Shown here: positions 1 to 30,044 of the stretch, piece after piece
Layout: every line of letters begins with the position of its first letter
Position numbering within the stretch: position 1 is the first letter of the stretch
DNA from: a virus
IMG/VR virus record: IMGVR_UViG_3300045999_011450
Span: 1-30,044 of that record
Length of the DNA: 30,044 bases
Direction: 5' to 3' (one strand)
Position numbers and translations under genes: made by a program
The notes under the pieces: generated by a model
What the model saw: the letters and a program-made list of their open reading frames with translations, nothing else
What the model was told of the DNA's origin: nothing
Databases searched by the model: none

Positions 1-1
1 A

Positions 2-325
2 GTTTTTTTAATTGAATCTGAACAACCCATAAGCATAATTCCTGTTAAACCTTCAGCTGCAACAATTACTTCAATTGAAAGCGGAGATAGAAAATTGATT
101 GTAAATTTTGTACCTCCTTCTACAATAGGAGAGAATCCATTAATTACGTATCAATACACTATTGACGCAGGAATCACATGGAATTATAAAGAACCTGCAG
201 GCTTGAGTAGCCCAATCATTATAGAAAATTTACAATCTTCTACAACTTATGGAGTTAAAATTAGAGCTGCTACAAAAAACAATTTTGGTCTTGAGTCTCT
301 TTTGGTTTACGCTACAACAGTCTAG
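2..325 (+). CDS. Fibronectin type III domain protein, C-terminal part
   Basis: The open frame enters from the left edge, so the start lies outside the window; the visible 107 residues end at a TAG. They form one complete fibronectin type III-like beta-sandwich: a proline-led first strand (VKPSAATITSIESG), the central W in ITWNY, and a closing LQSSTTYGVKIRAATKN strand pair, which is the usual hydrophobic/Y pattern of these domains. FN3 domains in phages sit on tail, fibre or capsid surface proteins and are thought to aid weak carbohydrate or surface binding. A TTG codon at 95 could be read as a start but would cut the domain's first strand, so the longer frame is preferred. Which virion protein it belongs to cannot be told from this fragment. 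Confidence 0.75.
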   Translation, partial: VFLIESEQPISIIPVKPSAATITSIESGDRKLIVNFVPPSTIGENPLITYQYTIDAGITWNYKEPAGLSSPIIIENLQSSTTYGVKIRAATKNNFGLESLLVYATTV

Positions 326-329
326 TTTT

Positions 330-348
330 CTACACCCATCAAGTGTAG
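330..348 (+). terminator. Possible hairpin terminator after the FN3 gene
   Basis: A perfect 6-bp stem CTACAC/GTGTAG with a 7-nt loop lies just after the stop codon at 325. There is no T-run directly after it, so it may be an mRNA 3' end or processing hairpin rather than a classic intrinsic terminator. The rest of 349-440 is A-rich with no other clear signal. Confidence 0.3.
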
Positions 349-440
349 TGTACAGCTTCTGTGTAATTTGTAAGTAGTTTAAAATAAATAATATAAGCAA
401 AAGCAAGCAAAAAACCCGCCGTTTCAAAAAAATTAAAAAT

Positions 441-1985
441 ATGACTTCTACAGAAATTTTCAACCAATGCGTAAAACTTAAACGGCAGAAAAAAAGCGTT
501 TCAAAGTTTTTATCTGATATTGGGTTTTCTTCTAATCAAGTTAAAACATTTAAAAAAAATTTAACTTTACTTATTAATGCTCCGACAGTAATAAGTAAAA
601 AAAAGAATAACGAAAGACATTTAAACAACAAAGCAGTAATTCAGTTGAATCTACCTGAAATAAACAATGTCTCTGAAGATGATTGGAAGAGCGGTTTAAA
701 ATACACTGCCAAGTATGTATACAATAAAGAAAATGATAAATATGTTGTTCATTTAAAAGCTGCTAACGGTAATATCGTTCTTCCTGGAGATACAGTTAGA
801 GGTATCTTCCAAAACTACTCTAACTGGTACAACAATGAAAAAAGTATCAATGAGATTTGTAGAAATTACAAAATTCCAAGAAACTATTTTACAGAGTTAA
901 AAAATGTTTTTGGTATCACTCATGATTCTGAGCCTTTTACCCCTGAAGAATTGATAGAACGAGATCTTCACGAAATGACAGATGATGTTCTTCAGAAAAA
1001 GAAATTTCAACTTCATCAAGAATTTCAAAGAAAAAGCTGGCAACAAACTGAAGAAGCTGCATCTAAATGGTTTAAGTTTGAAGAAGGGATTTTCAATCCT
1101 TTTACGAATTTTCTTTCTTCTTGGGTGCCTCCTAAATACACTCAACTAAAAAAAGAAAAAAATGCAAAAGCTATTCGTAAATCTAAAGCGCTTGTAGTTG
1201 GTCTTTCTGATATACATTTTGGAGCCAAAACGAATTTTAAAGAATCGTACCGAAATAAAGGCTATAGTACAGAAGATGCGGTTAAATGCTTAGAGTTGTA
1301 TGCTGAGAATATTGAAAAAGTTTCTGAAGAAAGAACCTACAATATTGATGAATGTGTGCTTGTTTCTTTAGGAGATATTCTACACACAACAGGAGCAGGG
1401 TTTACCACAAAGGGAACAATGCTCGTGCATGATTGTATCAAAGAAGAGCAATTTAATATTGCTTTTAATGCTATCGTTAAATTTATTAATAGTTTAATAG
1501 CCTTGTTTCCTAAAGTAACTGTTAAGAGTGTGAAGGGTAATCACAACGACTTTGGAGATTATGTACTGTTCAAAGCGCTAGAATGCTATTATAGATCTTG
1601 TAAAAATATTTCTTTCGAAGTGTTTCAAACAGATCATGGAATATTTAAACTTAAAAATAATCTGTTTGTAATTTCCCATGGATATAGTGCAGAGTATAAA
1701 GGAAGAATTCCTTCTTCATCTAAAGCTAGAGAAAGTTATATAGCTAATCTTTTTTTAGCTAAACCAGAAAGCCTGATTGGAATTAAGCAAAAAATTCTGT
1801 TGACTGCAGATCAGCATCATTTAGAAATGAAAGAGTACGCAGAATTCGAACATTACATGTTGTCTACTACAGTCAAAGGAGATAAACATAGTGAAGCTAT
1901 GGGATTAAATAATATTCCTAGACAATCTAGTTTTGTGATAGATGATGAAGGCATCAAAGAAGTTTTATATAGTTATGGACATTGA
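441..1985 (+). CDS. Calcineurin-like metallophosphoesterase with long N-terminal region
   Basis: A 514-residue protein whose C-terminal half carries the metallophosphoesterase motif series in order: D257-x-H259 (SDIHFG), G311-D312 (LGDIL), G366-N-H-N-D370, H413-G (ISHGY) and D457-x-H459-H460 (TADQHH), the last two standing for the usual H and GHTH blocks. These residues bind two metal ions and hydrolyse phosphoester bonds. The first 240 residues are basic and helical and include a stretch (120-160, INEICRNYKIPRNYFTEL) resembling a helix-turn-helix, so nucleic-acid binding is possible. Long phosphoesterases of this layout are frequent in phage genomes, usually without a known substrate. The start is the ATG at 441 behind an A-rich leader with no Shine-Dalgarno sequence. 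Metal-dependent phosphoesterase activity is well supported; nuclease versus nucleotide phosphatase is undecided. Confidence 0.85.
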   Translation: MTSTEIFNQCVKLKRQKKSVSKFLSDIGFSSNQVKTFKKNLTLLINAPTVISKKKNNERHLNNKAVIQLNLPEINNVSEDDWKSGLKYTAKYVYNKENDKYVVHLKAANGNIVLPGDTVRGIFQNYSNWYNNEKSINEICRNYKIPRNYFTELKNVFGITHDSEPFTPEELIERDLHEMTDDVLQKKKFQLHQEFQRKSWQQTEEAASKWFKFEEGIFNPFTNFLSSWVPPKYTQLKKEKNAKAIRKSKALVVGLSDIHFGAKTNFKESYRNKGYSTEDAVKCLELYAENIEKVSEERTYNIDECVLVSLGDILHTTGAGFTTKGTMLVHDCIKEEQFNIAFNAIVKFINSLIALFPKVTVKSVKGNHNDFGDYVLFKALECYYRSCKNISFEVFQTDHGIFKLKNNLFVISHGYSAEYKGRIPSSSKARESYIANLFLAKPESLIGIKQKILLTADQHHLEMKEYAEFEHYMLSTTVKGDKHSEAMGLNNIPRQSSFVIDDEGIKEVLYSYGH

Positions 1986-2049
1986 TTCTTTTTTAGATAG
2001 TAATCCTGAATATCCGCCAGCAAACAAAGAAGATATTTTAATTTCATGA
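1975..2049 (+). CDS. Possible 24-residue linking ORF
   Basis: A tiny frame MDIDSFLDSNPEYPPANKED... starts inside the end of the phosphoesterase gene and stops with a TGA that overlaps the ATG of the next gene in the form ATGA. Acidic, no recognised domain. The two overlaps are what a real, translationally coupled gene would show, but 24 codons can arise by chance and there is no ribosome binding site. It may instead just couple translation of the secreted protein downstream. Confidence 0.22.
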   Translation: MDIDSFLDSNPEYPPANKEDILIS

Positions 2050-2486
2050 AACTTATCCCTACATTTTTAGTGGTTTTTAACTTGTGTTTTTCTGGAAATT
2101 TAAACGCAGGATTAAAAAACAATATAAATACTTTAAATCTAAATATTTATAAATATCTTTCTGACAATACAGGGGTAATACAACCTCAGCTTGTAGCTGC
2201 TGTAAATGTAGGAGACTTAGTAAAATTTAGTCGTGCAGATTTGTTTGAGTATTCTGGTAGAATTACAGAAATAGAAGAAACTCCAGAAGGGTTAAAAATA
2301 TATGGAGTAACTGAAGACGCTCAAACACATTTTGGTTTTGCTCTAATTAAAGGTGGTATTTTTGCAGGAGCTGTAGTAGACAAGAAAGAAACAGAAGTAC
2401 ATACCTTAGAATTCAGCTTGCCGCATAAAGGATATATACTTCTTAAAAATGCAAAGCATAATAAGTCTACCGCAATAAATATTTAG
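2046..2486 (+). CDS. Small secreted protein, resembles a metalloprotease propeptide domain
   Basis: A 146-residue protein with a clear signal peptide: K2, a hydrophobic core over residues 4-15 and a likely signal peptidase I site after A21 (LNA|GL). The mature part is beta-rich. Its pattern GDLVKF...YSGRITEIEETPEGLKIYGV followed by HFGFALIKGGIFAGAVV and a late GYILLKN resembles the propeptide-like domain seen ahead of secreted reprolysin-type metallopeptidases ('G..F.LV..G.L.G.I'), but no catalytic HExxH domain follows. That likeness is pattern memory, not a search result. A free-standing domain of this type could act as a protease inhibitor or an envelope protein. The start is coupled to the preceding tiny frame by ATGA. 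It is the last gene before the RNA locus. Confidence 0.6.
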   Translation: MKLIPTFLVVFNLCFSGNLNAGLKNNINTLNLNIYKYLSDNTGVIQPQLVAAVNVGDLVKFSRADLFEYSGRITEIEETPEGLKIYGVTEDAQTHFGFALIKGGIFAGAVVDKKETEVHTLEFSLPHKGYILLKNAKHNKSTAINI

Positions 2487-2495
2487 TATTTTTTT

Positions 2496-2511
2496 TGGTA
2501 TAATATAATGA
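2496..2511 (+). promoter_or_regulatory. Extended -10 promoter of the tRNA/RNA locus
   Basis: TGGTATAAT (hexamer 2499-2504) is a perfect extended -10 element; six bases later puts the start near 2511. It follows a T-rich run that directly trails the stop codon at 2486. Unlike most promoters here it lacks an upstream C-tract. Confidence 0.6.
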
Positions 2512-2674
2512 GTAGTATATAACTATTCAAAAATTTTAGATAATAGTATCTTATCTAAAAAGATAAGTCGCGAGTGTCTTGATCGAGATCGCAGTTTAAT
2601 GTCTGACTTGGTGTAACTGTATATCTTTCATTGTCTGCAGCTGCAACAGATGATCTAACCGCGAAGCAGCAAAC
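2511..2674 (+). ncRNA. Folded RNA leader ahead of the tRNA genes
   Basis: This 164-nt stretch has no plausible gene but folds into consecutive helices visible by eye: CTTATCT/AGATAAG (2550-2556 with 2561-2567, AAAA loop); an outer pairing TCGCG 2568-2572 with CGCGA 2660-2664; and inside it TCTT/GAGA (2577-2580 with 2585-2588), CAGTT/AACTG (2592-2596 with 2615-2619) and an 8-bp stem ATTGTCTG/CAGATGAT (2630-2637 with 2647-2654). The result is a multi-arm junction of about 97 nt ending ten bases before the first tRNA. It has no T-loop GTTCGA sequence, so it is not an ordinary tRNA. It could be a small RNA released when the tRNAs are processed, a degenerate tRNA-like element, or a leader affecting processing. 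Confidence 0.5.
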
Positions 2675-2747
2675 GGGACCGTAGCTCAATGGTTAGAGCA
2701 GGCGACTCATAATCGCTTGGTTGGGGGTTCGAATCCCTCCGGTCCCA
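2675..2747 (+). tRNA. tRNA-Ile2 (anticodon CAU, lysidine type, reads AUA)
   Basis: Complete cloverleaf: acceptor GGGACCG/CGGTCCC, D-arm GCTC/GAGC, anticodon stem GGCGA/TCGCT with loop CTCATAA, and T-arm GGGGG-TTCGAAT-CCCTC. Anticodon CAT could mean Met, but the G1-C72 pair rules out an initiator, and the D-loop and anticodon-arm sequence (TTAGAGCAGGCGACTCATAA) is the same as I recall for the E. coli minor isoleucine tRNA. The host TilS enzyme would convert C34 to lysidine so that it reads AUA. AUA is frequent in the AT-rich genes here. The CCA tail is not encoded. Confidence 0.9.
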
Positions 2748-2803
2748 CTTTTTTAATTTAAAAAATTGACTAAATTTTCTCAGTTAGTTAGAAATAACAC
2801 AAC

Positions 2804-2888
2804 GCTGATGTGGCGAAATGGCAGACGCAACAGACTTAAAATCTGTTGGAGCGCAAACTCCGTGTGGGTTCGAGTCCCACCATCAGTA
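2804..2888 (+). tRNA. tRNA-Leu (anticodon UAA)
   Basis: Class II tRNA with acceptor GCTGATG/CATCAGT (first pair G-U), anticodon stem ACAGA/TCTGT with loop CTTAAAA, a long variable arm (TGGAGCGCAAACTCCG) and T-arm GTGGG-TTCGAGT-CCCAC. It reads UUA, a leading leucine codon in the AT-rich genes of the window. CCA is not encoded. Confidence 0.93.
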
Positions 2889-2903
2889 CCCCCTTTCTTT
2901 TAT

Positions 2904-2977
2904 GTACCCATAGCTCAGTTGGATAGAGCAACGGATTTCTAATCCGTTGGTCGCAGGTTCGAGTCCTGCTGGGTACG
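2904..2977 (+). tRNA. tRNA-Arg (anticodon UCU, reads AGA)
   Basis: Acceptor GTACCCA/TGGGTAC, D-arm GCTC/GAGC, anticodon stem ACGGA/TCCGT with loop TTTCTAA, T-arm GCAGG-TTCGAGT-CCTGC and discriminator G as in bacterial Arg tRNAs. It reads AGA, by far the most used arginine codon in the larger genes here. A T-run at 2979-2987 follows directly, so transcription of the tRNA unit may end there, with the tRNA arm serving as the stem. Confidence 0.93.
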
Positions 2978-2992
2978 CTTTTTTTTTAACCT

Positions 2993-3036
2993 CCCCCTCT
3001 CAAAAAAACAAAATGAAATATGGTATAATAACTTGA
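2993..3036 (+). promoter_or_regulatory. C-tract/extended -10 promoter, start at the ATG of the next gene
   Basis: CCCCC at 2993-2997, then 26 bases, then TGGTATAAT (hexamer 3024-3029). Six bases after the hexamer falls exactly on the ATG at 3036, so the mRNA is predicted to be leaderless. Confidence 0.55.
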
Positions 3037-3200
3037 TGAAAACTATTCATATTTTTGCGTTAACATGGTTGCTAGCAGCCATGGATATTGTTATGTTAAA
3101 ATTAAACCAAGACACCCCCTCTGCCATCATTTGGGGAAGTTTGGCGCTAGCCGCCATGACCATTATGGTCGCAGCGGCTAAAGAGCTGAGGGGTGAATAA
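3036..3200 (+). CDS. 54-residue two-helix membrane protein
   Basis: MKTIHIFALTWLLAAMDIVM... then a short polar loop (KLNQDTPS) and a second hydrophobic helix (AIIWGSLALAAMTIMVAAA) ending in KELRGE. Two predicted membrane segments at about residues 4-21 and 30-48, with a charged C-terminus. The size and layout are those of small phage membrane proteins (holin-like or host-membrane modifiers), but no family is recognised. It has its own promoter and its own terminator. The promoter hexamer lies six bases before the ATG, implying a leaderless message. Codons ending in G or C are clearly commoner than in the structural genes, as in other small genes of this part. Confidence 0.65.
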   Translation: MKTIHIFALTWLLAAMDIVMLKLNQDTPSAIIWGSLALAAMTIMVAAAKELRGE

Positions 3201-3254
3201 CTTCCCCCTCAGCTGAAGGGCCCTGACTGTTAATTCAGTCAGGGCCTTTTTTTT
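3184..3254 (+). terminator. Double-hairpin terminator
   Basis: A 10-bp stem AGCTGAGGGG (3184-3193) with CCCCTCAGCT (3205-3214) spans the stop codon. It is followed by an 11-bp stem GGCCCTGACTG/CAGTCAGGGCC (3219-3229 with 3236-3246) and eight T's. The second is a textbook intrinsic terminator; the first may protect the 3' end or affect termination of translation. Confidence 0.9.
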
Positions 3255-3262
3255 AACTATTA

Positions 3263-3306
3263 CCCCCCCCATGAATAATCAATCACATTCTGGTATAGTA
3301 TATTAG
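3263..3306 (+). promoter_or_regulatory. C-tract/extended -10 promoter
   Basis: Eight C's at 3263-3270, 23 bases, then TGGTATAGT (hexamer 3294-3299). The predicted start is 3306-3307, at the ATG of the next gene. Confidence 0.6.
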
Positions 3307-3645
3307 ATGGCCACAAACAACCCATCCGCGAAAAAGCCTGTGAATCAGGCACGCCGCGCCGAACGTGAATTCGGCGTACGTCAATTGCGTAAGGCCTGGG
3401 TGGATTGGGCGGCCTGCAATATTGACGTTTTGAACATGGTAAAAAAACTTGAAACCGGAAGAGGGTATGGAAAGAATATAGGTATTCTAGAGGATTCGCT
3501 GCGCGCCCTGGCTTTCCCCGTGATGGGGGAGACCAACCACTGGCGAAACCGCACGCTTTTGGCACGAAAGTGCCAAAAAGCGATTAGGCATGTACCCCTC
3601 CTGACTTCCTCCGAAAGGAGGAAATCGGTATGGTTTCAAGAATAA
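3307..3645 (+). CDS. Basic 112-residue protein of unknown function, on a hairpin-rich message
   Basis: MATNNPSAKKPVNQARRAER... is rich in R, K and W, helical in appearance and has no signal or membrane segment; no family is recognised. It has its own promoter (start at or one base before the ATG, so leaderless) and its own terminator. The DNA is unlike its surroundings: GC-rich third positions and many perfect short inverted repeats, including GCCTG/CAGGC, GCCGAA/TTCGGC, ATTGC-AGGCC/GGCCT-GCAAT, AGAATA/TATTCT, and two stems closed by GAAA tetraloops (3554-3582 and 3606-3623). These could mean that the transcript is itself a structured RNA and the frame incidental. The open frame, sensible composition and codon use make a protein somewhat more likely. 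Confidence 0.5.
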   Translation: MATNNPSAKKPVNQARRAEREFGVRQLRKAWVDWAACNIDVLNMVKKLETGRGYGKNIGILEDSLRALAFPVMGETNHWRNRTLLARKCQKAIRHVPLLTSSERRKSVWFQE

Positions 3646-3652
3646 AATAAAC

Positions 3653-3713
3653 CCCTCATACGCATGGGTGCGTAGAGAGGGATAAGAGATAGGTGGTGCC
3701 TATCTCTTTTTTT
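3653..3713 (+). terminator. Intrinsic terminator with preceding hairpin
   Basis: Stem AGAGATAGG/CCTATCTCT (3685-3693 with 3699-3707, loop TGGTG) runs into a T-run to 3713. Just before it lies a hairpin with CCCTC/GAGGG and TACGC/GCGTA (3653-3681). The T-run is followed by AGCTATT, the sequence found after nearly every terminator in this region. Confidence 0.9.
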
Positions 3714-3732
3714 AGCTATTCAAGATCCCTTA

Positions 3733-3751
3733 TATAATATATAATAACCAC
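3733..3751 (+). promoter_or_regulatory. -10 elements directly before the DUF1501 gene
   Basis: Two overlapping TATAAT hexamers at 3733-3738 and 3740-3745. The second is followed by six bases and then the ATG at 3752, the leaderless spacing. No Shine-Dalgarno sequence is present. Confidence 0.5.
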
Positions 3752-5029
3752 ATGAACAGAAGAGACTTTATCTATACTGGACTAGTTGGTGGACTAGGTA
3801 TCACTACAGGAGATTTTTTAAAGCTTAGAGCTGAGTCTACTTTAAAAGCTAAAGCAGAATCTGTAATTCATATTTTCCTACCTGGAGGAGCTGCTGCTCA
3901 AGAAACATGGGATCCTCACCCTCAAGCCCCTATTGAATATAGAGGCCCATTAGGTACAGTTAAAACAAGTATTCCTGGAGTACACTTTTCAGAACATTTA
4001 AAACATACAGCTAAGATAGCAGATAAACTTACTGTTGTTAGATCTATGACTCATGGAGAAGCTGCGCATGAAAGAGGAACTATCAGTATGTTTACAGGAT
4101 ACAGACCATCTCCTGCTCTTGAGTATCCTAGCTTTGGTTCTGTAGTAGCACATGAATTAAAAGATAGAAACAATTTTCCTGCATATGTATGTGTTCCTCA
4201 GAAAATAGGTAATAATGGTTCTGATCCTGCAGATACAGGATATCTCTCAAAAGCATATGGACCTTTTAGTTTAGGTAGTGATCCTGCTAGTGAAAAATTT
4301 AAAGTAAGAGATCTTAATCTTCCTGATAGTGTTACTCCTGAAAGATTTGCTAAGCGTAGATCTATTCTAGATACAGTAGACAGCCATTTTAAATATATAG
4401 AAACAAGTGATAGCGTAGCTGCTATGGATGAGTTTTATCAAAAGGCATATAATATGATTAGCTCTCCTTCAGCTAGAGAAGCTTTTAATCTAGAAGCTGA
4501 AGAGGCTAAAATTAGAGAATTCTACGGAATGAATCAGGCTGGTCAAAGATTCCTCATGGCTAGACGATTAGTGGAAGCTGGAGTTAGATTTGTAAGTGTT
4601 ACTTATGGAGGATGGGATATGCATACAGGTATAGCTAGTGGAATAAGTAAACAGCTTCCCTCATTTGATCAAGCTTACGCTGCACTTATTACTGATCTAG
4701 AACAAAGAGGTTTACTTGATTCTACACTAGTCATGGTAAGTTCTGAATTTGGACGTACTCCTAAAATCAATAAAGATGCAGGTAGAGATCATTGGCCTAG
4801 AGTGTTCAGTGTAGCTTTTGCTGGAGGAGGATTTAAAAAAGGATTAATATATGGTTCATCTGATGCTACAGGTAGCGACGTAGAAGATAATCCTCTGACA
4901 GTAGAAAATCTAGCAGCCACTATGTATACCCAATTAGGTATAGATCCAGATAAGCAACTCATGGCTCCAGGAGGTAGACCTGCAAGTATTGTAAAAGAAG
5001 GTAAAGTAATACAAGAGCTTGTATCTTAA
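3752..5029 (+). CDS. DUF1501 protein (alkaline phosphatase/sulfatase-like fold) with Tat-like signal
   Basis: A 425-residue protein opening with MNRRDF and a glycine-rich hydrophobic stretch (residues 8-23), a twin-arginine-type export signal. The family landmarks follow: FLPGGAAAQETWDP (about 42-55), IRGP-like YRGPLGTVKTSIPGV, HLKHTAKIADKLTVVRSMTH, GGWDMH (286-291), SSEFGRTP (330-337) and GRDHWPR (344-350). DUF1501 proteins belong to the alkaline phosphatase/sulfatase superfamily and are abundant in Planctomycetes, Verrucomicrobia and some Bacteroidetes, where they are normally encoded next to DUF1549/DUF1553 proteins; their substrate is unknown. The length is close to the bacterial form and the motifs are intact, so it looks functional. 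Its occurrence in a phage is unusual. It is predicted to be leaderless, and its arginines are nearly all AGA, matching the phage tRNA. Confidence 0.88.
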   Translation: MNRRDFIYTGLVGGLGITTGDFLKLRAESTLKAKAESVIHIFLPGGAAAQETWDPHPQAPIEYRGPLGTVKTSIPGVHFSEHLKHTAKIADKLTVVRSMTHGEAAHERGTISMFTGYRPSPALEYPSFGSVVAHELKDRNNFPAYVCVPQKIGNNGSDPADTGYLSKAYGPFSLGSDPASEKFKVRDLNLPDSVTPERFAKRRSILDTVDSHFKYIETSDSVAAMDEFYQKAYNMISSPSAREAFNLEAEEAKIREFYGMNQAGQRFLMARRLVEAGVRFVSVTYGGWDMHTGIASGISKQLPSFDQAYAALITDLEQRGLLDSTLVMVSSEFGRTPKINKDAGRDHWPRVFSVAFAGGGFKKGLIYGSSDATGSDVEDNPLTVENLAATMYTQLGIDPDKQLMAPGGRPASIVKEGKVIQELVS

Positions 5030-5071
5030 CCCCCCCTAAATATTTATAACTATTTTGGTATAATAATATGG
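5030..5071 (+). promoter_or_regulatory. C-tract/extended -10 promoter of the large noncoding RNA
   Basis: Seven C's at 5030-5036 directly after the stop codon, 22 bases, then TGGTATAAT (hexamer 5059-5064). The predicted start is G5071, five bases before a stem that would form the 5' end of the RNA. Confidence 0.7.
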
Positions 5072-5588
5072 AGTGCAATTAGCTGCAGCTGATTGTAACA
5101 TCTCGTCAGGTTTCATCGTATGGTTGATCACCGTATGCCTGTCAGAATGGCTCCTACGCTACCTTTGCGGCGTATGACGAGCAAAGGCTGGTTTTACTAC
5201 CAGATCCAAGTGTAGCCTTGTCCGTATCCGGGGCGTACTGGTACGGTGTTTAACGGCGGAGGTTCGTAATTGTAAAACCTAACCGCAAGTGGTCTGTATA
5301 GATCTTGTAGTATATTCGTGAGAAATATACCGGACTATACAGGCTGCGAAAGGTGTCGCGTATGCACCTATTTATAATTATGATACGCAGCCTCACTGCG
5401 CCGGGGTATATACCTGAGAGGGTAAGCGCGCAGCGGCTTTGGCGGAGTCGATATACATAACCGCAAATGGTGGTGCATGTGCAAGGCTCAAACGTAGATG
5501 CCTACACATGCACTGCCACCCCTTTTGGGTGAATGGGTGCATGAGGGAGAGTGTCAGGGGTGGCACTCTCCCTCTAACCTATTTTTTT
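5071..5588 (+). ncRNA. Large structured noncoding RNA, about 515 nt
   Basis: A promoter at one end, a terminator at the other, no credible gene between, GC content visibly above the flanks, and helices tiling nearly the whole length. By eye: CAATTAGC/GCTGATTG (5076-5083 with 5088-5095); long-range CTCGTCA/TGACGAG (5102-5108 with 5175-5181); CGTATGGT/ACCGTATG (5117-5124 with 5130-5137); CTGGT/ACCAG (5188-5192 with 5199-5203); CCGTA/TACGG (5222-5226 with 5242-5246); GCGGAGGTT with AACCT-AA-CCGC (5256-5264 with 5276-5286); CTGTATAG/CTATACAG (5294-5301 with 5335-5342) enclosing GTATATT/AATATAC; GGCTGCG/CGCAGCC (5342-5348 with 5386-5392) enclosing AGGTG/CACCT; CTGCGC/GCGCAG (5396-5401 with 5428-5433); GGTGG-TGCATGTG with CACATGCA-CTG-CCACC (5469-5481 with 5505-5520). 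A pseudoknot is possible: loop CCTTTGC 5162-5168 with GCAAAGG 5181-5187. Large phage RNAs such as GOLLD and ROOL are the obvious comparison; identity with either is not claimed. Confidence 0.82.
5543..5588 (+). terminator. Terminator of the large noncoding RNA
   Basis: A perfect 11-bp stem GAGGGAGAGTG/CACTCTCCCTC (5543-5553 with 5564-5574), then seven bases, then seven T's and AGCTAT. The gap between stem and T-run is longer than usual, so the stem may also be the 3' closing helix of the RNA. Confidence 0.75.
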
Positions 5589-5614
5589 AGCTATCAGAGA
5601 TTATATTATTATAT

Positions 5615-5626
5615 TATAATATAAGT
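5615..5626 (+). promoter_or_regulatory. -10 element directly before phoH
   Basis: TATAAT at 5615-5620 followed by six bases and the ATG at 5627: leaderless spacing, no Shine-Dalgarno sequence, no C-tract. Confidence 0.5.
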
Positions 5627-6379
5627 ATGGCTAAACAGAAGACTGAACCCAAGAAAGATACTTCACCCAAGATATATCAGAGAGAAAAAATAGACTTTGA
5701 TTTACATATCAGAGAGTTAGCTTGGACAGAGAAACAAAAAGCTCTTATAGAATTAGGAGCTAGCAAAGAGGCTAAAATTATTTTTTTAGCTGGTCCAGCA
5801 GGTACTAGTAAAACACTTACCTCTGTAAGAATAGGATTAGAACTATTAAATCAAAAGAAAGTAAGTGATCTTATCTTTGTAAGAGCTGCTGTAGAGAGTG
5901 CAGATTCTAAACTAGGTTTTCTTCCTGGAGATATTGCAGGAAAGTATGAGCCCTATATGGGACCATTTGAAGATAAGATAGAAGAACTGCTTCCTGTGGG
6001 AGAAGCTAAAAGATTAAAGACAGAAGGAAGGCTAGTCTATCAACCTATTAACTTTATAAGAGGAGCTAGCTGGACTGCTAGATGTGTTATTGTGGATGAG
6101 TGTCAGAATATGACACTTAACGAGATCCAAACTATTCTTACTCGTATAGGTAAATTTACTAGAATGATTCTCTGTGCAGACAGTGCTCAGAGCGATCTTC
6201 CTAAGAGTAAACAGGGAGGATTTGATAAATGCCTACATATGTTCAATACTCCTGAAGCTGAGCGGATGGGTATCTATAGTCTAGCATTTACAGAGGAGGA
6301 TATTATGAGGAGTGAGATCTGTAAGTTTATTGTTAAAACTTTTCAGGATAATAATCATATATTAACCCAGCCTCACTAG
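5627..6379 (+). CDS. phoH: PhoH-like P-loop ATPase
   Basis: A 250-residue cytoplasmic protein with the PhoH layout: a basic N-terminal tail, Walker A GPAGTSKT (56-63, S in place of the usual G before K), the family block RAAVESADSKLGFLPGD...KYEPYMGP (about 86-113), FIRGASWTARCVIVDECQN with the Walker B acidic pair D157-E158, and a C-terminal SDLPKSKQGGFDK segment. PhoH proteins are ATPases linked to RNA metabolism; phages carry them widely, often with no link to phosphate. It is followed after one base by the DUF1549-like gene, forming a two-gene operon behind a promoter at leaderless spacing. The family is certain; the role in this phage is not. Confidence 0.93.
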   Translation: MAKQKTEPKKDTSPKIYQREKIDFDLHIRELAWTEKQKALIELGASKEAKIIFLAGPAGTSKTLTSVRIGLELLNQKKVSDLIFVRAAVESADSKLGFLPGDIAGKYEPYMGPFEDKIEELLPVGEAKRLKTEGRLVYQPINFIRGASWTARCVIVDECQNMTLNEIQTILTRIGKFTRMILCADSAQSDLPKSKQGGFDKCLHMFNTPEAERMGIYSLAFTEEDIMRSEICKFIVKTFQDNNHILTQPH

Positions 6380-6380
6380 T

Positions 6381-6977
6381 ATGAGAAAAGATCTCCTCGT
6401 ATTAGGTATATTTATACTTATTATTGCAGGTGAACTATATCCTAGTGGAAACAAACATGAGAGTAAACTAATCAGAAGACTCTATCTAGATGCTATAGGA
6501 ACAATACCTACTCCAGAAGAGATAGACTGGTATTGCATATATAACAAAGATGCGTATCAGAGTGCCCTAGATTATATAGTTTCTTTTAAGTCTAGTAAGT
6601 TTACTCCTAGATATAGAAATAAGAGTAAGTATGAGTTGCTGGAAATTTTTACTAGAAAAGACTATTTTTACCCAGAAGTAAAAAGGTTCAATTCCAGTAA
6701 GAATATAGAAGACATGATTAGATATGCTTCTGGAATACCAGATAGGAATATAGAAGACTGTAAAGATAAATTTGTAAGAGATTCTCTAGTTGTTTCAGAA
6801 GATTATATAGATGCGGCAGACTATATTTGTATGTGGCTAATGAGCAGGAATACTAATCTTGAAGAAGCTAATAGGCTCAATCTGATAGCTAAAAAAATGA
6901 AAGGTGAGAAAAGTGAAAAGATAATGAGAGCTCTATTAGAGGAGATAGTTAAGTTTGAAGACGTAGTAACTAGATAG
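6381..6977 (+). CDS. Short DUF1549-like exported protein
   Basis: 198 residues with an N-terminal hydrophobic segment (residues 5-17) that looks like a signal peptide or membrane anchor. Residues 32-48 read RRLYLDAIGTIPTPEEI, which closely follows the opening signature of DUF1549 proteins (R-R-x-Y-L-D-x-x-G-x-x-P-T-P-E-E), and the next helix (AYQSALDYIVSFKSSKFTPRY) fits the family's following 'Y..LVD.LL.S..Y..R' pattern. Bacterial DUF1549 proteins are far longer, usually with DUF1553 and often a cytochrome domain, and are encoded with DUF1501 proteins. This copy keeps only the first part. The rest (70-198) is charged and helical with no motif I recognise. It is co-transcribed with phoH (1-bp gap), and a DUF1501 gene sits two units upstream. 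The match rests on one motif block, so the confidence is moderate. Confidence 0.6.
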   Translation: MRKDLLVLGIFILIIAGELYPSGNKHESKLIRRLYLDAIGTIPTPEEIDWYCIYNKDAYQSALDYIVSFKSSKFTPRYRNKSKYELLEIFTRKDYFYPEVKRFNSSKNIEDMIRYASGIPDRNIEDCKDKFVRDSLVVSEDYIDAADYICMWLMSRNTNLEEANRLNLIAKKMKGEKSEKIMRALLEEIVKFEDVVTR

Positions 6978-6979
6978 CT

Positions 6980-7032
6980 CCCTTAATATATCTAGAGAAT
7001 AATTGGTATAATAATATGAAGCATGGTGCTTC
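6980..7032 (+). promoter_or_regulatory. Cassette leader 1: promoter plus 5' stem-loop
   Basis: CCC at 6980-6982, 24 bases, TGGTATAAT (hexamer 7007-7012), predicted start about 7019. The transcript then begins with GAAGCA-TGG-TGCTTC (7018-7032), a hairpin at its very 5' end, as in the stem-loops that protect or tune phage early mRNAs. Confidence 0.7.
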
Positions 7033-7050
7033 AAATTAACCAATATACAT

Positions 7051-7323
7051 ATGCGTGAAGCAAAACTGTTAAATGAAAAAGAATTAATTAACCTGATTGA
7101 AAAAACGAAAAACACAGGGGTTTTTCGATTATCAGGAAGAGAGGGGATATACACAGTCAATGTTGAGAATAACAATTTAACTCTCCATGGAGATGGAGAG
7201 GCGTTAGAAGTTTATAGCGACAGAGCAATTCTGCTCAATAACTATAAACTTCTATTGCAAGAAATAGAAGATCTGACTTGGTTAGAATTAAGCATTTTTA
7301 TACCATTAGACTTGTCAATTTAA
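7051..7323 (+). CDS. 90-residue protein of unknown function (cassette 1)
   Basis: MREAKLLNEKELINLIEKTKNTG... has a helical, charged N-terminal third, a central beta-rich part (GVFRLSGREGIYTVNVENNNLTLHG) and an acidic, leucine-rich C-terminus. No signal peptide, membrane segment or known family is seen. It has its own promoter, 5' stem-loop and terminator. No Shine-Dalgarno sequence precedes the ATG; instead there is AAATTAACC, a sequence repeated before neighbouring cassette genes. Such individually regulated small genes in phages commonly encode early host-takeover proteins, but nothing here shows the target. Confidence 0.7.
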   Translation: MREAKLLNEKELINLIEKTKNTGVFRLSGREGIYTVNVENNNLTLHGDGEALEVYSDRAILLNNYKLLLQEIEDLTWLELSIFIPLDLSI

Positions 7324-7331
7324 TCCAACTC

Positions 7332-7357
7332 AAAAGAGGTCCAACCCCTCTTTTTTT
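7332..7357 (+). terminator. Intrinsic terminator (cassette 1)
   Basis: AAAAGAGG/CCTCTTTT stem with a 7-nt loop (7332-7339 with 7347-7354) running into T's, then AGCTATT. Confidence 0.85.
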
Positions 7358-7394
7358 AGCTATTGTATTTGCTTTAAATTATTCAAGTAATAAA

Positions 7395-7423
7395 TGGTAT
7401 AATAATATGAAGCATGGTGCTTC
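7395..7423 (+). promoter_or_regulatory. Cassette leader 2: promoter plus 5' stem-loop
   Basis: TGGTATAAT (hexamer 7398-7403), predicted start about 7410, then the hairpin GAAGCA-TGG-TGCTTC (7409-7423), identical to that of leader 1. No C-tract here; the upstream side is T-rich (TTTGCTTTAAATT). Confidence 0.68.
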
Positions 7424-7445
7424 AAATTAACCCAAATAGAATAGT

Positions 7446-7631
7446 ATGGAAGTAAAGAACGTTTTTTTAGTCGAGCAACTTTTTGAGGAGTGGGTGCTCC
7501 TCATGAAAGTAGAGAAAGAAGACGAGGCAGAGAAAACTGCCGCGCTATTGAATAAGACTCTCTTGAAACCAGTGAGAGTGCTTAAATGCACCGTTGAAGA
7601 AACGGTCCTTTTCAACACCTCCAACCAGTAA
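7446..7631 (+). CDS. 61-residue protein of unknown function (cassette 2)
   Basis: MEVKNVFLVEQLFEEWVLLMKVEKEDEAEKTAALLNKT... is a small, acidic, mainly helical soluble protein with no recognised family. It lies between its own promoter/stem-loop leader and its own terminator, and is preceded by AAATTAACCC rather than a Shine-Dalgarno site. Codon choice includes more G- and C-ending codons than the structural genes. An overlapping frame on the opposite strand is an antisense shadow. Confidence 0.65.
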   Translation: MEVKNVFLVEQLFEEWVLLMKVEKEDEAEKTAALLNKTLLKPVRVLKCTVEETVLFNTSNQ

Positions 7632-7639
7632 ACCCCGAG

Positions 7640-7682
7640 AAAGAGCGTAATGGTCAGTACCTATTACTGTCGCTCTTTTTTT
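7640..7682 (+). terminator. Intrinsic terminator, duplicated at 9042
   Basis: AAAGAGCG/CGCTCTTT (7640-7647 with 7671-7678) around an inner TAATGG...CCTATTA stem, then T's and AGCTATTA. The same terminator with two base changes occurs at 9042-9084 behind an unrelated gene. Confidence 0.88.
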
Positions 7683-7690
7683 AGCTATTA

Positions 7691-7746
7691 CCCCCCTCAA
7701 TATAACTAGAGAATAATTGGTATAATAATATGAAGCATGAAGCTTC
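7691..7746 (+). promoter_or_regulatory. Cassette leader 3: C-tract promoter plus 5' stem-loop
   Basis: CCCCCC 7691-7696, 24 bases, TGGTATAAT (hexamer 7721-7726), predicted start about 7733, then GAAGC-ATGAA-GCTTC (7732-7746). The loop differs from leaders 1 and 2 while the stem and flanks are the same. Confidence 0.7.
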
Positions 7747-7773
7747 AAATTAACCCAAATAAATAGCATTAAC

Positions 7774-8043
7774 ATGAGCTTTGATATGATTCAGAAAGTG
7801 TATCGTTTTCCAAACAGTTTAGGGGCCAGCGTGGTGTGCCATGAGTTTTCCTATGGAGGAAAAAATGGCCTGTGGGAGCTTGCGTTAATTAGATTCAAGA
7901 ACATGGAGGACCCAGAAAGCTGGGAGTTTTATTACCATGACCTAACCAACAACGACGTGGTAGGTTGGTTAAGTCAAAAGGATGTGGAAGAGCTTTTAGA
8001 GAAAATTAAAGCTCTGCCTGCTCCTCCTCCTACCCCTCCTTAA
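7774..8043 (+). CDS. 89-residue protein with proline-rich tail (cassette 3)
   Basis: MSFDMIQKVYRFPNSLGASVV... appears to be a compact beta-alpha protein: strands around YRFPN, ASVVCHEFSYGG, LWELALIRF and WEFYYHDL, a closing helix (SQKDVEELLEKIKAL), then a PAPPPTPP tail. No family is recognised. The strands with H and Y residues and the terminal helix resemble small phage proteins that pair as dimers, but that is only an impression. It is a stand-alone cassette with promoter, 5' stem-loop and terminator, and no Shine-Dalgarno site. Codon use is less AT-biased than in the structural genes. Confidence 0.7.
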   Translation: MSFDMIQKVYRFPNSLGASVVCHEFSYGGKNGLWELALIRFKNMEDPESWEFYYHDLTNNDVVGWLSQKDVEELLEKIKALPAPPPTPP

Positions 8044-8078
8044 ACAATGCGCGTCACCTGCGCTAGAGTGGTGAGGCT

Positions 8079-8098
8079 AATCGGCTTCGATTTTTTTT
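8079..8098 (+). terminator. Intrinsic terminator (cassette 3)
   Basis: Stem AATCG/CGATT with a GCTT loop (8079-8092) and T's to 8098, followed by AGCTATT. An upstream TCACC/GGTGA pairing (8054-8073) may add a second hairpin. Confidence 0.75.
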
Positions 8099-8202
8099 AG
8101 CTATTATATACCCCCCCTAAATAATTAATATTATTTATGGTATAGTATTATGAATAGCAAATGGTTTGCTAATTCAAACTTAACCCAAAAAATCAGAATC
8201 AT
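8091..8202 (+). repeat. Repeated cassette leader, copy A (promoter, stem-loop, spacer)
   Basis: First of three near-identical leaders. It contains the T-run and AGCTATTATATA, CCCCCCC (8111-8117), 23 bases, TGGTATAGT (hexamer 8141-8146), predicted start near 8153, the stem AGCAAA-TGG-TTTGCT, then AATTCAAACTTAACCC and a fixed stretch up to the ATG. It differs from copies B and C at two bases and by one extra T. Confidence 0.85.
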
Positions 8203-8550
8203 ATGAAAGAAAAAATTGAAGCACTCGTTGAGTTGTCAGGTATCAGAAAAGCATGGATGATGATGACGGAACAACTTCCGTACATGTCAAAAATTCTGCC
8301 AGAGGAAGCTTTGGTGGCATTTACTCTTAAATATTTCGAAGAAACGTTCTCTGAAGAAGAGATTGATTTCTTAGCGGAATTTCACGCCAATCCAATAGCA
8401 AAAACAATCATGACTAAGTTCATGCACGTGATGCCAGCGATGCAAACTAGCATGCAAAAGTTTTGCGCGGATAGAATTGAAAATATGACTCCTCTTGAGA
8501 GAGAAGAATTATTTGAAGATTTGACCCTCAGTTATGGCGATCACGAGTAG
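8203..8550 (+). CDS. DUF2059-like protein without signal peptide
   Basis: 115 residues, all helical. The order ALVELSGIRKAWMMMTEQLPYM, PEEALVAFTLKYFEETFSEEEI, DFLAEFHANPIAKTIMTKF and then an M-rich helix follows the DUF2059 pattern, in which 'LL..sG....M..q' is followed by 'f..eEi..l..Fy.sP.g..i'. Most DUF2059 proteins are exported to the periplasm; this copy has no signal peptide and would remain in the cytoplasm unless exported by another route. Function in the family is unknown. It sits in a cassette with repeated leader copy A, and a tiny membrane-protein gene with a strong ribosome binding site follows before the shared terminator. Confidence 0.65.
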   Translation: MKEKIEALVELSGIRKAWMMMTEQLPYMSKILPEEALVAFTLKYFEETFSEEEIDFLAEFHANPIAKTIMTKFMHVMPAMQTSMQKFCADRIENMTPLEREELFEDLTLSYGDHE

Positions 8551-8578
8551 TAAACCTAAACAAGAAAGGAGGTGAATA

Positions 8579-8665
8579 ATGACTGAAACTATAAACAAAG
8601 TAGGAGTGACGGTGCTTGTCGTCTTGGGGTGGGCAAGCCTCCTCAAAACGCTACTGAAAAAGTAG
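8579..8665 (+). CDS. 28-residue single-helix membrane peptide with a perfect Shine-Dalgarno site
   Basis: MTETINKVGVTVLVVLGWAS... has one hydrophobic helix (about residues 8-23) and a basic LLKTLLKK end, typical of tiny phage membrane peptides. What supports it is the ribosome binding site: AAAGGAGGTGA at 8565-8575, a full match to the 16S rRNA anti-Shine-Dalgarno end, four bases before the ATG. No other gene in the window has such a site. It is second in the cassette after the DUF2059-like gene. The function is unknown; disturbing or signalling at the inner membrane would fit the size. Confidence 0.62.
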   Translation: MTETINKVGVTVLVVLGWASLLKTLLKK

Positions 8666-8670
8666 CAAGA

Positions 8671-8714
8671 AAAGAGACAGAAAGGATTAAATTCCCTAGA
8701 GTGTCTCTTTTTTT
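8671..8714 (+). terminator. Intrinsic terminator
   Basis: AAAGAGACA/TGTCTCTTT (8671-8679 with 8702-8710) with a 22-nt loop, then T's and AGCTATT. Confidence 0.8.
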
Positions 8715-8818
8715 AGCTATTATATACCCCCCCTAAATAATTAACATTATTTGTGGTATAGTATTATGAATAGCAAATGGTTTGCTAATTCAAACTTAAC
8801 CCAAAAAATCAGAATCAT
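8708..8818 (+). repeat. Repeated cassette leader, copy B
   Basis: Identical by eye to copy C over 114 bases, including the ATG: T-run, AGCTATTATATA, CCCCCCC (8727-8733), 23 bases, TGGTATAGT (hexamer 8757-8762), predicted start near 8769, AGCAAA-TGG-TTTGCT stem, TTAACCC spacer. Confidence 0.88.
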
Positions 8819-9022
8819 ATGGACATCAAAACAATCGGTAAAGTCGTTGCAGGAGCAGGAGCAGTCTGTGGTTTGGTAGTTGCCGTCAAAAAAGGATTTC
8901 AACATGCTTCCTGTTGGTATATGAGCAGGTTAGTCAAAAAAGAAATCAAAAAACGGCAGAATGAAAATGAAAAAAATGATTTTGTAGGAAGCTGCACCGA
9001 AGCGGCAGACGCAGCGCTGTAA
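8819..9022 (+). CDS. 67-residue small membrane protein
   Basis: MDIKTIGKVVAGAGAVCGLVVAV... has one glycine/alanine-rich hydrophobic helix (about residues 6-24) followed by a strongly basic stretch (KKGFQHASCWYMSRLVKKEIKKR) and an acidic, alanine-rich end. By the positive-inside rule the C-terminal part would be cytoplasmic. No family is recognised. It is the only gene between leader copy B and the terminator at 9042. The ATG is fixed by the repeated leader, which ends at exactly the same place before the genes at 8203 and 9189. Confidence 0.65.
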   Translation: MDIKTIGKVVAGAGAVCGLVVAVKKGFQHASCWYMSRLVKKEIKKRQNENEKNDFVGSCTEAADAAL

Positions 9023-9041
9023 ACGCTGTAAAAATCAGAAA

Positions 9042-9084
9042 AAAGAGCGCAATGGGCAGTACCTATTACTGTCGCTCTTTTTTT
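9042..9084 (+). terminator. Intrinsic terminator, copy of that at 7640
   Basis: AAAGAGCG/CGCTCTTT (9042-9049 with 9073-9080) with the same inner sequence as 7640-7682, followed by T's and AGCTATT. Confidence 0.88.
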
Positions 9085-9188
9085 AGCTATTATATACCCC
9101 CCCTAAATAATTAACATTATTTGTGGTATAGTATTATGAATAGCAAATGGTTTGCTAATTCAAACTTAACCCAAAAAATCAGAATCAT
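9078..9188 (+). repeat. Repeated cassette leader, copy C
   Basis: Same as copy B: CCCCCCC (9097-9103), TGGTATAGT (hexamer 9127-9132), predicted start near 9139, AGCAAA-TGG-TTTGCT stem, TTAACCC spacer, then the ATG at 9189. Confidence 0.88.
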
Positions 9189-9296
9189 ATGAAAATTGAA
9201 ATGTCTTGCTGGAACATCCTTTTGGCAGCACTTGCGATCAAAGTTGGCTGGGTAGTAGGAGAGCGTGTAGGAGAAAAAATCAGATCTTGGATGTAA
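9189..9296 (+). CDS. 35-residue membrane peptide
   Basis: MKIEMSCWNILLAALAIKVG... has one hydrophobic helix (residues 7-24) and a basic, amphipathic end (GERVGEKIRSWM). The ATG sits where the repeated leader ends, the same place as in the genes at 8203 and 8819, so this reading frame is the natural one even though it is short. Its TAA overlaps the ATG of a second tiny membrane peptide (TAATG), implying translational coupling of the pair. The function is unknown. Confidence 0.6.
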   Translation: MKIEMSCWNILLAALAIKVGWVVGERVGEKIRSWM

Positions 9297-9394
9297 TGAA
9301 ATGGTCAACTGTGGCAGTAATCTACCTTGTGGTAGCAGTAACTGCTATTGCGGTAGAGGAAGCGTTTAAGAGAATTGAAAAGCGCTTCAAGTAA
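9296..9394 (+). CDS. 32-residue membrane peptide, coupled to the preceding gene
   Basis: MKWSTVAVIYLVVAVTAIAV... has one valine/alanine-rich helix (residues 4-20), then EEAFKRIEKRFK, a basic amphipathic tail. It starts at the ATG inside TAATG at the end of the 35-residue gene and ends seven bases before the terminator stem. A longer reading from 9206 in the same frame would run across the upstream gene and is not preferred. Two overlapping tiny membrane peptides behind one promoter suggest a two-component membrane factor. Confidence 0.58.
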   Translation: MKWSTVAVIYLVVAVTAIAVEEAFKRIEKRFK

Positions 9395-9400
9395 AAAAAG

Positions 9401-9444
9401 AGAGAATATTGTAGAATTAAATTTCTCAGTATTCTCTTTTTTTT
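9401..9444 (+). terminator. Intrinsic terminator ending the cassette array
   Basis: An 11-bp stem AGAGAATATTG/CAGTATTCTCT (9401-9411 with 9427-9437, one T-G pair) followed by T's and AGCTATT. Beyond it, 9445-9516 is A/T-rich with a weak TATAAA but no C-tract promoter. Confidence 0.85.
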
Positions 9445-9516
9445 AGCTATTAGATAGTATAAAATAATAAAAAATAATTTATAAATAACTGCAACAAAAA
9501 CTTTAAATTAATATCT

Positions 9517-10197
9517 ATGAATATCAAAAAAATAGCTAACGAATTAAGAGGATTTAAAACTAAAGGAAGTTTAATGGGTTTAGGTGCAGGATTAGGTCTT
9601 GGAACTGTAAAAGGTGTATATGATGCTTATAAAGAAAATCAACAAAATTCAGATAGAGATTTAAAAGATAAATTAAAAGTATATTTAAAAAATGTAGGAA
9701 TTAATGCAGGAATTGGTGGAGCAATAGGAACTGGATTAGGGTTAACCGGAGATGTATTAGCAAAAAAATATTTTAATATTAACCCAAAAATAAAAAATCC
9801 TCCAGGTGAAGATCACACTGAATTTTTTAGTCTATTAGATAATCTAGCTGAAAAATATAAAAAAGACGAACAAGCATATCAAATGCATAAAAGTAACATT
9901 GTGGGAGATGATGCTTCTGACTTAAAAAATAAAATAGAAAAGATGATAAATGAAAAATACGGGAAACACGGAGGAAGACCGTGGCTGTCATTACCTAGCG
10001 AATTGAGAGGGAATTCGTTTTTTAAAATTAAGGCTTATCTGGAAAAAAACAATATACCTTATGATCCGTCAAAACCTGCTTTACATCAGTTAGAGAAAAT
10101 TTTTGAAGCACAAGCTGCTGAAGAGGCAAAGAAACATTTTGAAATATTAAGAAATGCAGCAATTAACGAAGGGACTGGAGGAACAATAGGAGCTTGA
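9517..10197 (+). CDS. Glycine-rich probable virion protein, with in-frame extension past UGA
   Basis: 226 residues. Two glycine-zipper-like hydrophobic stretches (19-34, MGLGAGLGLGTVKG; 61-80, GINAGIGGAIGTGLGLTG) alternate with charged helical parts; no known family. Such GxxxG segments are found in phage proteins that insert into membranes during DNA entry, so an internal or injected virion protein is possible. It opens the run of late-type genes and has no Shine-Dalgarno site. The frame closes with TGA followed by C, a context known to be leaky, and then stays open for 23 more codons (PKQTKTIEEAEKYLEILKNN...) to a TAA at 10267-10269. The extension is helical and resembles the preceding EEAKKHFEILRN segment, so readthrough or a recent nonsense change is possible. 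Confidence 0.7.
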   Translation: MNIKKIANELRGFKTKGSLMGLGAGLGLGTVKGVYDAYKENQQNSDRDLKDKLKVYLKNVGINAGIGGAIGTGLGLTGDVLAKKYFNINPKIKNPPGEDHTEFFSLLDNLAEKYKKDEQAYQMHKSNIVGDDASDLKNKIEKMINEKYGKHGGRPWLSLPSELRGNSFFKIKAYLEKNNIPYDPSKPALHQLEKIFEAQAAEEAKKHFEILRNAAINEGTGGTIGA

Positions 10198-10271
10198 CCA
10201 AAACAAACCAAAACTATTGAAGAGGCGGAAAAATACTTAGAAATATTAAAAAATAATAGAAAAAAATAAAA

Positions 10272-11636
10272 ATGAAGAAATTAGCGTACAAGCGTAATGC
10301 TGGAAACTATGGAGAAAATTCCATAGCATACACTAATCTTGCAGATGTAGAACTATTAAATAAATTAGGATTTAGTGTGAACCCTAATGAATATCTTTTT
10401 TTAGCTAGAGGAGAATCTCCTGAAAACATATATGCATATATAGAGAAAGTTGCAAAAATTCCTGAAAGTGTATCTAAAGCTATAGATAAAGATCAGGCAT
10501 TCAGTGCTGAATATCTTAAAGAATTAGATTATAAAGTACCTGATGGTTATGAGATAAAAGGTGATCTAGTTGTACCTATAGAAAAGAAGGCTGAAGAACC
10601 TCTTCCTTCTAATTTTTTTAAATTAAGTAACGGTCAGATAATTGATTTGAATAACGTGTTAACTGTTTTCCGCACTAATCATTTTGATTACGATACATAC
10701 ACAAGTCCAAGTATTTTAAAAAATGTAGGATTACGACATTTTATACCTTCTAGTGGTGTAATAGATGCCATATCACATAAACGATTTTTAGATGAAAGAA
10801 ATAAACCTCTAAATATTTATACAGGTGAATATTCTAATAAAAATATTACGGACTTTGACCGTAGACCTATACGGCACATTTTTTATTATCATGTTCCTGG
10901 AGATGATAAAATAAATTTACCTAACAATTTTGCTGAACAATTATTTAATCATATTGGAGGAGAAGAATTCTTTAAAAATCCTGATATATATGACAATATA
11001 GATGAGGAAAACTTGAGAAAAAAAGTAACAGAGCATTTTAAAACCAAAGGATTTAGAGGAGGTCAAACTGAAGCAGAACAATATGTATTTGGACCTAAAA
11101 AAATAAAAGAAATATCAGATGAATATTTTGGAAGAAAAACACCTCCTGTAAAACCCACATTTTTTCAAAAACTTAAAAACTACAAAAAACCTATAGCTAT
11201 AGGTGCAGGATTAACTGGATTGGCAGCGTTGGGATATTATTTAAATAAAAGAAAAAATGAAAATGCTCAGCAAAATAAAGAATTAGATAACAGAGCTATT
11301 CCTCACGTTACAATAGAAACACCCAGCAAAACACAAGATGTAAATAAAAGAGTAAAGACACAGTTGGATGTAGTAAAAAAAATATTAAATAAAACTGCCG
11401 CAGCAGACCATCCGTTAAAAAGCACTAATATTAAAGCTGTAGGCTACGATAAGAAAGAAAAGACTATGGATGTAGAATTCCATAGTGGAGGAACATATAG
11501 GTATAATAATGTACCTAAAAACTTATTTGACCGTATTAAACGTGTAAAGAGTCCTGGTAAATTTTTTCATAAACATATTCGCAAAGATAATAAATTTGAG
11601 TATAATAAAATAAATTTACAAGAAGAATCTTTATGA
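10272..11636 (+). CDS. Virion-type protein with C-terminal KTSC domain
   Basis: 454 residues. Residues 384-446 fit the KTSC domain: STNIKAVGYDKKEKTMDVEF, GGTYRYNNVPKNLFDRIKRVKSPGKFFHKHI. KTSC is a small domain common in phage and bacterial proteins, sometimes fused to RNA- or DNA-processing enzymes, with no settled function. A hydrophobic helix at 307-324 (PIAIGAGLTGLAALGYYL) with flanking lysines looks like a membrane segment. The first 300 residues are not recognised. The gene ends in ATGA with the next one, showing translational coupling. Position in the late run and the membrane helix suggest a virion protein delivered with the DNA, but that is inference. Confidence 0.72.
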   Translation: MKKLAYKRNAGNYGENSIAYTNLADVELLNKLGFSVNPNEYLFLARGESPENIYAYIEKVAKIPESVSKAIDKDQAFSAEYLKELDYKVPDGYEIKGDLVVPIEKKAEEPLPSNFFKLSNGQIIDLNNVLTVFRTNHFDYDTYTSPSILKNVGLRHFIPSSGVIDAISHKRFLDERNKPLNIYTGEYSNKNITDFDRRPIRHIFYYHVPGDDKINLPNNFAEQLFNHIGGEEFFKNPDIYDNIDEENLRKKVTEHFKTKGFRGGQTEAEQYVFGPKKIKEISDEYFGRKTPPVKPTFFQKLKNYKKPIAIGAGLTGLAALGYYLNKRKNENAQQNKELDNRAIPHVTIETPSKTQDVNKRVKTQLDVVKKILNKTAAADHPLKSTNIKAVGYDKKEKTMDVEFHSGGTYRYNNVPKNLFDRIKRVKSPGKFFHKHIRKDNKFEYNKINLQEESL

Positions 11637-13189
11637 ACAGTATAGATAAATACGCTTTTATTTTTAATAAACAAAATGTTGAGGATAAAATAGAGGAATA
11701 TAAAAATTTAACTTTAGAAGAAAAAAAGAAAGCAGAAAAAAGGTTTAAATATTGGGTAAATAAATTAAGAAATAAAGGCGTTTTTGCAGGCACTTATCAT
11801 AAAAGAGTAATTATACCTAAAACAAGTTTATCTGAAGATCATATAAAAGCTCTTGGATTTGAGCCTGTATTTATAGGTATCCCTGAATCAGGACAAGATA
11901 GATTTTCAAGTTTTAGACATGCAGATAATCTTTTGCATTTACACTCTCATGGAGACAAATGGACAATACATGAAGATGAGCATCCTTCTTTAACTATGGC
12001 GTTAAGGAAAGCCTCTCCCACAGAAATACCTAAAGCTTTATTAAGTGGATTTTCTCATATATTTACTGAAGGAGTTCCTGGAGCTTATAAATATATAGCT
12101 AATAGATTAAAGGGTTCTGATAACATGTTAAATGCTATAGATAAAGATCAGAAAGTTCAAAAAAAATTAAAAAATCAAATTATGAACACGGAGCAACTAA
12201 AACAAGCGTTTATAAAAACATTTATTAAAAAAGCTGATGAATATAATTATAATGACCCTTATTATTTAGATGCTTATCGTTCATCAAATGTGCGTCCTAT
12301 ATATGATGAAAATAATAATATAATTGATTACGAAACAGATGTAACAAAAAATCCTGGAATTATTCCTAGTCTAAAAAGAAATAAAGCTTCTATATATGGG
12401 GCAACTCTTGCAGCAGCAGGTATACCTTTAGCAAAAATTATCAGAAATAAATTTAAAAAAAGACCCACCAATTTAGAACAACTTGCAGGGCTAAGCATAT
12501 TATCGGGAGGTTTAGGATATAATTTACCTAAATTGCTAGGCATAAATGAATATTCTCAAGGCAATTTAAGAGACGAAGCAGATAAAAAAGCTATAAAAGA
12601 ATATATTAAAAAAAATAAAATAGCTTCAGATAATTTTAATGAATCTGATGTGCCTACTTTTGAGCAGTTGCGTGCGGTATATCCTAAATCTTTTACTGAC
12701 ATGATGAACTTAAAAAGAAGAAATGTTGAAACTATTCCTAAAAAAGATATAGTTAAAAATGTAAGAATTGTTTCTGATTACAAAGATGTATTAGAAGCAG
12801 CTAAAGAACAAAAACAAAATATTTTAGGAAGGCATATCGCAGCTCTTCTTACTAGGCCTTCTGTTTGGGCAGGAAACAATGCTTCTTTTCATCCTGTAGG
12901 TAAAAATGGGTTTATTGTCTCTCCTAGAAGAATAAATGAAGACGTTATAAAACATGAATTAGGTCACGCTGAAGATTATGCGCGATTAAAACCTAAAGGA
13001 TTTGATGAAGCATATTATAGTTATATCCCAAATGAAACTTCTAATGACAATTATATACGCACAGTGTTACTTCCTGAAGCTAGAGCATGGCACTATGCAG
13101 GAAAACCTGTAAATTTAAAAAATCAACACGGATTAAAAGAAAGAGCTTTTGGTAGTTATTTAACAGGTATGGACACAATAGAAGAATAA
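11633..13189 (+). CDS. Probable zinc metallopeptidase (HELGH) with the shared virion module
   Basis: 518 residues that look like two proteins joined in frame. The first 183 are charged, with a histidine-rich part (HADNLLHLHSHGDKWTIHEDEH). At M184 a new start-like segment begins, MNTEQLKQAFIKTFIKKADEY, a divergent copy of the 30-residue module at the start of several later proteins. Hydrophobic stretches follow (about 245-260 and 285-297). Near the C-terminus lies H441-E-L-G-H445, the zinc-binding and catalytic HExxH motif, and E482 in LLPEARAWH is a candidate third metal ligand. This is a gluzincin-like arrangement. The substrate is unknown; cleavage of host envelope or phage head proteins would fit a virion enzyme. 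It is translationally coupled to the KTSC gene. Confidence 0.68.
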   Translation: MNSIDKYAFIFNKQNVEDKIEEYKNLTLEEKKKAEKRFKYWVNKLRNKGVFAGTYHKRVIIPKTSLSEDHIKALGFEPVFIGIPESGQDRFSSFRHADNLLHLHSHGDKWTIHEDEHPSLTMALRKASPTEIPKALLSGFSHIFTEGVPGAYKYIANRLKGSDNMLNAIDKDQKVQKKLKNQIMNTEQLKQAFIKTFIKKADEYNYNDPYYLDAYRSSNVRPIYDENNNIIDYETDVTKNPGIIPSLKRNKASIYGATLAAAGIPLAKIIRNKFKKRPTNLEQLAGLSILSGGLGYNLPKLLGINEYSQGNLRDEADKKAIKEYIKKNKIASDNFNESDVPTFEQLRAVYPKSFTDMMNLKRRNVETIPKKDIVKNVRIVSDYKDVLEAAKEQKQNILGRHIAALLTRPSVWAGNNASFHPVGKNGFIVSPRRINEDVIKHELGHAEDYARLKPKGFDEAYYSYIPNETSNDNYIRTVLLPEARAWHYAGKPVNLKNQHGLKERAFGSYLTGMDTIEE

Positions 13190-13191
13190 TT

Positions 13192-14385
13192 ATGAATAAT
13201 TATTATATACAGGGATTTATTAAAAGAGCAGCTGAATATGGTTTAAGCTCAGATGAAGCTTTAACCTTACTTAAAGCTGCAGAAAAGCCAGGTCTGTGGG
13301 CTAACATCAGAGCAAAAAGAGCTAGAGGAGAAAAGCCCGCTAAGCCTGGAGATAAAGATTATCCAGATAGAGAACAATGGAAAAAGTTAACTAAAGCTGC
13401 AGGAAGACTGTCTGCGTTAAAAGATGTTTTGAGGGAAATGAAACGCAACAAAGTAACACTAATCCGAGATAAAAATAGTTATTTAAAAAAAATGCAAAAA
13501 ATAATGAAAAAAACTCATGGAATAGAATTACCTATAGAAGCTTTAGAAGAAAGTTTAAATATGCAAGGAGGATTTAGCCCTGGGTATTCACATACTGGAA
13601 AAATTATGGCTATCCCAAGAAAATTAGATAAAGGAACTAGCTGGACAACCAGAAGTGATAAAGCTTTTCGTAAACTGCCCTATAGCCCTACACACCAATT
13701 GCTGCACGAGGGAGGGCATATGACACATTTATTTGAATCGCCTTCATCTGAGCAATTCACGCAAAAAGGAAAAGGAGCTTTAGCTCTTGAACGTTTAGCA
13801 AACAATAATGCAATTTTACGTTTACGTAAATTTCAAGCTAATGAAAATGATATTCAACAATATAAAAATTTGGCAGAAAAAGCTTATGCGACATATAGAG
13901 AAAATTTTGAAAAAAATCTATCTATGTCTCCTATGTTTGAGGCTAAAAGAGCATTAAAATCTCCTGCTGTTTCTATTGAACTTCCAAAAGGAATAAATGT
14001 AGATAAATTTTATGAGCCTAGAGTTGCTCGACTTAGGGATGGTTCATATACTCCTTTAAAAGAAGCTGCAGTAGCTGCATGGCAACGTAGTGAAGGAAAA
14101 AATCCTGAAGGAGGATTGAATGCTAAAGGTAGAGCTAGTTACAAGAGAGAGACAGGGGGTACCCTCAAGGCTCCAGTGACTGAAAGTAATCCTAGTGGTG
14201 AAAGAGCTAAAAGACAGAACAGTTTCTGTTCTAGAATGTGTGGCATGAAACGAGTTAATACAGGTAGCGAAGCTAAGAGTGATCCAGATAGTCGTATTAA
14301 TAAATCATTACGTAAATGGAATTGTAAATGCGGGGAAGATCACAGTTCTATAATGGAAAAATTAGCTTGCAGTTTATTTAAGTAA
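13192..14385 (+). CDS. Virion-type protein: shared module, HEGGH motif and DUF6321-like C-terminus
   Basis: 397 residues. The N-terminus is the shared module (MNNYYIQGFIKRAAEYGLSS then EALTLLKAAE). In the middle, H172-E-G-G-H176 in THQLLHEGGHMTHL matches the HExxH zinc-protease motif. The C-terminal 100 residues (AWQRSEGKNPEGGLNAKGR, ETGGTLKAPV, KRQNSFCSRMCGMK, NKSLRKWNC) follow a small cysteine-containing domain I recall as DUF6321, common in phage genomes and typically near structural genes. The final CKCGEDH adds possible metal ligands. The gene follows the previous one after two bases. A protease role is less sure than for its neighbours because HEGGH is a short motif. Confidence 0.65.
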   Translation: MNNYYIQGFIKRAAEYGLSSDEALTLLKAAEKPGLWANIRAKRARGEKPAKPGDKDYPDREQWKKLTKAAGRLSALKDVLREMKRNKVTLIRDKNSYLKKMQKIMKKTHGIELPIEALEESLNMQGGFSPGYSHTGKIMAIPRKLDKGTSWTTRSDKAFRKLPYSPTHQLLHEGGHMTHLFESPSSEQFTQKGKGALALERLANNNAILRLRKFQANENDIQQYKNLAEKAYATYRENFEKNLSMSPMFEAKRALKSPAVSIELPKGINVDKFYEPRVARLRDGSYTPLKEAAVAAWQRSEGKNPEGGLNAKGRASYKRETGGTLKAPVTESNPSGERAKRQNSFCSRMCGMKRVNTGSEAKSDPDSRINKSLRKWNCKCGEDHSSIMEKLACSLFK

Positions 14386-14386
14386 T

Positions 14387-14746
14387 ATGAGTAAAAAGCC
14401 CACAACTGAAAAAGATTTATTAAAAAATAAATCAGTTCACGATAATAAACGAAGCAGTAAGTGGGCTAGTGTACGTAAAACACATTTAAAGAATTATCCT
14501 AATTGTGCTCTTTGTGGAGGAATTAAAAAACTGGAAGTACATCATATAAAACCTTTTCATTTGCATCCTGAACTAGAGCTAGACCCTGATAATCTAATTA
14601 CTCTCTGTGAAGATAAAGGTGATGGAGTGTATTGCCATTTATTCTTTGGACATCTAGGTAACTTCCATAGCATAAATGAAGATGTGCTTGTTGATATAGA
14701 AATCTGGAGAGAAAAATTAAAAAATAGAAAAAATGCGACTGCCTAG
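14387..14746 (+). CDS. HNH endonuclease
   Basis: 119 residues with the HNH core: zinc cysteines C40 and C43 (NCALCGG), the catalytic H52-H53 (LEVHHIKPF), PELELDPDNLITLC with N69 and C74, and a second ligand pair C83/H84. This motif order and the 'GHLGN' end are the common phage HNH form, a metal-dependent nuclease that nicks or cuts DNA. It may be a free-standing homing nuclease or a packaging-associated enzyme; its place between virion genes and the neighbouring second nuclease favour the homing reading. It starts one base after the previous stop, and its end overlaps the next gene by 14 bases. Confidence 0.88.
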   Translation: MSKKPTTEKDLLKNKSVHDNKRSSKWASVRKTHLKNYPNCALCGGIKKLEVHHIKPFHLHPELELDPDNLITLCEDKGDGVYCHLFFGHLGNFHSINEDVLVDIEIWREKLKNRKNATA

Positions 14747-15170
14747 TGTAGAGTGTGATCTTTGCGGTAAGATATGGCGTGAACCTTCTCAACGCATGCG
14801 TGAAGGTAAAACTTGCAGTAAAATCTGCAGTAGCATTAAAGGTTATCTTAACGGAGACCGAAAAGAAACAGGTATAGAATTAAAGTTACAAGAATTACTT
14901 GTAAGTTTAAATATATCTTTTATAACACAAAAACCTCTTTTGGGCGTTACTGTGGCTGATATATTTATTTATCCTAATGTTGCTATTTTTGCTGACGGCA
15001 CATATTGGCACAGAGATGATTTAAGAGATCAAAAAAAGACTCTTATTCTTAAAAAACATCATTATGTTGTGTTAAGATTAACTGAAGAAGAAATAAATAA
15101 AAATATACAAAATGTAAAAGAAAAATTGCTATATTGTTATAGCCAGCGTAAAATAGAGAAAAAATTATGA
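14733..15170 (+). CDS. Zinc-finger plus Vsr/EDxHD-like endonuclease
   Basis: 145 residues. The N-terminus holds a four-cysteine zinc site (C8, C11, C28, C32). Then comes a Vsr/DUF559-type restriction-endonuclease fold: E49 in the first helix (ETGIELKLQELL), D76 in GVTVADIFIY, and FADGTYWH with D88 and H93, followed by KKTLILKKHHYVVLRLTEEEI, the usual 'L...G..V.Rl.e.ei' end. Homing nucleases of the EDxHD type have this layout. It overlaps the HNH gene by 14 bases and the next gene by ATGA. Two nuclease genes together in a virion operon suggest an inserted mobile pair, though the tight overlaps show that they are well integrated. Confidence 0.75.
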   Translation: MRLPSVECDLCGKIWREPSQRMREGKTCSKICSSIKGYLNGDRKETGIELKLQELLVSLNISFITQKPLLGVTVADIFIYPNVAIFADGTYWHRDDLRDQKKTLILKKHHYVVLRLTEEEINKNIQNVKEKLLYCYSQRKIEKKL

Positions 15171-16207
15171 GTAATAGTTTTGTAAAAATTGCAGATAATT
15201 TTGGGAAAGACCCATTAAAACCTTCTCCTGTTATGCCTACTCCTGCGCCTAGTCCTGGGCAGGGATCTTTGCTTTTTAATATCCCTTATGGTGAAAATGT
15301 AAATGCTGATTTTTATGGTACAAGCCGAATTGGAAATGTTCTTAACCATATAAGTCATCCTATGGATAGTTTAAAAGGAAAAAGAAACATATTTCCAAGA
15401 AGTTTGCTATTTAGAGGTTCTCAACCTTCAGTAAGAGATTATCATTCTCCTGAAGCTCCAATAAATAATCCTTTAGATACGGGACTAGGAAATAACAATT
15501 TTAAAAATACTCCTATATCAACAGGTAGTAGAGCAGCTATTCAAAAAACTTCTGAACTTATTATGAACCCGCAAGAACAAGCATATATTGAAGGCTTCGT
15601 TAAAAGAGCTAATGAATATGGTTTTAATGATGAGCAAGCAATTGAATTACTTAAACAAGCTAATAGAGTAACAGAAGCATTAAGTAGAGGAGAATTAAGT
15701 CCTGAATCAATAGCAAGGTTGTTTAACCCAACTGATGAACAAACCTTGGCTAATATAGCTTCAGGAAAGGCAGGAAGAGATTTAGCAATAAATATTCCTG
15801 GCAAAGGACTTGAAAATGTTCGAAGAGAAGCTTTTCAAAATTTAAACCCCGCCTTACAATCTCAAGTGATTGACTCAGAGCAACTTTTAAGAAAAATAAG
15901 AGATAGAGCAAACCCTGTTCAAAGACATGGAGGGCTTATGATTCGTGAAATGCTAGAATCAAATCCAAATTTACCTAATGTTGATCCTTTTGAAGATATG
16001 TATGCTCATTCTCAAAGGTTGCAAAAAGCAAAAGAACAATTGAAAAAATTACCTTTAAAAGATAGGTTGAAATTTAAAGCTAAAGCTACATTTAAACATA
16101 GAATGTTACCCGCACTTGAAGGAGCAGTAGAACAGACTAAAAATCAAACAGGACGCATATTAGGTGGTTTAGCAAAAAAATTAAAAACCCGCCGATTTTT
16201 AAAATAA
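15167..16207 (+). CDS. Virion-type protein with internal copy of the shared module
   Basis: 346 residues in two parts. Residues 1-132 are proline- and glycine-rich with little helix (PVMPTPAPSPGQG...). At M133 the shared module begins exactly as it does at the N-terminus of the next protein (MNPQEQAYIEGFVKRANEY...), followed by a charged helical domain (165-346). The internal methionine may be a second translation start, or two genes may have fused. The module DNA (15576-15663) is identical over 88 bases to that in the next gene. No family is recognised for either part. Overlap of ATGA with the nuclease gene upstream. Confidence 0.6.
   Translation: MSNSFVKIADNFGKDPLKPSPVMPTPAPSPGQGSLLFNIPYGENVNADFYGTSRIGNVLNHISHPMDSLKGKRNIFPRSLLFRGSQPSVRDYHSPEAPINNPLDTGLGNNNFKNTPISTGSRAAIQKTSELIMNPQEQAYIEGFVKRANEYGFNDEQAIELLKQANRVTEALSRGELSPESIARLFNPTDEQTLANIASGKAGRDLAINIPGKGLENVRREAFQNLNPALQSQVIDSEQLLRKIRDRANPVQRHGGLMIREMLESNPNLPNVDPFEDMYAHSQRLQKAKEQLKKLPLKDRLKFKAKATFKHRMLPALEGAVEQTKNQTGRILGGLAKKLKTRRFLK
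15576..15663 (+). repeat. 88-bp direct repeat, copy 1 (shared module DNA)
   Basis: Identical by eye to 16236-16323, offset exactly 660 bases. It encodes the QAYIEGFVKRANEYGF... module. Full DNA identity, including silent sites, indicates a recent duplication or gene conversion. Confidence 0.9.
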
Positions 16208-16222
16208 TATAAACACAATCTT

Positions 16223-16783
16223 ATGAACACACAACAACAAGCATATATTGAAGGCTTCGTTAAAAGAGCTAATGAATATGGTTTTAATGATGAGCAAGCA
16301 ATTGAATTACTTAAACAAGCTAAGTTAAAGTTAACTGATATAGAAGATGATCTCGATATGTATTTAAGAGATAAATCTCATAAATCTTATGCAAAAGATC
16401 AAATAGATAAAGCCTACGCTAATAGTTTTTCTCTAAGACATCCATATCTCACTGGAATTCCTACATTAGGTATAGCTCCAGCAAACGCAAAATCAAATGC
16501 TTTATCAAAAATAAGAACAAATATGCTTCGGAAATTTCCTGAAATAGAAGCCCATTTAAATGCTTTAGATAATCGCGCAAAAGAAGAAGCAGAAGCAGCA
16601 CATAAAAGAGAAATGGAGTTGCTTCCTTTAAGAATGGAGGAAGAAAAAGCAAGAGCTAGACAACAAATGATACAAACTGCCTCAATGGCTGGATTAGAAG
16701 CTTTGAGGCAATATCATCAATATAGAAAAGGAAAAAATCATGAAGATCCATATTCTGATCAATACGACTCTCCATATAGATAA
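16223..16783 (+). CDS. Virion-type coiled-coil protein with N-terminal shared module
   Basis: 186 residues. Residues 1-35 are the shared module (MNTQQQAYIEGFVKRANEY...). A helical region follows, and residues 105-150 are a long charged helix (AKEEAEAAHKREMELLPLRMEEEKARARQQ, in two pieces) typical of a coiled coil. The tail is polar (YRKGKNHEDPYSDQYDSPYR). No enzyme motif is present; a scaffold, internal head or tail role is plausible. The start has no Shine-Dalgarno site; the preceding ACACAATCTT resembles the repeated sequence before the next gene. Confidence 0.62.
   Translation: MNTQQQAYIEGFVKRANEYGFNDEQAIELLKQAKLKLTDIEDDLDMYLRDKSHKSYAKDQIDKAYANSFSLRHPYLTGIPTLGIAPANAKSNALSKIRTNMLRKFPEIEAHLNALDNRAKEEAEAAHKREMELLPLRMEEEKARARQQMIQTASMAGLEALRQYHQYRKGKNHEDPYSDQYDSPYR
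16236..16323 (+). repeat. 88-bp direct repeat, copy 2 (shared module DNA)
   Basis: Second copy of the repeat described at 15576-15663; here it forms the start of the gene. Confidence 0.9.
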
Positions 16784-16818
16784 AATTATATAAACGCAGA
16801 ATTTAAATTTAATTTTAC

Positions 16819-16872
16819 GAATACACAACTTATGAATACACAACTTATGAATACACAACTTATGAATACACA
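16819..16872 (+). repeat. 15-bp tandem repeat multiplying a start codon
   Basis: GAATACACAACTTAT occurs three times in a row (16819, 16834, 16849) and a fourth partial copy runs into the gene. Each junction makes ATG, giving in-frame starts at 16832, 16847 and 16862 (MNTQLMNTQLMNTQ). The first copy is preceded by ACG instead of ATG. Replication slippage is the likely origin. Confidence 0.92.
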
Positions 16873-17806
16873 AGAACAAGCATATATTAATGGATTTGTC
16901 AAAAGAGCTAGTGCATATGGTTTTAATGAGCAAGAAGCTATACATATTTTAAAACAAGCTGTTTTCCCCTCTCAAATGATGCCAAATAGCCCAGGAGGTG
17001 TTGCGGGCTCAACTGCAGCCCCCACCATGCCTTCTCTTCAAGGAATGGGAGAAAGCGTAGGTAAATACTTAGGAGGGGCGCTTGGAGGATTAAGTGGAGT
17101 TGCAGGATATAATACCTCTACAGGAGACATAAACAGAGGAGGGCTTACATCCCCTACATCAATAATGCAATCTGCTGGGCACGGTGCCGGTATCGGTGAA
17201 CAATTTGGTCGCAGAGCGGGTCAAGCTATATCTGATTTCGGTGGAAATGTAGCTCAAAAATTAATGAGCGGTGCAAATGCTATAGCAAGTCTTCCAGGAA
17301 AAGCTATGGGAGCCGTAAAATCTTATGGGCAAGGGCTGATGAATGACTTTTCTAAGGCACGCAGTCAATCATATGTGGCCCCATCTCCTGGGGGCAACTC
17401 CAATGCTCCCGCAGCTCCTGCCGGAGGCCCTGGAGGCTCTGGAGGCTCTTATACCATAAAGCCGATGCAGCCTGCCCCTGCTCCAGGTGCTTCTAATTTT
17501 GTAGGACCAACACAGCCTGCCCCTGCTCCAGGTGCTTCTAATTTTGTAGGACCAACACAGCCTGCCCCTGCTCCAGGTGCTTCTAATTTTGTAGGACCAA
17601 CACAGCCTGCTGCTGGAGCTCAACCTGCTGCCGGAGGAGCTGGTCCTAGCAATCAATTTATAAATAAAGTTCTTGGAGGGTATACTCCTGGATCTAAAGG
17701 TGATGAAAAAATGAAAGGAGTTGTCACACAGCTTTATAATGAAGGCATGACTAATCCTTCGCAAATTTACGCAGATCCTAGATACAGACAAGCCAGAGGA
17801 AGATAA
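16832..17806 (+). CDS. Glycine/proline/alanine-rich virion-type protein with shared module
   Basis: 324 residues from the first of three tandem ATGs; 314 if the third (16862) is used, which matches the module start of the other proteins. Order: the shared module (QAYINGFVKRASAYGFNEQE...), a glycine-rich central region with GxxxG-type helices (about 75-165), three perfect 15-residue repeats QPAPAPGASNFVGPT (about 213-257), an alanine/glycine linker, and a short C-terminal domain (INKVLGGYTPGSKGDEKMKG...). The low-complexity part should be an extended flexible arm. It suits an internal virion protein or a spacer between two folded ends. No family is recognised. Confidence 0.65.
   Translation: MNTQLMNTQLMNTQEQAYINGFVKRASAYGFNEQEAIHILKQAVFPSQMMPNSPGGVAGSTAAPTMPSLQGMGESVGKYLGGALGGLSGVAGYNTSTGDINRGGLTSPTSIMQSAGHGAGIGEQFGRRAGQAISDFGGNVAQKLMSGANAIASLPGKAMGAVKSYGQGLMNDFSKARSQSYVAPSPGGNSNAPAAPAGGPGGSGGSYTIKPMQPAPAPGASNFVGPTQPAPAPGASNFVGPTQPAPAPGASNFVGPTQPAAGAQPAAGGAGPSNQFINKVLGGYTPGSKGDEKMKGVVTQLYNEGMTNPSQIYADPRYRQARGR
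17468..17602 (+). repeat. Three perfect 45-bp tandem repeats
   Basis: Units at 17468-17512, 17513-17557 and 17558-17602, each encoding QPAPAPGASNFVGPT and identical at DNA level, followed by a decayed partial unit (CAGCCTGCTGCTGGAGC). Copy number is likely to vary among relatives. Confidence 0.95.
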
Positions 17807-17822
17807 TTTTTAAAATATAAAA

Positions 17823-18836
17823 ATGTATTCTGAAGTTAATAATAAAGTTAAAAATTATGTATTAACTAAAATTGGTTTGATTATAGAAGATACTCCTGAC
17901 AAATTTGAACCAAAAGTTCATGATTTTTTAGCTAAAACTGTAGGAAGAATAAATCCTAGCTCTATTGCAGCGGCTTTAGCTGTAGCCCACGAAAAAACTC
18001 CAGAGTTTTATAGCAATATTGAAAAACAAAAATTAGAAAAGACTTTAGCGCATTTAAAAAATCATGAGCATTTAAAAGATGTAAAAATTAGATTAAATCA
18101 CGCTAATACTTTAGATGATTTAAAAAGATTATGGGGCGATAAAAGCCCATTTATAAATAAAGAAAGTATACCTAATAAGTATATTAGAGGTGCAACTAAA
18201 GCAATAAGTTCTGTATTTTTACCTATAAATAATATAAATAGTAGTATAAATAGAAGTAATCATTACAACCCTACTACGAATACTATTCAATTATATGGAG
18301 ACATTCCTGAGATAGCTTTTCATGAATTAGGACATGCTATAGATTTAAATAAAAATAAAAACGATCTTGAAACAAGAGCTAAATTTCATGGATTAGATAA
18401 TCTTGCTCACCTGGTTATAAAACCTACCAATAATCATGGATTAAGAGGAGGATTAGGTACTCAAATAAGCGAGTCTGCCGCAAACACTGAAGCAGAAAAA
18501 ATTTATAAAGGAGACAAAGCCGAGTTTAGAAGAAGACTTTGGCCTGCTAGAGCAACATATATTGCTTCATTACTACATTCTCTAGCTCTTATAAATCCTA
18601 AATATAGAAAATTCATGATGAAAGATTTTACTCTTTCTGATACTCCACCTACATCACCTCCGCAACTTCCCATTCCTCGTCCTCAAAAAACATACCGCGA
18701 AAAATTAATTGGTGCAGGGCGCAATGCTCTTGTACCTATAATGGCAGGGTTACTAGGTAGGCTGTCTGCTGAAGGAGTTAATTATATTGATAAAAAGAAA
18801 AATAAAAAAGATAAGAAAAATAAGAAAGATAAATAA
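17823..18836 (+). CDS. Probable zinc metallopeptidase (HELGH), virion-type
   Basis: 337 residues. H167-E-L-G-H171 in EIAFHELGHAIDL is a clear HExxH zinc-protease motif preceded by a strand (TIQLYGDIPEIAF), as in gluzincins; ESAANTEAEKIY around residues 220-231 may supply the third ligand (E). The N-terminal part is helical. The C-terminus has a proline-rich linker (PPTSPPQLPIPRPQ), a hydrophobic helix (about 299-315) and a tail of K/N/D repeats. It is the third HExxH protein in this block and shares the HELGHAxD string with the protein ending at 13189. Membrane helix plus protease suggests delivery to the host envelope; not demonstrated. Confidence 0.7.
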   Translation: MYSEVNNKVKNYVLTKIGLIIEDTPDKFEPKVHDFLAKTVGRINPSSIAAALAVAHEKTPEFYSNIEKQKLEKTLAHLKNHEHLKDVKIRLNHANTLDDLKRLWGDKSPFINKESIPNKYIRGATKAISSVFLPINNINSSINRSNHYNPTTNTIQLYGDIPEIAFHELGHAIDLNKNKNDLETRAKFHGLDNLAHLVIKPTNNHGLRGGLGTQISESAANTEAEKIYKGDKAEFRRRLWPARATYIASLLHSLALINPKYRKFMMKDFTLSDTPPTSPPQLPIPRPQKTYREKLIGAGRNALVPIMAGLLGRLSAEGVNYIDKKKNKKDKKNKKDK

Positions 18837-18838
18837 TT

Positions 18839-19201
18839 ATGCCTTTTGAATCAGAAGCTCAACGTAGATGGATGTATGCCAATAAACCTGAAATGGCTAA
18901 ACGTTGGGAAAAGCATACTCCTAAAGATACTAAACTTCCTGAAAAAGTTAAAAAAGCATATATTAAAGGATTTCTTAATAGAGCTGAACAATATGGATTG
19001 AGAAAAGAAGCAGAAGATTTTTTAAGTGGAGGTGCGGCAGATAATATACCTGATTCAGCTTTTTCAAGAAAAGAATTAGCTAAAGGCAAAAAGCATGAGC
19101 TTGAACATGTAGATAATAAAAGAGTAGCTAAAGAAATAGCTAAAGATCATTTAGCTGAAAAATCGGACTATTATACTGCACTAGATAAAGCTAAGCTGTA
19201 A
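18839..19201 (+). CDS. Phage small protein: shared-type motif and DUF5661-like domain
   Basis: 120 residues. It begins MPFESEAQRRWMYANKPEMA, an opening familiar from many phage proteins ('SEAQRRWMYANHPEMAKRWE'). Residues 39-55 (KAYIKGFLNRAEQYGLR) are a form of the module shared by the upstream genes. The C-terminal part (FSRKELAKGKKHELEHVDNK, VAKEIAKDHLAEKSDYYTAL) matches the DUF5661-type pattern of 'G...E.EHt.d...A.eIA.DHL.E..dYY..L'. HELEH formally fits HExxH but is part of that pattern, so no protease is inferred. It starts two bases after the previous stop and closes the operon. Confidence 0.72.
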   Translation: MPFESEAQRRWMYANKPEMAKRWEKHTPKDTKLPEKVKKAYIKGFLNRAEQYGLRKEAEDFLSGGAADNIPDSAFSRKELAKGKKHELEHVDNKRVAKEIAKDHLAEKSDYYTALDKAKL

Positions 19202-19231
19202 TATAAAATTGAAAATACTGAAAGGTTATAT

Positions 19232-19243
19232 TATAATTTTTTA
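19232..19243 (+). promoter_or_regulatory. -10 element before the first fibre gene
   Basis: TATAAT at 19232-19237, six bases, then the ATG at 19244: the same leaderless spacing as before the DUF1501 and phoH genes. No C-tract. Confidence 0.42.
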
Positions 19244-20386
19244 ATGGAGCAAGAATTAATTAAAAGAATACATCAGCTTAATGGAGCTACAGGGCTCACT
19301 GATGAAGATTATCTAGTAATTAGTCAGTTAATTGCTGGAGTACATAAAACTAGAAAAATAGATTTAGGTTCATTAATAGATTATATCAGCGGTCCTGGAG
19401 GAATAGATCTTGCACCTAATAGTGGGTTAGCTTTTGAAGACGGTAAACTCACTACAAAGTTTAATACTCAAATACCTGATATAACAAATAACATAGAAGT
19501 AGGAGGAGCTGGAGCTACTGGGGCGGATTATTGGAAAACCCAGAATCTCGTAGAAGCTTTTGATAAAATTCTTTTTCCTGATTTGTTGCCCACTTACACT
19601 ATACCTACAATAGAGTTATCCGGCTCACAATCAGGTATTAGAGAAGTAGGCGCTTCGTTAAGTCAAAGTCTTGTATTAACCGCAATAAAAAATGATGCAG
19701 GAGCTTTTAATTTTTTAGATATTAGAAAAAATAATTTGTCTTTGTATAGCAGTAATTCGCTTACAGCTCAAACAGCTCCAGATTTAGTTAACCAATATAA
19801 CTACGCAAATTTAAATAATCCTAATTACAAATATGTAATTAATTACACAGATAATTTTGTTGTAGAAGAGGGTGTTACAAATTGGTTGGGTAGAGGCAAC
19901 TATAATATAGGACTAGTAAAGAAAAATAATAAAGGCGTTAATGATACTAGAAGTTTTGATATTCTAAATACTCAAGCACCTCAATCGGCAAATGAAAATT
20001 ACGAATCAAATTCAGTATCTGTTACAGGATTATATCCTTATTTTTGGGGTAAAAAAGTAACTCAACCTACTACAGCAGAAATTGCTAATGATATAGAAAA
20101 TAGTTTAGCTAATAAAGTATTAATTTCTGGAGCAGATAATATAAATGTAAACTACAATGCCAATTATGAATATATTTGGTTAGCTGTACATGATGATTAT
20201 CCTGTAAAAACACAATGGTATCACACAGCTTTTAATAACGGCAATATAGGTTCAGGTAATTTTATACTTTCACCTATAACATATCCCATAAATTCTCCTA
20301 ACGGGCTTTGGACTGGAATAACATATAAAATATATATTAGCGCTTGGGCTAGCACTACAGAAAACGTGACAATTTTTAAAAACTAA
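19244..20386 (+). CDS. Fibre/baseplate-type protein with C-terminal domain shared with the next fibre
   Basis: 380 residues. A short N-terminal helical part (MEQELIKRIHQLNGATGLTD...) carries a DEDYLVISQ...TRKIDLGSL motif typical of phage tail-fibre attachment ends. The region from about residue 98 to the end is homologous by eye to the C-terminal domain of the next protein: both have [20 protein letters not shown] / [20 protein letters not shown], then NNPNYxYxxxYTD, the GNYxxGLxKKNNK block and TGLYPYFWG / TGIYPYYWG. The domain is beta-rich and likely to be the host-binding or exposed head of a fibre. It would act on the virion surface. No collagen part here apart from a GAGATGA remnant. Confidence 0.75.
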   Translation: MEQELIKRIHQLNGATGLTDEDYLVISQLIAGVHKTRKIDLGSLIDYISGPGGIDLAPNSGLAFEDGKLTTKFNTQIPDITNNIEVGGAGATGADYWKTQNLVEAFDKILFPDLLPTYTIPTIELSGSQSGIREVGASLSQSLVLTAIKNDAGAFNFLDIRKNNLSLYSSNSLTAQTAPDLVNQYNYANLNNPNYKYVINYTDNFVVEEGVTNWLGRGNYNIGLVKKNNKGVNDTRSFDILNTQAPQSANENYESNSVSVTGLYPYFWGKKVTQPTTAEIANDIENSLANKVLISGADNINVNYNANYEYIWLAVHDDYPVKTQWYHTAFNNGNIGSGNFILSPITYPINSPNGLWTGITYKIYISAWASTTENVTIFKN

Positions 20387-20388
20387 AG

Positions 20389-20401
20389 TATAATTAAAAA
20401 A
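20389..20401 (+). promoter_or_regulatory. Possible -10 element before the collagen-like fibre gene
   Basis: TATAAT at 20389-20394 just after the previous stop, giving a 5' leader of about 28 bases containing TTTAACC. It lacks TG and a -35, so it is only a candidate. Confidence 0.3.
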
Positions 20402-20428
20402 TAATTTAACCTCTAAACATTAAACACT

Positions 20429-22579
20429 ATGGCTATTTTAATTAATGATAATTTAAACGTATCTGCACCTAAACCTATTGATAATAGATATGGTCCCCAC
20501 GCTAGCTTAGCTGCAGCTAAAACATCAGTTACACAAAGACATAGAGGTTTAGTAGTTGGCGTTATTGAGAGCGGAGCTTTAGTTGAATATTGGTTTGCTG
20601 ACGGCATTACTGATGCTGATTTAATTCTTAAAACTTCAGGAGGCGGAGGTTCAGCCGGAGCTACTGGAGCCGTTGGGGCTACTGGAGCTCAAGGAGCTAC
20701 AGGGGAAACAGGCGTCACTGGAGCCACTGGCAGTGTTGGAGCTACTGGCGCTAGTGGTTTACAAGGAGCTACAGGTCTTACAGGCCCCGCTGGATTGGGA
20801 TTTTCTGTTTTTGCGACTGCTGCTACTGTTAATGATTTACCTGCAGGAACTTCTGGGAATGTAGGGCAATTTGCAATTCTTACAGGAGGAGCTTTATATG
20901 TTTACCTTGGCGCAGATGCAGGTAATGTAGGACCGGGAAATGCTTATCAATACGTTGCAGATTTAACTGACGAGAGTGTTATTATTGGAGCCACAGGTGC
21001 TACAGGGGTTCAAGGACTCACAGGTGCCACTGGCATTACAGGCGCTACTGGCGTTACAGGCGCTACTGGGGAACAGGGACACCAAGGTTCTCTTGGGGCT
21101 ACTGGAGAAATTGGTGCGACAGGTCAAATTGGAGCTACTGGGGAACCTGGATCTCAAGGTGTTCAAGGTGCTACTGGAGCTACTGGCGCACAAGGTGCCA
21201 CTGGAGATATGGGCTCTACAGGTGCTACTGGCGCAGCTGGTCCAAGTGGTATTTCTGATAGATATCTTACTTCTTCAACTGATTCTATTACTATAGCTGA
21301 TGAAACAAAAACTATTACAGTTGAAAAAGGTTTAAGCTATTCTCCTGGGCAAGAAGTCAGAGTGGTAAGCACTAACGATATTAGCAAATACATGGTTGGT
21401 ACCGTGGTTAGCTATACCAGTGGAGTCAGCAGTGGTACATTGGTGTTTGATGTTGTAACTCATAGTACTCTAGGCCAAACAGATACAAGTTGGAGTGTTA
21501 ATTTAAGTGGTGGAGTAGCTGGTCCTGCAGGTGCTACTGGTCCCGTAGGAGCTACTGGAGTCGGAGCAACCGGGGCAACTGGTCCTGCGGGGGCTACTGG
21601 GCCTGCAGGGGATGTAGGTAATACTCTATATAATACATTAATTGGCGATGAAGTTACTAGTATAGCTGTAGGAGGAGCTCCTGCCACACTTGCTTCTACT
21701 TGGAAAACAAAAACACTTATTGAAGTGTTTGATACTATATTGTTTCCTGATTTATTACCTACATACACTATTCCAACAATTTCTTTAAACGCCTCTATAT
21801 CAGGTACAAAAGAAATTGGATCTACAATTACTCAGGCATTAACATTAGTTGGGACAGAAAATGATGCAGGCCCATTTACAAGTTTGTCTATATCTAGAGA
21901 TGTAGGTTCTGGAAATGGAGTTATTAGTTCTACAAATTCTCCTACAGCGGCAGCCACTACAGATATAGCTAGTCAATATGGATACGCTGATCCCAATAAT
22001 CCTAACTATACATATACTTTAAGTTATACAGATTCATATACTGTTGTATCTGGAGTAACAACATGGAGTGGTAAAGGTAATTATGATGCAGGATTAGGTA
22101 AAAAGAATAATAAAAATGTTACAGATTCTAGAACGGCAGCGGTAAGAAGTGTGAATGCTCCTCAAGCTGCAGGAACCAATTTCGCTTCAACAAATAGAAC
22201 CATTACTGGAATTTATCCGTATTACTGGGGAGTATCTAATACTCAACCCACCACAGCTAGTATTGCTTCCGCTATTGCTGAAGGTAATGCAAATACAGTA
22301 TTAGCAGATGCGTCAGGTACACTTACAATTACTTTTGCAGCCACAAGCCAATATATTTGGTTTGCGCATGCAGCTAGCTATACAAATAAAACAAGATGGG
22401 CCAGCACATCAAATACTTCTAACAACGGAAACATTGCAACATCTAGTGACTTGTTTTCTGCGCCGTCTGAATATAATATATCTTCTCCTGTTGGTTATTG
22501 GAGCTCTGTATCATTTGATGTTTATATAAGCAATTACGCTACTACTACAGAAGGATCGTACGAGCTTAAAAACTCTTAA
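20429..22579 (+). CDS. Collagen-like tail fibre
   Basis: 716 residues. Residues 1-75 ([20 protein letters not shown]...) are an N-terminal domain shared with the protein at 22616 and probably attach the fibre. Collagen-like Gly-X-Y blocks rich in GAT triplets follow in three stretches (about 77-122, 187-275, 361-397), separated by small beta domains (123-186 and 276-360). The final 310 residues are the beta-rich domain shared with the protein at 19244. Phage collagen-like repeats form trimeric stalks. Threonine is the usual Y residue, which in bacterial collagen-like proteins can be O-glycosylated; glycosyltransferase genes lie downstream. No Shine-Dalgarno site; TTTAACC lies about 20 bases before the ATG. 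Confidence 0.85.
20657..21618 (+). repeat. Three collagen-like GlyXY repeat blocks
   Basis: Imperfect 9-bp units GGAGCTACT (Gly-Ala-Thr) and variants at about 20657-20794, 20987-21250 and 21509-21618. Codon variation among units is considerable, so these are old repeats rather than recent slippage. Confidence 0.88.
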
Positions 22580-22615
22580 CATAGCTAATTAACCGAAGTA
22601 TGATCAGGTTAAAAT

Positions 22616-23686
22616 ATGGCTATATTAATAAACGACAATCTAAATGTAGCGGCACCTAAACCTATAGATAATAGGTATGGTCCTTACAATAGTTTAACTA
22701 TTGCAAAAGAAACCATACCTAGTTTTCAGAGACATAGAGGTCTTGTAGTAGGAATTGTAGAAAACGGAGACGTAGTTGAGTACTGGTTTAAATCAGGAAT
22801 TAATGATCTTGATTTAGAACTTAAAACTATAGCTATTGATGAGTCTAGAATTACCATCAATGCTAATGCTACTCTAGCCAGTAACAAGTATTATATATTG
22901 GATTCTAGTGCTCAAGGGTTTACTGTAGCTCTTCCTGCTTCTCCAATTGTTGGAGATTTTGTGTGGTTGCAGGATCCTAAAAGTTCTTGGGCTAGTAATA
23001 ATATTACAGTTAATAGAAATGGAAATAATATATTAGCTCAAGAAGATAATTTAAATCTAAATGTTGATGATAGTGTGGTCATTCTTACTTATGTAGGCAA
23101 TACTATAGGTTGGGATGTAAGAGAGTTAACTGGGGATTACATAGCTATTGATACATATATAGGAGCCACAGGACCTATTGGATCCGTTGGCGCTACTGGA
23201 TCTAGCGGAAAAACTGCTTATGAAATAGCTGTAGATGGAGGATTTTTAGGGAGTGAATATGATTGGTTACATACTTTACCTTCTCCTACTAAAGAAAGAA
23301 TTAACATAGCCAGCAGTACCATTGCAGCACCTGTAAATAACCCATACAATATAAATATAAAAAATAATCAAGCATATTTATTTCTTCAAGGGTTTTCTTC
23401 CGACTTTTCTTTGAATTTTAGAGGAGATAATTCTACTACTTTAAATGATTTACTAGGGTTAAATGAGGCTGTTACTTGCGCTGTCACAGTAATAAATTCT
23501 GCTACACCTTATAAATTAAATCATATATTTATTGATGGTGTTGAAGTTCCTCTAGCTTATTGGTATGTAGGCGCAGATGCTGTAGCTTATGAAGCTAGCT
23601 CTTTGTCAATATATATTGTTAAACGAGGGACTAACCAATATTTTGTTACAATTAATCAAGCTCCATTACAACCTATAACTGTATAG
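22616..23686 (+). CDS. Fibre protein with the shared N-terminal domain
   Basis: 356 residues. Residues 1-75 ([22 protein letters not shown], then [21 protein letters not shown]) parallel the start of the collagen-like fibre. A beta-rich domain follows (about 80-180), then a short collagen remnant (GATGPIGSVGATG) leading into GKTAYEIAVDGGFLGSEYDWL (about 198-218), the 'SAYEIAV..GF.GTE.EWL' motif of many phage fibre proteins, which marks the junction to the C-terminal receptor-side domain. That last domain (225-356) is different from those of the two preceding fibres. It is probably an alternative or accessory fibre tip on the same attachment end. Confidence 0.75.
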   Translation: MAILINDNLNVAAPKPIDNRYGPYNSLTIAKETIPSFQRHRGLVVGIVENGDVVEYWFKSGINDLDLELKTIAIDESRITINANATLASNKYYILDSSAQGFTVALPASPIVGDFVWLQDPKSSWASNNITVNRNGNNILAQEDNLNLNVDDSVVILTYVGNTIGWDVRELTGDYIAIDTYIGATGPIGSVGATGSSGKTAYEIAVDGGFLGSEYDWLHTLPSPTKERINIASSTIAAPVNNPYNINIKNNQAYLFLQGFSSDFSLNFRGDNSTTLNDLLGLNEAVTCAVTVINSATPYKLNHIFIDGVEVPLAYWYVGADAVAYEASSLSIYIVKRGTNQYFVTINQAPLQPITV

Positions 23687-23695
23687 TTTGAAGTT

Positions 23696-25141
23696 ATGCC
23701 TTTATCTTATACATCAGGAGCAGCCAGCTCTCAATCTTTTGGAATATTGAAGTCTGTTTCAAAAGAATTAAATATAAGACAAAATGCTCCTAGTTTGAGA
23801 GCAATGAATTCTAGCACTAGCAATAATAATTTAAATTTTATTGTTAGTGGGCAAGAACCTATTAGCTACCAGTGGTATTTAGATGGAGAAATTATTCCTG
23901 GAGCAACTTCAAATCAATTACTAGATATTACCGCTACAGGAGTGTATACATGTACTGCTACAAACGCCTACAGTACAGTTACAAGTAATCCTTGCACTGT
24001 TTATTATAATAGTGATTACACTGGAATGCCTCCAGCTATTGTTACAGAACCTGAAGATTCAAATGTATTAATTAATGAAACCGCTGTGTTTTATGTGTTT
24101 GCTATAGGAGCTGTAGCTTTAAACTATCAATGGTATGAGAACGGTGTTCCTGTAGGACCTAACGGTGCTAGTTTAGCTGTTGAAAACAGTTTTGATCCTG
24201 CTTACGGTAAAGAGGGATATTCTTATTATTGCAGAATTTGGAATACTTTTGGTGAAATTACAACTAAAACAGTTTTTATGAGGTTTAAAGATGTTAAACC
24301 TTTAGTAACTCCTATTTTGTCAAAAACAGTACTTGAGGGTAGTGATATAACTTTAAGTGCAGACATAGTTTTAGGTCGGCCTGAACCTTTAATGGAATGG
24401 TATACCCCTGGAGAAGTTTCTCCTATTTTTGGGCAAGCTCAAGTTATTGAGGCAAACGTTCCTCCATTTAAAATAGGCGGAGATAATGTAATTAGATGGA
24501 GAGCAGTTAATCGCGCAGGAGAAGATAGAGGTTATTTTAATGTAACTGTAGTTAAAAATGATGGAATTCCTTTTTCAATTACACAACAACCTGTAGATGT
24601 AACTCTAAATACTTTTAGCTCAGCTAATATGTCTGTAGGTGTAGTACCCGCCGTAGGTAACTACTCATATGAATGGTACATAGATGCTAAACTAAGTGTA
24701 ATTACAAGTACACCTTATTTAGAATATTATCCCAGCTGTTCTGAGGATTATGGCTCACGAACAGTTGAAGTAAAAGTAAATTTAACTATTGATGATGGTA
24801 TTAATACTCCTGTTACTTATTCACAAGTTTCAGGCTCTAGATATATTTATTTTAATTACGCTGCAGCAATAATTACACATCCTAGTGGAGTGACAGCAAA
24901 TAGTGGAGATGTGGTATCATTTTCTGTGGAAGTATGTTCTCCAAAACTATACATATATGAATGGTACGAAATAGCCGGAGGAACAACTTCTAAAATACCA
25001 GGAGCAAACAATTCTACTATTAATCTGCTTGTGTCTACAGCCGATAATGGAAAACAATATTTTTGTAAAATATCTCTACCTGACGGAACCAAGACAGTAG
25101 AAAGTAATAGTGCAAGTTTACAGGTATCAGGTTACAATTAA
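23696..25141 (+). CDS. Multi-domain Ig-like virion surface protein
   Basis: 481 residues made of four to five immunoglobulin-like beta-sandwich domains in tandem (about 35-105, 110-200, 203-290, 295-390, 395-480). Diagnostic pieces: ISYQWYLDGEIIPGATSNQL with GVYTCTATNAYST; LNYQWYENGVPVGP with YSYYCRIWNTFG; YSYEWYIDAK; and IYEWYEIAGG with GKQYFCKISLPDGTK. The W and C...Y-x-C positions match I-set-like domains. Ig-like domains on phage surface proteins are thought to give weak adhesion to cells or mucus. No signal or membrane segment. It follows the fibre genes by nine bases and precedes the glycosyltransferases. Confidence 0.82.
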   Translation: MPLSYTSGAASSQSFGILKSVSKELNIRQNAPSLRAMNSSTSNNNLNFIVSGQEPISYQWYLDGEIIPGATSNQLLDITATGVYTCTATNAYSTVTSNPCTVYYNSDYTGMPPAIVTEPEDSNVLINETAVFYVFAIGAVALNYQWYENGVPVGPNGASLAVENSFDPAYGKEGYSYYCRIWNTFGEITTKTVFMRFKDVKPLVTPILSKTVLEGSDITLSADIVLGRPEPLMEWYTPGEVSPIFGQAQVIEANVPPFKIGGDNVIRWRAVNRAGEDRGYFNVTVVKNDGIPFSITQQPVDVTLNTFSSANMSVGVVPAVGNYSYEWYIDAKLSVITSTPYLEYYPSCSEDYGSRTVEVKVNLTIDDGINTPVTYSQVSGSRYIYFNYAAAIITHPSGVTANSGDVVSFSVEVCSPKLYIYEWYEIAGGTTSKIPGANNSTINLLVSTADNGKQYFCKISLPDGTKTVESNSASLQVSGYN

Positions 25142-25149
25142 CCTCAATT

Positions 25150-27171
25150 ATGAGGGTAACTGTACCAGATAAAATAATAGATTCTATTAAATATAGATCT
25201 CGTAAACTCTATGTTTATAGAGACAATAAAGTCATTCATACTCAAGACATAATTAATTCAATTGAAGAAATATCTTTCAATCCTGAAGATGTCGATAGTA
25301 TCAGGTTTGAGCTAATAGATAGGAACCGCAAACCTTTAAATATATTTTTAAACATTGAAAAATTTGCGCAGCCTTTTCAACAATATCTAGTTAAAGGCAA
25401 CCTAGAAAATTTAAAAGAATGTTTAACCGAGTTAGATAATAAATACTTACAAACACAAAAATTATCTAACTTACATTTTGGCGATAAAAATTTAATCTAC
25501 TATACGGTATATGGAAAAGATTATTTAGAGCTGTTTTATAACTCCGTAAAAGACATTTTAAAAAATAAACCTAATAACCTAGACATTCTATTAATTACAG
25601 ATAATGAAACTTTAGGTTATTTAAACCCTGAGCTTAAAATAAATGTTTTTATTCTGGAAACAAATCAAAAGTATTTAGCGCGGTTGTATGTAACTAATTA
25701 TCCTGAGATAAAAAACTACGGTAAAGTTTTGTATTTAGACAGCGACACTAAAGTAACCCCAGAAGTATTTAGTTTATTCGATGAAGAAATATTCCCCTCT
25801 AAGTGGTATACAGTGTCTGATTCTAATCTAGGCGGAGAATATAAAGTAAGTGTTTATTATAGTTTAAAGCCTTTGTCTTCTGAGAGAAAAACTAAACTGC
25901 TTTCTAATTCTGGAGAAGCATTTAACTCAGGGCAATTTTTGTTTGTGTGTAATGAACAAAACTTAGCTCACATAGAAAACATGCAATGGTTATCTTCTAA
26001 CTGGCAGGGTGAATATTTCCAGGATCAAAGCATTATAAATTATTATATAAATTATTACAGTCTAGGAGAGCATACGCTATTAAACAAATATGTAAATGTT
26101 GAAAATACCGTACAGAGTTTTCAACAAAAGCCTAAAGCAGTAACTCATTTTGCTAGAAGTATTGGCGCACCTGAAGCCAAAAAAAGTGTGCTATTGAACA
26201 AACCTTCAACTGTAAACTTTGTATTAGTCAGTCATAACCATAAGATCAACGGAGCTACTCATTCGTTGTATATATTAGCTAACTTTTTAAAATCAAAAGC
26301 TAAACAGATATTGATTCTAGAGGTAGAACCTAATCCTGAGACTAGAGATAAATACGGTTTAACTGAAGAAGATTTTAAATACTATTACAACGACCCTGTA
26401 GTTTTGTATGCTTTAATAAATCAGACATCTTACCATAAGTTGTTGTTTAATTCAGTCAACAAGGTTTATAAAGATGTATGGGACCATTTTAATCAAAACA
26501 ATATATTAAGATTTAGTCGTGAAGTGCGAAAAGATTATAAACTATCCGCTTTAAAGACTCCTGATTTTGTTATTACCGAAGAAATAGCTAAGTCCTACCT
26601 TAGTAACGGAGAGGTTACCCCCCAAGTACAATCTCCTATTTTACCTAAATTTCTATTAGATAAGATGGATAAAGCCCCTGCGCATAATTTTAATACAGAT
26701 AAGATTGTGATAGGTATGAGCGGAATGATCTGTAACAGAAAAAACTATAATTTATTCAAACAGGTAGCAGGTCAACTAAACCAGTACTATTTTGTATGGA
26801 TAGGAGGAGAGGGAGAAAATCGAGATAACCTAGAGCATATAGCCGCTACAAGTAACCCATATAGTTATTATAAAGGATTAGATTATTTTGTATTGTTTTC
26901 TGAATACGAACCATTCGGTAATGTGGTCATAGAAAATCTATATCTGGGAAATAAAGTACTCACATTTAGAGATAATATATTTTACAGACACACTGTCGAT
27001 AGAATGTATTTTGAGTATCCTGGTAGAATATCTTTAGAAAACGCTAAAGAACATATATTAAATAATTGTGTGAAAAAAAGAACGTGTAAATTTGGTGAAG
27101 GAACGGAATACGTTAAGAAAAACTTTTCAAAATACAATAAAGAGTTTTTAAATAAAATCGATGTTTGTTAA
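25150..27171 (+). CDS. Two-domain glycosyltransferase (GT8-like plus GT4-like)
   Basis: 673 residues. The first half is a GT-A fold: YYTVYGKDYLELFYNSVKD at about 117-135, the nucleotide-sugar/metal site D197-S-D199 (VLYLDSDTK), FNSGQF (258-263) and D292-Q-S, in the order of GT8-type retaining transferases. The second half (about 357-673) is GT-B and GT4-like: the Rossmann strand FVLVSHNHKINGATHSLY, GMSGMICNRKNYNLF, FVWIGGEGENR and the E-x7-E type site E587-PFGNVVIE595. It should transfer sugars from nucleotide donors in the cytoplasm, building at least two linkages. The acceptor is unknown; fibre or Ig proteins just upstream, or host polysaccharide, are candidates. Its end overlaps the next gene by 11 bases. 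Confidence 0.8.
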   Translation: MRVTVPDKIIDSIKYRSRKLYVYRDNKVIHTQDIINSIEEISFNPEDVDSIRFELIDRNRKPLNIFLNIEKFAQPFQQYLVKGNLENLKECLTELDNKYLQTQKLSNLHFGDKNLIYYTVYGKDYLELFYNSVKDILKNKPNNLDILLITDNETLGYLNPELKINVFILETNQKYLARLYVTNYPEIKNYGKVLYLDSDTKVTPEVFSLFDEEIFPSKWYTVSDSNLGGEYKVSVYYSLKPLSSERKTKLLSNSGEAFNSGQFLFVCNEQNLAHIENMQWLSSNWQGEYFQDQSIINYYINYYSLGEHTLLNKYVNVENTVQSFQQKPKAVTHFARSIGAPEAKKSVLLNKPSTVNFVLVSHNHKINGATHSLYILANFLKSKAKQILILEVEPNPETRDKYGLTEEDFKYYYNDPVVLYALINQTSYHKLLFNSVNKVYKDVWDHFNQNNILRFSREVRKDYKLSALKTPDFVITEEIAKSYLSNGEVTPQVQSPILPKFLLDKMDKAPAHNFNTDKIVIGMSGMICNRKNYNLFKQVAGQLNQYYFVWIGGEGENRDNLEHIAATSNPYSYYKGLDYFVLFSEYEPFGNVVIENLYLGNKVLTFRDNIFYRHTVDRMYFEYPGRISLENAKEHILNNCVKKRTCKFGEGTEYVKKNFSKYNKEFLNKIDVC

Positions 27172-29284
27172 TATAGCTATAGTTATGCGCCCATCTATTT
27201 TTATACATCTTAAAAACGACACTAAATTTTTAAAATACTGCGTAAATAACTTTAAAGATAAATGCACTATTATTGTTAATTGTTACGGAAACAAACAGGA
27301 TGTGATAGATTACTGCAGAGCTAACAGTGAGCATTTTTATCAAACTGCGGTTGGAGGAAAAAACGACATAGTTAAATCATTGCCTTTTATTTTTAACGAC
27401 GGAGTTTGGGTGTGTAATGATGATGTGGAAATTGAGGGAGATGTTTGGGGGATGTTTTGTTTTGCTAATAGCGATAAACAGAATATAGACCTGGTATATC
27501 CTCCTACAGATAATCTTTATTTAGATAATACAAAATTAGGTGTACACAATAGACACAGGCTTAGTTCTTCTGCGTATTTTTTAACCGAAGCAGGAATTAA
27601 AAAGTTAAGATTGGGGCATCCATTGGCTTATACTTACACGTACTACGGAGCTAATATTAAACATGTACAAAAATTAAAGACAATTACTCCCGCAGAAAAT
27701 ATAGAATCTGGGTTTTCCACTGAAGTAGAGTACTCTCCAATTAGAGAAGAGTTAAACAAGCAGCTTTTAAAAGTAATAAATAAAGAGTTTTATCCTGTAA
27801 AAACAAAGAATGTTATTGTAACTCTAACTACAGAAGGGAGAGAGTTTATCGATAAAACAAAAGATAAGATTAAAGAAATTGCAGATCATTGGGGAGCAGA
27901 TTTTAAAATATATAGAGGTTTAGATAGTGTATTTACCTACGAGCAAAAAAATAAATTATTAGACGTACAGAGTAAAAGAGCTAATGTTATAAATTATTAT
28001 GCTAAGATGCAGGTAATTTATAACGCTTTAAAAGAGTATGATCGTGTATTGTGGATAGATGATACTTGTCTTATATCTCCATTTGCTCAAAATCTATTTT
28101 CTGTTGTTCCTGAAGATCATCTAGGCGCATTGGTAATTAAAAGAAATTCAGGGATGAGTGAGCCTAATCATGATTTCGAGTATATTAAAAAACAAAGAGG
28201 GATAGATATTGACGATTCTTATATCAATTCAGGAGTGTTGTTAGCTTCTAAATGTCATAAAAATATTTTTTCTTTTGAAGAGATGTTTAATCATAAAGAT
28301 CTTTTTGAAAGCTTTTATCCTACTCAGTGTTACATAGCGTATAAGATTACTACAGATAAAATACCTGTATTTAATATTACTTCTGTAAATCATCTTATGC
28401 CTGCAATGCTTAAGTATGAGGATAAATTGTTTACTCAAGCAGAATCATTACTTCATGAGACGCGTATTATTGCAGCGCACAATATAGTACATTTTTCTGG
28501 GTTTAATCGTTACAGAGAAAAATTGCACGAGGAAATGTTTCAAAAGTTTAATGAAATCTTTGATCAAAAGATTACTCTAGTAGTGATGAATTACAGCCGC
28601 CCCGATAATATTAAAAATAAACTAATACCTTTCTATTCTCTTATACCTGCAGTAAATCAAATTGTAATTTCTCACTGTAAATCATCTGCAAAATTTGACT
28701 ACGACAGCACAGCTTATTGTGAAATCACACACCGAGACGATGTATTAAATAATGACATGTTTGGTTTATTTACCAGATATATTGCAGCTGCAGAAAGCAG
28801 CAGAAACGAGTGTGTTGTGGTAATCGATGACGATATGCTTGTACCTGGGTATATTCTTTCTCAACTTTATTATTTGTGGAAAAAGTCTCCTTTAGGATTG
28901 TATGGAACGAGAGGTAGAGCTATAGACAAAACTAAAAAAGGTTGGGAATATAATGATAAAGTATATGTAAATAATGCGGATGTTTTGCTGACTCATTGCG
29001 CAATGACTTCTCGCGAAATATACGCAAAACTTATTCCTCAAGAAAAATATTTTCATGCAACTGCTATGAAAGCTATAGTCCCATGGAACGGTGAAGATAT
29101 TTTATTGAGTACTTTTGTTAAGTTTTTAAATCAAAGTAGACATCCAGTAATTCATGGCGAATACATTGAATTAAGCGACCAAGGAGCTGTAAGTGCTACT
29201 TCAGATCATAAGCAGGTAAGAGATAAGCTCGTCACGGAAATATACAACCACTACACAGACATTATAAGAAAAGCCTTAATATGA
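27161..29284 (+). CDS. Three-domain glycosyltransferase with exostosin-like (GT64) C-terminus
   Basis: 707 residues with three GT-A-type units. Unit 1 (1-200): strand FIHLKNDTKFLKYCVNNF and acidic pair D87-D88 in WVCNDDVEI. Unit 2 (215-450): VIVTLTTEGREFI, D300-D301 in VLWIDDTCLISPFAQNLF and YINSGVLLASK, GT8- or GT34-like. Unit 3 (455-707): ITLVVMNYSRPDNI, NNDMFGLFTRYIAAAES, D556-D-D558 in VVIDDDMLVPGYIL, LLTHCAMTSREIYAKLIP and WNGEDILLSTFV, which follows the exostosin C-terminal (GT64) layout. Such multi-domain enzymes make a defined oligosaccharide in successive steps. The start overlaps the upstream glycosyltransferase by 11 bases and the end overlaps the next gene as ATGA, so the three are one operon. 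Confidence 0.78.
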   Translation: MFVNIAIVMRPSIFIHLKNDTKFLKYCVNNFKDKCTIIVNCYGNKQDVIDYCRANSEHFYQTAVGGKNDIVKSLPFIFNDGVWVCNDDVEIEGDVWGMFCFANSDKQNIDLVYPPTDNLYLDNTKLGVHNRHRLSSSAYFLTEAGIKKLRLGHPLAYTYTYYGANIKHVQKLKTITPAENIESGFSTEVEYSPIREELNKQLLKVINKEFYPVKTKNVIVTLTTEGREFIDKTKDKIKEIADHWGADFKIYRGLDSVFTYEQKNKLLDVQSKRANVINYYAKMQVIYNALKEYDRVLWIDDTCLISPFAQNLFSVVPEDHLGALVIKRNSGMSEPNHDFEYIKKQRGIDIDDSYINSGVLLASKCHKNIFSFEEMFNHKDLFESFYPTQCYIAYKITTDKIPVFNITSVNHLMPAMLKYEDKLFTQAESLLHETRIIAAHNIVHFSGFNRYREKLHEEMFQKFNEIFDQKITLVVMNYSRPDNIKNKLIPFYSLIPAVNQIVISHCKSSAKFDYDSTAYCEITHRDDVLNNDMFGLFTRYIAAAESSRNECVVVIDDDMLVPGYILSQLYYLWKKSPLGLYGTRGRAIDKTKKGWEYNDKVYVNNADVLLTHCAMTSREIYAKLIPQEKYFHATAMKAIVPWNGEDILLSTFVKFLNQSRHPVIHGEYIELSDQGAVSATSDHKQVRDKLVTEIYNHYTDIIRKALI

Positions 29285-30044
29285 ATATTGTAACAAATAA
29301 ATTCACCAAAGATTGGATTAGAGACCAAGTACATTTTCGTTATGGTCATTATTGTTGGGTTAACGATCAAACATGGGTAGATATAGGAGCTAAGCTTACT
29401 ATTGATGATGTAGTTACCACCGATGAAACTTTAGACTCTATTAAATTAAAAAATTTTCCAAAAACTAAAGATCATAGATATTTAATGTATCTTGATAAAG
29501 TTAAGCTATGGCAGAGTTTTAGGGATTTTTCAGACGAGTATATTTTTCCGTTTAGGTTTGTTGATAATGGAGGACACAAACAACCTGCAATAGGCTGCAA
29601 TCGATTAGTGCATCAGGGATTAGGAATGCTGTGTATTGTAGACGATATGTACGAAAGATATAGTTATGGAGGATATCACGCAAAACCCGACGCTATCCCT
29701 TTTGAAGAAAAGAACAATAAAGTTCATTTTCTAGGAAGCTTTACAGGACCTACACAATCTAGAACAGATGGTCCTTGGTGGGGAATATATAAAACATGCA
29801 GAATTGAAGTCGTCTCTAAATGGTTGAACGCCGGAGACTGGATAGATGTAGGCTTAATTGATAAAGCTATGCCGGAAAGTGTACGCATTCGACAAGATTT
29901 TGAAGAAAAAATAAAACCGCTCATTAAACCTAAAATACAGTTTGAAGAAAACTTTAAAAATAAATATATTCTTTGTGTTGAGGGAAACGATGTTTCTTCT
30001 AGTTTTTCTTGGGCTATAGCTAGTCATTGTTTACCTATACATAC
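29281..30044 (+). CDS. GT90/CAP10-like glycosyltransferase, C-terminus beyond the window
   Basis: The frame opens at ATG 29281 (overlapping the previous stop) and is still open at the right edge after 254 codons. Features of the GT90/CAP10 family: FLGSFTGPTQSR (about 150-161, the family's 'F.Gs.tg....R' block), a middle RIEVVSKWLNAGDWIDVGL, and near the edge KYILCVEGNDVSSSFSWAIA (E234-G-N-D237), matching the 'K Y.l..eGnd.sss..w.l.s.....' donor-site signature. GT90 enzymes transfer glucose or xylose to proteins or polysaccharide. It completes a run of at least three glycosyltransferase genes, which argues for a phage-encoded glycan pathway. Confidence 0.72.
   Translation, partial: MNIVTNKFTKDWIRDQVHFRYGHYCWVNDQTWVDIGAKLTIDDVVTTDETLDSIKLKNFPKTKDHRYLMYLDKVKLWQSFRDFSDEYIFPFRFVDNGGHKQPAIGCNRLVHQGLGMLCIVDDMYERYSYGGYHAKPDAIPFEEKNNKVHFLGSFTGPTQSRTDGPWWGIYKTCRIEVVSKWLNAGDWIDVGLIDKAMPESVRIRQDFEEKIKPLIKPKIQFEENFKNKYILCVEGNDVSSSFSWAIASHCLPIH

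Follow-up and report, generated by a model that had tools for sequence, protein, structure and literature searches.

Large noncoding RNAs of phages and prophages include two classes, GOLLD and ROOL, both of which have recently been shown to build RNA-only cages, although their role is unknown (PMC12286853). ROOL, which is 659 nt long in the solved example, forms an octameric cage, while GOLLD, many of whose members exceed 800 nt, forms a 14-mer cage (PMC12286853). Other large noncoding transcripts, likewise of unknown role, have been shown by RNA-seq in ICP1 (about 800 nt) and in phage K (lnc001 and lnc002) (PMC7567579, PMC9241854). Large phage noncoding RNAs similar in size to the RNA described below often lie near tRNA genes, and some of them reach very high abundance (PMC7567579, PMC9241854, PMC12286853).

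The present work concerns a candidate RNA in a 30,044-nucleotide phage contig from IMG/VR, the whole of which was analysed and is referred to here as the window. The contig, which derives from a virus of bacteria, is probably a fragment of a larger phage genome; related contigs reach lengths of up to 236 kb. The tRNA genes extend to 2978 and so lie 2.1 kb upstream of the candidate RNA, as the first-pass annotation of this DNA had indicated, and downstream of the DUF1549/PSCyt2-like gene there follow small genes in a row and then probable virion genes and glycosyltransferase-like genes (see the table). The nearest cellular relatives of the DUF1501 protein are found in Chthoniobacteraceae, with about 70% identity to these and to proteins of other Verrucomicrobiota, and a member of the Verrucomicrobiota is probably the host; this likeness is a hint and proof of nothing, since the gene could have been picked up elsewhere. 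The DUF1501 and DUF1549/PSCyt2-like families, which are typical of Planctomycetota and Verrucomicrobiota, are both borne by this phage group.

Table 1. Features of the window and of related contigs (contig handle before the coordinates); p, probability of the predicted helix; WD, well-determined helix.
Feature	Positions	Strand	Remarks
Exonuclease-like protein	441-1985		PHROG 284
tRNA-Met/Leu/Arg genes	2675-2978		
DUF1501 protein	3752-5029		
C-tract	5030-5036	+	Upstream of promoter; precedes most cassette promoters of this phage
Extended -10 promoter TGGTATAAT	5056-5064	+	One of the nine exact TGGTATARTANNNTG copies
Putative noncoding RNA, about 518 nt	5071-5588	+	No ORF >35 codons; MFE -205.6 kcal/mol, z -5.9; helix excess
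5' hairpin, self-complementary loop UGCA	5074-5097	+	WD, p 0.97; such a hairpin opens other cassette transcripts too
Stem-loop, self-complementary hexamer UGAUCA (5125-5130) in apical loop	5107-5141	+	WD; 5107-5111 x 5137-5141 p 0.76
Hairpin CCTTTGC/GCAAAGG	5162-5187	+	WD, p 0.98; nested in best fold
Hairpin CTGGT/ACCAG	5188-5203	+	WD, p 0.98
Domain closed by 13-bp helix	5264-5383	+	WD; 5264-5276 x 5371-5383 p 0.85
13-bp helix inside the domain	5289-5301 x 5335-5347	+	WD, p 0.90
Hairpin inside the domain	5351-5369	+	WD, p 0.78
Direct repeat unit 1 ACCTAACCGCAAGTGGT	5277-5293	+	Unit 2 at 5455-5471, 88% alike
Long hairpin, 14 bp and inner helices	5468-5518	+	WD, p 0.97
Terminator region	5531-5594	+	Stem 5531-5538 x 5577-5584 (5531-5584, WD) enclosing hairpin 5543-5574 (WD, p 0.99), then TTTTTTTAGCTAT
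Probable separate phoH promoter	5608-5627	+	TATAAT just before ATG; boxes of this kind also upstream of phoH in relatives
PhoH	5627-6379		
DUF1549/PSCyt2-like protein	6381-6977		
RNA B	L201:14082-14452, L307:14222-14713, L313:5547-5759		Three-member family
RNA D	L231:11573-12040		Orphan noncoding structured RNA, z -5.3; has the promoter
RNA F	L193:1509-1680, L213:6434-6604, L211:6040-6210, L229:16614-16783, L286:6824-6991		Also in L290, L292, L294-L297, L299 and others
tmRNA genes	L193:1682-2075, L227:14179-14609, L267:1411-1835		RF00023 and/or ARAGORN; also L292, L295, L298, L299

From 2.4 to 9.5 kb (2496-9450) the window is occupied by successive monocistronic cassettes, which share a single type of promoter and a single terminator tail. 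The promoter sequence TGGTATARTANNNTG occurs in nine exact copies, all on the + strand between 2.4 and 9.2 kb, where 0.03 would be expected by chance, and the tail TTTTTTTAGCTAT in eight + strand copies, each of which closes a cassette, with 0.00 expected. Most cassettes hold a single small gene, a short 5' hairpin is predicted to open many of the cassette transcripts, and C runs ahead of promoters are also found at 3292, 7719, 8139, 8755 and 9125. The same tail is present in near-identical form in related phages.

Positions 5071-5588 form one complete promoter-to-terminator cassette. The C-tract and extended -10 promoter to which the first-pass annotation had drawn attention are in place, and transcription would start at about 5071. 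That the cassette has its own terminator, as was also proposed, is borne out by the copy of TTTTTTTAGCTAT at 5582-5594, whose T-run (5582-5588) would mark the end of the transcript and which is approached by a composite stem: the strong hairpin stops 7 nt short of the T-run, and the distance is bridged by the second helix. A simple scan for terminators missed this one because the hairpin meets the T-run only by way of that second helix. Since phoH starts 33 bases past the terminator tail, and since ORFs of up to 35 codons are present, the region might be taken for the 5' UTR of phoH or for an mRNA of very short peptides, but this is scarcely credible: a terminator stands in between, and because phoH has a TATAAT box of its own and is preceded in relatives by different cassettes, the RNA should not be regarded as a phoH leader.

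The coding capacity of the cassette is small. The longest + strand ORF between promoter and terminator has 35 codons, no - strand ORF with a start codon and at least 60 aa was found overlapping 5071-5588, and the sole + strand ORF of at least 60 aa (5439-5624, with a TTG start) extends beyond the terminator; the earlier judgement that no credible gene lies here agrees with these results, and the transcript is presumably not translated. The region thus combines the marks of an independent noncoding transcript, namely a promoter, a terminator and no ORF above 35 codons.

The folding of the region exceeds chance. None of 100 dinucleotide shuffles of 5071-5588 has as low a minimum free energy, and much of the excess is due to the 3' hairpins, that of the terminator included: z is -3.1 for 5071-5500, which leaves out the terminator, and -2.3 for 5071-5465, which leaves out both 3' hairpins and which none of 60 shuffles equals. 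In this window z alone is not diagnostic, because some small-gene cassettes also give very low values (3011-3440, for example, has z -12.3). The number of perfect Watson-Crick helices is a measure that is independent of the energy model, and by this measure 5071-5588 contains 16 helices of at least 7 bp versus 5.5 in shuffles, while 5071-5500 contains 11 versus 4.0; 0 of 40 shuffles reach the observed number in either case. The description of a helix-rich structured region in the first-pass annotation is consistent with this count and with the z of -5.9, and the sequence gives good support to a structured transcript that is independent and not translated.

If a cassette had lost its small gene and kept its transcription, then an RNA of no function would be left behind, and the fast-changing cassette row is a setting in which this could occur; junk would be expected to be an orphan, and gene-bearing cassettes here have likewise low z. 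Against such decay, the helix excess remains when the terminator is left out, a remnant ORF was looked for and none was found, and perfect helices of such length should erode if they were not under selection. This explanation is accordingly judged improbable. The GC content of the RNA (0.44-0.48) is higher than that of most flanking sequence (0.33-0.40), as had been stated previously, but it is not unique, since GC rises to 0.51 in the cassettes at 3.0-3.7 kb.

No single global fold is assigned to the RNA, because the structures in the ensemble differ widely (with a mean base-pair distance of 111) and only about ten helices, those marked in the table, have a probability above 0.75; the fold is poorly determined around 5231-5270 and 5391-5470. 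The pairing of 5162-5168 with 5181-5187, which had been put forward as a possible pseudoknot, is predicted with p 0.98 to be an ordinary nested helix. A pseudoknot at 5162-5187 requires 5102-5108 x 5175-5181, which overlaps at position 5181 and lies +4.0 kcal/mol above the best fold. The two helices said to abut coaxially at 5342/5343 fare differently from one another: CTGTATAG/CTATACAG is part of the best fold, while GGCTGCG/CGCAGCC costs +5.2 kcal/mol. In the energy model the pseudoknot and the coaxial stack are therefore alternatives, and the favoured fold lies elsewhere.

A regulatory RNA, which would act by antisense pairing or by the titration of an RNA-binding protein or of another RNA, could also present several hairpins, and phage-satellite noncoding RNAs with an antisense match to leaders are known (PMC7567579). 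The hexamer CGTATG, present in four copies (about 5% of shuffles hold any hexamer four times), and the repeated AACCGCAARTGGT motif could be read in the same way. The overall repeat content of 5071-5588 is within chance, however. Antisense complementarity to other parts of the window extends over 12 nt at most, a length that shuffles also give (mean 11.4, maximum 14), and long helices take up much of the RNA, so that a regulatory RNA of this kind is considered unlikely.

A second contig, IMGVR_UViG_3300042518_001804, also contains this RNA and differs at 2 of 9507 overlapping bases, which argues against an assembly accident. Searches for a homologue of differing sequence in IMG/VR, GTDB genomes, GenBank phages and about 90 related contigs found none. 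A blastn search of GenBank phages with 5071-5588 gave chance matches only, and searches of the related contigs by blastn and nhmmer, with whole records compared by blastn, gave only the near-identical contig and pieces of promoter and terminator. Degenerate-pattern scans, which by our estimate would overlook many relatives that are less than about 85% identical, found only the near-identical contig in IMG/VR (six patterns, with open frames of the RNA as proxies) and nothing in GTDB genomes.

Among known classes, none was recognised. The Rfam search that the first-pass annotation had recommended, with GOLLD, ROOL, OLE, tmRNA, RNase P and introns included, matched no family of Rfam 15, and when the isolated 536 bases were searched at the gathering threshold and at E up to 10, the only matches were three to microRNAs, far below threshold. 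The covariance models of ROOL (at E up to 10) and of GOLLD (which represents its conserved 3' region) did not match 5071-5588, and no tmRNA, with its tRNA-like ends and tag ORF, was found in the window with RF00023 or with ARAGORN. The earlier suggestion of a divergent GOLLD or ROOL member thus finds no backing in Rfam. Membership of a known class (GOLLD, ROOL, OLE, tmRNA, group I/II intron or RNase P) in very divergent form would fit the size and the tRNA vicinity, which recall GOLLD and ROOL, and the tmRNAs of related phages indicate that large RNAs belong to this phage group; these true tmRNAs, however, score 121-149 bits with the same Rfam library that yields nothing credible here, and such membership is very unlikely.

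In its anatomy the window RNA nevertheless resembles the described systems. The window RNA is like ROOL in size, in phage origin, in the vicinity of tRNA genes (here tRNA-Met/Leu/Arg), in its dense helices and in the absence of a protein, but the P1-P19 stems of ROOL cannot be traced in it. With GOLLD it has in common phage origin, tRNA vicinity and the possibility of self-complementary loops, but it is shorter, 518 nt from its putative start to the T-run where GOLLD is mostly above 800 nt, and it lacks the conserved 3' region that Rfam recognises. The transcripts of ICP1 and phage K are likewise large phage noncoding RNAs which have been likened to GOLLD and ROOL by size or position; they are shown by RNA-seq, whereas the window RNA is predicted, and no sequence relation of the latter to any GenBank phage was found. 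We read the window RNA as lineage-restricted, probably trans-acting and GOLLD/ROOL-like in its working, while being of GOLLD/ROOL type only by resemblance.

Further noncoding RNAs came to light when the related contigs were scanned for long gene-free stretches. RNA B has a 3' domain, about 215 nt long, which shows covariation and has a T-run at its end; in its three-sequence alignment 95.9% of cells are paired, and 14 pairs have changed on both sides versus at most 2 when the partners are slid. In L201 it shares its promoter type and T-run tail with the window RNA and has no ORF above 27 codons, whereas in L313 a small ORF stands in place of the noncoding 5' part. It thus resembles the window RNA in promoter type and noncoding character (L201, L307), in accessory region (L201) and in its tail, but its covariance model, R1, finds neither the window RNA nor RNA D: the best match on the RNA strand is 5.4 bits at 5500-5573, in the 3' hairpins, which is below chance-level matches elsewhere in the window. 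RNA D, which has four similar hairpins of type GCATGCTANGNAAGTATGC, lies 2.2 kb after a tRNA-Met/Leu/Arg trio, between exonuclease and virion genes, as does the window RNA. A large noncoding RNA therefore recurs in this region of the phage group, and those seen are not demonstrably one family. An apparent motif GCGG-AA-UGG common to the window RNA (A), B and D was dropped, as the B model finds neither A nor D, and a similarity of the 5' ends of B, D, E and other cassettes is due to the shared promoter and 5' hairpin. A supposed T-arm-ended RNA in L006, upstream of a 92% identical PhoH, looks more like a small gene and terminator when read in frame by eye.

RNA F is a conserved structured RNA of about 170 nt which occurs in many of these phages, either flanked by tRNA genes or immediately ahead of tmRNA, and of which a partial second copy follows in several contigs. 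In 12 aligned sequences 97% of consensus cells are paired, 16 pairs have changed on both sides, and there are 57 compensating cells versus 4-7 in slid controls; a search of Rfam at E up to 5 gave nothing. The case for a new RNA family, newness being judged against Rfam, is stronger for RNA F than for the window RNA, in which the F model R2 has no match up to E = 1. The tmRNAs of the relatives are, like the window RNA, large structured RNAs of the same phage group, but neither Rfam nor ARAGORN finds a tmRNA in the window. Two sequences (L213 at about 6820-7110, apparently within a tRNA gene, and L245:1323-2124) look by eye like group I introns and are below Rfam gathering where scanned, and a GC-rich noncoding stretch in L247 (about 8956-9274) looks by eye like RNase P RNA and is unreported by Rfam at the gathering threshold.

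The interpretation to which we give slightly better than an even chance is that 5071-5588 gives rise to a stably folded RNA, about 518 nt long and not translated, whose role during infection is structural and exercised in trans. It is favoured because its promoter and terminator are those common to the cassettes, because no ORF exceeds 35 codons and folding and helices are in excess, and because the corresponding region of related contigs holds noncoding structured cassettes (B, D) under promoters of this type. The strong promoter type of single-gene accessory cassettes would here drive a gene-free unit of a large phage, and its product would most likely work by scaffolding or self-assembly, or by binding a host or phage partner, as RNAs of GOLLD/ROOL type may do. 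Self-complementary loops, among them UGCA (5084-5087) and UGAUCA (5125-5130), could hold a homo-oligomer together, although such palindromic loops are few and chance could account for them. A trans-acting structural role combined with self-assembly is conjecture and is put forward tentatively; self-assembly is the most specific guess, and a regulatory role and an empty cassette both remain in contention. It is doubtful that this RNA stands as the first of a new class of large phage RNAs which fold and self-assemble without protein, and that the phage group repeatedly exchanges unrelated large RNAs (A, B and D) of one function within a single accessory region.

With its unrelated large structured RNAs in one promoter-driven cassette region, the phage group offers a natural comparison, and its genomes also hold tRNAs, tmRNA and the covarying family F. 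If unrelated RNAs replace one another in this way, then their function may rest on bulk structure or assembly and not on sequence.
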